From Halomonas sp. LR3S48 (GTDB lineage: Bacteria > Pseudomonadota > Gammaproteobacteria > Pseudomonadales > Halomonadaceae): DNA of 64,000 bases. A model generated the notes under the pieces. The model saw only the letters and a program-made list of their open reading frames with translations, did no database searches and was not told the DNA's origin. The stretch lies in assembly GCF_025725665.1 (NCBI RefSeq), contig NZ_CP107009.1, positions 1,612,001 through 1,676,000 of the forward strand, written 5' to 3'. A program made the translations under genes and the position numbers. Positions 1-64,000 of the stretch are shown here, piece by piece. Numbering within the stretch: position 1 is the stretch's first letter; each line of letters opens with the position of its first letter.

Positions 1-1869
1 GGCGTGCTGCATCAGATCGCCGTGGCCGGCATGGTGATCGCACTGGGCATGCTGGTAGACAATGCCATCGTCATGGTGGAGAACATCCAGTGGCATCGCG
101 ACCAAGGACGCTCGGCGGCACAGGCCGTGACCCGCTCCGTGCGCGAGCTAGCCACGCCGCTGTTGGCCGCCACGGGCACTACCTTGGCAGCGTTCGTTCC
201 GCTGTTGCTCTCCAGCGGCAATACGGCCGACTTCACTCGCGCCATTCCGATCATGGTGATGCTCACCTTGGCGATGAGCTACCTCTACGCCGTGTTCGTC
301 ACGCCGGTGTTCGCCGCGAGTATCCTCAAACCTCGACGCAAAGAGCGCCGCGAGCGGCTCCAGGCAATGGGGCAGCGCATTGGCCGGCTCGCCGTGCGCT
401 GGCCGGTCTGGGTGCTTGGAGGTGCCGTCGTGCTGCTGGTGGGTGCCGTAGCGATGATGCCGCTGCTCGACCAGAATTTCTTCCCCGACACCGATCGCAA
501 CCAGTTGGTCGTCGATCTCAACTTTCCCGAGGGCACCCATCTCGACACCACTTCACATCAGGCCGAAGTGCTGGCTACCGCGCTGGCTGAGCGCCCGGCA
601 GTGCGGGCAGTACACCGCTTCGTCGGTTTCAGCGGCCCGCGCTTCTACTACAACCTGGTCGAGCAGCCGCGCCAATCGCACCTGGCGCGGCTGGTGGTAG
701 AAGCCGACGATGCCGGTGACCTGGCGGGCCTGATGGCGTGGGTCAGGGATGTGGCCCCGGAGCGCCTGCCCGAGGCCGAAGTGGTGGCTCGGCGCCTGGG
801 GCAGGGGCCGCCAGTGGAAGCGCCGGTGGAGATTCGTGTCTATGCCGAGGATCGCGCCGCGCTGGCGGATGCCGCCGGCCGTATTCTCAGCGTGGTGCGC
901 GGGGCCGAGGGGGCCCGTGATGCACGCCATCGGTTGGGAGAGGGGCTGGCCACGCTGCGGGTCGAGACCGATGACGCTCGTGCCGCCGAGTACGGGCTCT
1001 CGCGACGCGACGTGGCCACGGCACTTGCCGGTGCCAGCCGTGGGGTCGAGGTGAGCACTTGGCGTGCCGGCCGCGACCCTGCGCCGCTACTGGTGCGCTC
1101 GCCGGAGGGCGAGCGCTTCTCCATTGATGGGCTCGAGGGGCTGCGCCTTGCCGCAACCGACGGGCATGCGGTGCCGCTCGGCGAGATCGCCGCGCTGGAC
1201 CTGGCCTGGCGCCCGGCGGTGATTCAGCATCGTGGACTGCGTCGCATGACGGTGGTATTGGCCGAAGTGGCTGACGGCCGAACCTATGATGGTGTGCTCG
1301 GTGAGATCCTGCCGCGCCTGGAAGCGCTCGAGTTGCCCGCCGGCGTCAGCTATACCGTGGGCGGAGCGGCGGAATCGGCCGGCGATGCCAACACCGCGCT
1401 GTTCCAGACCCTGCCGTTCGGTGGTCTGCTGCTGGTGATCTTCCTGCTGGCGCAGTTCAACTCTTTCCGCCAGCTGGCGATCGTGTTGACCACCGTGCCG
1501 TTGTCGATAATCGGTGTGGTGCCGGGGCTGTGGCTGACCGGGCAGCCGTTCGGCTTCACTGCCATTCTCGGCGTGGTGGCGCTGGTCGGTATCGTGGTCA
1601 ACAACGCCATCGTGCTGATCGACCTGATGAATGCCAACCGCCGCCAGGGGTTCGACGTGGGCGAGGCCGTGGTCACCGCCGTAGCCCGCCGCACGCGGCC
1701 GGTGCTGCTCACTACGGCTACCACCGTAGCTGGACTCGTACCGCTGACGCTCACCCAGTCGACGCTGTGGCCGCCGATGGCCTGGGCAATCATCTCCGGG
1801 CTGATCGCCTCCACACTGTTGACGCTGCTGGTGATTCCGGCGTTGTACCGCCTGCTGATCAGAAGTTAA
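1..1869 (+). CDS. RND efflux permease, C-terminal part (5' end outside window)
   Basis: Inner-membrane proton-driven RND permease; the start lies left of the window, leaving 622 codons of a usual 1000-1050. The first visible residues are the TM4 signature LVDNAIVMVEN, with one acidic residue where AcrB-like pumps have two. A porter/docking region follows at about residues 150-450. The second membrane bundle contains VVNNAIVLIDLMN and LLTTATTVAGLVPL near the end. The reading frame is intact to its TAA stop. It is convergent with nudJ, and I see no clear terminator in the 29-bp gap. The substrate cannot be told; adaptor and outer-membrane partners would lie upstream. Confidence 0.9.
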   Translation, partial: GVLHQIAVAGMVIALGMLVDNAIVMVENIQWHRDQGRSAAQAVTRSVRELATPLLAATGTTLAAFVPLLLSSGNTADFTRAIPIMVMLTLAMSYLYAVFVTPVFAASILKPRRKERRERLQAMGQRIGRLAVRWPVWVLGGAVVLLVGAVAMMPLLDQNFFPDTDRNQLVVDLNFPEGTHLDTTSHQAEVLATALAERPAVRAVHRFVGFSGPRFYYNLVEQPRQSHLARLVVEADDAGDLAGLMAWVRDVAPERLPEAEVVARRLGQGPPVEAPVEIRVYAEDRAALADAAGRILSVVRGAEGARDARHRLGEGLATLRVETDDARAAEYGLSRRDVATALAGASRGVEVSTWRAGRDPAPLLVRSPEGERFSIDGLEGLRLAATDGHAVPLGEIAALDLAWRPAVIQHRGLRRMTVVLAEVADGRTYDGVLGEILPRLEALELPAGVSYTVGGAAESAGDANTALFQTLPFGGLLLVIFLLAQFNSFRQLAIVLTTVPLSIIGVVPGLWLTGQPFGFTAILGVVALVGIVVNNAIVLIDLMNANRRQGFDVGEAVVTAVARRTRPVLLTTATTVAGLVPLTLTQSTLWPPMAWAIISGLIASTLLTLLVIPALYRLLIRS

Positions 1870-1898
1870 GGAAACGCAGGCACTTGTACCGGGTTTCC

Positions 1899-2351
1899 TC
1901 AGCGCTCGTGGACGACATCCATGGGATAGAAGCGTCCGGCCAGGGCGTCGCGAATGCGCTTGAGCACCAGCGGGCTTCTCAGTTGACCCTGACGCTCCAG
2001 CTCCTCGACCTCCTCCAGGGTCAGCCAATGCACGGCGATGATGGCGGGATCGAGGGCATTGCCCAGGTGGGCCAGGGCCATGCCGAAGAAGCCATGGCTG
2101 TGATAGGTTTCGCCGCTGGGCGTCTGGTAGACGTAGAGCCCCAGGTAGTCGGTGATGCCCACCTGCCAGGCAGTCTCTTCACGCAGCTCGCGTAGTGCCG
2201 CTTCCTGGATCCGCTCGCCTGGTTCCAGGTGGCCGGCGGGCTGGTTGAACAAGGGGATCTGGCTGCCTCTCGGTGACTCCTCCACCAGCAGGAAGCGGCC
2301 GGCGCGTTCCACCACGGTGGCCACGGTAACGTGCGGGTGCCAGCGACTCAT
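1899..2351 (-). CDS. nudJ: NudJ-type Nudix phosphohydrolase
   Basis: Nudix hydrolase of 150 aa resembling E. coli NudJ, which acts on nucleoside di- and triphosphates and on HMP-PP. The N-terminus MSRWHPHVTVATVV and the stretch FNQPAGHLEPGE match the family. The Nudix box is present (G-x5-E-x7-REL-REE), but its last Gly is Ala (REETAW). I chose the ATG that overlaps the rluE stop by 4 bp (ATGA) and has AGGAGG upstream; a longer in-frame start exists but lacks these signals. The rluE-nudJ pair next to icd is the same neighbourhood as in E. coli. Confidence 0.9.
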   Translation of the reverse strand: MSRWHPHVTVATVVERAGRFLLVEESPRGSQIPLFNQPAGHLEPGERIQEAALRELREETAWQVGITDYLGLYVYQTPSGETYHSHGFFGMALAHLGNALDPAIIAVHWLTLEEVEELERQGQLRSPLVLKRIRDALAGRFYPMDVVHER

Positions 2352-2956
2352 CGGTGACCTCCTTGGTGGCGCGGCGAGCGCCTTGGCGTGTTGCGCGGAG
2401 CGTGCAGGACTTCTCGTCGCCACTCTCCCGGGGCCAGCCCGTCCAGGCGCCAAGGTCCGATGGCCACGCGAACCAGGCGCAGGGTGGGGTGGCCGACATG
2501 GGCCGTCATGCGCCGGACCTGGCGGTTGCGACCCTCACTGATGGTCAGTTCCAGCCAGGCAGTAACAGGGTGTCGCTTCGGGTCCACCGGCGGCTCACGC
2601 TCCGGCAGGCCGCTTGCCGCCAGGCGCCGGACCTTGGCTGGTCGGGTCCGGCCATCCTTGAGCTCGACGCCTTGGCGCAGGGCGGTCAGCGCCGCCTCGT
2701 CGGGATCGCCCTCCACCTGCACGCGATAGGTTTTGGGCTGCTTGTGACGCGGGTCGCTGATGCGCTGGATCAGCGCGCCATCGTCGGTCAGCAGCAGCAA
2801 TCCTTCTGAATCATAGTCCAGCCGTCCGGCGGCGTAGACGCCCGGCACGCCGATGACGCTCGCCAGCGTGTCCCGCGGCGCCTCACCCGCGTGGCGACGG
2901 TCGGTGAACTGGGAAAGCATCTGGTAGGGCTTGTGCAGAAGATAGATGGCGCTCAT
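2348..2956 (-). CDS. rluE: 23S rRNA pseudouridine synthase RluE
   Basis: RsuA-family pseudouridine synthase of 202 aa. The catalytic motif GRLDYDSEGLLLLTDDG is at about residues 42-58 and the RNRQVRRM signature is near residue 143. E. coli RluE modifies U2457 of 23S rRNA. There is no N-terminal S4 domain, as expected for RluE. The C-terminus is basic and low complexity and overlaps nudJ by four bases, suggesting translational coupling. It is divergent from icd; the shared 118-bp promoter region contains a 24-bp near-palindrome (see separate entry). Confidence 0.9.
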   Translation of the reverse strand: MSAIYLLHKPYQMLSQFTDRRHAGEAPRDTLASVIGVPGVYAAGRLDYDSEGLLLLTDDGALIQRISDPRHKQPKTYRVQVEGDPDEAALTALRQGVELKDGRTRPAKVRRLAASGLPEREPPVDPKRHPVTAWLELTISEGRNRQVRRMTAHVGHPTLRLVRVAIGPWRLDGLAPGEWRREVLHAPRNTPRRSPRHQGGHR

Positions 2957-2974
2957 TCGACGAAGGTCTTGCTA

Positions 2975-2998
2975 CCATAGATTGTCGACAAATTATGG
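2975..2998. promoter_or_regulatory. 24-bp near-palindrome between rluE and icd
   Basis: An imperfect inverted repeat with 10 of 12 pairs matched, centred on the perfect 10-mer TTGTCGACAA (2982-2991) with CCATA and TATGG arms. It sits in the divergent promoter region, about 33 bp upstream of the TATACT (3031-3036) that could be the icd -10 element. It looks like a dimeric regulator site, but no regulator can be named. Confidence 0.4.
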
Positions 2999-3074
2999 GG
3001 CAAGCCTACTCCGAGAGTCGAGGTGAATGCTATACTCCGCGCTCCACTGAATAGACCAGACAGGGGAGTTCTCA

Positions 3075-4331
<1,257 letters not shown>

Positions 4332-4352
4332 GCGACCCGCCGAACCCCTCGG

Positions 4353-4385
4353 GGCCCCCGTTCGCCTGGCGGACGGGGGCCTTTT
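4353..4385 (+). terminator. Rho-independent terminator of icd
   Basis: Perfect 9-bp GC stem (GGCCCCCGT / ACGGGGGCC), with further pairing inside the loop, followed by TTTT 22 bp after the icd stop. Confidence 0.9.
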
Positions 4386-4470
4386 GCGTATCAACCTGAA
4401 CCCTGTCGGTCCGTTGTCGTCTAACCTGAGACTCGAGATGGCCGGCTTGCCGAGATGGTGTGTGGCTTTT

Positions 4471-4854
4471 ATGTTCAAGACAGAAGACCCGAACGTGTGG
4501 GAGTCGGTCGGTGTCGCGGCAGGCATGACGCGGCCTGCGCGTCCCGAGCAGGAGGACGATGGCGACCTGGCGGTCCAGCCGGCCGATCCCGAGGTGGCCC
4601 GCCCGCCGTTGTACAAGGTGGTGTTGCACAACGACGACTACACCCCCATGGAGTTCGTGGTGGAAGTGCTGCAGAGCTTCTTCCACATGGACAGTGAGAC
4701 CGCCGTGCAGGTCATGCTCACGGTGCATACCCAGGGTAAGGCCACCTGCGGTATCTTTACCCGCGACATTGCGGAAACCAAAAGCCATCAGGTCAATCAA
4801 TATGCAAGAGAGTGTCAGCACCCGCTGCTCAGTGATATCGAGGCGGCGGACTGA
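4471..4854 (+). CDS. clpS: ClpS adaptor of the ClpAP protease
   Basis: N-degron adaptor that delivers proteins with destabilising N-terminal residues to ClpA. The conserved core runs from [19 protein letters not shown] to the C-terminus. It includes the substrate-pocket NDDYT, the helix [14 protein letters not shown], and the [19 protein letters not shown] segment. The proposed 127-aa form has about 45 acidic, variable N-terminal residues. The start is uncertain: the ATG at 4471 has only a weak ribosome site, and an in-frame ATG at 4525 would also give a full ClpS core. It is followed 139 bp later by clpA, the usual pairing. Confidence 0.9.
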
Positions 4855-4993
4855 TTCCCGGTCTGCTAGAGACGGGGTAGGAATGGCAGTCGTTGAGGAT
4901 GAGACTTGCAACGGCAGCGTTTGTGCCCGATGTTGAAGGTGCCGGACCACGAAAGATCCGATGCAAGCCCTAAGCGGCGAGAAGGGGACTGCC

Positions 4994-7270
4994 ATGCTGA
5001 GCAAAGAACTTGAACTGACCCTGAACACGGCGTTTACCGTGGCCCGCTCCAAGCGCCACGAGTTCATGACCGTGGAGCACCTGCTGCTGGCACTGCTCGA
5101 TAACGCATCAGCGGCAGACGTGCTGAGAGCCTGTGGGGCCAACCTCGACAAGTTGCGGTCCGACCTGCAGGATTTCATCAATTCCACCACCCCTCTGATT
5201 CCAGAGGACCAGAGCGACCGCGAGACCCAGCCGACGCTGGGCTTCCAGCGCGTGTTGCAACGTGCCGTCTTCCACGTGCAGTCCTCGGGCAAGAGCGAGG
5301 TCACTGGGGCCAATGTGCTGGTTGCCATCTTCTCCGAGCAGGAGAGCCAGGCGGTCTACTTCCTCAAGCAGCAGAACGTGGCCCGGGTCGATGCGGTGAA
5401 CTACATCGCTCACGGTATCTCCAAGGTGGCCGGCCACGGCCAGAACCCCTCGTCGGCGCCCAGCGATGCCGAGGAGGCCGAGGAGGGTGGCGGCGAGACC
5501 AGCGCCAATCCGCTGACCGGTTATGCCACCAATCTCAACGAGCAGGCGCGGATGGGCAAGATCGATCCGTTGATCGGCCGCGAGCACGAGTTGGAGCGGG
5601 TGATCCAGATTCTGGCCCGGCGGCGCAAGAACAACCCCTTGCTGGTGGGCGAAGCCGGCGTGGGCAAGACTGCCATTGCCGAGGGCCTGGCCAAGCGCAT
5701 CGTCGAGGAGGACGTTCCCGAGGTCATCGGTGACGCCGTGGTCTACTCCCTCGACATGGGTGCGCTGTTGGCTGGCACCAAGTATCGCGGCGATTTCGAG
5801 AAGCGCCTGAAGAGCCTGCTGGCGGAACTCAAGAAGCAGCCCAACGCTATCCTGTTCATCGACGAAATCCACACCGTGATCGGTGCCGGAGCGGCATCCG
5901 GCGGTGTGATGGACGCCTCCAACCTGCTCAAGCCCTTGCTCTCCTCGGGAGATCTGCGCTGCATCGGATCCACCACCTTCCAGGAGTTCCGCGGTATCTT
6001 CGAGAAGGATCGTGCGCTGGCGCGCCGCTTCCAGAAGGTCGATGTCATGGCGCCCTCGGTGGACGATACCATTCGCATTCTCAAGGGGCTGCGTTCACGC
6101 TTCGAGGAGCATCATCGCCTCAAGTACACCGACGCGGCACTCGAGAGTGCGGCACGCCTGGCGGATCGTTATATCAATGACCGCCACCTGCCCGACAAGG
6201 CCATCGACGTGATCGACGAGGCGGGTGCGCACCAGCGGCTGCTGCCACCGGAGGTGCGGGTCGAAACCATCGATGTCGATCAGGTCGAGGCGGTGGTCGC
6301 CTCCATCGCGCGGATTCCGCCGAAGAGCGTCTCCAGTTCGGACCGCAAGCTGCTCGAGAATCTCGATCGCGATCTCAAGATGCTGGTGTTCGGCCAGGAC
6401 GAGGCCATCGACAGCCTTTCTGCCGCCATCAAGCTGTCGCGGGCAGGTCTCAAGTCACCGGACAAGCCGGTGGGCAGTTTCCTCTTCGCCGGCCCCACCG
6501 GGGTGGGCAAGACCGAGGTGGCTCGTCAGCTGTCGCGGATAATGGGTATCGAGCTGGTGCGCTTCGATATGTCGGAGTACATGGAGCGCCACACCGTGTC
6601 GCGGCTGATCGGTGCCCCCCCGGGCTACGTCGGCTACGACCAGGGCGGTTTGCTCACCGAAGCGATCACCAAGCAGCCGCACTGCGTGCTGTTGCTCGAC
6701 GAGATCGAGAAGGCGCATCCAGAGGTCTTCAACCTGCTGCTGCAGGTGATGGACCATGGTCGCCTGACCGACAACAACGGCCGTGAGGCGGACTTCCGTC
6801 ACGTGATCCTGGTCATGACGTCGAATGCCGGGGCCGAGCAGCAAGCGCGGCGCTCCATCGGCTTCCAGACCCAGGATCATTCGACCGATGCCATGGAAGT
6901 GATCCGCAAGACCTTCTCGCCGGAGTTCCGCAACCGCCTGGATGGCATCATCCAGTTCCACTCCCTGCCTACCTCGGTGGTGCGCAGCGTGGTGGACAAG
7001 TTCCTGGTGGAGCTACAGGCGCAGCTCGACGAGAAGCGGGTACAGCTGGATGTGGACATGCCCGCACGCGACTGGCTGGCCGAGAAGGGCTACGACCCCA
7101 GCATGGGCGCAAGGCCCATGGCGAGGTTGATCCAGGAGAAGCTCAAGAAGCCCTTGGCAGAGCTGATCCTGTTCGGAGAGCTATCCGAGCACGGTGGGGT
7201 GGTGCACGTCACGGTGGAGGATGGCGAGTTGCACCTGTCCACTGAATCGGAGATGGCCGACGCCCCCTGA
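4994..7270 (+). CDS. clpA: ClpA, ATP-dependent unfoldase of ClpAP
   Basis: Hsp100 unfoldase of 758 aa, the same length as E. coli ClpA. It has a Clp N domain (about 1-145) and a linker rich in Glu and Gly. AAA-1 has GEAGVGKT and [18 protein letters not shown]-2 has [15 protein letters not shown] and [15 protein letters not shown], and a C-terminal D2-small domain follows. I started at [11 protein letters not shown], which has GAGAAGGGG just upstream, rather than 11 codons earlier. Together with ClpS it recognises N-end rule substrates and feeds ClpP, which is not in this window. Confidence 0.97.
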
Positions 7271-7301
7271 CGTCGCCGGATCTTGCCTCGACCTTCCACA
7301 G

Positions 7302-7327
7302 CGCCCTGTCTTCGGACGGGGCGTTGT
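7302..7327 (+). terminator. Terminator between clpA and infA
   Basis: Stem CGCCCTGTC / GACGGGGCG (one G-U pair) with a TTCG tetraloop, followed by TTGT. It lies between the convergent clpA and infA and may serve both. Confidence 0.75.
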
Positions 7328-7369
7328 CGTATCGGGGCGAGTAGCGTCGCCGCGAACCTGGCCAGGCAA

Positions 7370-7588
7370 TCAGCGCGAGCGGTAAACGATGCGGCCCTTG
7401 GTCAGGTCGTAGGGTGTCAGTTCGACCTTGACCTTGTCGCCGGTGAGGATGCGGATGTAGTTCTTGCGCATCTTGCCCGAGATGTGGGCTGTCACGACGT
7501 GGCCGTTCTCCAGCTCGACGCGGAAAGTGGTGTTGGGAAGGGTATCGACGACGACGCCTTCCATTTCGATATGGTCTTCACGTGCCAT
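7370..7588 (-). CDS. infA: Translation initiation factor IF-1
   Basis: IF-1, the 72-aa OB-fold protein that binds the 30S A site. The sequence [19 protein letters not shown]...[13 protein letters not shown] is diagnostic and full length. The start was placed at MARED, preceded by GAGGAA, not at an upstream in-frame ATG. It is the last of the minus-strand run aat-bpt-infA, with a gap of about 150 bp from bpt, so it probably also has its own promoter. Confidence 0.97.
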
Positions 7589-7740
7589 ATAGGCGGTTCC
7601 TCGCTGATGACGTTGGTGTGCCGTGCCTGTTTGCATCGGCTTGGGTACAGCACGGCATCGGACGCGCTGAATGTCGCGTCCGTGCCAAGGATAGCGCGAT
7701 ATTGTGCCGCAAGCCGGGCGTCAAGGCAAAGCAGACCGAG

Positions 7741-8490
7741 TCATGTCGATGCCGCAGTGGGCAACAGGCGCCTCCAGTGGCGCCCCTCGAGCACTTCCAG
7801 TGGGCGGTAGGCTTCCTTGTAGGCCATCTTGCGGCATTCGCGAATCCAGTAGCCCAGGTAGACGTGGGGCAGCCCCTCGCGATGGGCCTCGCTGACCAGG
7901 CTGAGAACGGCGAAGGTGCCCAGCGAGCGGCGTTCCCATTCGAGGGCAGGGTCGAAGAAGGTATAGATGGCGGAGAGACCGTGTTCCAGGCGGTCGAAGG
8001 CGGAGACGGCGAGCAGGGATTCGCCGAGACGGAACTCGAGCAGCCGCGAATAGGGCTCGTCCAGGGTCAGGAAGGTGCGGTACTGCTCCCGGCTCGGCGG
8101 ATACATGTCGCCGTCCCAGTGCCGCATCTTGATGTAGCGTTCATAGAGGGCATAGTGCTCGGGGTCGAACAGCGCCGGGCGTTCGATCAGGCGCAGGTCG
8201 GCATTGCGCCTGGCCACCCGCCGCTGGTTGCGGCTGGGCTGGAAGTCGCCGACGGGAATGCGCACCGAAACGCAGGCATTGCAGCCTTCACAGTGCGGTC
8301 GGTAGAGATGATGCCCGCTGCGACGAAACCCCAGCAGGGCGAGCGAGTCGTAGATGCCCAGTCCATGGGATTCCTGGGGGTCGAGAAACAGGGTCGTGGC
8401 CTCGTGCCCCTCCAGGTAGCTGCAGGCATGGGGCACCGTCAGGAAGAAGCGAAGATCCCTTATCGGGTGGCGAGGCGTATTGCTGCTCAC
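7741..8490 (-). CDS. bpt: Aspartate/glutamate leucyltransferase
   Basis: Bacterial Ate1-like enzyme (Bpt) that adds leucine to N-terminal Asp or Glu, creating N-degrons for ClpS-ClpA. It has 249 aa. The family hallmarks are the Cys cluster HCEGCNACVSVRIPV, RRVARRNADL, MYPPSREQY, and the C-terminal GNAT-like part GLPHVYLGYWIRECRKMAYK. The start is a GTG with AGGAGG 7 bp upstream; the open frame extends further but without a ribosome site. Its position beside aat and close to clpSA places most N-end-rule genes together. Confidence 0.95.
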   Translation of the reverse strand: MSSNTPRHPIRDLRFFLTVPHACSYLEGHEATTLFLDPQESHGLGIYDSLALLGFRRSGHHLYRPHCEGCNACVSVRIPVGDFQPSRNQRRVARRNADLRLIERPALFDPEHYALYERYIKMRHWDGDMYPPSREQYRTFLTLDEPYSRLLEFRLGESLLAVSAFDRLEHGLSAIYTFFDPALEWERRSLGTFAVLSLVSEAHREGLPHVYLGYWIRECRKMAYKEAYRPLEVLEGRHWRRLLPTAAST

Positions 8491-8501
8491 GTTATCGCCT
8501 C

Positions 8502-9245
8502 CTAAGTGAGAGCGGTCAAGGTCTCGACGCATGGTGAACCATCGGGCAGCGACCAGCAGGGCAGCGGGTGCTGAGTGTCCGTGGCCCCCGGCGTCGCCAG
8601 GCATGTTTCAAGATAGTTGATGAACTCGGTGCGGGCGATGTCCCGCGCGCCCAGGCGAGCGAGATGTGGGGTGCGCATCTGGCAATCGATGAGGCGACCA
8701 CCACCGGCACGCATGGCGCGCACGAGATGCACCAGGGCGACCTTGGAAGCATCGCTGGTACGTGAAAACATCGACTCGCCGAAGAACACCGGCCCCATGG
8801 CTACACCATAGAGTCCGCCGACCAGCTCGCCCTCTTGCCAAACCTCCACGGAGCGAGCATAGCCGAGCCGGTGCAACGTCACGTAGGCGGCATGCATCTC
8901 CTCGGTGATCCAGGTGCCGGGTTGCCCCTGGCGGGGGGCCGCACAGGCGTGGACCACACTGCCGAACTCACGATTGAACGTTACCGTGAAACTGCCGTTG
9001 CGTAGCCGTTTGGCCAGGCTGCGGGAAACGTGTAGTTCATCGGGGAACAGCACCATACGGGGATTCGGGCACCACCACAGGATCGGCTGGTCGTCGCTGT
9101 ACCAGGGAAAGATGCCACGTCGATAGGCCGCCAGCAGCCACTCGGGCGTCAGTTCGCCACCAGCTGCCAGCAGGCCTTCCGGATCACGCAGGGCGCGCGA
9201 AACGGGAGGAAAACGCACAGGGCGTTCGGGAAGCCAGGACAGCAT
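8502..9245 (-). CDS. aat: Leucyl/phenylalanyl-tRNA-protein transferase
   Basis: Aat transfers Leu or Phe from tRNA to N-terminal Lys or Arg, the second N-degron-forming enzyme here. It has 247 aa. Characteristic segments are [69 protein letters not shown] and [16 protein letters not shown]. The start at MLSWLPE has GAGGAG upstream. The bpt start lies 11 bp beyond the aat stop, indicating an operon. It is divergent from ftsK. Confidence 0.96.
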
Positions 9246-9389
9246 GCGGCGGCGCTCCTCGTCAGCGTTGGTTTCACTAGTCTGACGCTGGAGCCGATTT
9301 GGCTCAAGCGGCTGTATGGCCACTGTGCCGAGGGCCATAGTCCCGGTATGATGGCGGCTGATTCATTCTGCTTCATGTAAGTTGGAAAG

Positions 9390-9409
9390 GCACCGTCCGG
9401 GTACGGTGC
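9390..9409 (+). promoter_or_regulatory. Hairpin just upstream of the ftsK ribosome site
   Basis: Perfect 7-bp stem (GCACCGT / ACGGTGC, 6-nt loop) immediately 5' of the purine-rich GAGGGGG that precedes the TTG start of ftsK. With no T-run it is not a terminator; it could modulate translation of a weakly initiated gene. Confidence 0.35.
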
Positions 9410-9424
9410 GAGGGGGTTGGCGAG

Positions 9425-12532
<3,108 letters not shown>

Positions 12533-12662
12533 TGCCGACGTCGGTGCCGGGCACAACTCAACCATGCATTAATCATGAAAGCGTCGGCGGCCATGCAACC
12601 CGCCGGCACGCAGCGAGTCCGAGAGACAGGATCCACTCAGGACCCGCCCAGGGAGAGACACG

Positions 12663-13292
12663 ATGAGCATGAAGAAGACCCTAGCTGCACTGGCCCTGAC
12701 CCTCGCCGTGCCTGTAGCCGCCTTGGCCAGCGAAGGCGCCGAGCGCCTGACCCGCATGCTGGAGCCGCTGGAGACCGTCGAGGCGCGCTTCGAGCAACTG
12801 ATCCTCGATGGCAGCGGCGAGCGCCTGCAGCAGGCCAACGGCCACATGTGGCTGTCGCGTCCCGGCAAGTTCCGCTGGGAGGTGGATGCCCCCTATCAGC
12901 AGGAGGTGATCTCCGACGGCAGCGAGGTCTATCTCTACGACCCCGATCTGGAGCAGGTCACCGTGCAGGCGCTCGACCAACGCGTGACCCATACCCCGGC
13001 CCTGCTGCTTTCCGGCAGCGCCCGGGAGCTCACCGAGAGCTACGAGGTGTCGCGCCAGCAGCAAGGCAGCAGCGAAACCTTCCGCCTGGTGCCGAAGTCG
13101 CCCGACACCCTGTTCGAAGAGCTGCAGATGACCTTCAACGACGAACGGCTGGCTGCCCTGCAGATGATCGACAGCACCGGTCAGGAGACCGTCATCGAAT
13201 TCAGCGACGTGCGTACCAACCACGCCATCGAGGACCGTCGCTTCGCGTTCCAGATCCCCGACGGGGTCGATGTGATCCGCGATACACACTGA
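12663..13292 (+). CDS. lolA: Outer-membrane lipoprotein carrier protein LolA
   Basis: Periplasmic chaperone that ferries lipoproteins from LolCDE to LolB. It has 209 aa, with a signal peptide MSMKKTLAALALTLAVPVAALA. The mature beta-barrel carries the typical FRWEVDAPYQQEVISDGSEVYLYDPDLEQV segment. GGGAGAG precedes the ATG. The gene is 130 bp after ftsK on the same strand, and a terminator shared with convergent rarA follows. Confidence 0.95.
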   Translation: MSMKKTLAALALTLAVPVAALASEGAERLTRMLEPLETVEARFEQLILDGSGERLQQANGHMWLSRPGKFRWEVDAPYQQEVISDGSEVYLYDPDLEQVTVQALDQRVTHTPALLLSGSARELTESYEVSRQQQGSSETFRLVPKSPDTLFEELQMTFNDERLAALQMIDSTGQETVIEFSDVRTNHAIEDRRFAFQIPDGVDVIRDTH

Positions 13293-13312
13293 GACCTGCA
13301 CGAAGCCCGTCA

Positions 13313-13340
13313 GCGCCGCCCTCGAGGCGGCGCTTTCGTT
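13313..13340. terminator. Terminator between lolA and rarA
   Basis: Perfect 8-bp stem GCGCCGCC / GGCGGCGC with loop CTCGA, then TTTCGTT on the plus strand. It lies 20 bp after lolA and next to the rarA stop. Confidence 0.85.
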
Positions 13341-13341
13341 G

Positions 13342-14685
13342 CTATTCGCCTTCCTCGCCGCGGTCGGCTCGCGCGTCCAGCTCGGCGCGCCAGGCCATCA
13401 ACTGGGCGTAGCGCTTCTCCTGGCCATGCTCGCTGGGCTGGTAGAAGGACTCGTGGGGCAGGTCTTCCGGCCAGCAGTCGTGCGCGCTGCCCGCCGGGTA
13501 GCCTTCCGCTTCGTTATGGGCGTAGCGATAGCCGTGACCGTGGCCCAGCGACTCCATCAGCTTGGTCGGGGCGTTGCGCAGGTAGGTGGGGACCTCCAGG
13601 CGTGGCTGGGCGGCCACGAACGCCTTGGCCCGCTTCCACGCCTGGTCGATGGCGTTGCTCTTGGGCGCGATGGAGAGGTGGATGGCGGCGTGGGCGATGG
13701 CGCGCTGGCCCTCGTAGTCGCCCAGGCGCAGGTAGGCGTCCCAGGCCGCCATGACCAGCGGCAGGGCGCGCGGGTCGGCGTTGCCGACGTCCTCCGAAGC
13801 GATCGCCGCCAACCGACGCACCACGTCGAGCGGATCGCCGCCGCCCTGGATGAAGCGGGCGATATAGAGCAGGGCGGCGTCCTGACGCGACGAGCGCACC
13901 GACTTGTGGATCGCCGAGAGCAGGTCGTAGTAATAATCGCCCTGCTTGTCGAAGGCGCTGGCCTGGTGGCCGAGCGCCGCATCCAGCGCTTCGCGGGGGA
14001 GGCGCTCGCCATTGCCCTCGGGCACGGTGAAGTCGCAGGCGGTCTCCAGCATGCCCAGGGCGCGGCGCGCGTCGCCGGCGGCGGCGCGGGCCAGCATGCC
14101 CAGTACTTCGTCGTCGACGACGATACGGCGCTCGCCCAGCCCCCGCTCGGCGTCGCTCAGGGCGCGCCGCATCACCTCGATGAGTTCATCATCGTCGAGC
14201 GCAGTGAGTACGTACACGCGGGCACGCGAAAGCAGGGCGGAGTTGACCTCGAAGGAAGGGTTTTCCGTGGTGGCGCCGATCAGTGTCAGCAGGCCCGACT
14301 CCACGTGGGGCAGCAGGGCGTCCTGCTGGCTCTTGTTGAGTCGGTGGATCTCGTCGAGGAAAAGCAGGGTGAGACGCCCCTGGCCCTGCATGGCGCGGGC
14401 TCGATCCACCGCGGCACGGATCTCCTTCACGCCGGCCATCACCGCCGACAACCGCTCCAGATGGGCGCCGGAGTGCTCGGCGAGGATCTCGGCCAGCGTG
14501 GTCTTGCCGGTGCCGGGCGGCCCCCACAGGATCATCGAGCGCACGCTGCCGGTTTCGGCCATGCGCCGCAGCGGCTTGCCCGGCCCTACCAGGGCCTGCT
14601 GGCCCACGTAGTCGTCGAAGTGGCGCGGGCGCATGCGAAAGGCCAGCGGTGCGGAAGCGTCGGGTGCCTGGCCGAAAAGATCCAT
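13342..14685 (-). CDS. rarA: Replication-associated recombination protein RarA (MgsA)
   Basis: AAA+ ATPase related to clamp loaders that acts at stalled replication forks. It has 447 aa, the usual size. Motifs: FDDYVGQQAL, Walker A GPPGTGKTTLAE, Walker B LLFLDEIHRLNKSQQD, sensor 1 GATTENPSFEVNSALLSR, and the C-terminal tetramerisation part with YLRNAPTKLMESLGHG. AAGGAG lies 9 bp upstream of the ATG. It is convergent with lolA and divergent from the hemerythrin-like gene. Confidence 0.96.
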   Translation of the reverse strand: MDLFGQAPDASAPLAFRMRPRHFDDYVGQQALVGPGKPLRRMAETGSVRSMILWGPPGTGKTTLAEILAEHSGAHLERLSAVMAGVKEIRAAVDRARAMQGQGRLTLLFLDEIHRLNKSQQDALLPHVESGLLTLIGATTENPSFEVNSALLSRARVYVLTALDDDELIEVMRRALSDAERGLGERRIVVDDEVLGMLARAAAGDARRALGMLETACDFTVPEGNGERLPREALDAALGHQASAFDKQGDYYYDLLSAIHKSVRSSRQDAALLYIARFIQGGGDPLDVVRRLAAIASEDVGNADPRALPLVMAAWDAYLRLGDYEGQRAIAHAAIHLSIAPKSNAIDQAWKRAKAFVAAQPRLEVPTYLRNAPTKLMESLGHGHGYRYAHNEAEGYPAGSAHDCWPEDLPHESFYQPSEHGQEKRYAQLMAWRAELDARADRGEEGE

Positions 14686-14923
14686 GAGGAGTTCTCCTTG
14701 TGCTGCCGGCAGTGCCGGGCAATGGGGCGCAGTTATTCGGGACTGGCAATACGACCTTAGGCGATGTGCGGGATCGAGCCAAAGGGTCTACGGTTGAGAT
14801 TGCATCCTGCCATTGCGTGTCTTGATTGCGACGAGGTCGTAGCTCGATAGCGACAGGACTGAACCTGCTCCCGTCCCGTGAATCCAATCCCTATACCCGC
14901 TCATCGTTAGAGGAGGCCTCGAC

Positions 14924-15475
14924 ATGCCCATGCTGACCCAGTTGCGTCAGGATCATGCCAATATGGCGCGCATGTTGCACGTTCTTCAGCTCAAGCAGAA
15001 GGCCCTGGTCGCTGGTGAACGCCCTAATTTCCAGCTGGTTCGTGAGGTTGTCGATTACATCCTCGATTACATGGAGGGGTTCACCATCCCGCTGGAACGC
15101 ATCTGCTCGGAGAGGCTGCGGGCCGTGGTGCCCGAGTGCAGGGGGCTCACCGAACGTTTGTCGAGCGACTACCAGGCCTTGAAGCCGCGCCTGATGCGCC
15201 TATCCAATGACATCGACATGATCCTGATGGATGCCGTGATCCCGATGGACCGCTTCGCCGCGGATCTCAAGGCCTATCTCGATGCGCATCGCGCCTACCT
15301 GCGCGACGAGCGTGAACTGCTCTTCCCGCTGATTCGCGATCACTTCGACGACCGCGACCTGGAAAGCCTGGCCCAGGCCCTGCCCGAGGATGCGGCGGCC
15401 AAGCTGGAGCGGCTGCAGGAAGCCTATCCGGAGCTCTACGCCGAGCTGTGCGAAACCGCGGAGCCGGCTGCCTGA
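14924..15475 (+). CDS. Hemerythrin-like (HHE) four-helix protein with lost iron ligands
   Basis: A 183-aa soluble helical protein. The start LTQLRQDHANMARML (His11) and end YLRDERELLFPLIRDHF align with the HHE domain that binds a di-iron centre. The central HHPKE motif reads T54-I55-P-L-E58, so two His ligands are replaced. The His expected ten residues before the FP pair is Tyr125. Remaining candidate ligands are His11, Glu58, His122 and Glu129. A true di-iron site seems unlikely, so oxygen or NO sensing should not be assumed. GAGGAGG lies upstream of the ATG. It stands alone between rarA and murI; its function is unknown. Confidence 0.75.
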   Translation: MPMLTQLRQDHANMARMLHVLQLKQKALVAGERPNFQLVREVVDYILDYMEGFTIPLERICSERLRAVVPECRGLTERLSSDYQALKPRLMRLSNDIDMILMDAVIPMDRFAADLKAYLDAHRAYLRDERELLFPLIRDHFDDRDLESLAQALPEDAAAKLERLQEAYPELYAELCETAEPAA

Positions 15476-15588
15476 CGGCAATTGGCGCGATACTTACCGG
15501 CGAACGGAGGCTTCTGCTCGCTCGGCATGCTGCTAGAATAGGCCCTCTCTAGTAGCAGCCGAGCGATTTCCATGAGCTTCGTTTCGCC

Positions 15589-16365
15589 ATGCCCGGTCCG
15601 ATCCTGATCTTCGATTCCGGAGTCGGCGGCCTGTCGGTCGTACCTCCGCTCAGGCGTCGACTGCCCGATGCCGCGCTGGTCTACGCCTGCGACAATGCCA
15701 TGCTGCCCTACGGCACACGCCCGGATGATTGGCTGGTGGCGCGCATCGTCGCGGTGTGCGATGCCGCGGTGGCCGCCAGCGGCTGTTGTGTGCTGGTGGT
15801 GGCCTGCAACACCGCCAGCACCCTGGCGCTGGATGCCCTGCGCGCCCACTTGGCGGTGCCGGTGGTGGGAACGGTACCGGCGATCAAGCCGGCCGCCGCC
15901 ATGAGCGCTAGCCGCCATATCGGTCTGCTGGCGACCAGCGCCACCGTGGCGCGGCCTTACACCGACCGACTGATCGAGGCGTTTGCCCCTGATTGCCGGG
16001 TCGCGCGCGTGGCTGCCGACCCCTTGGTCAAGGAGGCCGAACGCCTGCTCGCCGGTGAGGAGCCGGACCAGGCCGTCATCCGCGCCGTCATGGAGCCCTT
16101 GGTCAGGGAGTCCGATCTCGATACCGTGGTGCTCGGCTGCACCCACTTTCCGCTGTTCGGCGAACGGTTGGTCGCCGCATTCCCGCGACCGGTTCGCCTG
16201 GTCGACTCCAGCGACGCCATCGCTCGCCGCACGGTACAGGTGGCGAGCGACCCGGCGCCAAGGGCGGGGCGTGACCGCAGCCTGGCCACGGCACCCGATG
16301 CAGGGCTTGCCCGGGCACTGGCCGGCTTCGACTTTGACGAACCGCGCCTGCTGATCGTCGGCTGA
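15589..16365 (+). CDS. murI: Glutamate racemase
   Basis: Makes D-glutamate for peptidoglycan. It has 258 aa. The two catalytic cysteines lie in VVACNTASTLAL and LGCTHFPLF, and the substrate-binding opening IFDSGVGGLSV is present. The ribosome site is weak and an out-of-frame ATG lies 17 bp upstream, but no alternative in-frame start exists nearby. It is followed 37 bp later by trmA on the same strand. Confidence 0.93.
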   Translation: MPGPILIFDSGVGGLSVVPPLRRRLPDAALVYACDNAMLPYGTRPDDWLVARIVAVCDAAVAASGCCVLVVACNTASTLALDALRAHLAVPVVGTVPAIKPAAAMSASRHIGLLATSATVARPYTDRLIEAFAPDCRVARVAADPLVKEAERLLAGEEPDQAVIRAVMEPLVRESDLDTVVLGCTHFPLFGERLVAAFPRPVRLVDSSDAIARRTVQVASDPAPRAGRDRSLATAPDAGLARALAGFDFDEPRLLIVG

Positions 16366-16402
16366 TTTCCTCTCATACTCTCTGCACACGACTGGAGATG
16401 CC

Positions 16403-17512
16403 GTGTCCATTCCCATTGTCGACCCCGCACGCTACGACCATCAGCTCGAGGCCAAGCGCGAGCGCATCGACAGACAGTTCGAACGCTTCGCTCCGCCTGA
16501 GTTGGAGGTCTTCCCCTCGCCGCCGAGCCATCATCGGCAGCGCTGCGAGTTTCGTGTGTGGCACGAGGGTGAGGATCTTTTCTATGCCATGTTCGAGGTC
16601 GATCCCGACGACCCCAAGCAGAAGCGAGTGGTTCGCCTCGACGATTACCCGGTGGCCAGCCGGCGCATCAACGCACTGATGCCACGTCTGCGCGAGGCGC
16701 TGCTGGCAAGCGACGTGCTGCGCCGACGCCTGTTTCAGGTCGAATTCCTGACCACGCTCTCCGGGGAGGCCTTGGTCACCTTGATCTATCACCGCCCGCT
16801 GGACGAGGCATGGGAGGAGGAGGCAAAGCGGCTGCAGCAGCGGCTCGACATCCTGATCATCGGTCGCTCGCGCAAGCAGCGGCTGGTGCTAGAGCGCGAC
16901 CACGTCTGGGAGCGGCTGGAGGTGGATGGCCGCTCCCTGCATTACCAGCAGGTGGAGAACAGCTTCACCCAGCCCAATGCCGAGATCAGCCGCGCCATGC
17001 TGGCCTGGGCGCGGGACGTGACCCGGGGCAGCCAGGACGGCGACCTGGTGGAACTCTACTGCGGCAACGGCAACTTCACCGTGGCACTGGCCGAGAACTT
17101 CCGCCGCGTACTGGCGACCGAGATCTCGCGCACTTCGGTGGCCAGTGCCCAGCAGAACCTGGCGGCCAACGGCATCGGCAACGCGGTAGTGGGGCGCATG
17201 TCGGCGGAGGAGTTCAGCGCCGCGCTCAAGGGTGAAAAGGGCGGCCGGCGAGTCACGGAGATGGCGCTGGCGGCGTACGATTTCTCCACCGTGCTGGTGG
17301 ACCCGCCCCGTGCCGGCCTCGACGAGGAGAGCTGCCGTCAACTGAGCGATTATTCGCGGATCGTCTATATTTCATGCAACCCGGATACATTGGAACGCAA
17401 CCTGGAGTCGCTGAGCCGCACTCATCGAATTACCCGTTTCGCGCTGTTCGACCAGTTTCCCTGGACCCATCACTGTGAATGCGGGGTGTTGCTGGAAAGG
17501 AGCCCCGCTTAA
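16403..17512 (+). CDS. trmA: tRNA (uracil-5-)-methyltransferase TrmA
   Basis: Forms ribothymidine-54 in tRNA using SAM. It has 369 aa, compared with 366 in E. coli. It lacks the TRAM domain of its RlmD relatives. Motifs: FTQPNAEISRAML, the SAM-binding LYCGNGNFTVALA, VDPPRAGLD, and the catalytic nucleophile in YISCNPDTLERNL. The start is a GTG with GGAG 7 bp upstream. Confidence 0.95.
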   Translation: MSIPIVDPARYDHQLEAKRERIDRQFERFAPPELEVFPSPPSHHRQRCEFRVWHEGEDLFYAMFEVDPDDPKQKRVVRLDDYPVASRRINALMPRLREALLASDVLRRRLFQVEFLTTLSGEALVTLIYHRPLDEAWEEEAKRLQQRLDILIIGRSRKQRLVLERDHVWERLEVDGRSLHYQQVENSFTQPNAEISRAMLAWARDVTRGSQDGDLVELYCGNGNFTVALAENFRRVLATEISRTSVASAQQNLAANGIGNAVVGRMSAEEFSAALKGEKGGRRVTEMALAAYDFSTVLVDPPRAGLDEESCRQLSDYSRIVYISCNPDTLERNLESLSRTHRITRFALFDQFPWTHHCECGVLLERSPA

Positions 17513-17644
17513 CTCGCTCGGCTCGGAAAGAATCGGCGTTGTCAAGTAGCGAAACGTCCCGTCTCGATGCACAAGCAACATGCACCATGAGAAGACTGGC
17601 AAGTCGATAGGGTGTGGCGCAGGGCTGCAGTAAGCTTCCTGACA

Positions 17645-17671
17645 CGTGACCGAGGGGTCACGCCGATTTTT
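17645..17671 (+). terminator. Rho-independent terminator upstream of gdhB
   Basis: Perfect 7-bp stem CGTGACC / GGTCACG with loop GAGG, then CCGATTTTT. It lies 133 bp after the trmA stop and 41 bp before the gdhB start. It could end trmA transcripts, end a short RNA encoded in this 200-bp gap, or act as a leader attenuator for gdhB. No coding region is seen in the gap. Confidence 0.75.
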
Positions 17672-17711
17672 CCCCAGGGCCGAGACAGGCCCCAGGCAGC
17701 CGAGGTGAGGG

Positions 17712-20700
17712 ATGCAATACGAGACGATCGAAGTTGGCCGGCAGGAAATTCTCAAGCAACTGCGCGAACGCCTGGATAGCCGACTCGAGAAGGCGAGGGC
17801 CGAAGAAGTGGAGGCCTTTGCTCGCCATTTCTATGCCACGGTTCCGCTGGAGGACCTGGCCGACCGACGGCTGGACGACCTCTATGGGGCCACCCTGTCG
17901 GTATGGCACTTCATCCAGAACTTCGATCACGCCTCGCCCAAGGTGCGCGTCTTCAATCCTGACTTCGAGGAGCACGGCTGGCAGTCCTCGCACACCTTCG
18001 TGGCCGTGTTGCACGAGGACATGCCGTTCCTGGTCGACTCGGTGCGCATCGAGCTGAATCGGCGTGGCCTGACCGTCCATGCGATCCACAATGCCGTGCT
18101 GGCGGTGGAGCGCAACCGCAGCCACGACCTGCTGCAGGTCGGTTCGCCGCGCGACGCCAATGCCCCGGCGCCTCGCGAATCGTTGATCGCCATCGAGATA
18201 GATCGTCACTCCAACCCCGGAGTGCTGGCCGATATCGAGCAGTCGTTGCAAGAGGTGCTGCGTGACGTCCGCATCGCCGTAGGCGACTACGAGGCGATGG
18301 GCGAACGCGCCCGCGCGGCCATCGCCGAACTCAAGGCCGGCCGACCCGAGCAGATCGAGCCGAGTGACCACGAAGAGGCGATCGCCTTTCTCGAGTGGCT
18401 GGTGCGCGACAATTTCACCTTCCTCGGCTACGACGCCTATACCATCGAGTCCGATGCCGACGGAGACCGGCTGGTCAAGACCGAAGGCAGTGAACTCGGT
18501 GTATTCCGCCTGGACCTGCCTCGCTATCAGGAGCGAATCCGCACCGAGCTTGGCATCGAGGGTAATCGCTTCGTGCTGGTGCCCCAACTGCTCTCCTTTG
18601 CCAAGAGTTCGCACCATGCCCGAGTGCATCGTCCTACCTATCCGGACTACATTTCGATCGATCGCTACGATGAGCAGGGCCGGGTCATCGGTGAACACCG
18701 CTTCCTCGGCCTGTTCACCTCCAGCGTCTACAACGAATCGCCGCGCAACATTCCGCTACTGCGGCACAAGCTCAAGGCGGTGATGGAGATCGCCGGCTTC
18801 AACCCCAAGGGACACAACGGCAAGCAGCTGCTGCAAATCCTTGAGGTCTACCCGCGCGACGACCTGTTCCAGATCGATACCCAGGAGCTTGCCGACACGG
18901 CACTGGGCATTCTCGACATACGCGAGCGTCGGCGGGTGCGCCTGTTCATCCGCACCGACCGCTCCGGGCGCTTCCACTCCTGCCTGGTGTTCGTGCCGCG
19001 CGACGTCTTTTCCACCGACCTGCGCGTGCGCATCCAGAACCTGCTGTGCGAGGAGCTCGACGCCACCTTCGGCGACTTCAATACGTATCTCTCAGAGTCG
19101 ATACTCGCCCGCATCCAGTTCATCCTGCGCTTCCGCGGCGATGTCCCTCGCGAGGTCAACCTGAAGCGCCTGGAAGCCAAGGTGGCCCAGTTGGCCCGCA
19201 GCTGGCGCGACGAGCTGCACGAGGCGCTGGTGGAAGGCTTCGGCGAAGAGCAGGCCAACCGGCTGATGGACCGCTTCCGCGATGCCTTCCCGGCCAGCTA
19301 TCGTGACGACTTCGGCTCGCGTACCGCGGTATTCGATCTGCAGCACCTGGCCGACCTCGATGCCGGCGAGCCGCTGGCGCTCACCCTCTACCGCCTGGTG
19401 GAAGAGGAGGGCAGCGGTGTCAACCTCAAGCTGTTCCAGCGCGACCGCCCCATTCCGCTCTCCGATGTGCTGCCGGTGATGGAAAACCTGGGGCTGCGTG
19501 TGATCGGCGAGCGCCCCTACGAGTTCGTCACGCCCGAGATGCGTTACTGGCTGCACGACTTCGACCTCGAACACCATACCGCCACCGAAGTCAGCCTGCA
19601 GAAGATGCGCGAGCCCTTCATCGAGGCGTTCAAGCGCATCTGGGCAGGCGAGGCGGAGAACGACGCCTTCAACCGTTTGGTGATCGCCGCCAACCTGGAC
19701 TGGCGCGAGGTGGCCATGCTGCGCGCCTACGCTCGCTACCTGAAGCAGATTCGCTTCGGCATGTCACAGGATTACATTGCCACCACGTTGACAAGCTACC
19801 CGGAGATCACTCAGGAGCTGGTCACCCTGTTCAAGCTGCGCTTCGATCCCGAGCGGCGTCCTGACGAGAGCGAGGTGCAAGCCTGCATCGAACGCATCAA
19901 CCGTCATCTCGACGGTGTGGCCAGCCTCAACGACGATCAACTGCTGCGCCGCTTCATGGAGCTGATTCGCGCCACCCTTCGCACCAATTACTATCAGCGC
20001 ACCGTCGACGGCAGGTACAAGGACTACATCGCCTACAAGCTCGATCCCAAGCGGGTTACCGGCATGCCCAAGCCGCGCCCGGTCTTCGAGATCTTCGTCT
20101 GCTCGCCGCGCGTCGAGGGTGTCCACTTGCGTGGCGGCAAGGTCGCCCGCGGGGGGCTGCGCTGGTCGGACCGCCAGGAGGACTTCCGCACCGAGGTGCT
20201 GGGCCTGGTCAAGGCGCAGCAGGTCAAGAACGCGGTCATCGTGCCGGTGGGGGCCAAGGGAGGCTTCGTCTGCAAGCGCCTGCCAGAAGGAGGCGACCGT
20301 GACGCCATCCAGCAGGAGGGCATTGCCTGCTACAAGACCTTCATTCGTGCGCTGCTCGACGTCACCGACAACCTGGTGGGCGGCGATGTGGTGCCACCGA
20401 GGGACGTGGTGCGTCACGACGACGACGATGCCTACCTGGTGGTGGCGGCCGACAAGGGCACCGCGACCTTCTCCGACATCGCCAACGAGATCTCAGCCGA
20501 GTACGGCCACTGGCTGGGCGACGCCTTCGCCTCCGGCGGGGCCAATGGCTACGATCACAAGAAAATGGGCATCACCGCCCGCGGCGCCTGGGAGTCGGTG
20601 AAGCGCCATTTCCGCAACCTCGGCCTGAATACCCAGCAGGAAGAGTTCACCGTGCTCGGTATCGGCGACATGGCCGGCGACGTGTTCGGCAACGGCATGC

Positions 20701-22550
20701 TGCTCTCCGACAAGATCCGCCTGCTGGGTGCCTTCAATCACCTGCACATCTTCGTCGATCCGCATCCCGATGCGGCTGCGAGCTTTGCCGAGCGACAGCG
20801 CATGTTCAACATGCCGCGCTCCAGTTGGGAAGACTTCGACGCGTCGCTGATCTCCGAAGGCGGCGGCGTGTTCAAGCGCAGCGCCAAGTCGATTCCGATC
20901 TCACCGCAGATGCAGGAGGTGTTCGGCATCGAGGAGGATCGCCTGTCGCCCAACGATCTGATCCGCGCGATGCTCAAGTCCCAGTTTGACTTGCTGTGGA
21001 ACGGCGGCATTGGCACCTACGTCAAGGGCAGCCTGGAAACCGATGCCATGGTCGGTGACAAGGCCAACGATGCGCTGCGCATCAACGGCAGCGAGCTCAA
21101 CTGCCGGGTGGTCGGCGAAGGCGGCAACCTGGGCCTGACCCAGCGCGGCCGCATGGAGGCCGCCGCCAAGGGCGTGTTGGTGAATACCGACTTCATCGAC
21201 AATGCCGGCGGGGTCAACTGCTCCGACCACGAGGTCAACATCAAGATCCTGATCGACGAGGTGGTCAAGCGTGGTGACATGACGGAGAAGCAGCGCAACC
21301 AGCTGCTGGCCGACATGACCGAGGAGGTGGCCGAACTGGTCATCCTCGACAATTACCGCCAGACCCAGGCGTTGGATCTCTCGTCGATTCTTTCGCGCTA
21401 TGGCATCGGCCCCTACCGGCGCTTCATCGGCGAGCTGGAAGCCGCCGGCCAGCTCGACCGCGAGCTCGAATTCCTGCCCTCCGACGAGGAGCTGCAGGAG
21501 CGGGCCAACACCGAGCAGGGCATGACCCATCCGGAACTCTCGGTGCTGATCTCCTACGCCAAGAGCGTGCTCAAGGGCGACGTGCTGGCTTCCGATGTGC
21601 CCGACGACCCCTACATTCAGCAATACGTCGAGCGGATCTTCCCGAGCATTCTGGTCGAGCGTTTCCACGATGAGATGTACGCGCACCGCCTCAAGCGCGA
21701 GATCGTCACCACGCAGGTGGCCAACGACCTGGTCGATCACATGGGCATCGTCTTCGTGCGTCGCCTCATCGACTCCACCGGGGCCAGCTCTGCCGATGTC
21801 GCTCGCGCCTATATCATCGCCCGCGACAGCTTCCAGCTTTCCGATCTGTGGGAGCGGATCGAGGCGCTGGACAACCAGGTGCCAAGCGAGGTCCAGTATT
21901 CGATGATGCTCGATCTGATGCGGCTGATCCGGCGTACCACTCGCTGGTTCCTGCGCCAGCGCCTGGGTCTCTCCACGCGCGATGCCATCGAATACTTCGC
22001 ACCGCGTGTGGCCCAACTGCAGGAAGGCATCGGCGAGCTGCTGCGCGGTGAGGAGCGCAGCCGTTGGGAGCAAAAGCGCGGCGAGCTGCTCGAAGCTGGC
22101 GTGCCCGAGGAGCTGGCCGCCACGGTGGCCGCCTCGGGCAGCCTGTATGGCGCGCTCGGTATCATCCAGGCGGCGCGCCAGACCGACGAGAAGCCGCAGC
22201 GTGTCGCCGAGGTCTTCTTCGAGATCGGCGACCGACTCGAGCTGCCCTGGATGATCCAGCAGGTGAGTAACCTCGACGTGCGCGACAGCTGGCAGGCCCA
22301 GGCCCGCGAGACCTTCCGCGACGACATCGATCGACAGCAATTGGCACTCACCACCAGCGTGCTCAAGACCGAGGATGGACGCGAGCCCGACGAGCGCGTC
22401 GACAACTGGCTGTTCATGCATGCCTCGCTGCACGAACGCTGGTGCCGTCTGATCGCCGAGGTACGTGGTGGCAGCCAGGCGACTTTCCCGCTGTTCGCCG
22501 TGGCAGTACGCGAACTGGTCGATCTGGCCGAGAGCAACGGCGAGACCTGA
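17712..22550 (+). CDS. gdhB: Large NAD-specific glutamate dehydrogenase (GDH-180 type)
   Basis: Oxidative deamination of glutamate to 2-oxoglutarate with NAD+. At 1612 aa it fits the giant GDH class of Pseudomonas and relatives. It has a long N-terminal regulatory half with ACT-like segments (about 1-700). The catalytic domain at about 780-1230 contains LRGGKVARGGLRWSDRQEDFRTEVLGLVKAQQVKNAVIVPVG split over its Lys-rich substrate loop, KKMGITARGAWE and GIGDMAGDVFGNGML. A helical C-terminal domain follows. GAGGTGAGGG precedes the ATG. A strong terminator follows, so it is probably a single-gene unit. Confidence 0.95.
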   Translation: MQYETIEVGRQEILKQLRERLDSRLEKARAEEVEAFARHFYATVPLEDLADRRLDDLYGATLSVWHFIQNFDHASPKVRVFNPDFEEHGWQSSHTFVAVLHEDMPFLVDSVRIELNRRGLTVHAIHNAVLAVERNRSHDLLQVGSPRDANAPAPRESLIAIEIDRHSNPGVLADIEQSLQEVLRDVRIAVGDYEAMGERARAAIAELKAGRPEQIEPSDHEEAIAFLEWLVRDNFTFLGYDAYTIESDADGDRLVKTEGSELGVFRLDLPRYQERIRTELGIEGNRFVLVPQLLSFAKSSHHARVHRPTYPDYISIDRYDEQGRVIGEHRFLGLFTSSVYNESPRNIPLLRHKLKAVMEIAGFNPKGHNGKQLLQILEVYPRDDLFQIDTQELADTALGILDIRERRRVRLFIRTDRSGRFHSCLVFVPRDVFSTDLRVRIQNLLCEELDATFGDFNTYLSESILARIQFILRFRGDVPREVNLKRLEAKVAQLARSWRDELHEALVEGFGEEQANRLMDRFRDAFPASYRDDFGSRTAVFDLQHLADLDAGEPLALTLYRLVEEEGSGVNLKLFQRDRPIPLSDVLPVMENLGLRVIGERPYEFVTPEMRYWLHDFDLEHHTATEVSLQKMREPFIEAFKRIWAGEAENDAFNRLVIAANLDWREVAMLRAYARYLKQIRFGMSQDYIATTLTSYPEITQELVTLFKLRFDPERRPDESEVQACIERINRHLDGVASLNDDQLLRRFMELIRATLRTNYYQRTVDGRYKDYIAYKLDPKRVTGMPKPRPVFEIFVCSPRVEGVHLRGGKVARGGLRWSDRQEDFRTEVLGLVKAQQVKNAVIVPVGAKGGFVCKRLPEGGDRDAIQQEGIACYKTFIRALLDVTDNLVGGDVVPPRDVVRHDDDDAYLVVAADKGTATFSDIANEISAEYGHWLGDAFASGGANGYDHKKMGITARGAWESVKRHFRNLGLNTQQEEFTVLGIGDMAGDVFGNGMLLSDKIRLLGAFNHLHIFVDPHPDAAASFAERQRMFNMPRSSWEDFDASLISEGGGVFKRSAKSIPISPQMQEVFGIEEDRLSPNDLIRAMLKSQFDLLWNGGIGTYVKGSLETDAMVGDKANDALRINGSELNCRVVGEGGNLGLTQRGRMEAAAKGVLVNTDFIDNAGGVNCSDHEVNIKILIDEVVKRGDMTEKQRNQLLADMTEEVAELVILDNYRQTQALDLSSILSRYGIGPYRRFIGELEAAGQLDRELEFLPSDEELQERANTEQGMTHPELSVLISYAKSVLKGDVLASDVPDDPYIQQYVERIFPSILVERFHDEMYAHRLKREIVTTQVANDLVDHMGIVFVRRLIDSTGASSADVARAYIIARDSFQLSDLWERIEALDNQVPSEVQYSMMLDLMRLIRRTTRWFLRQRLGLSTRDAIEYFAPRVAQLQEGIGELLRGEERSRWEQKRGELLEAGVPEELAATVAASGSLYGALGIIQAARQTDEKPQRVAEVFFEIGDRLELPWMIQQVSNLDVRDSWQAQARETFRDDIDRQQLALTTSVLKTEDGREPDERVDNWLFMHASLHERWCRLIAEVRGGSQATFPLFAVAVRELVDLAESNGET

Positions 22551-22583
22551 TCCAGTCCGGCATGCTGTCGGTCACGTAACACC

Positions 22584-22613
22584 GCACCCCGCCTTCTGGC
22601 GGGGTGCGTCGTC
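22584..22613 (+). terminator. Terminator of gdhB
   Basis: Perfect 10-bp stem GCACCCCGCC / GGCGGGGTGC with loop TTCT, 33 bp after the gdhB stop. The trailing tract GTCGTCTT is only moderately T-rich. Confidence 0.75.
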
Positions 22614-22675
22614 TTGTGCCCACGGCGCTGCTATAATCCGCCCGCCTCGCCAACCGCAGACTGCCAGGAGATGCC

Positions 22676-23692
22676 ATGTACGCGCTTGCCCGTTCGATCC
22701 TGTTTCGCTTCGATGCCGAAACCGCCCACGGCCATGCGCTCACCGCCCTGGACCTGGCCCATCGATTCAAGCTGGCGGGGCGCCTCGGAGGCGCACGTGT
22801 CGACGATCCGGTACAACTGATGGGGCTGCGCTTCCCCAATCGGGTAGGCCTGGCAGCGGGGTTGGACAAGAATGCCGAGCATCTCGATTCGCTGGGGGCC
22901 CTCGGTTTCGGCTTCGTCGAAGTCGGCACCGTCACGCCCAAGCCGCAGGGCGGCAACCCCAGGCCGCGCCTGTTCCGCCTGCCGGAGCGCGGCGCGATCA
23001 TCAACCGCATGGGTTTCAACAACGCCGGAGTGGACCACCTGGTGGCGCGGGTCAAGGCTGCCCGTTTCGACGGTGTGATCGGCATCAACATCGGCAAGAA
23101 CCTCACCACGCCGGTGGAGCGTGCCGTCGACGATTACTTGATCTGCCTGGAGAAGGTCCACGCCCATGCCGATTACGTGGCCGTGAACATCTCCTCGCCG
23201 AACACGCCGGGGCTGCGCAACCTGCAGTTCGGTGAACACCTCGAGGCGCTGTTGGGCACCCTGCGCGAGGCGGGAGCTCGGTTGGATCAGGCAAGCGGCC
23301 GGCGGGTGCCGCTGGCGGTCAAGATCGCCCCGGACATGAGCGCCGAGGAGGTGGGGCTGGTGGCCGAGAGCATTGCCGCAAGCGGCATCGATGCGGTAAT
23401 CGCCACCAACACCACGGTTTCGCGCGAGGCGGTAGCCGGGCTGCCTCATGCCGAGGAGCAGGGCGGGCTCTCGGGGCGGCCGGTTTTCGAGCCTTCCAAT
23501 CGTGTGATTCGCGAACTGCGGCACTGCCTCCCCGAGCTGCCAATCATCGGGGTGGGAGGTATCGACAGCGGTGAAGCGGCGCTGGCCAAGGTAGAGGCCG
23601 GGGCCGATCTGGTGCAGCTCTATTCGGGTTTCATCTATCGCGGCCCGGCGTTGATCGGCGAGTGTGCCCGGGCGCTGAAGGATGCGCGTTGA
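22676..23692 (+). CDS. pyrD: Dihydroorotate dehydrogenase (quinone), class 2
   Basis: Membrane-associated FMN enzyme of pyrimidine synthesis passing electrons to quinone. It has 338 aa, with the N-terminal amphipathic extension of class 2 (MYALARSILFRFDAETAHG). Motifs: GLAAGLDKNAEHLD, GFVEVGTVTPKPQGGNPRPR, catalytic Ser in VNISSPNTPGLR, ATNTTVSR, and GGIDSGEAALAKVEAGADLVQLYSGFIY split near the FMN phosphate site. A perfect TATAAT lies at 22632-22637, 38 bp before the ATG. Confidence 0.96.
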   Translation: MYALARSILFRFDAETAHGHALTALDLAHRFKLAGRLGGARVDDPVQLMGLRFPNRVGLAAGLDKNAEHLDSLGALGFGFVEVGTVTPKPQGGNPRPRLFRLPERGAIINRMGFNNAGVDHLVARVKAARFDGVIGINIGKNLTTPVERAVDDYLICLEKVHAHADYVAVNISSPNTPGLRNLQFGEHLEALLGTLREAGARLDQASGRRVPLAVKIAPDMSAEEVGLVAESIAASGIDAVIATNTTVSREAVAGLPHAEEQGGLSGRPVFEPSNRVIRELRHCLPELPIIGVGGIDSGEAALAKVEAGADLVQLYSGFIYRGPALIGECARALKDAR

Positions 23693-23722
23693 ACGGGAAA
23701 GATGTGGAGTGGCACGACAAGA

Positions 23723-23745
23723 AAGCCCGTGCAAGGCACGGGCTT
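23723..23745 (-). terminator. Terminator between pyrD and rmf
   Basis: Perfect 10-bp stem AAGCCCGTGC / GCACGGGCTT with a 3-nt loop. On the minus strand it is followed by TTTCTTGTC, so it best serves rmf. It may also stop pyrD transcripts, since it begins 30 bp after the pyrD stop. Confidence 0.75.
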
Positions 23746-23804
23746 AGCTCATTCCATGCCACCCTGGCGGTGGCAAGGGGACGATCGGTTGGGTGGGAGA
23801 GTCG

Positions 23805-24011
23805 TTACATTACCATCGGGTTCTTGTGAATCCCGGAGACGCCGGTCATGCCGGCCCACTGGTCTCCTCGGCCTTCACGCCAACCACTCATCCAGTATTC
23901 ACGTATATTGACATCCTGACTGGGACAGTCGTCGCGGGAGCGCCCGGAGATACCGGCCTTGTAGCCATGGAGATAGGCGCGTTGGAAGCGATCACGTTTC
24001 TGTCTTTTCAT
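23805..24011 (-). CDS. rmf: Ribosome modulation factor RMF
   Basis: Small basic protein that dimerises 70S ribosomes into inactive 100S particles in stationary phase or stress. It has 68 aa, compared with 55 in E. coli. MKRQKRDRFQRAYLHGYKAGISGRS and YWMSGWREGRGD match the family. The extra 12 or so C-terminal residues (MTGVSGIHKNPMVM) are a lineage extension. The start at MKRQKRD has AGAGGT upstream. Its location between pyrD and rlmKL resembles the E. coli order. Confidence 0.93.
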   Translation of the reverse strand: MKRQKRDRFQRAYLHGYKAGISGRSRDDCPSQDVNIREYWMSGWREGRGDQWAGMTGVSGIHKNPMVM

Positions 24012-24290
24012 CGGATGACCTCTTGTCAAGGTACCAATTTGGGACGCACGACATGCGCGCCCCGGCGTCCTAACCGTACGCTTAGCCGTTATTCGATCCC
24101 TTAACGACGGCAGAGCGGAGTCTGCGAGTCAATCGTGACCCGCCAGAAGGAACGCATGCGTCTTTACAGTAGCTACCATGACTACTCTTAGCCCATCATG
24201 GGGCCCATTGTCGACCTATGTTTCGTCATAAGATCGAGACATTTTTGTAACGAAAGGAATATGCCCGGCCGAAGGGGGCGGGAATGCTGC

Positions 24291-26501
24291 ATGAGTGAGT
24301 CATCCCAACGCGAAACACGGCGGCCTTTCCTGGCCACCTGCCCCAAGGGGCTCGAAGAGCTGCTCGCCGACGAACTGCGCACGTTGGGCGCCGAGCCGCA
24401 AAAGACGACAGTGGCCGGCGTCCATTTCCACGCCGATCTCGAAGCCGCCTATCGCGCCTGCCTGTGGTCGCGGCTGGCCAATCGCATCGTGCTATGCCTG
24501 CTGCGCGAGGAGGGCATCGAGCACCCCGAGGCGTTGCATCGAGTAGCCTCCGGCGTCGACTGGTCCCGGCATCTGCGCCCCGGTGCCACCCTGGCGGTGG
24601 ATTTTCATGGACGCAGCGAGCAGATTCGTCATACCCGTTTCGGGGCTCAGACCGTCAAGGACGGGGTGGTCGATGCCCTGCAAGCGGCCGGCCAGCCGCG
24701 CCCGAGTGTCGATCTGCAGCGCCCCGACTTGCGCCTGTATGCCCATCTTCACCGAGGACGGCTGACACTGGGCGTGGACCTGTCGGGGGAGAGCCTGCAC
24801 CGGCGTGGCTATCGACGCGACGTCGGGCATGCTCCGCTCAAGGAGAACCTGGCGGCGGCACTGCTGATCCGTGCCGACTGGCCGCAGCGTCTGCGCCGGG
24901 GTGAGGCGCTGGTCGATCCGCTGTGCGGTGCCGGCACTCTGCTGATCGAGGCGGCCCTGATGGCCGCCGACATGGCACCCAACCTGAATCGGGAACGCTT
25001 CGGCTTCCATGGCTGGGCATATCACGACGAGGCGGTGTGGGCCGAACTCAAGCGCGAGGCCGAAGCGCGTGCCAGCATCGGTCGCAAGCGATGCCGGAAC
25101 CGGCTCTACGGTTTCGACGAGAGCCCTCCGGCGCTGGCGGCGGCGAAGTCCAACGCCATGCGTGCCGGCATTCCCGCGCTGATCGAATTCACCGGAGCCT
25201 CGCTCAATCAACTGCAGCGCCCCGATGGCCTGGGTGAGGAGATGCGGGGGCTGATCATTACCAACCCACCCTACGGTGAGCGCCTGGGTGAGCTGCCCGA
25301 GCTCGTCACGCTCTACGGCGCGCTGGGTGAAGGCGTGCGTCGTACCTTTCCGGGCTGGCGCCTGGCGGTATTCACCGCCAACCCGGACCTGGGCCACCGC
25401 ATCGGGCTGCGCGCCGACAAGCAGTATTCGCTGAAGAACGGCCCGCTGGAGGCCAAGCTGCTGCTGATGAACGTACCCACTGGAAAGGGCGAGGGAGAGG
25501 CTGCTGTCGCCAATGCCAATGCCAACTCTGCGTCGCGCAGCGAGGGCGCTCAGATGTTCGCCAACCGCTTGGAGAAGAACCGCAAGCGGCTCAAGAAGTG
25601 GCTCAAGCAGTCGGGAGAGACCTGCTATCGGCTCTATGATGCCGACATGCCCGAGTATGCGCTGGCGGTGGATGTCTACGACGGACGGGTCCACGTGCAG
25701 GAGTACGCGCCGCCACGCACGGTGAATGCCGCCCAGGCACAGAAGCGGCTGTTCGACGCGTTGGAGGTGATCCCCGAGGTGCTCGGCGTGGACCCTGGTC
25801 AAGTGGTGATCAAGCGCCGAGAGAAGCAGAGCGGCAAGGCGCAGTACCGTAAGCAGGCCAGCAGCGGGGAACGCTTCCAGGTGCGCGAGGGACGTGCGCG
25901 TCTGTGGGTCAACCTGCGCGACTATCTCGACACCGGGCTGTTCCTCGATCACCGGCCGGTGCGGCGCATGCTGGGCGAGATGGCGGCGGGCAAGCGCTTC
26001 CTCAACCTGTTCTGCTACACCGCCGTGGCCACGGTGCAGGCTGCCCTCGGCACCGAGGAGAAGGGCGGGGCCAGCGACAGCGTAAGTGTCGATCTCTCCA
26101 ATACCTACCTGGAGTGGGCACGCGATAACTTTGCTCTCAATGGTCTCGACCCGTCACGTCATCGGGTAGTACGCGATGACTGCCTGCGTTGGCTGCAGAC
26201 TGCCAAGGCGCAGTTCGACCTGATCTTCCTCGACCCGCCGACCTTCTCCAACTCCAAGAAGATGGAGGGCACCCTCGACGTGCAGCGCGACCACGCTCAA
26301 CTGGTGGAGCTGGCCATGGCAAGGCTGGCACCGGGCGGGACCCTGGTGTTCTCCAATAACCAGCGTCGTTTCCAGCTAGACGAAGGGTTGGCCGAACGCT
26401 TCGCCGTGGAAGACATTTCGGCGCGTACCTTCGACCCTGACTTCCAACGCCGGCCCGACATCCATCACGTGTTCCGGATTCGCCATCGGGAGGCGGCATG
26501 A
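24291..26501 (+). CDS. rlmL: Bifunctional 23S rRNA methyltransferase RlmKL
   Basis: Fused enzyme that makes m2G2445 (N-terminal RlmL part) and m7G2069 (C-terminal RlmK part) in 23S rRNA. It has 736 aa. Order: THUMP domain (about 10-160), RlmL methyltransferase with DPLCGAGTLLIEAAL and the NPPYGERLGEL catalytic loop, then the PUA-like/RlmK half with FLNLFCYTAVATVQAA and LIFLDPPTFSNSKKMEGTLD. The start at MSESSQRE was chosen by homology; an ATG ten codons upstream is possible. It is divergent from rmf, with a 279-bp gap holding both promoters. Confidence 0.95.
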   Translation: MSESSQRETRRPFLATCPKGLEELLADELRTLGAEPQKTTVAGVHFHADLEAAYRACLWSRLANRIVLCLLREEGIEHPEALHRVASGVDWSRHLRPGATLAVDFHGRSEQIRHTRFGAQTVKDGVVDALQAAGQPRPSVDLQRPDLRLYAHLHRGRLTLGVDLSGESLHRRGYRRDVGHAPLKENLAAALLIRADWPQRLRRGEALVDPLCGAGTLLIEAALMAADMAPNLNRERFGFHGWAYHDEAVWAELKREAEARASIGRKRCRNRLYGFDESPPALAAAKSNAMRAGIPALIEFTGASLNQLQRPDGLGEEMRGLIITNPPYGERLGELPELVTLYGALGEGVRRTFPGWRLAVFTANPDLGHRIGLRADKQYSLKNGPLEAKLLLMNVPTGKGEGEAAVANANANSASRSEGAQMFANRLEKNRKRLKKWLKQSGETCYRLYDADMPEYALAVDVYDGRVHVQEYAPPRTVNAAQAQKRLFDALEVIPEVLGVDPGQVVIKRREKQSGKAQYRKQASSGERFQVREGRARLWVNLRDYLDTGLFLDHRPVRRMLGEMAAGKRFLNLFCYTAVATVQAALGTEEKGGASDSVSVDLSNTYLEWARDNFALNGLDPSRHRVVRDDCLRWLQTAKAQFDLIFLDPPTFSNSKKMEGTLDVQRDHAQLVELAMARLAPGGTLVFSNNQRRFQLDEGLAERFAVEDISARTFDPDFQRRPDIHHVFRIRHREAA

Positions 26502-26580
26502 AACTCTCGCTCCACGCTTCATTTCCGCGACGCCCGGCCGATATCCCTTCTAAGGCTCCTGCTTGCCCAGGAGAGGTCGC

Positions 26581-26934
26581 ATGAATCGTCTGACCCTGTA
26601 CACCACACTGGGCTGCCATCTGTGCGAACGGCTCGAGACCCTGCTGGCCAGGCTGCATCATGGCGAGTATCGGCTGGAGAAAGTCGAGATCAGCGAGGAC
26701 GAGGCGCTGATGGAGCGCTACGGCGTGCGTATCCCCGTGCTGGTGGACGAAGCGGGCGATGAGCTCGACATGGGCTTCGAGCCGTCAAGGCTAGCGGCCT
26801 GGCTGGCTGACCGTCACTGTCTCGACGAGACCGCCTGGCGGTGCCAGTCGGGCAAGATGGTATCGGGGGAAGAAGAACGAGGGGAGTGGAAGCCGTCAGT
26901 TCAGCGGTCCACTGGGCGGCGCTACCTCGGCTGA
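26581..26934 (+). CDS. Glutaredoxin-like thiol protein (DUF836 family)
   Basis: A 117-aa thioredoxin-fold protein. It starts MNRLTLYTTLGCHLCERLETLL with a CxxC redox motif (CHLC), followed by the cis-Pro loop VRIPVLVD. This matches the short glutaredoxin-like family of unknown partners. The last 35 residues are polar and non-conserved. AGGAGAGG precedes the ATG. It lies 79 bp after rlmKL on the same strand and may be co-transcribed. Confidence 0.8.
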   Translation: MNRLTLYTTLGCHLCERLETLLARLHHGEYRLEKVEISEDEALMERYGVRIPVLVDEAGDELDMGFEPSRLAAWLADRHCLDETAWRCQSGKMVSGEEERGEWKPSVQRSTGRRYLG

Positions 26935-27042
26935 ACCGGATACGTTGACCCAACGTAGGCCAGGACGCAGCGCCATGGTGGTGAGTTATCCGCGTTTTGA
27001 CAACAATCACGAAGCATGGATTCGTAAGCACAGGGGGTGGAG

Positions 27043-30000
27043 ATGAGTGCACTGCAGCGAAGACGGTGGCAGTGCCTCGCCTTGGGCTGCACGTTGCTGC
27101 TGGCGCTTGCGGACACGGTGCAGAGTGCTGCGGAGCCTGGCGGGATAGAGCTGACCGAGGAAGAGCGCCGCTTTCTGGAGCGGAACGAGCCGATCGTGTT
27201 CGTCAGCCAGAGCCGCTACCCCCCCTTCGAATTCATCGATGCCAGCGCTGAGCGGCGCGGCATCATGGTGGAGCTGGCTCAGTGGATCGCCACCGAGGCC
27301 GGCTTCCACGCGCAGTTGACCGATACCGTCTTCCAGCAGGCACAGGAACGCGTGCTGAACGGTGAAGCCGATGTTCTGACGAGTTTTTTCTACAGTGCGG
27401 TTCGGGACCGTCAGTTCGATTTCACGCATACGGTGTTCGAGGTGCCCGCCGCCATATTCGTCTCCGTTGAGCGCCCCGACATCGCCCTGGCGACCGACCT
27501 CGATGGCAAGCGTGTGGCAACGCAACGCGGCGATTACGCGAAAGAGTACCTGGCCTCATTGGATATCGAGGTCGACCTGATCCAGACCGATGACTTTGCC
27601 AGCGCGGCGCGAGCCGTGATGGATGGCGATGCCGATGCCATGGTGGGCGACGACCAGATCGTCCTCTATTACCTCTACAGTAGCGGTTTGCACGAATCCA
27701 TGAAGCGGGTCGGCGAGCCGCTGTACGTGGGCCTCAATGCCATGGCGGTGGTGGATGGCAATCACCTGTTGCAGTCGATCCTCAACAAGGGGATCGAACA
27801 TGCCCGCGCCAGCGGAACGCTCGACCGGTTGCAAGAGAAGTGGATCGGCGCCGAGCTGCCCGGCCCCGGCTTCGACTGGCGTGATTACTGGCTTTACGGG
27901 GCCGGGCTGGCGCTGGTGGCCATACTGATCGTGGCTTGGAACGTCAGGCTGCGCCAAGTGGTTAGGCGCAAGACGGCGGAGCTGAGGCGTAACGAGCAGC
28001 GGCTCTACGACATTCTCGACGCCACTCGTACCGCTACCTGGGTGATTGACCTGCGCAGCGGCGAATTGCAGGTCAACCACTGCTGGGCGGAAGCGCTCGG
28101 ATATCGGCTGGAAGAGCTGCAGCCGATCACTCTCGAGCGCTGGCGCAAGATGGTGCATCCCGCTGACCTCGGCAAGACCGAGGCGATGCTGGCGCAGCAC
28201 CTGGCGGGTGAGAGTGAAGACTACTCTTGCGAATTTCGTATGCACCACCGCCTCGGTCATTGGGTCTGGCTGCTGGATCGGGGGCAGGTATTGGAGCGAG
28301 ACGACACGGGCCAGGCGCTGACCATGTCGGGAACGCGGATCGATATCTCGGCGCAGAAGCGTGCCGAAGAGAAACTCGAACTCGCTGCCAGCGTGTTTCA
28401 GCATGCGCGGGAGGGCATCGTGATTACCGATGCCAAGGGCGATATCCTCGAAGTCAACGAGGCCTTCACGCGTATCACCGGTTACCGCCGCGACGAGGTC
28501 CTGGGTCGGAACCCGCGTTTTTTGCAGTCGGGTCAGCAGGAGAAGAGCTTCTATCAGGTGTTGTGGGAAGAGTTGCTGGAGAAAGGCGCCTGGGAGGGTG
28601 AGCTCTGGAACCGGCGCAAGAACGGTGAGACCTACCCAGAGCTGCTCACCATTTCCAAAGTCTGTGACAAGCAGGGCCGAGTTTCGCACTTCGTGGCCGT
28701 GTTCACCGACATCAGTCGACAGAAGGAACACGAGCGCCAGCTCCAGAGCATGGCCTTCTTCGACAGCCTGACCGAGCTGCCGAATCGAATCCTGCTGGCC
28801 GACAGGCTGCGCCAGGCCATGCTGGCGGCTCGGCGCAGTGGTTGCAAGGTATCGCTGGCCTACCTCGATCTGGACGGCTTCAAGGAAATCAATGACCGCC
28901 TGGGTCACGCCGTTGGCGACCGGGTTTTGGTGACGATTGCCGAACGCCTGACGTCGGCCCTCCGCGAGGCCGATACGGTGGCCCGCCTCGGCGGGGACGA
29001 GTTCATCATCGTATTGCCGGAGCAGAGCGATGTGGCGACCGTGAGCGGCCTCATCGCTCGGCTACTGCGCCGCATCGCGGAGCCGATCGACATCGAGGGA
29101 ACCCAGCTCTACGTTTCAGGCAGCATCGGCGTGGTCCATTTTTCTCCCGAGGACGAGATCGAGCCCGAGCAGCTCATCCGCCAGGCGGATCAGGCCATGT
29201 ACCAGGCCAAGCAGGCAGGCAAGAACCGCTACCATATCTTCGATACCGAGCACGACCGTGCGGTGCGGGGGCATTACGAAAGCGTCGAACGCATGCGTGA
29301 GGCCCTGGCCCATGACGAGTTCGTGTTGCACTACCAGCCCAAGGTCAACATGTCCACCGGCGAAGTCGTCGGTGTCGAGGCGCTGATTCGCTGGCAGCAT
29401 CCGGAGCGTGGGCTGCTGGCACCGGCTTCCTTCCTTCCGGCGATACAACAGCATCCCCTGGCCATCGACCTGGGAGAGTGGGTACTGGCTCAGGCACTTG
29501 GCCAGTTCGAGGCCTGGGCCAGCGTTGGTATCAGGCTGCCGGTCAGTGTCAATATCGATGCCATCCATCTCCAGCAGGCCGACTTCGTAGAGCGCCTGCG
29601 CGCCGAGATCGAGCGCCACCCCAGTGTGAGGCATGGCGACCTCATGCTCGAGGTGCTCGAGACCAATGCGCTGGAGGATATCGTGCATGTGGCAAGCGTG
29701 ATGAAGGCCTGTCGTTCCTTTGGCGTCGAATTCGCACTGGACGACTTCGGCACCGGGTATTCCTCGCTGACGTATCTTCGCCATTTCCCCGCCAGCATGC
29801 TGAAGATCGACCGCAGCTTCGTACGCGACATGCTCGACGATCCAGAGGACTTGACGATTCTCGAAGGCGTGCTGGGGCTGGCCGTCGCGTTTCGCCGCGG
29901 CATCATTGCCGAGGGAGTGGAGACACTGCTGCACGGACGCATGCTGTTGGCGATGGGCTATCAGTTGGGCCAGGGCTACGCCATCGCCCGGCCCATGCCG

Positions 30001-30435
30001 GCAAAGGCGATCCCGGCCTGGCTAGCCTCGTGGCGCCCCGATCCGTCCTGGCGCCATCGTCAGCGCGCCCGGCCGGAAGAGCTGCAGGCCATTTACGCCA
30101 TGGTCGACCATCGTGCCTGTGCAGTCGGTCTGCTGTGCTACCTGAAGGGCGAGCGGGTTGACCCGCCAGCGGTGAGCTGTCGCAAGAGTCGGCTGGAGCA
30201 GTGGCTGTCAGCCCTCAATGAGTCGCCGGTCAAGGGGGGCGAACATGCGTCGCGAATCGCCGCGCTTTGCACTGTCTACGACCGGCTTGCCGAGGAGGCG
30301 CTGGAGCTCAAGGAACATGAGGATGACGAGCAGGTGAAGCAGTGCGCCCGACGGGTGGAGGGCGTGAGTGAGGAACTGCTTGGCCTGTTGCAGTACTGGA
30401 TCGATGCCAGCGAGGCCGTGCGAGAGGATACGTAG
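27043..30435 (+). CDS. Periplasmic-sensor PAS-PAS-GGDEF-EAL c-di-GMP protein
   Basis: A 1130-aa membrane protein. A signal peptide is followed by a type-3 solute-binding-protein domain (about 35-265; PIVFVSQSRYPPFEFIDASAERRGIMVEL), then one membrane helix near 285-305. Two PAS domains follow (about 320-440 and 445-570). GGDEF has intact motif LGGDEF at about 650, and EAL has intact VEALIRW at about 779 and DDFGTGYSSL. The C-terminal 130 residues contain DHRACAVG and CRKSRLEQWL, reminiscent of a CZB zinc-binding module. Both cyclase and phosphodiesterase activity are possible. An amino-acid-like ligand is expected from the family; its identity is unknown. AGGGGG lies 5 bp before the chosen ATG. 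Confidence 0.9.
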   Translation: MSALQRRRWQCLALGCTLLLALADTVQSAAEPGGIELTEEERRFLERNEPIVFVSQSRYPPFEFIDASAERRGIMVELAQWIATEAGFHAQLTDTVFQQAQERVLNGEADVLTSFFYSAVRDRQFDFTHTVFEVPAAIFVSVERPDIALATDLDGKRVATQRGDYAKEYLASLDIEVDLIQTDDFASAARAVMDGDADAMVGDDQIVLYYLYSSGLHESMKRVGEPLYVGLNAMAVVDGNHLLQSILNKGIEHARASGTLDRLQEKWIGAELPGPGFDWRDYWLYGAGLALVAILIVAWNVRLRQVVRRKTAELRRNEQRLYDILDATRTATWVIDLRSGELQVNHCWAEALGYRLEELQPITLERWRKMVHPADLGKTEAMLAQHLAGESEDYSCEFRMHHRLGHWVWLLDRGQVLERDDTGQALTMSGTRIDISAQKRAEEKLELAASVFQHAREGIVITDAKGDILEVNEAFTRITGYRRDEVLGRNPRFLQSGQQEKSFYQVLWEELLEKGAWEGELWNRRKNGETYPELLTISKVCDKQGRVSHFVAVFTDISRQKEHERQLQSMAFFDSLTELPNRILLADRLRQAMLAARRSGCKVSLAYLDLDGFKEINDRLGHAVGDRVLVTIAERLTSALREADTVARLGGDEFIIVLPEQSDVATVSGLIARLLRRIAEPIDIEGTQLYVSGSIGVVHFSPEDEIEPEQLIRQADQAMYQAKQAGKNRYHIFDTEHDRAVRGHYESVERMREALAHDEFVLHYQPKVNMSTGEVVGVEALIRWQHPERGLLAPASFLPAIQQHPLAIDLGEWVLAQALGQFEAWASVGIRLPVSVNIDAIHLQQADFVERLRAEIERHPSVRHGDLMLEVLETNALEDIVHVASVMKACRSFGVEFALDDFGTGYSSLTYLRHFPASMLKIDRSFVRDMLDDPEDLTILEGVLGLAVAFRRGIIAEGVETLLHGRMLLAMGYQLGQGYAIARPMPAKAIPAWLASWRPDPSWRHRQRARPEELQAIYAMVDHRACAVGLLCYLKGERVDPPAVSCRKSRLEQWLSALNESPVKGGEHASRIAALCTVYDRLAEEALELKEHEDDEQVKQCARRVEGVSEELLGLLQYWIDASEAVREDT

Positions 30436-30482
30436 TCCGCGAAACCCTGCCGTTCACGAAGCCCTGTCGTTCAGGAAGACCC

Positions 30483-30764
30483 CTATAGCGAGTCCAGCAG
30501 CGAGAGCTGTCGTACCGCGGCTTGGCCCTCGGCGCTCCCAGCATCCACTTCGAGCACCTTGCGCAACCCCCGCGACGACTGGATGGTGGCTTCATCGCCG
30601 AGCCACATCATGGCCTGGTCGTGATCGTCGGCCAGCATGTGCTTCAGTCCGCCGAACTGGGTGCCGATCTGCCCCCAGGCACGGCTGAAGATCCAGTCGC
30701 CGAACATGTCCTGGTGAATGTGCACCAGCACGTAGTCGTGTTCACTTTCCCAGCGGACGATCAC
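30483..30764 (-). CDS. Stand-alone WGR-domain protein
   Basis: A 93-aa protein consisting almost only of a WGR fold: VRWESEHDYVLVHIHQDMFGDW, then the signature AWGQIGTQFGGLKHML. WGR domains elsewhere bind nucleic acid in PARPs and MolR-like regulators; the role of single-domain versions is not established. I chose a GTG start with GGGAG 6 bp upstream; the frame is open for 57 more codons upstream, but these are not WGR-like. It is divergent from pdxB and its stop lies 48 bp from the stop of the convergent GGDEF-EAL gene. Confidence 0.7.
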   Translation of the reverse strand: MIVRWESEHDYVLVHIHQDMFGDWIFSRAWGQIGTQFGGLKHMLADDHDQAMMWLGDEATIQSSRGLRKVLEVDAGSAEGQAAVRQLSLLDSL

Positions 30765-30892
30765 GAAGGCTCCCACAGCATCGAGGCACTGCCGGGAGGC
30801 AGTGCGAAAGGTTCGTGCGGTATTGTAAGGTTTAATGCCGACGGCACAAGTCGCGTCTGGCCTTGCCCCCTGCCACACCAAGGAGAGAAAGC

Positions 30893-32047
30893 GTGAGGAT
30901 TCTCGTCGATGCCAACATACCCGGTGCAGAAGCATGCTTCGGCCCGCTGGGCGAACTGGTGAGGCGGCCGGGGCGCGAGATCGATGCCGCGGCCCTGCGC
31001 GATGTCGATGCGCTGGTGATTCGTTCCATCACCCGACTCGATGCGGCGATCATCGACGCGGCCAAGGCACAGGGCTCGCGGCTGCGCTTCGTCGGCACCT
31101 GCACCATCGGCACCGACCATGTCGATCAGGCGGCGATGACGCGCCACGGCATCGCCTTTGCCAGTGCCCCGGGCTGTAACGCCGAGGCGGTGGTCGACTA
31201 CGTGCTGGGCAGCCTGCTTACCCTGGCCGAGCGAGAGGGTTGGCGGCTCAGCGAGCGTCGTGTGGGTATCGTCGGCGTGGGCAACGTGGGCGGGCGGTTA
31301 CGCACCCGTCTCGCTGCCATGGGCCTCGAATGCCTGGCCTGCGATCCGCCTCGCGCGCAGCGCGAGGGCAGTGACGGCTTTCACGACCTCAAGACCCTCA
31401 TCGACGAGTGCGACGTGCTGTGCCTGCATACCCCGCTGGTACGCGAAGGGCCGCATGCGACCCGCCACCTGCTTGATGCCCAGCGCATCGCCGAGCTGGC
31501 GCCTGGCACGCTGCTGCTCAACGCCGGGCGCGGCGACTGCATAGACGGCGCTGCACTGCGTCAGCGTCTGTCGGGCCAGGGCGATATCAGCGCGGTGCTG
31601 GACGTCTGGGAAGGGGAGCCGGGCATCGATCCGGCCCTGCGCGATCTGGCCTCGCTGGCTACGCCGCACATTGCTGGTCACAGCCTCGACGGCAAGTTGC
31701 GCGGCACGCATCAAGTCTACACAGCGCTCTATCGCCACCTGGGGCTGCCGGCCCGGCTCGGCCTGGACGATCTGCTGCCACAGCCGCCTCTGTCGCAACT
31801 CAGGCTAGAGGGCAGGCTCGAGGCCGACGAGGCGCTGCGTCTGTGCTTGCGTGCGGTGTATGACGTGCGCCGCGACCATGACAGCCTGCAACGCGAGAGT
31901 CGGCGGCAGGGCATGGCCAAGGGCTTCGATGCCTGTCGCGCCAACTATCCGTTGCGTCGGGAGCTCTCGACGCTCACGGTCGAGCTAGGTGCGGGGGCGG
32001 AGAGCCTGGCGCCCTGGCTGCAGGGGGCTGGGCTGAACGTAAACTGA
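30893..32047 (+). CDS. pdxB: Erythronate-4-phosphate dehydrogenase
   Basis: Second step of the DXP-dependent pyridoxal phosphate pathway. It has 384 aa. It is a D-2-hydroxyacid dehydrogenase fold with NAD motif VGIVGVGNVGGRLRTRL, the catalytic stretch LNAGRGDCIDGAAL, DVWEGEPGIDP and the His-containing ATPHIAGHSLDGKLRGTHQ. A C-terminal PdxB dimerisation domain is present. The start is a GTG, fixed by AGGAGAG 7 bp upstream. A terminator shared with convergent htpX follows. Confidence 0.95.
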   Translation: MRILVDANIPGAEACFGPLGELVRRPGREIDAAALRDVDALVIRSITRLDAAIIDAAKAQGSRLRFVGTCTIGTDHVDQAAMTRHGIAFASAPGCNAEAVVDYVLGSLLTLAEREGWRLSERRVGIVGVGNVGGRLRTRLAAMGLECLACDPPRAQREGSDGFHDLKTLIDECDVLCLHTPLVREGPHATRHLLDAQRIAELAPGTLLLNAGRGDCIDGAALRQRLSGQGDISAVLDVWEGEPGIDPALRDLASLATPHIAGHSLDGKLRGTHQVYTALYRHLGLPARLGLDDLLPQPPLSQLRLEGRLEADEALRLCLRAVYDVRRDHDSLQRESRRQGMAKGFDACRANYPLRRELSTLTVELGAGAESLAPWLQGAGLNVN

Positions 32048-32052
32048 CGCAA

Positions 32053-32076
32053 AGGGCCCGTCCTTGGACGGGCCCT
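32053..32076. terminator. Terminator between pdxB and htpX
   Basis: A 9-bp GC stem AGGGCCCGT / ACGGGCCCT around CCTTGG, 6 bp after the pdxB stop and before the htpX stop. The T-tract is weak on both sides. Confidence 0.7.
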
Positions 32077-32102
32077 GCTGCTTCTGGGGGAGAGACGCAG
32101 CC

Positions 32103-33005
32103 TTAACGATAGGCGGCTTCCTTCAAGGCCCGAATCCGGTCGTCCAGCGGCGGGTGGCTGGCGAACAGGCGCTCCATGATCTTGCGCGTCTGGCCGGCGT
32201 TTATGCCGAAGGCGGTCAGGGTTTCCGGCATCTCGTTGGGCATCTCGCTTTCGGCCTTGAGGCGGGCCAGGGCGTTGATCATGGCGCCGGCGCCAGCGAG
32301 CTGGGCGCCGGCGGCATCGGCACGGTACTCGCGGAAGCGCGAGAACCAGGCGACGATGGCCGAGGCGATCAGGCCGAACACGATCTCGGCGACGATCACC
32401 ACGGCGAAGTAGCCCATGAAGCCGAGGCCGCCCTGGCCGTCGCTGCGCGAGCGCAGGAAGTTGTCCACCAGGTGCGCTACGACCCGGGCGAAGAACATCA
32501 CGAAGGTGTTCACCACGCCCTGGATCAGCGCCAGGGTCACCATGTCGCCATTGGCCACGTGGCCGATCTCGTGGGCCAGTACCGCGCGTACCTCCTCGGG
32601 TCGCATTCGATTGAGCAGCCCGGCGGAGACGGCCACCAGGGCGTCGTCCTTGTTCCAGCCGGTGGCGAAGGCGTTGGACTGCTGCGCTGGGAAGATGCCG
32701 ACCTCGGGCATCTTGATCCCGGCCTGCTGCGAGAGCTCGGCTACGGTGTCGAGCAGCCACTTCTCGGTGGCATTGCTCGGCTGCGTGATGACCATCGTGC
32801 CGGTGGAGCGCTTGGCCATCCATTTGGAGATGAACAGCGAGACCATCGAACCGGCCATGCCGAAGATGAAGCAGAAGATCAGCAGGGCGTTGAAGTTCAT
32901 GCCCTGCTCGGTCAGGTAGCCCTCCACGCCGAGCAGGCGCAGCGTGATGCTGGCCACGACGATCACCGCCAGGTTGGTGCCCAGGAAGAGCAGTATTCTC
33001 ATCAT
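32103..33005 (-). CDS. htpX: Membrane zinc metalloprotease HtpX
   Basis: Inner-membrane M48 protease for quality control of membrane proteins, acting with FtsH. It has 300 aa. Two N-terminal membrane helices (about 5-25, 38-60) are followed by the catalytic [11 protein letters not shown] zinc site, two more hydrophobic segments (about 155-215), and the third ligand region [15 protein letters not shown]. Two adjacent ATG codons are possible starts. GGAGA upstream suits the first. Confidence 0.95.
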
Positions 33006-33126
33006 CGTCTGGAATCTCCGATCGTAGGGTCGGGTCGCCGATGCGCCCCTGACAAAATCTGCTGAATTAGATACGGCCCGTTGCTGCAGGTTTCAAGTCG
33101 GGCCGAGAATCGAAGCGATACGGCGG

Positions 33127-34359
33127 CTACTGGCGATAGCGCGACAGAAAGCGGGCGAAGCGGTCCAGGGCGTCACCGAGCTGGTCGGCCCAGGGCAGGG
33201 TGACGATGCGCACGTGATCGGGCTCCGGCCAGTTGAAGGCGGTACCCTGCACCAGCAGGATCTTCTCCTGAAGCAGCAGGTCGAGCACAAGCTTCTGGTC
33301 ATCCTGGATGGGGTAGACCTTGGGGTCGAGCCGCGGGAAGGCGTAGAGCGCGCCCTTGGCCTTGGTGCACGACACGCCGGGTATGGCGTTGAGTTTTTCG
33401 AAGGTGATGTCGCGCTGGGCCAGCAGCCGCCCACCGGGCAGGACCAGGTCGTTGATCGACTGGTAGCCGCCCAGTGCCGTCTGGATGGCATGCTGGGCGG
33501 GCACGTTGGCGCACAGGCGCATCGAGGCGAGCATGTTGAGGCCCTGGATGTAATCCTTGGCCCGCTGCATGGCGACGCTGCCGGAAAGGATCATCCAGCC
33601 GGAGCGAAACCCAGCGCAGCGGTAGCTCTTGGACAGCCCGTTCATGGTCACCACCAGTTGATCCTCGTCGGCCAGCGCGCCGGTGGAGACGTGCTCGGCA
33701 TCGTCGTAGAGGATCTTGTCGTAGATCTCGTCTGAGAACACCACGAGATCGTGTTCGCGGGCAATGGCCAGCAGCTCCCGCACCACCTCCGGCGGGTAGA
33801 CCGCGCCGGTGGGGTTGTTGGGGTTGATGATCACGATGGCGCGGGTGTGGCCGGTCACCTTGGCGCGCACGTCGGCGATGTCCGGTGCCCAGTCGGCCTG
33901 CTCGTCGCAGCGGTAGTGCACGGCGTGGCCGCCGGCGAGGTTGGCGGCAGCGGTCCATAGCGGGTAGTCGGGCGCCGGGATCAGCACCTCGTCGCCGTCG
34001 TTGAGCAGCGCCTGCAGCGCCATCACGATCAGCTCGGAGACGCCGTTGCCGATGAAGATGTCCTCGATGCCGACGCCGGGAATATCCTTGCGCTGGCACT
34101 CCTGCATGATCGCCTTGCGTGCCGAGTACAGCCCCTTGGAATCGCAGTAGCCCTGGGCGGTGGGCAGGTTGCGCATCACGTCCTGGAGGATCTCCTCCGG
34201 CGCCTCGAAGCCGAACGGCGCAGGGTTGCCGATATTGAGCTTGAGGATGCGCTGGCCTTCGTCTTCCAGCCGCTTGGCGTGCTCGAGCACGGGGCCGCGG
34301 ATGTCATAGCAGACGTTGTCGAGCTTGTGCGATTTCCTGAATAGGGGGGGCGTGTCCAT
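33127..34359 (-). CDS. alaA: Glutamate-pyruvate aminotransferase AlaA
   Basis: PLP class-I aminotransferase for alanine synthesis from pyruvate and glutamate. It has 410 aa. Motifs: LKLNIGNPAPFGFEAPEE, GNGVSELIVMALQALL, INPNNPTGAVYP, DEIYDKILYD and the PLP lysine in NGLSKSYRCAGFRSGWM. The start at MDTPPLFRKSHKL is by homology; no good ribosome site is visible, and a further in-frame ATG lies 48 bp upstream. Next on the same strand is the YlqF-type GTPase, 66 bp away. Confidence 0.92.
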   Translation of the reverse strand: MDTPPLFRKSHKLDNVCYDIRGPVLEHAKRLEDEGQRILKLNIGNPAPFGFEAPEEILQDVMRNLPTAQGYCDSKGLYSARKAIMQECQRKDIPGVGIEDIFIGNGVSELIVMALQALLNDGDEVLIPAPDYPLWTAAANLAGGHAVHYRCDEQADWAPDIADVRAKVTGHTRAIVIINPNNPTGAVYPPEVVRELLAIAREHDLVVFSDEIYDKILYDDAEHVSTGALADEDQLVVTMNGLSKSYRCAGFRSGWMILSGSVAMQRAKDYIQGLNMLASMRLCANVPAQHAIQTALGGYQSINDLVLPGGRLLAQRDITFEKLNAIPGVSCTKAKGALYAFPRLDPKVYPIQDDQKLVLDLLLQEKILLVQGTAFNWPEPDHVRIVTLPWADQLGDALDRFARFLSRYRQ

Positions 34360-34425
34360 GAGGTGTCCGAGGTTCCAGTGGTGTCCGGTGGTTCCGGTCA
34401 GGCGCATGCTGCCGGAACTCAGTGA

Positions 34426-35406
34426 TTATGCTGAAGTATCGTCATCGTCGCTATCGTTGTTCGCAGCCTCGGCGAGCGCTTCCTCGTCCTCCGCCGGGGC
34501 CGGGATGTCGGCCGGCGTTTCCAGCGTCAGGCGGCCCAGCTTGCCGTCGCGCAGCTCGTGCAGTAGCACTTCGGCGCCGCGGTGCAGGTCGATCTCTCCG
34601 CCGGGGCGCAGGCCGCCGCGGCGGCTGGCGATCTCGGCCAGGATCGCATGGCCGTCGAAACCCGCCAGCGCCAGTAGGTCGACGCGCACCGGGCCGTCGG
34701 CCTCGACCTGTTCCGCTTGGGGATTGGCGGCGTAGGGCGGCAGCTCGGTCAGCTTGTAGCGGGCCTGGAGCGACTCGGGATAGCGTCGGGCCAGCTCGGC
34801 GGCGGTGACTACTGCCACGTCGACGTAATCGATGGCGGTGTCACGAATGGCGCCGGTGGCCGCCAGGCGATAGGCGCTGGCCTGGTTCTCGATCTTCGGC
34901 CACAGCACTCCTGGCGTGTCGATCAGTGCGACGCGACCGGCGATGCGCACCTTCTGCTGGCGCTTGGTCACCGCGGGCTCGTTGCCGGTCTTGGCGATGG
35001 CCTTGCCGGCCAGGCCGTTGATCAGGGTCGACTTGCCCACGTTGGGAATGCCCATGACCATCACCCGCACGTCGCGGTCGGCGCGCACCTGCCCGGCCAG
35101 CTCGTGGCATAGCTTGGGGATGCGCTTGAGTTCACGGACGTTGGTGGTGGTCACGGCCAGTGCCCGGGTGTCGGGCAGCGAGTCGAAGTGTGCCACCCAC
35201 TCGCGGGTACGCTCCGGGTCGGCCAGGTCGGCCCGCGAGAGGATCTTGAGTACCGGCTTGTGGCGCGTCAGCCCGGCGAGCATGGGGTTGGCGCTGGAGT
35301 AGGGTAGGCGAGCGTCGAGTACTTCGATCGCCACGTCGATCTCCGGCAGCGCCTCCTGGATCTGACGGCGCGCCTTGTTCATGTGTCCCGGATACCAGCC
35401 GAGCAT
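34426..35406 (-). CDS. ylqF: YlqF/RbgA-family ribosome-assembly GTPase
   Basis: Circularly permuted GTPase of 326 aa. It begins WYPGHMNKARRQIQEALPEIDVAIEVLDAR in the classical style. The G4 position reads LSRADL in place of the usual NKxD. G1 GIPNVGKSTLING and G3 DTPGVLWPK follow, then a C-terminal RNA-binding helical domain and an acidic tail. In Bacillus RbgA acts late in 50S assembly; the proteobacterial role is inferred. The start MLGWYPGH is preceded by AGGAG. Confidence 0.88.
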   Translation of the reverse strand: MLGWYPGHMNKARRQIQEALPEIDVAIEVLDARLPYSSANPMLAGLTRHKPVLKILSRADLADPERTREWVAHFDSLPDTRALAVTTTNVRELKRIPKLCHELAGQVRADRDVRVMVMGIPNVGKSTLINGLAGKAIAKTGNEPAVTKRQQKVRIAGRVALIDTPGVLWPKIENQASAYRLAATGAIRDTAIDYVDVAVVTAAELARRYPESLQARYKLTELPPYAANPQAEQVEADGPVRVDLLALAGFDGHAILAEIASRRGGLRPGGEIDLHRGAEVLLHELRDGKLGRLTLETPADIPAPAEDEEALAEAANNDSDDDDTSA

Positions 35407-35426
35407 GTGCCACTCCTGCAAACGTA

Positions 35427-35460
35427 CGAGGCCGCCCATCATAGCAGAAGGGCGGCCTCG
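35427..35460 (-). terminator. Terminator downstream of msrB
   Basis: Perfect 11-bp stem (CGAGGCCGCCC / GGGCGGCCTCG) with a 12-nt loop, between the msrB stop and the YlqF-type GTPase. The T-tract is short on either strand. Confidence 0.65.
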
Positions 35461-35477
35461 CCAGGGCAGCGGGCGGG

Positions 35478-35879
35478 CTATTCGCCGGGGTGAAAGGCGA
35501 TGGCCACCGAGTTGATGCAGTAGCGCAGCCCGGTGGTTTCAGGCGGGCCATCGGGAAAGACATGCCCCAGATGAGCATCGCAGTGGGCGCATACGACTTC
35601 GGTGCGACGCATGCCATGGGAATCATCGTGGCGCTCTTCGACGCATGCCTGGCCGAGCGGGCGGTCGAAACTGGGCCAGCCACAGTGAGCTTCGAACTTG
35701 TGCTCGTTCTCGAATAGCGGCGCGTTGCAGCAGACACAGTGGTAGATACCGTGCTCGCCGGTGACCTGATAATCGCCACTGAAGGGGCGCTCGGTACCCT
35801 GTTGACGAGTCACCCGGTATTGCTCCGGCGTGAGCTGGGCTTGCCATTCGGCATCGCTCTTCTCGATCTTCTTGCGCAT
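35478..35879 (-). CDS. msrB: Peptide-methionine (R)-S-oxide reductase MsrB
   Basis: Repairs methionine-R-sulfoxide in proteins. It has 133 aa. Two zinc-binding CxxC pairs are present (CVCC near 48-51, CAHC near 97-100), plus [13 protein letters not shown] and the active-site Cys in [12 protein letters not shown]. It is stand-alone without msrA, cytosolic (no signal peptide), and transcribed on the minus strand away from the tRNA array. Confidence 0.95.
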
Positions 35880-35964
35880 GGCCTCTCTCCTGCTGGTGCG
35901 ACGTCTTCATCAGACACCCATAGCTTGGCTGCTTTCCACTGCTTCGGCCAACCCAGGCCGACAG

Positions 35965-35993
35965 TTGACAGCTTCCGGGGGCTTGAGTAAGAT
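35965..35993 (+). promoter_or_regulatory. Promoter of the tRNA-Glu/Gly array
   Basis: Perfect -35 TTGACA (35965-35970), 17-bp spacer, -10 TAAGAT (35988-35993), then a GC-rich TCGCGCC discriminator typical of stringently controlled stable-RNA promoters. The first tRNA starts 38 bp further on. Confidence 0.8.
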
Positions 35994-36031
35994 TCGCGCC
36001 ACCTCGTTGAGGCAGAGAGCGAGACGGCTGC

Positions 36032-36107
36032 GTCCCATTCGTCTAGTGGTCCAGGACACCGCCCTTTCACGGCGGGAACAGGGGTTCGAACCCCCTATGG
36101 GACGCCA
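36032..36107 (+). tRNA. tRNA-Glu (UUC), copy 1
   Basis: 76 nt with encoded CCA. Acceptor GTCCCAT / ATGGGAC, anticodon loop CTTTCAC (UUC), T-loop TTCGAAC. First of three Glu copies alternating with tRNA-Gly. Confidence 0.97.
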
Positions 36108-36165
36108 CTCGTTTCATCGCTGGTTCAGCAGGTGCCGGAGTACGGGACTGAAGTGCGGTATGAGT

Positions 36166-36240
36166 GCGGGAATAGCTCAGTGGTAGAGCATCGCCTTGCC
36201 AAGGCGAGGGTCGGGAGTTCGAATCTCCTTTCCCGCTCCA
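36166..36240 (+). tRNA. tRNA-Gly (GCC), copy 1
   Basis: 75 nt with encoded CCA. Acceptor GCGGGAA / TTCCCGC, anticodon loop TTGCCAA (GCC). Identical to the other two Gly copies in the array. Confidence 0.97.
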
Positions 36241-36257
36241 GCTTCAGCGCCAGTTGC

Positions 36258-36333
36258 GTCCCATTCGTCTAGTGGTCCAGGACACCGCCCTTTCACGGCG
36301 GGAACAGGGGTTCGAACCCCCTATGGGACGCCA
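36258..36333 (+). tRNA. tRNA-Glu (UUC), copy 2
   Basis: 76 nt, identical to copy 1, with encoded CCA. It starts only 17 bp after the first tRNA-Gly, so processing from a common precursor is expected. Confidence 0.97.
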
Positions 36334-36373
36334 TCTTCCGGTTGCATCGCTGATTGCATAGACTTGCGTGTGT

Positions 36374-36448
36374 GCGGGAATAGCTCAGTGGTAGAGCATC
36401 GCCTTGCCAAGGCGAGGGTCGGGAGTTCGAATCTCCTTTCCCGCTCCA
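36374..36448 (+). tRNA. tRNA-Gly (GCC), copy 2
   Basis: 75 nt, anticodon GCC, encoded CCA; identical to copy 1. It lies 40 bp after the second tRNA-Glu. Confidence 0.97.
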
Positions 36449-36491
36449 TCATGTCCAGAGATTTGGAGTGAGCGCACTGTCTGGCTGCTGC

Positions 36492-36567
36492 GTCCCATTC
36501 GTCTAGTGGCCTAGGACACCGCCCTTTCACGGCGGGAACAGGGGTTCGAACCCCCTATGGGACGCCA
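36492..36567 (+). tRNA. tRNA-Glu (UUC), copy 3
   Basis: 76 nt, encoded CCA. It differs from copies 1 and 2 at two D-loop positions (GTGGCCTAGG instead of GTGGTCCAGG); all stems and the anticodon are intact. Confidence 0.97.
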
Positions 36568-36612
36568 CCTTTCGGTTATACTGCATGGGCAGGCACAACC
36601 GATACCGATCAA

Positions 36613-36687
36613 GCGGGAATAGCTCAGTGGTAGAGCATCGCCTTGCCAAGGCGAGGGTCGGGAGTTCGAATCTCCTTTCCCGCTCCA
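36613..36687 (+). tRNA. tRNA-Gly (GCC), copy 3
   Basis: 75 nt, anticodon GCC, encoded CCA; last intact tRNA of the array. It is followed directly by GTTTTCTT and two tandem units that repeat its 3' end. Confidence 0.97.
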
Positions 36688-36849
36688 GTTTTCTTCTCAA
36701 ACTTCAAGATGCCAAGGCTCGGGCCGGGAGCCGGGGCGCCGGACCGTCGAATCTCCTTTCCCGCTCCAGTTTTCTTTTCACCGACCAAGATGCCAAGGCT
36801 CGGGCCGGAAGCCGGGGCGCCGGACCGTCGAATCTCCTTTCCCGCTCCA
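36688..36849 (+). repeat. Two tandem 81-bp units ending in the tRNA-Gly 3' end
   Basis: Units 36688-36768 and 36769-36849 are almost identical (a variable patch in the first 20 bp and one further base). Each begins GTTTTCTT, contains TGCCAAGGC from the tRNA-Gly anticodon arm, then a GC-rich segment absent from the tRNA. Each ends with the exact last 22 nt of tRNA-Gly (T-arm half, acceptor strand and CCA). They lack a 5' half and cannot fold as tRNA. The GTTTTCT after each CCA recurs a third time at 36850. They look like degenerate tRNA copies or multiplied att-like 3' ends. Confidence 0.85.
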
Positions 36850-36984
36850 GTTTTCTCCCCCCATAGAATTCGATTACCTTGCCCACGGGCGAGGCATGCT
36901 GCGTTTTTCCCGGGCCAGGCTTGAAAAATCCCTTCGCGCCCTAATGTTCTGAACTCGTTTTCCATCCCAACGCAAGGATGTCCC

Positions 36985-37947
36985 ATGGCCGAACCGGCGC
37001 TGTCGATCCGTGGCCTGACCAAGGTTTACGGCAACGGCTTTCACGCCCTGAAGGGCATCGACCTCGATGTGGCGCAGGGCGACTTCTTCGCCTTGCTGGG
37101 CCCCAACGGTGCCGGCAAGTCCACTACCCTGGGGGTGGTGTGCTCGCTGGTGCAGAAGACAGCCGGACAGGTCTCGATCTTCGGTATCGACATCGACCGT
37201 GACTTCGCGCACGCCAAGTATCACCTGGGCGTGGTGCCCCAGGAATTCAACTTCAACCAGTTCGAGAAGGTGCTCGACATCGTGCTGGCCCAGGCCGGCT
37301 ACTACGGCATGCCGCGCCGCGAGGCGTTGCCCCGCGCCGAAAGCCTGCTCAAGGATCTCGGCCTGTGGGACAAGCGCAACGGTAGCGCGCGCATGCTCTC
37401 CGGCGGCATGAAGCGTCGCCTGATGATCGCCCGTGCGCTGATGCATCGGCCCAAGCTATTGATTCTCGACGAACCCACTGCCGGCGTCGACATCGAACTA
37501 CGTCGCAGCATGTGGGAGTACATGCGCCGCATCAACCGCGAGGAGGGCACCACCATCATCCTCACGACCCACTATCTCGAGGAGGCCGAAAGCCTCTGTC
37601 GCAACGTGGCGATCATCAACCACGGCGAGATCGTGCGGAACACCAGCGTGCGCGGCCTGCTGGCCGAACTCGACACCGAGACCTTCCTGTTCGACCTGGC
37701 CCGTCCGATAACCCAGGCTCCTCACGTCGAGGGGTTCGAGGTGCACAAGGTGGAAGGGGCCCAGCTCGCCGTGGTGGTGCATCGCGGCCAGCGTTTGAAC
37801 GATGTATTCAGCGCCCTGGGTGAGCAGGGCATCGAGGTGGTCTCGATGCGTAACCGCGCCAACCGGTTGGAGGAGATGTTCGTGTCGATGGTGGAGCAGG
37901 GCAACGACGAGCGTCGCGCGGCCGAACAGGCGGAGGTGGGCAAATGA
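36985..37947 (+). CDS. ABC transporter ATP-binding protein (YadG-like)
   Basis: ATPase subunit of 320 aa for a two-gene ABC-2 type exporter. Walker A GPNGAGKSTT, Q-loop VVPQEFNF, signature LSGGMKRRL, Walker B LLILDEPTAGVD and H-loop TTHYLEEAE are intact. A C-terminal extension of about 90 residues is typical of exporters of this class. It resembles E. coli YadG; the substrate is unknown. The stop overlaps the permease start (ATGA). Confidence 0.93.
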   Translation: MAEPALSIRGLTKVYGNGFHALKGIDLDVAQGDFFALLGPNGAGKSTTLGVVCSLVQKTAGQVSIFGIDIDRDFAHAKYHLGVVPQEFNFNQFEKVLDIVLAQAGYYGMPRREALPRAESLLKDLGLWDKRNGSARMLSGGMKRRLMIARALMHRPKLLILDEPTAGVDIELRRSMWEYMRRINREEGTTIILTTHYLEEAESLCRNVAIINHGEIVRNTSVRGLLAELDTETFLFDLARPITQAPHVEGFEVHKVEGAQLAVVVHRGQRLNDVFSALGEQGIEVVSMRNRANRLEEMFVSMVEQGNDERRAAEQAEVGK

Positions 37948-38717
37948 GCGCCGGCCAGATAGCCATTGCCCTCTGGACCCTGGTATTCAAGGAGGTCAAG
38001 CGCTTCACGCGGATCTGGCCGCAGACCCTGCTGCCGCCCTCGATCACCATGGCCATGTACTTCATCATCTTTGGCAGCCTGATCGGCTCGCGCATCGGCG
38101 AGATGGACGGCTTCAGCTACATGGACTTCATCGTTCCCGGGCTGATCATGATGGCGGTGATCACCAACAGCTATTCCAACGTGGCCTCGAGCTTTTTCTC
38201 CAACAAGTTCCAGCGCAGCGTGGAGGAGATGATGGTCTCGCCCATGCCCAACTGGGTAATCCTTGCCGGCTTCGTGCTCGGTGGGATGGCGCGCGGGTTG
38301 GGTGTGGGCCTGATCGTGACCCTGGTGTCGTTGTTCTTCACCCGCATCAGCGTGGCGCACCCGCTGCTGACCATTGGCGTGGTGGTGCTCACCGCGGCGC
38401 TGTTCTCCATCGGTGGTTTCATCAACGCGCTGCTGGCCAACAAGTTCGATGACGTTTCCATCGTGCCGACCTTCGTGCTCACGCCGCTGACCTACCTGGG
38501 CGGGGTGTTCTACTCGATCTCGCTGCTGCCGACCTTCTGGCAGAACGCCTCGCTGCTCAACCCGATCCTCTATATGGTCAACGTGTTTCGCCACGGTTTC
38601 CTCGGTGTCTCCGACATCCCGGTGGGTTGGGCGCTGGCCGCCATCGTCGCTTTCATCGTCGTGCTCTTCACTGTCGCGCTGTGGATGCTGGAGCAGGGCA
38701 AGGGTATTAGAAGCTAA
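37944..38717 (+). CDS. ABC-2 type permease (YadH-like)
   Basis: Membrane subunit of 257 aa with six predicted helices and the ABC-2 signature region (VPTFVLTPLTYLGGVFYSISLLP). It overlaps the ATPase gene by 4 bp and is followed after 3 bp by queF, so the three genes are one transcription unit. The partner resembles E. coli YadGH, of unknown substrate. Confidence 0.93.
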   Translation: MSAGQIAIALWTLVFKEVKRFTRIWPQTLLPPSITMAMYFIIFGSLIGSRIGEMDGFSYMDFIVPGLIMMAVITNSYSNVASSFFSNKFQRSVEEMMVSPMPNWVILAGFVLGGMARGLGVGLIVTLVSLFFTRISVAHPLLTIGVVVLTAALFSIGGFINALLANKFDDVSIVPTFVLTPLTYLGGVFYSISLLPTFWQNASLLNPILYMVNVFRHGFLGVSDIPVGWALAAIVAFIVVLFTVALWMLEQGKGIRS

Positions 38718-38720
38718 ATC

Positions 38721-39557
38721 ATGAATCACGATCGTCCTGAAACGCTTGAACATGCCCCCTTGGGGCGCGAGTCCGCCTACCCGGAACACTACGATGCCGG
38801 GCTGCTCTATCCCATTCCCCGCGCCGCCAATCGCGCGCCGCTGGGTATCGAGGAGGGCAGGCTACCCTTCGTCGGCGAGGATGAGTGGCACGCCTTCGAG
38901 GTGAGCTGGCTCAACGGCCGCGGCAAACCGCTGGTGGCCGTGGCGCGCTTCCGCTTGCCGGCCGAGTCGCCCAACCTGATCGAGTCGAAGTCGTGGAAGC
39001 TCTATCTCAACAGCTTCAACCAGACCCGCTTCGACAGCCGCGAGCTGGTGATCGAGACGCTCGAGCGCGACCTGGCGCAGGCCGCCGGGGCGCCGGTCAC
39101 GGTGGAGCTGCTCGACGTCGACGACGATGCTCTCGCCGTCAGTCGTCTGCACGGTGAATGCCTTGACGAACTCGACATCGAGGTCGACGACTACACGCCC
39201 AGCGCCGAGCACTTGCGGGTGGGCGAGGAGATCGTCGAGGAGACGCTCTACTCGCACCTGCTCAAGTCCAACTGCCCGGTCACCGGCCAGCCCGACTGGG
39301 GCAGCGTGCTGATCCGCTATCGCGGTCCCAGGCTCGACCGCGAGGGGTTGCTGCGCTACCTGATCGGCTATCGCCAGCATCAGGATTTTCACGAGCACTG
39401 CGTGGAGCATATCTTCATGGACCTGATGGCCAAGGCGAAGCCCGAGCGGCTGCTGGTGCTGGCGCGCTACGTGCGCCGCGGCGGGCTCGACATCAGCCCC
39501 TGGCGTGCCACGCCGGGCGAGCGCCCACCCGAACCCCTGCGCCTGGCAAGGCAATAG
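38721..39557 (+). CDS. queF: NADPH-dependent 7-cyano-7-deazaguanine reductase
   Basis: Reduces preQ0 to preQ1 in queuosine synthesis. It has 278 aa, the long bimodular form of gammaproteobacteria. Catalytic Cys is in LLKSNCPVTGQPDWGS, and the QueF motif ESKSWKLYLNSFNQTRFDSRE is split around the preQ0 pocket. HEHCVEHIFMDL lies in the C-terminal module. It starts 3 bp after the permease stop, which suggests coupling to the exporter although no functional link is known. Confidence 0.96.
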   Translation: MNHDRPETLEHAPLGRESAYPEHYDAGLLYPIPRAANRAPLGIEEGRLPFVGEDEWHAFEVSWLNGRGKPLVAVARFRLPAESPNLIESKSWKLYLNSFNQTRFDSRELVIETLERDLAQAAGAPVTVELLDVDDDALAVSRLHGECLDELDIEVDDYTPSAEHLRVGEEIVEETLYSHLLKSNCPVTGQPDWGSVLIRYRGPRLDREGLLRYLIGYRQHQDFHEHCVEHIFMDLMAKAKPERLLVLARYVRRGGLDISPWRATPGERPPEPLRLARQ

Positions 39558-39627
39558 GCGCGACACGACAGGTATAGGGACAGCTGGTAAAGTTCGGTCA
39601 ACTATTCTCGATGACCTGGGAGACCGT

Positions 39628-40188
39628 ATGGACGCACTCACTCTGTTGCACGAGCGCAGTTCGATGGGCAAGTTGATGGGCCCAGCACCGAGCCCTGAGC
39701 AGATGGAAGCGATCTATCGCGCCGCCCTGCGGGCACCGGACCATAAGGAGCTGCGCCCGTGGCGCTTCATCGAGTTCTCCGGTGAGGGGCTCGAGCGGCT
39801 GGGTGAACTCTTCGCCGAGGCGGAGTATCGCGAGGACCCCAGCATCGAGGACGCCGCCCTGGATGCCGCGCGCAAGAAGCCGCTGCGCGCCCCCATGGTC
39901 ATCGCCGTTATCGCCAAGGTCACGCCCGATGTGGAGAAGGTGCCGAAGATCGAGCAGGTGATCTCCGCCGGCTGCGCCGGCCATGGCATCCTGCTGGCTG
40001 CCCACGCTCTTGGGCTCGGTGCCATGTGGCGCAGCGGCAAGTACGCCTTCGATCCCACCGTGCGCAAGGGGCTCGGCCTGGAGGAGGAGGACGAACTGAT
40101 CGCCTTCCTCTACCTCGGCCAGCTCGGTGGGCGCCACAAGCCCATCGCCGAGCATCGTATCAGTGACTTCGTCGAGCGCTGGACCTGA
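39628..40188 (+). CDS. Nitroreductase-family flavoprotein (YdjA-like)
   Basis: Small FMN-dependent NAD(P)H oxidoreductase of 186 aa: LLHERSSMGKLMGPAPSPEQMEAIYRAALRAPDHKELRPW, then AGCAGHGILLAAHALGLGAMWRSG. It resembles E. coli YdjA, one of the smallest nitroreductases; the natural substrate is unknown. GGGAG lies upstream of the chosen ATG. The next gene starts 4 bp after its stop. Confidence 0.88.
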   Translation: MDALTLLHERSSMGKLMGPAPSPEQMEAIYRAALRAPDHKELRPWRFIEFSGEGLERLGELFAEAEYREDPSIEDAALDAARKKPLRAPMVIAVIAKVTPDVEKVPKIEQVISAGCAGHGILLAAHALGLGAMWRSGKYAFDPTVRKGLGLEEEDELIAFLYLGQLGGRHKPIAEHRISDFVERWT

Positions 40189-40192
40189 CATC

Positions 40193-40696
40193 ATGCGAGA
40201 AGTCGGCGTACCCCACCCGCGCCTGCCGCTGCCCGCGCTCGGTGAACGGGACGATCCGCAGGCCTTTCTCGCCTGGCTGAGTGACGCCATCCCCATGGTG
40301 AGGCATCTGGGCATTCGCGAGATGCGCTGGGAGGGAGAGCGCCTGGTGTGGGATCTCTCGCTCGTGCCCAACCTCAACGACAAGGGCACCGGCTTCGGTG
40401 GCGGTCTCACCGCCCAGACCACCCTGCTGGGCTGGTGCTGGACCACCCTGTGGCTGCGCCAGCGCGGCCATGCCCGCGACGTCGTCGTGGCCGAAGCCAA
40501 CCAGCGCTTCCTGGCGCCCGTTACCGGCGACTATCGGCTCATCTGCGCCCCCGACAGCGAGCAGGGCCCAGACACGCTTTCCGAGCGCCTGGCAAGCCGT
40601 GGACGTGGTCGCATCACTCTCACGCAGCAGCTCTGGTGTGGCGATACCCTGTGCCTGGAAGCCCGCGGCGACTACGCCGTGCTGCCCGCCGCCTGA
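40193..40696 (+). CDS. YiiD C-terminal-domain thioesterase-like protein
   Basis: A 167-aa hot-dog-fold protein. FLAWLSDAIPMVRHLGIREMRWEGERLVWDLSLVPNLNDKGTGFGGG and the following helix TAQTTLLGWCWTTLWLR match the putative thioesterase domain found at the C-terminus of E. coli YiiD. The substrate is not known. The ATG lies 4 bp after the nitroreductase stop, so translation is probably coupled; no strong ribosome site is visible. Confidence 0.82.
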   Translation: MREVGVPHPRLPLPALGERDDPQAFLAWLSDAIPMVRHLGIREMRWEGERLVWDLSLVPNLNDKGTGFGGGLTAQTTLLGWCWTTLWLRQRGHARDVVVAEANQRFLAPVTGDYRLICAPDSEQGPDTLSERLASRGRGRITLTQQLWCGDTLCLEARGDYAVLPAA

Positions 40697-40719
40697 CGGC
40701 GCGCGAGCCGAAAACCGGC

Positions 40720-40748
40720 TTGCAAACGCGCACTTAAGCCGTTAGACT
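40720..40748 (+). promoter_or_regulatory. Promoter of tRNA-Ser
   Basis: -35 TTGCAA (40720-40725), 17-bp spacer, -10 TAGACT (40743-40748), followed by TTGCGCC. It lies 53 bp before the tRNA. Confidence 0.6.
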
Positions 40749-40801
40749 TTGCGCCGTTCTGACGCACTCGGGCGCTGCCCCAGGCGATGGAACCACAATG
40801 T

Positions 40802-40889
40802 GGAGAGGTGTCCGAGTGGTCGAAGGAGCACGCCTGGAAAGTGTGTAAGTCGAAAGGCTTCGAGGGTTCGAATCCCTCCCTCTCCGCCA
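40802..40889 (+). tRNA. tRNA-Ser (GGA)
   Basis: 88-nt class II tRNA with a long variable arm. Acceptor GGAGAGG / CCTCTCC, anticodon loop CTGGAAA (GGA), T-loop TTCGAAT and encoded CCA. Confidence 0.97.
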
Positions 40890-40901
40890 CAGAATAGAGA
40901 A

Positions 40902-40928
40902 AAGCCGCTGATTTCAGCGGCTTTTTCT
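40902..40928. terminator. Terminator between tRNA-Ser and the MobA-like gene
   Basis: Stem AAGCCGCTG / CAGCGGCTT with loop ATTT, followed by TTTCTTTTT on the plus strand and TTTCTCTATTCT on the minus strand. It is bidirectional. Confidence 0.9.
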
Positions 40929-40930
40929 TT

Positions 40931-41542
40931 TTAGTCGAGTCCGGCCCCATACCCCAGGAGATCCTCCCGGGTATCGACATCCCGGCAGACGCCGGCATCA
41001 TCGACCGGCATGACTCGATAGCGCTCGATGTGCCGCTGGATGACGCCGTTTGCGCCGCTATCGCCATCCAAGGCCGCCAACTCCGGCCAGAAGTCACGAC
41101 CGAAGAGCACCGGATGACCGGGCTGCCCCCGATAAGAGGGGCGCAGGATGCTGGATCGGGTCGCATGCCGTTGCAGAGTGTGAAGCGTCTCGAGGCGGAT
41201 CGAGGGCATATCGCCGAGCAAGATGGCCACGGCCTCTACGTTCGTCAGGGCGTCGGCGCGGTCGAGAGCGGTGATCGCTTCGCCGATGCTGGTGCCCAAC
41301 CCGCGCTGGGCGTGGCGTACATTGATGACGGGCGTTTCCCGCGACAGGGCCAAGGCAACTGGCTCTTCGCCCTGGCGCAGAACGACACGCAGCAAGGAAA
41401 ATGCCTCTCCCGCTCGCTCCACCGAAGCGGCCAGGCAAGGGCGTCCGTCTGGCAACGGAGCCAGGCGCTTGTCGGCGGCCCCGAAACGGCGCGAGAAACC
41501 GGCGGCAAGCACAATGGCAACGACAAGCCCCGCGTCTTTCAC
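40931..41542 (-). CDS. MobA/MocA-like nucleotidyltransferase
   Basis: A 203-aa NTP-transferase-3 protein. AIVLAAGFSRRFGAADKRLAPL is the nucleotide-binding loop, LLGDMPSIRLETL carries the metal-binding GDMP, and QPGHPVLFGRDFW follows. Relatives make molybdopterin cytosine dinucleotide or its guanine analogue. No molybdenum enzyme is encoded nearby, so the product is not assigned. I chose a GTG start because GGAGG sits 8 bp upstream; a GTG-ATG pair just 5' of that site would start six codons earlier and include it. Confidence 0.8.
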   Translation of the reverse strand: MKDAGLVVAIVLAAGFSRRFGAADKRLAPLPDGRPCLAASVERAGEAFSLLRVVLRQGEEPVALALSRETPVINVRHAQRGLGTSIGEAITALDRADALTNVEAVAILLGDMPSIRLETLHTLQRHATRSSILRPSYRGQPGHPVLFGRDFWPELAALDGDSGANGVIQRHIERYRVMPVDDAGVCRDVDTREDLLGYGAGLD

Positions 41543-41634
41543 ATGGGTACCCTCCATCACTTGGTGCCGGTGAGCTGAGAGTGACGCGGCGATCGACTCG
41601 ATTAAGCCCGGCAGGTCGCTAGTGTCTATGAGTA

Positions 41635-42156
41635 TCAGCCATGGGAGGTAACCTCGTCATCGATACCGTGGCGCAGGCGTGGCAGAGCGCGGGCGGCATC
41701 CAGCAGGAACTGCAGGGCGAGCATTGTGAAGCCGATGGGCAGAAGTGCATAGGGAAAGACCATCGGTGTGCCCAGCGAGCTCGAGACGCGCTCGCCGTAC
41801 TCGAAGGCCTGCAGTGCCATGATGCCCCCTCGCCACACCATGATGGCGCAGAACAGCGCGCCGAGCAGGCCGGTGACGACGTCGATCGCGGCGCGGCTGC
41901 GCGGCGGCAGCTTGTCCTTGAAGAAGGTGATACGGATATGCGCGTCGTGACGCTGGGCTTCGGCGGCACCGATCACGGCCAGGTAGACCAGCAGGAAGGA
42001 GTTGATCTCCAGGCTCCAACTGGTCGGGGCGGCGAAGGCATAGCGCATGATGGCGTCGTAGCAGATCGACACCATCATGAACGCCAGCACCGCCATCGAT
42101 GTCCAGCGCAGGACGGCCAGAAGGCCGTCCCAACTGCGCGTGGCGGTAGCAGTCAT
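41635..42156 (-). CDS. dctQ: TRAP transporter small permease (DctQ-type)
   Basis: Small integral-membrane subunit of 173 aa with four helices. The family segment MRYAFAAPTSWSLEINSFLLVYLAVIGAAEA and the following basic loop HIRITFFKD are clear. GAGGAG precedes the ATG. It is the last gene of the M-P-Q order (dctP lies 10 bp upstream), unlike the more common P-Q-M. Confidence 0.9.
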   Translation of the reverse strand: MTATATRSWDGLLAVLRWTSMAVLAFMMVSICYDAIMRYAFAAPTSWSLEINSFLLVYLAVIGAAEAQRHDAHIRITFFKDKLPPRSRAAIDVVTGLLGALFCAIMVWRGGIMALQAFEYGERVSSSLGTPMVFPYALLPIGFTMLALQFLLDAARALPRLRHGIDDEVTSHG

Positions 42157-42166
42157 GTGGCGCTCC

Positions 42167-43213
42167 TCATGCCTCGCCCAGGGCCAGTGCGATGGCGCGG
42201 TTGCCGACCTCTTCGCCGACTTCCTCCTTCCAGAGGTCCCAGACCGCCTGGACGCCGGCGTTGAACGTCTCGATGTCCTCCTCGGTGGGCTCGATGATCT
42301 CGATCCCGGCTTCCTCGACTTGCGGCCAGTATTCGTTGGGATAGATGTCGTTGTTGCAGTGCTCGATGAAGTTCTCGTCGTACCAGTCGGCGGCCTGTTG
42401 CAGGACGCCGCGCACGTCGTCATCGAGGTTGTCCCAGGTATCGCGCAGCATGAAAGGCGCCACCGAGAAGCCGGTGATCGGCAGCTTGTAGCAGTATTTG
42501 AGCTGCTCCTGGAGGCTGCGTCCGATGATCGTCGAGATGTTGAAGATGCCGGCATCCACGGTGCCACGCTGCAGTGCCATGTAAGTTTCCGAGGAGGGGA
42601 TACGGGTTGCCCCCACGTTGTAGGGTTCGAAGGCCTGGGTGGCCTCGAAGCCGACGATGCGCACCTTCTTGCCGCGTACCTCGTCGAGGCTGCGGATGGG
42701 ACTCTCCTCGGTGCTCCACAGGTATTCCGGCTCGAGGATGCCGCCGCCAGAGGTGAGCATGTAGAGGTTCTCCTCGGCCAGCACCTCATTGATCAGCTCC
42801 ATCAGCGGGCTGCCCTGGCGCAAGCGCTCCGGGTGCCGATAGAGCTCACCCACCACTCCGGGCAGGCCGGTCACACCGAGAATGGGAATCGAACGGGTGA
42901 TATAGGAGAAGGTGTGGAACATGAAGTCGATGCTGCGCGCGCGCAGCGCCGGCAACTGTTCATCCACCTTGAGCAGTTGGCCGGAGTCATAGAATTCCAC
43001 CGACAGCGCGTCGCCGCCGTTCTCCTGGAGCATTTCCACGAAGCGGTTGGAACCGTAGGTCAGTGCCTTGTAGGAGTCGGGCAGGTAGGTGACGCCGGTG
43101 AGGGTGGTAGCGGCATGGCTGTGAGGGGCCAGCAGGCTCTGGGTACCGAACAGGGTGGCGCCGGCGGTGGCGAAAGTGCCGTACTTGAGGACTTGGCGGC
43201 GGGACAGTGTCAT
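42167..43213 (-). CDS. dctP: TRAP transporter periplasmic substrate-binding protein (DctP-type)
   Basis: Periplasmic solute receptor of 348 aa. It opens with a Tat signal (MTLSRRQVLKYGTFATAGA, twin Arg in SRRQVLK), so it is exported folded. The DctP core includes VRGKKVRIVGFEATQAFEPYNVGATRIP and the conserved Arg region GTVDAGIFN. A carboxylate substrate is expected from the family; the neighbouring CoA-transferase suggests an acid that is then CoA-activated. GGGAG precedes the ATG. Confidence 0.9.
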   Translation of the reverse strand: MTLSRRQVLKYGTFATAGATLFGTQSLLAPHSHAATTLTGVTYLPDSYKALTYGSNRFVEMLQENGGDALSVEFYDSGQLLKVDEQLPALRARSIDFMFHTFSYITRSIPILGVTGLPGVVGELYRHPERLRQGSPLMELINEVLAEENLYMLTSGGGILEPEYLWSTEESPIRSLDEVRGKKVRIVGFEATQAFEPYNVGATRIPSSETYMALQRGTVDAGIFNISTIIGRSLQEQLKYCYKLPITGFSVAPFMLRDTWDNLDDDVRGVLQQAADWYDENFIEHCNNDIYPNEYWPQVEEAGIEIIEPTEEDIETFNAGVQAVWDLWKEEVGEEVGNRAIALALGEA

Positions 43214-43270
43214 GGTGAATCTCCCGTTGTTGTTGTAGCGGTTCACTTCATTGACGTTGCTGCGCCGGGG

Positions 43271-44560
43271 CTACATCAGCCCCGGCAACCATAGGCTGAG
43301 GCTGGGCATGAAGACGAACAGCATCAGCACGAGGAACTGCACGGCGACGAAGGGTAGGGCGCTCTTGATGATTTCCTCCACCGAGAGTTCGGGGCAGACC
43401 CCGCGCAGGGCGTAGAGGTTGAGGCCTACCGGCGGCGTGACCACGGCGATCTCCAGGTTGAGCACCATGACGATGCCGAACCACAGCGGGTCATAGCCCA
43501 GGGCCGTGACCAGCGGCAGCAGTACGGGTGTCGTCACCACGATCAGCGAGACGGCATCGACGATCATGCCGAGCAGGATCAGCAGCAGCATGACCGCCAA
43601 CAGAATCGCCCAGGCGGGCAGGCCGGTAGCGGTGAGCGCCTCGGTGAGCAACTGGGGCACGCGCACCATGTTGAGGTAGTCGCCGAAGATCTTGGCGCAG
43701 CCGATGATCAGCAGAATGGCGCCGCTGATGCGGGCGGTGGTGCCGAGGATCTCCAGGAACTTGGCCCAGCTGAGGCTGCGAAACACCAGGGTAGCGATCA
43801 GGAAGGCGCCGGCGGCACCGATGCCGGCGGCCTCGCTTGGCGTGGCCAGGCCCGAGTAGATGGAACCCAGCACGGCGACCACCAGCAGGGCGGCGTGCCA
43901 GATATTGGCCAGGCTTGCCCAGCGCTGCGCCCAGGTGAAGCGCTCCTCGCTGGCCGGCGCCTCGGCCGGGTTGAGGCACACGCGAACGTAGATGAACAGC
44001 GACAGGGCCAGCGCCAGCACGATGCCGGGCACGATGCCGCCGATGAAGAGGTCGGCCACCGAGACGCTGGACACCGCACCGTAGATGATGAAGGGCACGC
44101 TGGGCGGAATCAGCATGGCGAGCGCGCCGGCACTGACCACGGCGCCAGCGGCCAGCGAGCGGCTGTAACCGCGCTGAAGCATCTGCGGCACGGCGATGGA
44201 GCCCACGGCGGCGACACCGGCGAGGCTCACTCCCGAGACGGCACCGAACATGGCCGAGGCACCCACCGAGGAGATCGCCAGGCTGCCGCGTAGCCAGTTG
44301 AGCCAGCGCACCGCGGCGGTGAACAGGCTCGAACCCACCGGTGTCGCCCCCAAGAAGTTGCCCATCAGGATGAACAGCGGCAGGGCGATCAACTCGAAGG
44401 CGTTGAGCTGACCGAACAGCGACGACGGGGCGAAGAAGAACGCCAGCGAGCCGCGGGCCATGTAGAGGCCGATCAGGCCCGATAACCCCAGGGCGAGGAA
44501 GATCGGAAAGCCGATCACGATCAGCCCTACGAGCACGAGCAGAACGATGACGGGGTCCAT
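43271..44560 (-). CDS. dctM: TRAP transporter large permease (DctM-type)
   Basis: Main transport subunit of 429 aa with about 12-13 helices, driving Na+ or H+ symport. Family segments: FELIALPLFILMGNFLG, GASAMFGAVSGVSLAGVAAVGSIAVP, AMLIPPSVPFIIYG, and near the end VTPPVGLNLYALRGVC. It begins 10 bp after the CoA-transferase stop, indicating one operon. Confidence 0.93.
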   Translation of the reverse strand: MDPVIVLLVLVGLIVIGFPIFLALGLSGLIGLYMARGSLAFFFAPSSLFGQLNAFELIALPLFILMGNFLGATPVGSSLFTAAVRWLNWLRGSLAISSVGASAMFGAVSGVSLAGVAAVGSIAVPQMLQRGYSRSLAAGAVVSAGALAMLIPPSVPFIIYGAVSSVSVADLFIGGIVPGIVLALALSLFIYVRVCLNPAEAPASEERFTWAQRWASLANIWHAALLVVAVLGSIYSGLATPSEAAGIGAAGAFLIATLVFRSLSWAKFLEILGTTARISGAILLIIGCAKIFGDYLNMVRVPQLLTEALTATGLPAWAILLAVMLLLILLGMIVDAVSLIVVTTPVLLPLVTALGYDPLWFGIVMVLNLEIAVVTPPVGLNLYALRGVCPELSVEEIIKSALPFVAVQFLVLMLFVFMPSLSLWLPGLM

Positions 44561-44570
44561 GGCGCCTTCC

Positions 44571-45788
44571 TCAGATCACACCATCGGCGCGCAGTGCGTC
44601 GATGGCTTCGGCGGTGAGCCCGATCCAGTCGGAAAGCACGGCCTCGGTGTGCTCGCCCAGCGCCGGGCCTACTTGCTTCACTCGACCCGGCGTCTCGGAG
44701 AGGCGCGGAAAGACGTTCTGCATGGGGAGCGGTTGGCCTTGGCGATCGGGGACCTCGACGATCGATTCGCGGGCCTGGAAATGTGGATCGTCGAGCATGT
44801 CGGGTGCGCGGAAGACGAGCCCTGCGGGGACCCCGGCTTCGGCCAGTATGTCGACGACCTGCTGGGCATCGTGCTGCCGGGTCCAGGCGGCGATCAGGTC
44901 GTCGATGGCCTGTTGATTGTCGCCGCGCGCCCGGTGGGTGGCGTAGTCGGGGTGATCGGCCAGGCGTGGCTGGCCCATGGCCTCGCACAGGCGCCGGAAG
45001 ACGGTGTCCTGGTTGGCGCCGATGATCACGTCGCGCCCGTCGCGGGCCGGATAGGCGTTCGACGGTGCGATCTTGGGCAGGAAGCTGCCGCTGCGCTCGC
45101 GCACCCTGCCGGCGCGGGCATACTCGGGGACCAGGCTCTCCATCATCGCCAGCACCGACTCGAAGATCGAGCTGTCGACGACCTGGCCGCGGCCGCTGCT
45201 TGCGCGCTGGTGCAACGCCATCATGGCGCCCAGTGCGGCGTGCAGGCCGGCCAGCGTATCGCCCAGGGAGATGCCAACGCGCACGGGGGGGCGGTCCGGA
45301 TAGCCGCTTACATAGCGCAGCCCACCCATCGCCTCGCACACCGAGGCAAAGCCGGCGCGCGAGGCGTAGGGGCCGTCCTGGCCGAAGCCGGTGACACGCA
45401 CCATCACCAGGCCGGGATTGCGGCGCGAGAGCTCATCGAAGCCCAGCCCCCAGCGCTCCATGGTGCCGGGACGAAAATTCTCGATGACGACATCGGCCTG
45501 GCTGGCCAATTCGCGCAAGAGTTCCTGTCCGCGCGGTTGGCGGAGGTCGACGGTAACGGACTTCTTGTTGCGGCCGATGACGTTCCACCACAAGGGCTCG
45601 CCGCTGGCAGGGTCCGCCTCGCCCCACTGGCGCATGGCATCGCCCTTGCCAGGAGGCTCGACCTTGATCACCTGGGCGCCGAAGTCAGCCAGTACCTGCC
45701 CGCAGTACGGGCCGGCGATCAACTGGCCCAGTTCGAGCACCTTGATGTCGTCGAGAGGTAGCGGGGATGTGTCGTCATGCGCAGTCAT
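44571..45788 (-). CDS. CaiB/BaiF family CoA-transferase (class III)
   Basis: A 405-aa class III CoA-transferase. DIKVLELGQLIAGPYCGQVLADFGAQVIKVEPP is the N-terminal signature. VVIENFRPGTMERWGL and GFGQDGPYASRAGF follow, and GRGQVVDSSIFESVLAM lies in the second half. It likely moves CoA from a donor such as succinyl-CoA to the acid imported by the TRAP system; the exact acid cannot be told. The start at MTAHDD lacks a strong ribosome site. It is first of the CoA-transferase-dctM-dctP-dctQ operon, 32 bp after the GntR gene. Confidence 0.9.
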   Translation of the reverse strand: MTAHDDTSPLPLDDIKVLELGQLIAGPYCGQVLADFGAQVIKVEPPGKGDAMRQWGEADPASGEPLWWNVIGRNKKSVTVDLRQPRGQELLRELASQADVVIENFRPGTMERWGLGFDELSRRNPGLVMVRVTGFGQDGPYASRAGFASVCEAMGGLRYVSGYPDRPPVRVGISLGDTLAGLHAALGAMMALHQRASSGRGQVVDSSIFESVLAMMESLVPEYARAGRVRERSGSFLPKIAPSNAYPARDGRDVIIGANQDTVFRRLCEAMGQPRLADHPDYATHRARGDNQQAIDDLIAAWTRQHDAQQVVDILAEAGVPAGLVFRAPDMLDDPHFQARESIVEVPDRQGQPLPMQNVFPRLSETPGRVKQVGPALGEHTEAVLSDWIGLTAEAIDALRADGVI

Positions 45789-45820
45789 TGTTGTTGTGTG
45801 CCTCTTTATGGTGTCCTGGA

Positions 45821-46534
45821 TCAGCCGGGAGATGCCTGTGGGGCGTCGGGCAAATCGGGGAAGCGTACATGCAAGGCCTGAGCGGCCAGCAGATGGGAGC
45901 GCATCACGTTTTCGGCCCATGTGGGACTGCCGGCACTGATCGCCTCGAGAATTTCACGATGGTGGCGCATGCTGCGGCGCAGGTTGGCGAGATCGTAGTT
46001 GCCGAAGTTGCGCCGGATCACCGAGGTCCGCACCACGCTGTCCAGCACCGCGGCCAGGCGTTGGTTATCGCTTGCGGCGATCAGCTCGCGGTGAAACTCA
46101 TGATTGAGGAGGGCGATTTCGTTACGCACCTCCGGCTCACGCTCGATGCGTTCGACGAGCTCTTCCATGCGGCTGGCCAGCTCTTCGAGATGCGCCAGAT
46201 GTGTCCGGTTCACCCGCTCGCTGGCAAGTCTTACGGCCATGGGCTCGAGCACCAGGCGCAACTCGAAGACTTCGCGGGCGTCCCTCTCCGTCCAGGCCAC
46301 TACCCGCGCACCATGATGCGGGATCGCTTCAAGCCAGCCCTCGGAGACCAGCTCACGCAGCGCCTCGCGAACCGGGGTACGGCTTACGCCTAGCTCGCGG
46401 GCGATACTCGCCTCGCGAATGTACTCCTGGGCCCGGTAGTGACCGTCGAGAATCCGCTGCTTGATCACGTTGTGGACTTCCGCGGTGGCGGTTCTCGCGA
46501 TCCGGGGTAGTTCTAACATGGTGGGTTGGTTCAT
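45821..46534 (-). CDS. GntR-family (FCD domain) transcriptional regulator
   Basis: A 237-aa regulator. The N-terminal winged helix reads IKQRILDGHYRAQEYIREASIARELGVSRTPVREALRELVSEGWL. An all-helical FCD ligand domain follows (about 95-220; ELRLVLEPMAVRLA, LNHEFHRELI, HHREILEAI supply the metal ligands). The start has GAGG 7 bp upstream, which overlaps a palindromic operator, implying autoregulation. It probably controls the adjacent CoA-transferase/TRAP operon in response to the imported acid or its CoA ester. Confidence 0.92.
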   Translation of the reverse strand: MNQPTMLELPRIARTATAEVHNVIKQRILDGHYRAQEYIREASIARELGVSRTPVREALRELVSEGWLEAIPHHGARVVAWTERDAREVFELRLVLEPMAVRLASERVNRTHLAHLEELASRMEELVERIEREPEVRNEIALLNHEFHRELIAASDNQRLAAVLDSVVRTSVIRRNFGNYDLANLRRSMRHHREILEAISAGSPTWAENVMRSHLLAAQALHVRFPDLPDAPQASPG

Positions 46535-46542
46535 CAATGCCT

Positions 46543-46562
46543 CAATATTGCATGCAATATTG
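46543..46562. promoter_or_regulatory. Palindromic GntR operator O1
   Basis: Perfect 20-bp palindrome CAATATTGCATGCAATATTG. A minus-strand -10 TATAGT (complement of 46563-46568) abuts it, so the site covers the start of the GntR transcript and touches its ribosome site. It resembles the TTGTATACAA-type sites of FCD GntR proteins. Confidence 0.75.
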
Positions 46563-46609
46563 ACTATAGACGCAGGATTGCGCGGCCTATTACTCGACCT
46601 TGGTCGAAA

Positions 46610-46621
46610 ATTGCATGCAAT
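46610..46621. promoter_or_regulatory. Palindromic GntR operator O2
   Basis: Perfect palindrome ATTGCATGCAAT, the same core (TTGCATGCAA) as O1, 60 bp upstream. The helical-phase spacing would allow cooperative binding or a loop. A weaker third match, TTGCATACAG, is at 46680-46689. Confidence 0.65.
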
Positions 46622-46769
46622 CTCTCCTGGGCGTCTCATCGTACCTGACCCCCTCGACAGCTGGTCGGGGTTCTATTGCTTGCATACAGTGCTCGGCGAG
46701 CCAGGGGGATTGTGATAATGGACTTAGGCAAACTCATGCTGTCGTCGTAGGTAATTTCACTACGCCGCT

Positions 46770-46787
46770 TGTCAGAAATTTCCTACA
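46770..46787 (+). promoter_or_regulatory. GacA-box-like palindrome upstream of the small RNA
   Basis: TGTCAGAAATTTCCTACA matches the known GacA/UvrY upstream activating sequence pattern TGTAAG-N6-CTTACA at 10 of 12 fixed positions. It lies about 60-70 bp before the probable RNA 5' end, similar to RsmY-type promoters. It also forms one arm of a 12-bp inverted repeat with 46747-46758 (one mismatch). Confidence 0.6.
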
Positions 46788-46841
46788 AAGGGGCATATCC
46801 CAGGTTAACTGCATTTTGCGGTACAGCTGCCATGCTGTACT

Positions 46842-46967
46842 CAAGGGCAAGGAAGCTTCGCAAGGAAGCCGGGTCAGGACGACGCAACGACCAAGGATGC
46901 CCGGTCAGGATGACTGGGATAGCCGCAAGGACGCAAGAGTTCGCCCGGCCGCAAGGCCGGGCTCTTT
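46842..46967 (+). ncRNA. Putative CsrB/RsmZ-family CsrA-sequestering small RNA
   Basis: About 125 nt packed with CsrA-type sites: AAGGA at 46849, 46862, 46893 and 46927, CAGGA at 46875 and 46906, and a TGGGA at 46915. At least three lie in hairpins: GCTTC-GCAAG-GAAGC, GTC-AGGAC-GAC, and CCGGTC-AGGAT-GACTGG with GGA exactly in the loop. The RNA ends in a strong rho-independent terminator. The family (CsrB, RsmX/Y/Z) binds and titrates the translational regulator CsrA/RsmA. No protein frame fits here. The 5' end is an estimate; no strong -35/-10 pair was found. Confidence 0.75.
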
Positions 46968-46971
46968 CGTT
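46943..46971 (+). terminator. Terminator of the putative Csr-type RNA
   Basis: Perfect 8-bp stem GCCCGGCC / GGCCGGGC with a GCAA tetraloop, followed by TCTTTCGTT. Confidence 0.88.
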
Positions 46972-47319
46972 GAGGGAGCGCTAAGCCAATTTTCTCTCTT
47001 GCCCTTTGGTCTGGCAGCCAATTAACTCCAACCTGTTGTTTGAAAATAGTTAACACCCTCCGTTGCTATGGCCGATGGTTCCCCGGCCCGAATTCCAAGC
47101 TTCGAAAAGCCGTCATTGCATGGCGGATTCTTTGCTTTCGCTTCATTGCAACTGAGGTGATGATGGAGAGTCGGCTGCCATGGGAACGAAGGGGCGGCGC
47201 CGATAGAGCAGGGAGTTGAAGGAGGGTGACAGCGCAAGCGTGGCGCGAGTGGTTGCTCTCGATCTGTTATTTTAGATTTCTCTGCTATAACTAAGCGTAT
47301 CCTTCCAACGGGTGACGGG
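46972..47319. other. Non-coding gap before the second GGDEF-EAL gene
   Basis: 348 bp without a credible gene. The last 70 bp are A+T-richer and contain TATAAC at 47286-47291, a possible -10 element for the downstream gene; no convincing -35 was seen. Confidence 0.5.
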
Positions 47320-49230
47320 ATGTCCAATTCTGACTGGCTGATCAAGGCTCGTCGGTTCGCTGTTGCCGGTCTATGGGCCGGCCTGCCGTCGTTCGCTTCC
47401 GCTTCAGCAGAGGGCGTCGTCATGCCCACTGCCGGCTGGGGCGTGGTGTTGCTGGTTGTGGTGTCGGTTCTGGTGCTGGCAGGGCTGGCCTATAGACGTC
47501 GACTTTTGAGTGAAGTCGAAAGGCTGCGGGCCAGCCACGAAGAGCTGACGACCATCCTCGACAGCGTCGACGCCTGCATCTACGTCAAGTCGAACGACTT
47601 TCGCTATCTGTATGTCAACCGCAAGGGCAGCGAGATCGTGGGCCTGCCGGCCGAGGCGGTCCTGGGCAAGACCGACAGTGACATCTTCGATTCTGTCACG
47701 GCAGCGGAGCTGCGCTTCAACGACCGACGAGTCCTGGAGCAGGGCGAGAAAGTCGTGGTGGAAGAGGGATACGTGAAGGCCCAGGACGAAACCGTCTTTA
47801 CCTTTCTGTCAATCAAGCTGCCGCTGCGTAGAGCCGATGGCACGATTCGTGCGCTCTGCGGTTTCTCCACTGACGTTACCGAGTACCGCGATATCCAGGA
47901 GAGCAAGCATCGGCTGACATTCTACGATTCGCTGACGGGGCTGCCCAACCGGCGCCTGCTGCTCGACCGGCTGGAAATGGTTGTCAAGGGCTCTCGGCGC
48001 ACTGAGCGCTACGCGGCCCTGCTTTTCATCGATCTGGACGACTTCAAGGTCGTCAACGAGACCCAGGGCCTGCAACGGGGCGACCGATTCCTGCGCCAGG
48101 TGGCGCAGAGGCTGGAAGAGGTCGTGCGCGAGAGCGATACCCTGGCGCGGCTGGGGGCCGATGAATTCGTACTGATGATCCACGACCTCGGCCTCGACGT
48201 GGAGCAAGCGGCCCATGCCGCCGAACGCGTGGCCGAGAAGCTGTTGGGGCAGATCGCGAGCGCCCAGACCGACGACGACCAGGCACTGACCCTGCCCATT
48301 ACGGCGAGTATCGGCATCTCCTTGTTTGCCAACGGCCAGGCGAACGTCGACAGTGCCATGCGTCAAGCGGACATTGCCTTGCAGCAGGCCAAGGCGGCGG
48401 GTGGCAACACCCTGCGCTTCTTCAATGCCGACATGCAGGCCGACGTGATGGAGCGAGTCCATCTCGAGGCCGATCTGCACCAGGCGCTGGCGCGAGATGA
48501 GCTGCGCCTGCACTATCAGGTTCAGGTGGATAATCGGACCGAGGTGACCGGCGTCGAGGCATTGATCCGCTGGGAGCACCCGCGGCGTGGCCTGGTGCCG
48601 CCTGGCCTTTTCATTCCGCTCGCCGAGAAGAATCGGTTGATTCTGCCGATCGGCTACTGGGTGCTCGAGACTGCTTGCCGCCAATTGGCCGCTTGGGCGC
48701 AGGAGAACGGCAAGGAGAAGCTGACGATCGCCGTCAACGTCAGCTCGGTGCAGTTTCACCAGCCCGACTTCGTTGCCCGGGTTCAGCATACCCTGGAGGA
48801 AACGGGCGCCAATCCTGGTCGGCTGGTGCTGGAAGTCACCGAGAGCCTGCTGATGGAAGAGCCGGAGCGTGTGCGCAACATCATGCTGCGCCTGAGCAAG
48901 CTCGGCATACGTTTTTCCCTGGACGATTTCGGTACCGGCTACTCATCGCTGAACTACCTGAAGCGGCTACCCCTGGATGAACTCAAGATCGACAAGTCGT
49001 TCATCGATGGCGTGCTCGACGACCCGGTGGATGCCGCCATCGTCACCACCACGATCACCCTGGCGAACAGTCTCGGTCTCGAAGTGACGGCCGAAGGCGT
49101 CGAGACGGAGGCGCAACACCGCTGGCTGCTGGAACATGGCTGCGAAGCCTTCCAGGGGTATCTGTTCGGACGTCCGTTGGCCCTGGAAGAACTGGCTTTG
49201 ACCGAGCGGGCTTGCTCCCTTCCCACCTGA
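47320..49230 (+). CDS. PAS-GGDEF-EAL protein with degenerate GGDEF motif
   Basis: A 636-aa inner-membrane protein. It has an N-terminal hydrophobic stretch, a second helix (GVVLLVVVSVLVLAGLAY, about 40-58) and a PAS domain (about 65-195). The GGDEF domain motif is LGADEF near residue 279 (Ala for the second Gly), so cyclase activity is doubtful. The EAL domain is intact (VEALIRWEHP near 413; DDFGTGYSSLNYL; AEGVET), so phosphodiesterase activity is likely. This resembles proteins in which GGDEF has become a GTP-sensing module. A purine-rich site (GGGTGACGGG) precedes the ATG. It lies 350 bp downstream of the Csr-type RNA. Confidence 0.9.
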   Translation: MSNSDWLIKARRFAVAGLWAGLPSFASASAEGVVMPTAGWGVVLLVVVSVLVLAGLAYRRRLLSEVERLRASHEELTTILDSVDACIYVKSNDFRYLYVNRKGSEIVGLPAEAVLGKTDSDIFDSVTAAELRFNDRRVLEQGEKVVVEEGYVKAQDETVFTFLSIKLPLRRADGTIRALCGFSTDVTEYRDIQESKHRLTFYDSLTGLPNRRLLLDRLEMVVKGSRRTERYAALLFIDLDDFKVVNETQGLQRGDRFLRQVAQRLEEVVRESDTLARLGADEFVLMIHDLGLDVEQAAHAAERVAEKLLGQIASAQTDDDQALTLPITASIGISLFANGQANVDSAMRQADIALQQAKAAGGNTLRFFNADMQADVMERVHLEADLHQALARDELRLHYQVQVDNRTEVTGVEALIRWEHPRRGLVPPGLFIPLAEKNRLILPIGYWVLETACRQLAAWAQENGKEKLTIAVNVSSVQFHQPDFVARVQHTLEETGANPGRLVLEVTESLLMEEPERVRNIMLRLSKLGIRFSLDDFGTGYSSLNYLKRLPLDELKIDKSFIDGVLDDPVDAAIVTTTITLANSLGLEVTAEGVETEAQHRWLLEHGCEAFQGYLFGRPLALEELALTERACSLPT

Positions 49231-49351
49231 TGAAAGGGAATTGGCGGCCGCCCTTCCTCCTTTTCCTGCCGCTGCTGGGGTAAGCTGGGCGTGTCGTGTC
49301 GCATAGAGGAGCTTGCTTCTCTGCCATGCCTACCATCAAACGGAGAGTTCC

Positions 49352-49777
49352 ATGTCCTTTCGACCCCTGCTTGCCGCTGCCGTGCTGATGTTTCCGCTGT
49401 CAGCCTTGGCCGAAACGCCCAACATCGTGCCGGGCCAGTGGCAGTTCACGAGCACCACTTCGGTGAAGGGTGATGTGCCGATTCCCGACCAGACGGAGAC
49501 CCATCAGGAGTGCATCGTGCAGGGGGATCTCGACGATGCCGACTTCCAGTTTCTCGAAGTGGAGGAGGGCTGCGAGTTGCTGGAGCACAACGTCTCGGCG
49601 GATGGCGTCGATTACAAGATGGTCTGTCGCGCTGAAGGGGGCGAGGCCAATATCGATGGCCGCATGGGCTTTCTGGGTGAGCGCGTCGAGGGCAATGTGA
49701 ACATCGATACCGAATCGCCGATGGGGCAGATGCAACTGGAAACCGCCATCGAGGGCGAGCGTCTCGGCGACTGCTGA
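49352..49777 (+). CDS. Secreted DUF3617-type protein
   Basis: A 141-aa exported protein. The signal peptide MSFRPLLAAAVLMFPLSALA is followed by ETPNIVPGQWQFTSTTSV, the start of the DUF3617 fold. Three Cys residues (QECIV, EGCELL, GDC at the C-terminus) plus one in VCRAE suggest disulfides in the periplasm. Function unknown. CGGAGAG precedes the ATG. A terminator follows, so it is a single gene. Confidence 0.8.
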   Translation: MSFRPLLAAAVLMFPLSALAETPNIVPGQWQFTSTTSVKGDVPIPDQTETHQECIVQGDLDDADFQFLEVEEGCELLEHNVSADGVDYKMVCRAEGGEANIDGRMGFLGERVEGNVNIDTESPMGQMQLETAIEGERLGDC

Positions 49778-49799
49778 GGGTATTTCCGAACAGGAACAC

Positions 49800-49828
49800 A
49801 GGGCCACCCTTCGGGGTGGCCCTGGTCG
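49800..49828 (+). terminator. Terminator of the DUF3617-type gene
   Basis: Perfect 10-bp stem AGGGCCACCC / GGGTGGCCCT with a TTCG loop, 22 bp after the stop, then GGTCGTTT. Confidence 0.85.
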
Positions 49829-49952
49829 TTTGAAGCCGTCGATGCTTGTCCGGTTGACCATCCTGCTTCAGCTGCTATAGCTCTAGTGATTTCCATGGAA
49901 AACGTGTGCTCGTCAGGTGAATGCGGGCACCCGATGCTATTGGAGGGCAGGC

Positions 49953-51749
49953 ATGAGCGAACAAGTCGGCGACTTCATTATCAGGCGCTTGGGTGAGTGG
50001 GGCGTCAAGCGTATCTACGGTTACCCGGGCGATGGCAGCAACGGCATCATGGGAGCCCTGAATCGTGCGGACGAACGCTTCGAGTTCATCCAGGCGCGTC
50101 ATGAGGAGATGGCGGCATTCATGGCTTGTGCCCATGCCAAGTTCACCGGCGAAGTGGGGGTCTGTACCGCGACGTCGGGGCCTGGCGCCATCCACCTGCT
50201 CAATGGGCTCTATGATGCCAAGAAGGACCACCAGCCCGTCGTCGCCATCGTCGGTCAGCAGGCCCGGGCTGCCATGGGGGGCGAGTATCACCAGGAGGTG
50301 GATCTGGTCTCGTTGTTCAAGGATGTCGCGCACGAATTCGTCCATATGGCGACCAGCCCCGCTCAGGTCCGCCATCTGATCGACCGTGCGATCCGCATTG
50401 CGCTGTCGGAACGCACCGTCACCGCCATCATCGTACCCAATGATCTGCAATCGCAGCCGGCCGTGGAAACGCCACCGCATGCCCATGGCACGGTTCATTC
50501 CGGGGTCGGCTATACGCCTCCGCGCGTGGTGCCCCATGAAGAAGAGCTGCGCCGGGCCGCGGCTGTGCTCAACGAGGGCGAGCGTGTGGCAATCCTGGTT
50601 GGTGCCGGGGCGCTGGGCGCCACCGATGAGGTGATTCAGCTCGCGGAGAAGCTGGGGGCCGGCGTGGCCAAGGCGCTGCTCGGGCGTGCGGCGCTGCCCG
50701 ACCACCTGCCTTTCGTGACCGGCTCGATCGGCCTGCTGGGCACCAATGCGAGCTGGGAGATGATGGCCAACTGCGACACGCTGCTGATGATCGGCTCGGG
50801 GTTCCCTTATTCCGAATTTCTGCCCGAGGAGGGGCAGGCACGCGGGGTACAGATCGATATCGACCCGCGCATGCTCAGCATTCGTTATCCGATGGAGGTG
50901 AATCTGGTCGGCGATAGCGCGGGTACGCTGCAGGCCCTGTTGCCGTTGCTGGAGGAGAAGCGCGATCGCTCCTGGCGCGAGCACATCGAGAGCAGCGTTG
51001 CGCAGTGGTGGGACGTGCTCGAGGAGCGCGCCATGGCCGAAGCCAACCCGATCAATCCACAGCGTGTCTTCTGGGAGCTCTCCCCGCGCCTGCCCGATAA
51101 CTGCATCCTGACCTGCGATTCGGGCTCCGCGGCCAACTGGTACGCCCGAGACCTCAAGCTCCGTCGCGGCATGATGGCATCGCTATCCGGCGGTCTGGCG
51201 ACCATGGGCAACGGCGTACCCTATGCCATTGCCGCCAAGTTTGCCTATCCGGACCGTGTCGCCATCGCCCTGGTCGGCGACGGCGCGATGCAGATGAACG
51301 GTTGCGCGGAGCTGATCACCGTCGCCAAGTACTGGCAGCGCTGGAGCGACCCGCGGCTCGTGGTCATGGTGCTCAACAACCAGGACCTCAACCAGGTGAC
51401 CTGGGAGATGCGTGTGATGGAGGGCGATCCCAAGTATGAGGCGTCGCAGGACCTGCCCGATTTCCCCTATGCCCAGTATGCCGAGTTGATCGGCCTGAAG
51501 GGCATACGGGTCACCGAGCCGGATGCGCTGGCCGGTGCCTGGGATCTGGCGTTGAGCGCCGATCGTCCTGTGGTGCTGGAAGTCGTCTCTGACCCCGACG
51601 TGCCGCCGATTCCGCCGCACATCAAGCGCGAGCAGGCCCAGGCCTACATGTCGGCACTGCTGCATGGCGACCCGGATGCGCTGGGTATCGTCAAGGCTTC
51701 GTTCAAGCAGTTCGCACGGGAGTTCGTGCCCAAGGTCCGCCGGCATTGA
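49953..51749 (+). CDS. Thiamine-diphosphate enzyme of the PoxB/acetolactate-synthase family
   Basis: A 598-aa ThDP enzyme. The N-terminal PYR domain has the catalytic Glu in FIQARHEEMAAFMACAHAKFTG. A central domain (about 190-330) could bind FAD or be structural. The C-terminal PP domain has VGDGAMQMNGCAELITVAKYW...VLNNQDLN, the GDG-NN Mg-ThDP motif. The family contains pyruvate oxidase and relatives annotated only as ThDP-requiring proteins; no PoxB-type membrane-binding C-terminal helix is obvious. I do not assign a substrate. GGAGGG precedes the ATG. It stands alone. Confidence 0.88.
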   Translation: MSEQVGDFIIRRLGEWGVKRIYGYPGDGSNGIMGALNRADERFEFIQARHEEMAAFMACAHAKFTGEVGVCTATSGPGAIHLLNGLYDAKKDHQPVVAIVGQQARAAMGGEYHQEVDLVSLFKDVAHEFVHMATSPAQVRHLIDRAIRIALSERTVTAIIVPNDLQSQPAVETPPHAHGTVHSGVGYTPPRVVPHEEELRRAAAVLNEGERVAILVGAGALGATDEVIQLAEKLGAGVAKALLGRAALPDHLPFVTGSIGLLGTNASWEMMANCDTLLMIGSGFPYSEFLPEEGQARGVQIDIDPRMLSIRYPMEVNLVGDSAGTLQALLPLLEEKRDRSWREHIESSVAQWWDVLEERAMAEANPINPQRVFWELSPRLPDNCILTCDSGSAANWYARDLKLRRGMMASLSGGLATMGNGVPYAIAAKFAYPDRVAIALVGDGAMQMNGCAELITVAKYWQRWSDPRLVVMVLNNQDLNQVTWEMRVMEGDPKYEASQDLPDFPYAQYAELIGLKGIRVTEPDALAGAWDLALSADRPVVLEVVSDPDVPPIPPHIKREQAQAYMSALLHGDPDALGIVKASFKQFAREFVPKVRRH

Positions 51750-51817
51750 GAGCGGGTAGAGACGAAAAGCATCCACTCTCGACAGCGCCAGGCGACATCG
51801 CGGTTGCCGGTGCAGCG

Positions 51818-54800
51818 TTAGCGATCGGCTCTTGCGGACGTTGTCGTCTCGCTGGGCGCCTGCGCCATTTCCTCCTCCAGGCGGCGGCGTACGATACCGG
51901 GCGAGCCGGTATGGCGGGCCAGCAGGTCATAGGCCACCGGCACCACGAACAGCGTGAAGAAGGTGGCGGCTGCCACGCCGGCCATGATCACCGTGCCGAT
52001 CACCATGCGCGATTCGGCCCCGGCCCCGGTGGAGACGATCAGCGGGATGGAGCCGGCCATGGTGGTGACGGCAGTCATCAGGATCGGGCGCAGGCGCGTC
52101 ACCGAGGCCTCTAGCAGGGCATCGCGGAAAGCGAAACCCTGGTCGCGTAGCTGGTTGGCGAACTCCACGATCAGGATGCCGTTCTTGGCCGCCAGCCCGA
52201 TCAGCATCACCAGTCCCACCTGGCTGTAGATATTCAGCGACTGGCCGGTGATCAACAGGCCGAACAGGGCACCGCTCATCGCCAGCGGCACGGTGAGCAT
52301 GATCACGAAGGGGTGCACGAAGCTCTCGAACTGTGCCGCCAGCACCAGGAACACCACCAGGGCGCCCAGGACCAGCAGGAAGGTGGTGGCGCCGCTGGCC
52401 TCGCGGTAATCCCGGGACGGACCGTCGACGTTGGTCTGGGCCTCAGGGGGCAGGATCTCGGCGGCCATCTGCTCCAGGTACTCAAGCGCCTCGCCCAGCG
52501 GATAGCCATCCACGAGGTTGGCCTCGATGGTGATGGAGCGGACCCGGTTGAAGCGATTGAGCGTGCTGGCGCCGGCGAAGTCGGTCAGCGTGACCAGGCT
52601 TGCCAGGGGGATCAGCTCGCCCGAACGGGCCGAGCGTACCTGGATGTTGTCCAGCGCGCGCGGGCTGCTCTGCCTGGCCCGGTCGCCCTCGACGATGACG
52701 TCGTACTCCTCGCCGTTGTCGATGTAACGGGTCACGTTGCGCCCACCCAGCATGACCTCCAGGGTACGCCCTATCTCGCTCACCGTGACCCCGAGCGACG
52801 CCGCGCGCTCGTAGTCGATCTCCACGCGCAGCTGCGGCTGGGTTTCGCGGTAGTCGCTCTCCAGGCCTGCCAGGCGTGGGTTGTGCTCACGAATGTGCTC
52901 GAGCATCAGATCGCGCCATTCGGCGAGCTGGTCAAAGGTGCCGCCGCCGAGGACGAACTGCACCGGCTTCTCGACGCGTTGGCCGAAGCCCTGGCGCATG
53001 ATGGGAACAGCCTGGACACCGGGAAGGTCGGCCAGGCGCTGGCGCACCTCGTCCATGATTTCCCAGGCGCTGCGGCGCGTTCCCCATTCGGCCATGTTGA
53101 TGATGGCGAAGCCGCCGTTGAAATTCTCGATGTTGCCGAAGCCGCGCGGGGCGCGCACCACCACACGCTCGAGTTCACCCGAGTCCACCATCGGCTGCAG
53201 GCGCAGCTCGATCTCGTCCATGTAGTCCATCATGTAGTCGAAGGTGGCGCCCTCGGGGCCGTTGATCAGAATGAAGAAGTTGCCGCGATCCTCGCGAGGT
53301 GTGTACTCATTGGGAATCTGTTCGGCCATCCACAGGGTGGCGACGATCAGGGCGACGAATACGGCCAGCACGGCCAGGCGTGCCTTGAACACCGCTTCCA
53401 GCAGGGCGCGGTAGATTCGTTGCGACAATTCGAGCAGCCACTGCACGCCACGTGCCGTGGCGCTGTCGCCCATGCCGGGCTTGAGTATCTTCGAGGCCAT
53501 CATCGGCGTGAGGGTGAGCGCCAGCAGGGTGGAAATGGCCACGGCCGCCGCCATGGTCAGGGCGAACTCGGAGAACAGTCGGCCGATGTCGCCCTGCAGG
53601 AAGCTGAGCGGCACGAACACCGCGATCAGCACCAGGGTGGTGGCGATGACGGCAAAGGCGATCTGTCGGGTGCCGCGGAAGGCCGCTACCAGTGGCGTCT
53701 CCCCATAGTCGTGCATGCGCCGATTGATGTTTTCCAACACCACGATGGCGTCGTCGACGATCAGGCCGATGGCCAGCACCAGCGCCAGCAGCGTGAGAAG
53801 GTTGATCGAAAAGCCCATGACCGCAAGCGCGCTGAACGAGCCAATGATGGCGATGGGTACCGTCACTGCGGGCACCAGGGTGGTGCGGATGTTGCCCAGG
53901 AACATGAAGATCACCACCACCACCAGCCCCATGGCGATGAACAGCGTCAGCACCACCTGCTGGATGGCGCCGGCCACGAATACCGAGGCGTCGAAGTTCA
54001 GGCTCAACTGCATGCCCTCGGGCAGGGTGGCTTGCAGCCGTTCCATCTCCGCCTGGACGCCCTGGGAGAGTTCCAGCACGTTGGCAGTGGACTGCATCAT
54101 CATGCCGAGCCCCACCATGGGCACCCCGTTGGCGCGAAAGATCGAACGGTCGTCCACCGAGCCGACCTCGACCCGGGCCACGTCGCCCAGGCGTATCAGG
54201 TAGCCGTCGCTGCCCTGGTCGATGGCCAGGCGCTGGAAGTCTTCCGCCGCGGCGAAGCTGCGCGGCAGGCGCACGATAAACTGACGCTCACGGGATTCGA
54301 TGGAGCCGGCCGGTAATTCGACGTTCTCGGCGCGCAGGGCGTTCTCCACGTCGCCGACGGTGAGGTTGCGCGCCGCCAGGGCGTTGCGGTCGACCCATAC
54401 CCGCATGGCATAGTCGCTGCCGCCCCCCACGCGTACCCGGGCCACGCCGGGTTGCACCGAGAGTCGGTCGGCGAGGTAGCGGTTGGCGTAGTCGGTCAGC
54501 TCCGGTATGGAGTAACCCTCGCCGGAAAGGCTCAGCCACAGTACGACATCCTCGCTGGAGTCGGTCTTCTGTACCTCGGGCGGGTCGGCATCGTCGGGCA
54601 GGTTGCGCTGGGCGCCACTGATTCGGTCACGCACGTCGTTGGCCGCGGCGTCTATGTCCATCTCGAGATTGAATTCGATATCGATCCGCGAGCGGCCGTC
54701 CTCGCTCGACGAGGTCACCACCTCGATGCCTTCGATGCCGGCGATACGGTCCTCCAGCACCTGGGTGATGCGCGACTCGACCACGTTGGCCGCCGCGCCG

Positions 54801-54955
54801 GGGTAGCGGGTGTCGATGCTGACCACCGGCGGGTCGATGGAGGGATACTCCTGCAGCGAGAGCCGTTGCAGGGAGAGCAGGCCGAAGGCGACGATCAGCA
54901 GCGCCAGTACCGTCGCCAGCACCGGCCGCTGAACGGAGATATCGGACAGGCGCAT
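51818..54955 (-). CDS. RND multidrug efflux permease (HAE-1-like)
   Basis: Complete inner-membrane RND pump of 1045 aa. It opens MRLSDISVQRPVLATVLALLIVAFG, has the TM4 proton-relay signature GLIVDDAIVVLENINRRMHDYGE with both Asp residues, and the matching C-terminal bundle (GLVMLIGLAAKNGILIVEFANQLRDQG). Two large periplasmic porter regions are present (about 40-330, 560-860). Its ATG overlaps the adaptor stop (TGATG), so translation is coupled. No outer-membrane channel gene is adjacent. Confidence 0.95.
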   Translation of the reverse strand: MRLSDISVQRPVLATVLALLIVAFGLLSLQRLSLQEYPSIDPPVVSIDTRYPGAAANVVESRITQVLEDRIAGIEGIEVVTSSSEDGRSRIDIEFNLEMDIDAAANDVRDRISGAQRNLPDDADPPEVQKTDSSEDVVLWLSLSGEGYSIPELTDYANRYLADRLSVQPGVARVRVGGGSDYAMRVWVDRNALAARNLTVGDVENALRAENVELPAGSIESRERQFIVRLPRSFAAAEDFQRLAIDQGSDGYLIRLGDVARVEVGSVDDRSIFRANGVPMVGLGMMMQSTANVLELSQGVQAEMERLQATLPEGMQLSLNFDASVFVAGAIQQVVLTLFIAMGLVVVVIFMFLGNIRTTLVPAVTVPIAIIGSFSALAVMGFSINLLTLLALVLAIGLIVDDAIVVLENINRRMHDYGETPLVAAFRGTRQIAFAVIATTLVLIAVFVPLSFLQGDIGRLFSEFALTMAAAVAISTLLALTLTPMMASKILKPGMGDSATARGVQWLLELSQRIYRALLEAVFKARLAVLAVFVALIVATLWMAEQIPNEYTPREDRGNFFILINGPEGATFDYMMDYMDEIELRLQPMVDSGELERVVVRAPRGFGNIENFNGGFAIINMAEWGTRRSAWEIMDEVRQRLADLPGVQAVPIMRQGFGQRVEKPVQFVLGGGTFDQLAEWRDLMLEHIREHNPRLAGLESDYRETQPQLRVEIDYERAASLGVTVSEIGRTLEVMLGGRNVTRYIDNGEEYDVIVEGDRARQSSPRALDNIQVRSARSGELIPLASLVTLTDFAGASTLNRFNRVRSITIEANLVDGYPLGEALEYLEQMAAEILPPEAQTNVDGPSRDYREASGATTFLLVLGALVVFLVLAAQFESFVHPFVIMLTVPLAMSGALFGLLITGQSLNIYSQVGLVMLIGLAAKNGILIVEFANQLRDQGFAFRDALLEASVTRLRPILMTAVTTMAGSIPLIVSTGAGAESRMVIGTVIMAGVAAATFFTLFVVPVAYDLLARHTGSPGIVRRRLEEEMAQAPSETTTSARADR

Positions 54956-56097
54956 CAGGCGCCACCCTCGCCGCGATTCGCTTCGAGAATCTCGCGGATG
55001 GCGTTCTCCTCGCTGGCGATGCCCAGCAGGCGGACGTAATCACCCTCCCGGGCACGCTGTACTCCATGGGAGACCACCAGTTCATCGACCTCGAGCCCCT
55101 CGAGTATCTCGGCCTGGCCGATCCGGCGCTCGCCGACGCGCACTTCGCGCCGCTCCAGGCGGTTCTCGTCGGCCTCGTCGATCACCAGCACGTATTGACG
55201 GTCGCCGCTGGGAATCAGCGCCGACTCCGGCACCACCACGGCCTGCCGTGGGCTGCGCTGCAGCACCACCTCCATCAGCATGCCGGGGCGCAGGCGCAGG
55301 TCGGGGTTGTCGATCTCGGCGCGTACCGTGACGCTGCGGCTGACGGGGTCGACCCGCGAGCCGATGCTGGCCACTTCGCCTTCGAAGCGTTCGTCGGGAA
55401 AGGCCACGCTGCGTGCCGTCAGGTGGAGCCCGGGCGCGAGGATCGCCAGGTAGACTTCCGGCACGCTGAAGTCGAGCTTCATCACGTCGAGCTTGTCCAG
55501 CGTGACCAGTTCGGTGCCGGGGGTGACCAGGCTGCCCAGGCTGATGTTGCGAAAGCCCACCACGCCGTCGAAGGGAGCGCGCAGGCGGTAGTTGGTCAGC
55601 CGTGCCTCCAGCGCCTGGATTTCCGCTTCCACCTGGCGCAGTCGCGCCTGACTGTCCTCCACGTCGGCGCGTGGCGCCATGTTGCGGCTCTGCAGCTGGC
55701 TCAGGCGGTCCACTGCACTGCGACGCTCGTCGCGCAGGGCCTGGGCGACACGCAACTGGGCGCGCTCTTCGCCGTCTTCCAGCCGGATCAGAAGTTGGCC
55801 GGCCTCGACGATCTCGCCATCGTGAAAGTTCAGCTCGGCGACGATCTCGGTCACCGTGGCCGATAGCGTCACGCTCTCGTCGGCGCGCAGGGTACCGAGC
55901 GCCTCAAGGGGGTCGGACCAGGGCTGGAGGTCGGCACGGGCGCCGATCACGGCGGTGCGTTCCTGGGCGGCCACGGGCAGGCTGGCGGCAAGGGCGAGAG
56001 TAAGAGCGGCGGTAAGAGTGGCGGGCAGGCACACCCGAACGAGCAGCGAAGCCAGCCGCCGGGCCGGTACAAGAGGAGAAAGGGGCGATGTGTTCAT
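54955..56097 (-). CDS. RND periplasmic adaptor (membrane fusion protein)
   Basis: A 380-aa adaptor. A long N-terminal signal region ends ASLPVAAQ. The split lipoyl domain (SATVTEIVAELNFHDGEIVEAGQLLIRLEDGEE and YRLRAPFDGVVGFRNISLGSLVTPG) flanks a coiled-coil hairpin at about 110-165. Beta-barrel and membrane-proximal domains follow. No lipobox Cys is seen, so it is anchored by an uncleaved signal or is soluble. It is co-transcribed with the permease. Confidence 0.93.
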   Translation of the reverse strand: MNTSPLSPLVPARRLASLLVRVCLPATLTAALTLALAASLPVAAQERTAVIGARADLQPWSDPLEALGTLRADESVTLSATVTEIVAELNFHDGEIVEAGQLLIRLEDGEERAQLRVAQALRDERRSAVDRLSQLQSRNMAPRADVEDSQARLRQVEAEIQALEARLTNYRLRAPFDGVVGFRNISLGSLVTPGTELVTLDKLDVMKLDFSVPEVYLAILAPGLHLTARSVAFPDERFEGEVASIGSRVDPVSRSVTVRAEIDNPDLRLRPGMLMEVVLQRSPRQAVVVPESALIPSGDRQYVLVIDEADENRLERREVRVGERRIGQAEILEGLEVDELVVSHGVQRAREGDYVRLLGIASEENAIREILEANRGEGGA

Positions 56098-56435
56098 GGG
56101 GGCTCTTGTCGTGGTTCGTCAGGCGCGAGAGGACGCCGCTTCCGTGGGCGCTTCCTTGACAGCCTACTCATCTTGTCGGCATCGAATGTGACAACAAATT
56201 CGCAATATCCGTTCTACTTCGGGTTTTCGACTGTATAGCCCTTGTACAGGGAAATCAATTTGTGCGCTAACGCGCACCTCATTCCTCTCTTCCGCAAGAT
56301 CCTTCCATTGCTTTGCAAGATTCTCCAAGCGTAACCGCATTGTAACGACGATGCTGAGTCACGTGAGCCGGGGCCAGCGGCACCGGTTCCCGACAACAGC
56401 AAGCTTGAATAAGAAACCTGATTGGGAGAAAGACC
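56098..56435. other. Divergent promoter region between the RND pump and flp
   Basis: 338 bp, visibly richer in A+T than the surroundings and without a credible gene. It contains the perfect inverted repeat GTGCGC-TAAC-GCGCAC (56262-56277) and a looser one, CTGTA...TACAG (56231-56249). The segment near 56390-56435 leads into the flp ribosome site GGGAGAA. Confidence 0.55.
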
Positions 56436-56612
56436 ATGAGCAAGCTGATGCAGGGTATCGAGCGCTTCTGGCGCGAGGAAGAGGGTACCGAGGTTGTGGA
56501 GTGGGCCTTGGTGGGGGGGTTGATTGTGGCTGCTGGTGCTGGGGTTTATGCCCTTATAGGGGCTCGAGTAGCGGTGCTTATGGGACAGCTTCAGGCTGCT
56601 ATTGGAGCCTGA
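56436..56612 (+). CDS. flp: Flp-family type IVb pilin
   Basis: A 58-aa prepilin, short enough to be missed by size cut-offs: MSKLMQGIERFWREEEG / TEVVEWALVGGLIVAAG. The leader ends in Gly followed four residues later by Glu (G-TEVV-E), the type IVb cleavage site cut by the CpaA/TadV peptidase. Trp follows Glu where Tyr is typical. The hydrophobic helix forms the pilus core. GGGAGAAAGACC precedes the ATG. It is first of the tad/flp locus and followed by a hairpin, consistent with high pilin mRNA levels. Confidence 0.92.
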   Translation: MSKLMQGIERFWREEEGTEVVEWALVGGLIVAAGAGVYALIGARVAVLMGQLQAAIGA

Positions 56613-56636
56613 TTTCCTGTCTCGATTTATGCACAG

Positions 56637-56663
56637 AAGAGGGTGTCAGTTTTGCACCCTCTT
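56637..56663 (+). terminator. Hairpin between flp and cpaA
   Basis: Perfect 9-bp stem AAGAGGGTG / CACCCTCTT with loop TCAGTTTTG, 25 bp after the flp stop, followed by AATAAATTT rather than a clean T-run. It probably terminates part of the transcripts or stabilises the flp mRNA. Confidence 0.6.
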
Positions 56664-56687
56664 AATAAATTTCTACAGAGGTGTTCG

Positions 56688-57233
56688 ATGTACATGAAGC
56701 CGCTGTTGATTAATGCACTGATATTAATATTTCTTTGGGCTGCCGCGTCCTGGGATCTATATCAGCGTCGCATCCCCAATTTCCTCGTTATGGCCGGGGC
56801 CGCCGTGGGTATTCTGCTGCAGGGGTTGGCAGCTGGAACCGGTGGTGTCCTGGCCGCCATCTCCGGCCTGTTGGTTGGGTTGGCCATCCTTCTTCCCGGT
56901 TACATGATGGGATTTACCGGGGCCGGTGATGCCAAGCTGATGGCGGCGGTGGGTACCTTTCTTGGTCCACTTGGAATCCTCCAGGCGGCACTATGCAGCA
57001 TTCTCGTCGGTGGATTGATTGCCCTGGGGTTTGCCTTCAGTTCACTGATGATGCGCCAATCGGTTTCTCCTTGGGGGCGCTATTCATTGATGTTTCGCAC
57101 TCTGGTTACCACCGGAAGGCCACTCTATATCCCACCCGAAGAGGGTGAGGTCATGGGGCGTAAGTTCCCCTTTGCCGTTTCCATTGCCCTGGGAACCACT
57201 GCCTGGATCGCCTGGCAGTGGCCAGTGGCTTAG
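56688..57233 (+). CDS. cpaA: Type IVb prepilin peptidase (CpaA/TadV)
   Basis: Membrane aspartic peptidase of 181 aa with about six helices that processes Flp prepilin. The two catalytic Asp residues lie in SWDLYQRRIPNFLV and GFTGAGDAKLMAAVG. The short form lacks an N-methylation domain. The start at MYMKPLL has AGAGGTG upstream; a GTG 15 codons earlier overlaps the flp hairpin and is less likely. Confidence 0.92.
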   Translation: MYMKPLLINALILIFLWAAASWDLYQRRIPNFLVMAGAAVGILLQGLAAGTGGVLAAISGLLVGLAILLPGYMMGFTGAGDAKLMAAVGTFLGPLGILQAALCSILVGGLIALGFAFSSLMMRQSVSPWGRYSLMFRTLVTTGRPLYIPPEEGEVMGRKFPFAVSIALGTTAWIAWQWPVA

Positions 57234-57260
57234 GTCGACGTATCTTTGGGAGGTGGCGGC

Positions 57261-58652
57261 ATGGATACGAAAAATAACAATATCGATGTCAGTGATTCCG
57301 AGGCGACTAACCTACCGGAGGATACTGTCGCCGAGGCCTTGCCGCCGCGTCCCACCAGCGTCGAGGAGACCGGCCTCTCGCCGCTCTACCTCGCCGATCT
57401 GATCTCGAGGCAGCTGTTCGAGCAGGGTGTGCTCGACCTGCACCAACTTAGCCGCAGCTCGGCCCTGGCCGGCAGCGTAGTGGAAGCCATCTGCCATCAG
57501 TTGCGCCGCGAAGGGCGCGCCGAGGTTCGCGGCCAGGCCGAAGGCGGCGCGCTGCGCTTCGGTCTCACCGAACTGGGCCGGGTCGCAGCCCAGGAAGCCC
57601 TGGCCCGGGACGGCTACGCCGGGCCCGCGCCGGTGCCGCTGGAAGCCTATACCGCCCGGGTACGGGCCCAGGCCCTGAGTGACGCCGGTATCAGCCGCGA
57701 CAGGGTGATGACGGCTTTCGGTGACACCGTGATCGACCCGGCACTGCTCGACCAGCTCGGCCCGGGGCTGCACTCGGGGCGGGCGATGTTCATCCATGGC
57801 GAGCCCGGCACCGGCAAGAGCTACATCGCTCGCCGCCTGGTACGGCTGCTGCCCGGCGAAGTGCTTATCCCCCACGCCATCCTGGCGGGCGGCAAGGCCG
57901 TGCGCTGCTTCGACCCCGCGGTACACAGCCCGCTGGCGCCGGTGGACGGAGAGGGCGAAGCCGCCTCGCTGCTGCTGGCCCAGGGTCACGATCCACGCTA
58001 CGTGCGCTGCCGGCGCCCCTGCGTGGTGGTCGGCGGTGAGCTGACCATGGCACGCCTGGAGGTCCAGTACGACAGCGCCACGCATATTCATCAGGCGCCG
58101 ATCCAACTGCTCGCCAACAACGGCATGCTGATCATCGACGACCTGGGCCGCCAGCGCATGCCGCCGATGGAGCTGTTCAACCGCTGGATCGTGCCGCTGG
58201 AGGAGCGCCGCGACTTCCTGGCGCTGGCCAACGGCTACCACTTCAGCGTGCCCTTCGACGTGGCGCTGGTGTTCTCCACCAACCTGGACCCGCTGTCACT
58301 GGCCGATGCCGCCTTCCTGCGCCGCATCGGCTACAAGATTCGCTTCGCGCCGCTGAATCAGGACGCCTACCGGCAGATCTGGGCCCTTCAGTGCCGTGAG
58401 AGCGGTATTCCCTTCGATTCGACCCTGGTTGACTTTGTGATCTTTGAATTGCATGCGCGCCTCGGTGTGCCGCTGCTGGCCTGCCACCCGCGTGATCTGC
58501 TGGGCCTGGCGGCGGATCACCTGCGCTACTGGGGTGGCGAGGCACCCGACCGGGAGGTGCTCGCCTGGGCCTGGCAGACCTATTTCGGCGATTTCTCGGA
58601 AAGCGACCGCGCAGGCGGTGACGGCAATACGAGCGGGAGGAACGCATCATGA
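57261..58652 (+). CDS. Winged-helix AAA ATPase of the tad locus
   Basis: A 463-aa cytosolic ATPase. The N-terminal part (about 40-115; LADLISRQLFEQGVLDLHQL, VVEAICHQLRREGRAEVRG) looks like a winged helix. The AAA core has Walker A GEPGTGKS near 180 and Walker B MLIIDDLGRQ, followed by an Arg-finger candidate in DAAFLRRIGYKIRF. It has no match to the canonical Tad proteins but sits between cpaA and cpaB. Its stop overlaps cpaB by 4 bp, so it belongs to the system. Role unknown; a regulator or assembly motor is possible. GGGAGGTGG precedes the ATG. Confidence 0.85.
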   Translation: MDTKNNNIDVSDSEATNLPEDTVAEALPPRPTSVEETGLSPLYLADLISRQLFEQGVLDLHQLSRSSALAGSVVEAICHQLRREGRAEVRGQAEGGALRFGLTELGRVAAQEALARDGYAGPAPVPLEAYTARVRAQALSDAGISRDRVMTAFGDTVIDPALLDQLGPGLHSGRAMFIHGEPGTGKSYIARRLVRLLPGEVLIPHAILAGGKAVRCFDPAVHSPLAPVDGEGEAASLLLAQGHDPRYVRCRRPCVVVGGELTMARLEVQYDSATHIHQAPIQLLANNGMLIIDDLGRQRMPPMELFNRWIVPLEERRDFLALANGYHFSVPFDVALVFSTNLDPLSLADAAFLRRIGYKIRFAPLNQDAYRQIWALQCRESGIPFDSTLVDFVIFELHARLGVPLLACHPRDLLGLAADHLRYWGGEAPDREVLAWAWQTYFGDFSESDRAGGDGNTSGRNAS

Positions 58653-59470
58653 AGAAGAAAGGTGTTGTCACGATGTTCAGTGTCTCGCTGCTGATGGCCG
58701 GCGGTGCGGCGCTGATCGGCATGAGCTGGATGCAGGAGCAGAACCAGGAGCGCGACTCCTTGGTCGAGGCCGGCCAGGTAGTGGTGGCGGCCCTGCAGAT
58801 CCCCTTCGGTACCACGGTGCAGGCCAGCGACTTGAAGACGCTGCGGCTGCCACCGGATTCGGTGCCGCCCGGCAGCTTCAACGACATCGAGAACGTGGTG
58901 GGGCGGGTCAGCAACCAGGTGATCTATGCCGGCGAGATCCTCCACGAGGGCCGCGTGGCCGAACACCTGGGCGGCAGCGCCCTCGCCGCGCTGCTCGATC
59001 CCGGCAAGCGGGCCATGAGCGTGCGGGTCGACGACGTGGTCGGCGTGGCCGGCTTCCTGCTTCCGGGCAACCGGGTGGACGTGGTTTCCACCCGCAACGA
59101 CGGCAACCGCAATAGCGTGGAATCGAAGACGGTACTGCAGAACCTCAAGGTGCTGGCGGTGGACCAGATCGCCTCCCAGGAGCGCGATGGCCCGGTCATC
59201 GTGCGGGCGGTGACGCTGGAAGTGGACCCCTCCCAGGCGGAGACCCTGGTCAAGGCCACCCAGGAGGGCAAGGTGCAGCTGACCCTGCGCAACCCGCTGG
59301 ATCATGAGGAGAAGCCCGACCTGTTGGTGGCACAGCGTGAGCTGCTCAATGTCGAGCCGCCGCGCGAGCGCAGCGCACCGCCGCCGCGTGCCGCTCCCGT
59401 GGTCCAGGCGCCGCGCCAGGTGATGGTGATACGCGGCACCGAGGCAAGCACCGTGAACGTACGCAACTGA
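58649..59470 (+). CDS. cpaB: Flp pilus assembly protein CpaB/RcpC
   Basis: A 273-aa periplasmic protein with an N-terminal membrane anchor (about 7-27). A SAF-type beta-clip region follows (VVVAALQIPFGTTVQASDLKTLRLPP), then the RcpC domain (KRAMSVRVDDVVGVAGFLLPGNRVDVV). The tail is Pro/Arg-rich. It works with the secretin in the outer-membrane assembly. It overlaps the AAA gene (ATGA). Confidence 0.92.
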   Translation: MKKKGVVTMFSVSLLMAGGAALIGMSWMQEQNQERDSLVEAGQVVVAALQIPFGTTVQASDLKTLRLPPDSVPPGSFNDIENVVGRVSNQVIYAGEILHEGRVAEHLGGSALAALLDPGKRAMSVRVDDVVGVAGFLLPGNRVDVVSTRNDGNRNSVESKTVLQNLKVLAVDQIASQERDGPVIVRAVTLEVDPSQAETLVKATQEGKVQLTLRNPLDHEEKPDLLVAQRELLNVEPPRERSAPPPRAAPVVQAPRQVMVIRGTEASTVNVRN

Positions 59471-59546
59471 GAGGGAAGGGACGCAAGAATCCGGGCTGGC
59501 TGCCGAGGCGGTTCAGCCGAACAGAGCAGGGGCAGGGGAGAACGTC

Positions 59547-61115
59547 ATGATCATTCAAGGTGAGAAGTGGAGGGGGCTGGTGCTGGTGGGGTTCGTCGCC
59601 CTGGCCCTGGGTTGGGCAAGCGCGCTGGAGGCACAGGAGGAGAGCGCGCGCAGCGTGGCCATGCCGGTGGAGGGGCGAACGGTTGCGGTGGCGGTGGAGC
59701 TGAACAAGGCCCAGGTGTTGCAGTTTCCCCGGGCGGTGCGGGTGGTGTCGGTGGGCAACCCCGAGATCGCCGACCTGGTGGTGATGGGGTCGCGTCAGCT
59801 CTATGTGCTGGGCAAGTCCACCGGGACCACCAACGTGGTGCTGTGGGATCAGTCGGAGAACATCCAGGGCACGCTCAACGTGACCGTGACCCATGACCTC
59901 GAAGCGCTGAAGAGCCACCTGCACGTCCTGCTGCCCGACGAGAACATCCAGGTGCGCTCGGCCCAGGACAGCATCGTGCTCAGTGGCGAGGTTTCCAGCG
60001 CCGAGAGGCTCGATACCGCGCTGCGGTTGGCCACTCGCTTTGCCGGCGGCGGCGAGGATGCGGTGCTCAACCTGATGCAGGTGGGCGGAGCCAACCAAGT
60101 GATGCTCGACGTCAAGGTGGCGGAGGTCTCGCGCTCGCTGATCAAGCGGCTGGAAGCCAACTTCAACGTCTTCAACGTGGGCTCATCGGCGTTTCGCGCC
60201 GGGGCGGTTACCGGCGGAGCCACCTTCCCCGATGCCATCTTCAAGGGGGCCGGAGGAGATTTCCGCCTGCCGATCTTCGATCCGGCAGGTGCAGGAACTC
60301 CGATTGGCCCGGTGGTCAGGGAGTTCTCTCCCACCACGCCCAGCATCGAGGACACCGGTATCTTCGCCAGCTACCAGCGCAGCGACTATCTGCTCAACCT
60401 GGTGCTGGACGCGGCCAGCCGCGAAGGCGTGGCCAAGATCCTCGCCGAGCCCAACCTCACCACCTTGACCGGCCAGCAGGCGCAGTTCCTGGCCGGCGGC
60501 GAGTTTCCCATCCCGGTGCCCCAGGGCGATGGCCAGGTCGCCATCGAGCACAAGGAGTTCGGCGTCGGCCTGAGGTTCTTGCCGGTGGTGCTGGATTCCG
60601 GCTCGATCAATCTACAGGTGGATGTCTCCGTTTCCGATCTGGTCCCGGCCAACAGCCTTCAAATCGGTGTGGGAAGCGGGGTGAACGCCCAGTTCTTCGT
60701 GCCGGCACTGGTCAAGCGCAGCGCCAGTTCCAGCCTGGAGCTGGCGTCGGGGCAGACCATCGCCATCGCCGGCATGCTCAACGAGAGCCTGCGCGAGAAC
60801 GTCTCCAAGTTTCCCGGGCTTGGCGACCTGCCGGTGCTGGGGCCGCTGTTCCGCAGCCAGGAGTACATCAAGGAGCAGACCGAACTGGTGATCTTCGTCA
60901 CGCCGCGGCTGGCGCGCTCCTTCGCGCCGGAGCAGGTGCGGCTGCCCACCGGCTCGTTCGTGGCTCCCAGCGACCTGGAGTTCTACCTGCTTGGCCGTTA
61001 CCAGTCCCGCGACGACGAGGGCGGTACGCGCCCGCGCCCCAGCAGCCTGGACCTGGAGTTGATGTCGAGCCGTCGTACGGGCGGCACCGAGGGCCGCTTC
61101 GGCCATGACCTGTGA
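59547..61115 (+). CDS. cpaC: Tad/Flp secretin CpaC/RcpA
   Basis: Outer-membrane secretin of 522 aa. A signal peptide (to about residue 30) is followed by the pilus-assembly N0-like domain (VAVELNKAQVLQFPRAVRVVSVGNPEIADLVVMG), a BON/KH-like segment (about 115-165) and the secretin core. The core has VGLRFLPVV, SSLELASGQTIAIAGML and the C-terminal LPVLGPLFRSQEYIKEQTELVIFVTP. GGGGAG precedes the ATG. It forms the channel for the Flp fibre. Confidence 0.95.
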   Translation: MIIQGEKWRGLVLVGFVALALGWASALEAQEESARSVAMPVEGRTVAVAVELNKAQVLQFPRAVRVVSVGNPEIADLVVMGSRQLYVLGKSTGTTNVVLWDQSENIQGTLNVTVTHDLEALKSHLHVLLPDENIQVRSAQDSIVLSGEVSSAERLDTALRLATRFAGGGEDAVLNLMQVGGANQVMLDVKVAEVSRSLIKRLEANFNVFNVGSSAFRAGAVTGGATFPDAIFKGAGGDFRLPIFDPAGAGTPIGPVVREFSPTTPSIEDTGIFASYQRSDYLLNLVLDAASREGVAKILAEPNLTTLTGQQAQFLAGGEFPIPVPQGDGQVAIEHKEFGVGLRFLPVVLDSGSINLQVDVSVSDLVPANSLQIGVGSGVNAQFFVPALVKRSASSSLELASGQTIAIAGMLNESLRENVSKFPGLGDLPVLGPLFRSQEYIKEQTELVIFVTPRLARSFAPEQVRLPTGSFVAPSDLEFYLLGRYQSRDDEGGTRPRPSSLDLELMSSRRTGGTEGRFGHDL

Positions 61116-61143
61116 ACCGAACACCATGACGGGAGTGCCCACC

Positions 61144-61440
61144 ATGTCCTCACTACGTGCTTTCCATCGTCTCTTTCGTCCGTCGTTCGTTCGCCGCGCC
61201 TGGTGGGTGCCGCTCATCGTCACCCTGGGGCTGGCCGGTTGCGCGGCGCCCCAGCCGGGTGCCGACCTGCCGCCCTTCGGTGACACGGTGAGCCACACCA
61301 AGCGGCTGCAGACCTACGAGTCCGGCGACGAAGCGCCGACGCTGGGGGGGGCCAAGGCGGCCGAAGCGATACGCGGCTACCGCGGCGCTGCAGCGGGTGG
61401 GCAGCAGGCGGTGCCCATGACCTCCAGCTCGCTGCCCTGA
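61144..61440 (+). CDS. Small lipoprotein of the tad locus
   Basis: A 98-aa exported lipoprotein. A basic N-terminus and hydrophobic stretch end in the lipobox LAGC, then a Pro/Gly/Ala-rich mature part (about 60 residues) without a recognised domain. It occupies the place where other tad loci carry CpaD/RcpB-type secretin partners, so a pilotin-like role is a guess. GGGAG precedes the ATG at 12 bp. Confidence 0.75.
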   Translation: MSSLRAFHRLFRPSFVRRAWWVPLIVTLGLAGCAAPQPGADLPPFGDTVSHTKRLQTYESGDEAPTLGGAKAAEAIRGYRGAAAGGQQAVPMTSSSLP

Positions 61441-61565
61441 GGGACAGGAACGAGAACGGGGCTGGAGCAGTGCCAAGCGGGACTACTGGCACGCGCAATA
61501 ACAGGAATACGGGGCCGGCGGGGATCGCCGGCGACGACAGAGCGACGACCAACGGGTGAATTCCC

Positions 61566-62753
61566 ATGCTGACACGGCTCGAGATACGGCTGGTAGGGCG
61601 CGCAAGGGCGGACATGGATGCGCTGGAAGCGCTGTTGCGCAGTCAGGGCGACATCAACGTCATCGCGAGGCTGCTCTACAACGGCAGCGTCGATCCCCTG
61701 GAGGGCGTCGAGGCGATGCCCGATGCCCTGATACTGATGGCGGGCGACAACTGGGAAGCGGAGCTGATGGCGCTGTGCGAGCGCCCCGTCGGCGAGCGTC
61801 CGCCGCTGCTGGTGGTCGGTCCCAAGGGCAACGTGGAGCTGATTCGACTGGCCATGCGGGCCGGTGCCCGCGACTACTTCTCGCCGCCCATCGACGACGG
61901 CGAGATCAGCCGCTTCCTGCGCGAGATCGTCCGCGACCGGCGCGAAGAGATGACACGCCCCGCGGCGACCCTCACCGCGGTGATCAATGCCAAGGGCGGC
62001 TCCGGGGCCAGCCTGGTCGCCGCCAACCTGGCTCATCGCATGGTGGTGGAGGGCAAGGAGTGCGCGCTGGTGGACCTGGACGTGCAGTTCGGTTCGCTGC
62101 CGCTCTATTTCAACCTGACTCCGGACCATGGCCTGGTGCAGGCGCTGGAGGCCGCCGACAGCCTCGATACCCTGGCTATGTCGGCCTACGTGCAGCGCCA
62201 CGAGAGCGGCCTCGGCCTGCTGGCCTCGTCGCCGGAAGACCGCGCCAGTCTCGCCGAGGTGCCGGAGATCCGGGTCGAGCAATTGCTCCACGTGCTGGGA
62301 CAGGACCATGACGACGTGGTGGTCGACTTGCCGCGCTGGATCAACGGGGCAACTGCCTGCGTGCTGGAGCGCGCCGACCGCGTGCTGATGGTCATGCAGC
62401 AGAGCGTGGCCCACCTCCACGATGCCCAGCGCCTGCGCGACATCTTGATCCACGAGCTGGGCCTGCCGCCGTCGCGCATCGCGGTGGTGGTCAATCGCTT
62501 CGACAAGCGCAACGACGTATCCCTGGGCGCCATCGGCGACGCGCTGCCGAGACTGCCGATCCATACCCTGCCCAACGACTATCGCCACGCCAGCCAGAGC
62601 ATCAATGTCGGCAGCCCGTTGATCGATCTGGCCCGCAAAGCGGCGTTGACGCGCTCGATCAAGGTCCTGGCCGCTTCGCTGGCGGCACCGCGCGAGGCTC
62701 CGGTTCGGCCACGGCGCTGGTCGCTGAGGCTGTGGAGTCGTACCCAACACTGA
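61566..62753 (+). CDS. tadZ: Tad pilus localisation ATPase CpaE/TadZ
   Basis: A 395-aa protein with an atypical receiver-like N-terminal domain (about 5-125; LLVVGPKGNVELIRLAMRAGARDYFSPPI) and a MinD/ParA-like C-terminal ATPase. The deviant P-loop reads KGGSGAS near 143-149, with the usual second Lys replaced by Ala, as known for TadZ proteins. LVDLDVQFGSLPLYFNL and VVVDLPRWI follow. It positions the pilus machine at the pole. It lies 21 bp before tadA. Confidence 0.92.
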   Translation: MLTRLEIRLVGRARADMDALEALLRSQGDINVIARLLYNGSVDPLEGVEAMPDALILMAGDNWEAELMALCERPVGERPPLLVVGPKGNVELIRLAMRAGARDYFSPPIDDGEISRFLREIVRDRREEMTRPAATLTAVINAKGGSGASLVAANLAHRMVVEGKECALVDLDVQFGSLPLYFNLTPDHGLVQALEAADSLDTLAMSAYVQRHESGLGLLASSPEDRASLAEVPEIRVEQLLHVLGQDHDDVVVDLPRWINGATACVLERADRVLMVMQQSVAHLHDAQRLRDILIHELGLPPSRIAVVVNRFDKRNDVSLGAIGDALPRLPIHTLPNDYRHASQSINVGSPLIDLARKAALTRSIKVLAASLAAPREAPVRPRRWSLRLWSRTQH

Positions 62754-62774
62754 CGCTGATCGGGAGACAGGCTG

Positions 62775-64000
62775 ATGAATTTCCGTGAACGCATGACGGC
62801 AGGAGAGGAAGACCGGATCTGGGGCGGCCGCGGGCTGGCGGGCGGCAGCCTGTCGCCGGCGGAGCAGGAGTGCAAGCAGCGCCTGTTTCGCCAACTGGTC
62901 AAGGTGATGGACCTGGCGTTGCTCAGCACGCTGGACGAGCGCGAGGCGCGCAGCCAGGTGCAGCAGGTGTGCGAGGCGCTGATCGGCAAGGAGACGCTGC
63001 CGTTCAACGCGGCCGTGCGCCAGCGCATCGTCAGCGAACTGCAGGACGAAGTGCTGGGCCTGGGGCCGCTGGAGACGCTGCTCGCCGACAAGACGATCTC
63101 GGACATCCTGGTCAACGGCACCAACCCGATCTACGTGGAGCGTTGCGGCAAGCTGGAACGGACCCTGCTGCGCTTCGACAGCGACCAGCACCTGATGACC
63201 ATCATCGATCGTATCGTGTCGAGCGTGGGGCGCCGTGTCGACGAATCCTCCCCGATGGTCGATGCGCGGCTCAAGGATGGCTCGCGGGTCAACGCGGTGA
63301 TCCCGCCGTTGGCCATTGATGGGCCGATGCTGTCGATCCGCCGCTTCGCCGTCGACCGGCTCACTGTGGAGAACCTGATCGCCCACGGCAGCCTCTCGCC
63401 GGTCATCTCCCAATTGTTGGAGAAAGTGGTCAGGGCGCGGCTCAACGTGCTGGTCTCGGGCGGCACCGGTGCCGGCAAGACCACCCTGCTCAACGTGCTG
63501 TCGGGCTTCATCCCGGCCGATGAGCGCATCGTCACCATCGAGGACTCCGCCGAGCTGCAGCTGCAGCAACCCCACGTCGGCCGACTGGAGACCCGCCCGC
63601 CCAACATCGAGGGGCGCGGCGAGGTGACCCAGCGCGACCTGGTGCGCAATAGCCTGCGCATGCGCCCCGACCGCATCATCATCGGCGAAGTGCGCGGGGG
63701 CGAAGCCTTCGACATGCTGCAGGCGATGAACACCGGCCATGACGGCTCGCTCACTACCATTCATGCCAACACGCCCCGCGATGCGTTGACGCGGATCGAG
63801 AACATGGTGGCCATGAGTGGCTACCAGCTGCCGCCGCGCGCGCTGCGCTCGCAGATCGCCTCGGCCATCGACGTGGTAGTGCAGGTGGAGCGTCAGGAGG
63901 ATGGTGTGAGGCGGCTGGTCAGCGTGCAGGAGGTCAGCGGTCAGGAGGGCGAGATCATCACCATGTCCGAGCTGTTCCGCTTCGAGCGCGAGGGCGTCGA
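62775..64000 (+). CDS. tadA: Secretion ATPase CpaF/TadA (3' end outside window)
   Basis: Hexameric GspE-family motor powering Flp assembly; 408 codons visible, open at the right edge. N-terminal helical part, then [20 protein letters not shown], Arg-rich [14 protein letters not shown], Walker [16 protein letters not shown] near 228, Asp box [14 protein letters not shown], Walker [18 protein letters not shown] and His box [18 protein letters not shown] are all intact. GGGAG lies 8 bp before the ATG. The remaining tad genes (tadB, tadC and others) are expected to the right. Confidence 0.93.

Follow-up and report, generated by a model that had tools for sequence, protein, structure and literature searches.

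The gap between a GntR-family gene and a PAS-GGDEF-EAL gene in Halomonas sp. LR3S48 raises the question of whether it encodes an RNA and, if so, what that RNA does. An initial annotation had read it as a CsrB/RsmZ-like small RNA (sRNA) with a GacA-box-like promoter site. We followed up this reading in the window, by which we mean the whole stretch of 64,000 nucleotides analyzed (NZ_CP107009.1, positions 1,612,001 to 1,676,000 of the forward strand), and in related genomes; window coordinates are used throughout. Our analysis indicates that the gap very probably holds a stand-alone sRNA gene whose product would soak up the global regulator CsrA.

Layout of the predicted sRNA gene

The sRNA gap and its flanking genes comprise the following features.

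45821-46639, minus strand: GntR-family gene, the upstream edge of the gap
46747-46763, plus strand: distal GacA-box-like palindrome GTAGGTAATTTCACTAC, degenerate and weak here, recognized by eye 23 bp upstream of the proximal box
46770-46787, plus strand: predicted proximal GacA/UvrY box TGTCAGAAATTTCCTACA
46795-46808, plus strand: conserved promoter block ATATCCCAGGTTAA (consensus TTATCCCAGGTTAA), between the box and the -10 element
46828-46836, plus strand: extended -10-like element TGCCATGCT, with similar letters at the equal place in relatives (by eye)
46843-46970, plus strand: predicted CsrA-titrating sRNA; 123.5 bits with covariance model R1, model match 46836-46970
46845-46858, plus strand: hairpin 1, GGGC-AAGGAA-GCTT, weak in the window copy (family helix 1)
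46871-46885, plus strand: hairpin 2, GGGTC-AGGAC-GACGC, one mismatch in the window copy (family helix 2)
46900-46918, plus strand: hairpin 3, CCCGGTC-AGGAT-GACTGGG, in the minimum-energy fold (family helix 3)
46943-46962, plus strand: intrinsic terminator stem GCCCGGCC-GCAA-GGCCGGGC, then TCTTTCGTT; in the predicted fold (family helix 4)
47320-49230, plus strand: PAS-GGDEF-EAL gene (Pfam), outside the sRNA, a downstream neighbor conserved in synteny

We place the start of the sRNA near 46843 from the position of the -10-like element, and a simple scan for sigma-70 promoters found no site at the sRNA. Seven GGA triplets start at 46851, 46864, 46877, 46895, 46908, 46917 and 46929. Six of the seven form AAGGA or CAGGA and span 46849-46931, which bears out the earlier count of at least six A(A/G)GGA or CAGGA motifs within about 85 nt: we counted six in 83 nt. 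The cluster lies beyond chance, since none of 2000 dinucleotide shuffles of 46640-47319 reached six motifs in 85 nt (best 5); shuffling just the 135-nt core gave one such case in 2000. When the looser motif A(N)GGA was counted per 100 nt, the sRNA was the top place on the plus strand of the window (6, next 4), and the best count on the minus strand was 5.

The hairpin CCGGTC-AGGAT-GACTGG described by the initial annotation is present at 46901-46917, with six pairs including one G-U. Of the two further GGA hairpins it listed, one, GTC-AGGAC-GAC, exists but is short, whereas the first is weak, and the predicted fold has a GCTTC-GCAAG-GAAGC stem in its place. The terminator, called strong, indeed has a stem with eight G-C pairs (46943-46962), yet the T-run after it, TCTTTCGTT, is poor. 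Two properties of the window copy count against a CsrA sponge: its fold energy is unremarkable (z = -1.66, with 13 of 200 shuffles equally low), and only two of its seven GGA sites are predicted to be mostly unpaired (>0.8). The case for a sponge therefore rests on the family rather than on the fold of this copy. Across 91 members, GGA bases are predicted to be unpaired more than other G and A bases (0.69 versus 0.46).

Family, covarying structure and class membership

Rfam model RF00166 (PrrB_RsmZ) matched the sRNA over its full length at 30.8 bits (E 2.9e-5), under its gathering score of 44, and at the gathering threshold Rfam reported tRNAs only across the window, with no CsrB, RsmX or RsmY. 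The Rfam check put forward with the original call thus came out in part: the RsmZ match is full length but sub-threshold, and no CsrB, RsmX or RsmY match appeared in 46500-47200 up to E 10. In other sRNA copies the RsmY model gave 18-20 bits (5 loci searched). The sRNA is not a member of RF00166, since the curated cut-off was tested and not reached. That cut-off missed the window copy together with copies in all 17 of 17 related loci, showing how easily CsrA sponges are overlooked because their sequence drifts. At E 0.001, RF00166 found no match in the source genome and gave matches in 2 of 14 control genomes where none was expected, so we rebuilt the family from blastn relatives.

A blastn search with 46750-46990 against 58 genomes gave matches in eight, including the source genome and all of the same genus; matches confined to the terminator (among them L016, L019 and L037) were discarded on inspection by eye, being taken for chance hits or shared terminators. 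From 19 aligned members we built R1, which finds seven copies in the source genome at 137.3, 123.5, 122.8, 122.2, 69.1, 61.4 and 53.1 bits, the next match there scoring 18.8 bits. A stretch of 1.6 kb (1526847-1528445) contains four of the seven, and the window holds a single match, at 46836-46970; the seven copies are a feature unseen from the window alone. One divergent copy (C1:1236816-1236974 of the source genome G000, locus L031) has a GacA box of 7/12 and an interrupted terminator, and may be decaying or differently controlled. Matches to the Guanidine-II riboswitch above its gathering score lie near sRNA copies in the source genome and one relative (L030:1012-1061, L009:1343-1393).

R1 matched 29 of 90 same-genus genomes at E <=0.01, the source included. 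Clear copies (best E <1e-10) occur in 24 of the 90, again counting the source, with 1-12 matches each and 12 in both G012 and G096; in five other matching genomes (G014, G018, G021, G059, G075) the model cross-matched a second RNA. In an order-wide sample, 12 of 293 genomes matched: the source, eight more of its family and three from other families, among which the best match scored 73.4 bits. Absences are soft, since the genus-wide searches with R1 and with R2, the model of the second RNA, applied stricter filters and limited scoring to the top 34-36 of as many as ~3000 candidates per genome, and the order-wide R1 search scored the best 11 per genome. Twelve stretches in named records carry a close variant (10 Billgrantia spp., one Litchfieldella xinjiangensis and one Halomonas MAG), a list that possibly omits records near the source genome. 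A plasmid search gave no match.

The alignment of these relatives supports a structure of three GGA hairpins and a terminator. Alignment A1 comprises 19 members (18 distinct); A2 comprises 91 matches (89 distinct) from 42 sources, the window plus 41 fetched loci, and being fitted to the model leans towards it. Its counts include L083:6231-6357 on the plus strand (26.9 bits), which overlaps a real copy on the opposite strand and is probably spurious, and the weak L089:2255-2362 (33.9 bits). In A1, 97.3% of cells are paired, versus a mean of 91.3% when shuffled and at most 49.0% when slid, and 10 of 23 pairs show two-sided changes; the model-fitted A2 shows them in 19 of 23. By helix, the paired cells and the two-sided changes in A2 (A1) are 97.2% and 4/4 pairs (1/4) for helix 1, 94.3% and 5/5 (4/5) for helix 2, and 96.9% and 6/6 (5/6) for helix 3. 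The comparison across relatives proposed at the outset thus favored the sRNA: the GGA hairpins are kept with compensatory changes, and the GacA box is often kept.

This pattern bears on two other readings of the region. Two ORFs cross the sRNA, 46769-46984 (71 codons) and 46600-47025 (141 codons), and would fit a short protein-coding gene. We rejected this reading, which is almost certainly wrong, on three grounds: members are 135-146 nt long and differ in length by other than multiples of three, their stems vary by paired changes, and the ORFs run through both promoter and terminator. The RNA might instead pair with mRNAs through Hfq, its GGA content being incidental; some sRNAs do combine protein titration with pairing, and the part of PMC4211561 consulted mentions one example. 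We consider this highly improbable here, as the conserved columns are the GGA sites, the stems and the terminator, and the stems change in a compensatory manner.

The CsrA-titrating family proposed by the initial annotation is supported by the Rfam match, the covarying GGA hairpins, the GacA boxes, and the presence of csrA and gacA in the genome. We found several features of the class: a cluster of AnGGA motifs in a non-coding RNA, an intrinsic terminator, an upstream GacA box, encoded CsrA and GacA and, at the level of the family, GGA exposed in conserved hairpin loops. Judged from sequence, the RNA is very likely a new GacA-controlled CsrA sponge of the CsrB/RsmZ type that would work as RsmZ and CsrB do.

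Promoter, regulators and neighboring genes

The UvrY/GacA box is an 18-bp inverted repeat of the consensus TGTAAG-N6-CTTACA, according to the passages available from PMC4682653, PMC8523701 and PMC3171408. We scanned the 12 fixed positions of this consensus, which was taken from other bacteria, upstream of the 90 of 91 A2 members with enough upstream sequence. Boxes of at least 10/12 occurred in 47 of 90 regions. The controls gave 3 in 900 shuffles and 4 in 88 regions located a further 600-730 nt up, a few of which may belong to neighboring copies; the 43 regions below 10/12 are a point against. All but one of the 47 boxes have their center in one of two zones ahead of the model start, at 56-59 nt or at 79-83 nt, and in 30 of the 90 members the best-scoring box is centered at 79-83 nt. 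The proximal box TGTCAGAAATTTCCTACA, centered 57 nt before the model start, confirms the GacA-box-like site first noted (46770-46787, 10 of 12 consensus positions), and it sits at a fixed distance that is also seen in relatives.

The block TTATCCCAGGTTAA was found at 10/14 or better in 59 of 90 upstream regions versus 8 of 450 mononucleotide-shuffled controls, with the qualification that it was defined from 19 members that are among the 90 tested; 54 of the 59 matches lie 41-44 nt ahead of the model start. When at most one mismatch was allowed, the GacA-box pattern gave 47+40 sites across the genome versus 38+41 for a reversed control, and as these sites are hardly enriched we did not use them. 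Exact TGTMRG-N6-CYTACA occurs at nine genome positions: four at sRNAs, three at vgrG genes, one before a NERD gene and one before a CHASE4-GGDEF gene. At the three vgrG-type genes (L098, L099 and L104; G000:C1:306664, 388306 and 2000203) the exact boxes are centered 127-138 nt upstream, and each gene has a GGA at its ribosome-binding site.

The source genome encodes one CsrA (PF02599) and a GacA/UvrY that scores 287.3 bits with NF007018 against a curated cut-off of 280; the gene after gacA reads as uvrC by eye. Its best BarA/GacS candidate, a BarA-like hybrid kinase, scores 624 bits against a cut-off of 890, which we list as a point against. In our proposed mechanism, phosphorylated GacA/UvrY would bind the palindrome at 46770-46787 and switch on transcription from ~46843 to the terminator at 46943-46970, yielding a stand-alone non-coding RNA of ~125 nt. 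With its six or seven GGA sites, part of them exposed in hairpin loops, this RNA would bind several CsrA dimers and draw CsrA off mRNAs, as CsrB and RsmZ do. The seven homologous copies together would set the amount of CsrA sequestered, perhaps with a division of labor among them.

A CsrA sponge might also be driven by a regulator other than GacA acting at the same palindrome. GacA binding is deduced from the consensus of other bacteria, and three of the seven source-genome copies are without a good box (8, 8 and 7 of 12, a point against, versus at least 10/12 in the other four). We nevertheless regard another activator as unlikely, because the box conforms to the 18-bp inverted repeat of UvrY/GacA and keeps a fixed distance, and because a GacA above the curated cut-off is encoded.

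Genes of the GGDEF-EAL type are often CsrA targets, and the PAS-GGDEF-EAL gene starts 350 nt downstream of the sRNA on the same strand. Protein matches to it (74.5-85.3% identity) occur in L080, L081, L082, L091 and L005, where it neighbors sRNA copies: two copies precede the gene in each of the first four, and a single copy does so in L005, whose sequence begins at the end of a contig. The region could therefore be a 5' leader through which CsrA controls this gene in cis via GGA. This was rejected as very unlikely because the terminator closes the RNA, six other copies lie elsewhere in the genome, and related locus L079 keeps the sRNA from box to terminator at 80% identity with no tblastn match to the gene. 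The last finding also implies that the sRNA does not serve the GGDEF-EAL gene only. A GacA-switched, CsrA-sequestering sRNA, one of seven copies, stands as the overall best explanation, which we hold with strong confidence.

In L080, L081 and L091, the homologue of the stretch ending at the window's tRNA-Ser (40802-40889) directly precedes the sRNA copies. In the window, 40893-46738 (~5.85 kb, with TRAP-transporter, CoA-transferase and GntR genes) separates the two; none of the ten loci compared gave a blastn match to it, an absence that rests on the TRAP and GntR queries plus blastn. The segment is probably an insertion beside the tRNA gene, as judged from its lack of a match at the corresponding place in three relatives. 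Elsewhere in the window, three alternating tRNA-Glu(TTC)/tRNA-Gly(GCC) pairs stand in tandem at 36032-36687, and the matching stretch of L081 gives several overlapping alignments.

In a FastTree phylogeny, the window copy groups with copies of L079, L080 (4917), L091 (1967), L005 and L081 (6120) at support 0.90-0.93; this group excludes the L082 copies as well as the second copy in each of L080, L081 and L091. The six other source-genome copies each have their nearest relative in another genome, suggesting duplications that predate the species; the tree is built from a single short RNA, and support is weak (0.18) for at least one of its deeper nodes. The high copy number, together with the grouping of the window copy with syntenic copies of other species, makes this a good case for asking why many sponges are kept.

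A second GGA-hairpin RNA and relation to known systems

The five genomes that cross-matched R1 led to a second GGA-hairpin RNA, which lies in the source genome at C1:2057831-2057974 on the minus strand (L137:1432-1575; 64.8 bits with R2), downstream of a SpoU-type methylase gene. Among 90 same-genus genomes, 81 have an R2 match (a single one in 77, two in 4), and these include 23 of the 24 with clear R1 copies (all but G099). Two-sided changes occur in 21 of 41 pairs in a model-fitted alignment of 26 fetched members. None of these 26 has an upstream GacA box above 8/12; they instead carry GTCA(T/C) repeats with an 11-bp period. A three-heptamer Pho-box score averages 16.0/21 upstream of the second RNA, versus 11.2 both for shuffles and for the regions before the 91 R1 members, and reaches at least 15 in 23 of 26 members, 0 of 520 shuffles and 0 of 91 R1 members.

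At up to two mismatches the Pho-box pattern occurs genome-wide 31+36 times versus 25+25 in the control, and the source-genome copy of the second RNA has a Pho-box-like site with two mismatches. Given this modest excess and the two-mismatch site, the Pho-box reading rests on conservation and not on the single site. The source genome encodes PhoB (362.8 bits, cut-off 296.2), and a Pho box with one mismatch lies 51 bp ahead of the predicted start of phoB. A one-mismatch box also precedes a response regulator gene near 691717, whose best, sub-threshold match is PmrA, making other OmpR-type regulators rivals to PhoB. We offer a second sponge-like RNA under PhoB control as a lead; among the papers listed, the sections seen of PMC10418997 and PMC8041468 hold nothing on PhoB control of a CsrA sponge.

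A wider model, which we put forward tentatively and rate somewhat below even, is that two kinds of sponge run CsrA at once. A multi-copy set with GacA boxes (7 here, up to 12 in relatives) would act alongside a single-copy sponge (81 of 90 same-genus genomes) controlled from a PhoB-type tandem box, through which phosphate starvation would act directly on CsrA. The GacA boxes of the vgrG genes, with the GGA at their ribosome-binding sites, would in addition give GacA a direct route to type VI secretion. Beyond the sponge call itself, our analysis adds the multi-copy family with the architecture of its promoters, the syntenic locus, and a second sponge of the Pho-box-like kind.

A close group for comparison is Halomonas anticariensis. 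A 2020 table in PMC7366521 lists its GacS-GacA system, with CsrA in brackets and the sRNA as 'Unknown'. We treat a link between that system and the copies described here as a lead: they suggest where to look for its Gac sRNA, a question that is now testable. Among the literature matches listed, including the portions seen of PMC7366521, PMC12889724, PMC13414033, PMC8523701, PMC4682653, PMC3171408 and PMC2375449, there is no report of a Halomonas Csr/Rsm sRNA, and Halomonas is absent from the main text of the prediction paper PMC5568370.

The sRNA resembles Pseudomonas RsmZ/PrrB (RF00166) in size, in its layout of GGA hairpins and linkers, in its terminator and in the full-length covariance-model match, but differs in scoring 13 bits under the curated cut-off and in having many copies per genome. 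In Pseudomonas, a GacA box lies upstream of RsmZ-type genes. An upstream palindrome of rsmX/Y/Z is mentioned in the portion seen of PMC2375449. For Marinomonas mediterranea, the text available from PMC8523701 reports CsrB and CsrC, whose prediction relied on a GacA box, on ANGGA motifs and on a terminator, and RNA-seq showed their dependence on the BarA/UvrY-like pair PpoS/PpoR. The Halomonas sRNA shares these three features, a likeness at the level of description; M. mediterranea has two such RNAs, and Halomonas sp. LR3S48 seven. Multi-copy sponges in Gac systems are also listed in the table of PMC7366521 for Azotobacter vinelandii (RsmZ1-7 and RsmY1-2) and P. syringae (RsmX1-5, RsmY and RsmZ). 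The Halomonas set is like these in being multi-copy and differs in that those RNAs carry RsmX/Y/Z names and here one model finds all seven copies, with up to 12 matches per genome in relatives, in a comparison of sequences made via Rfam only.
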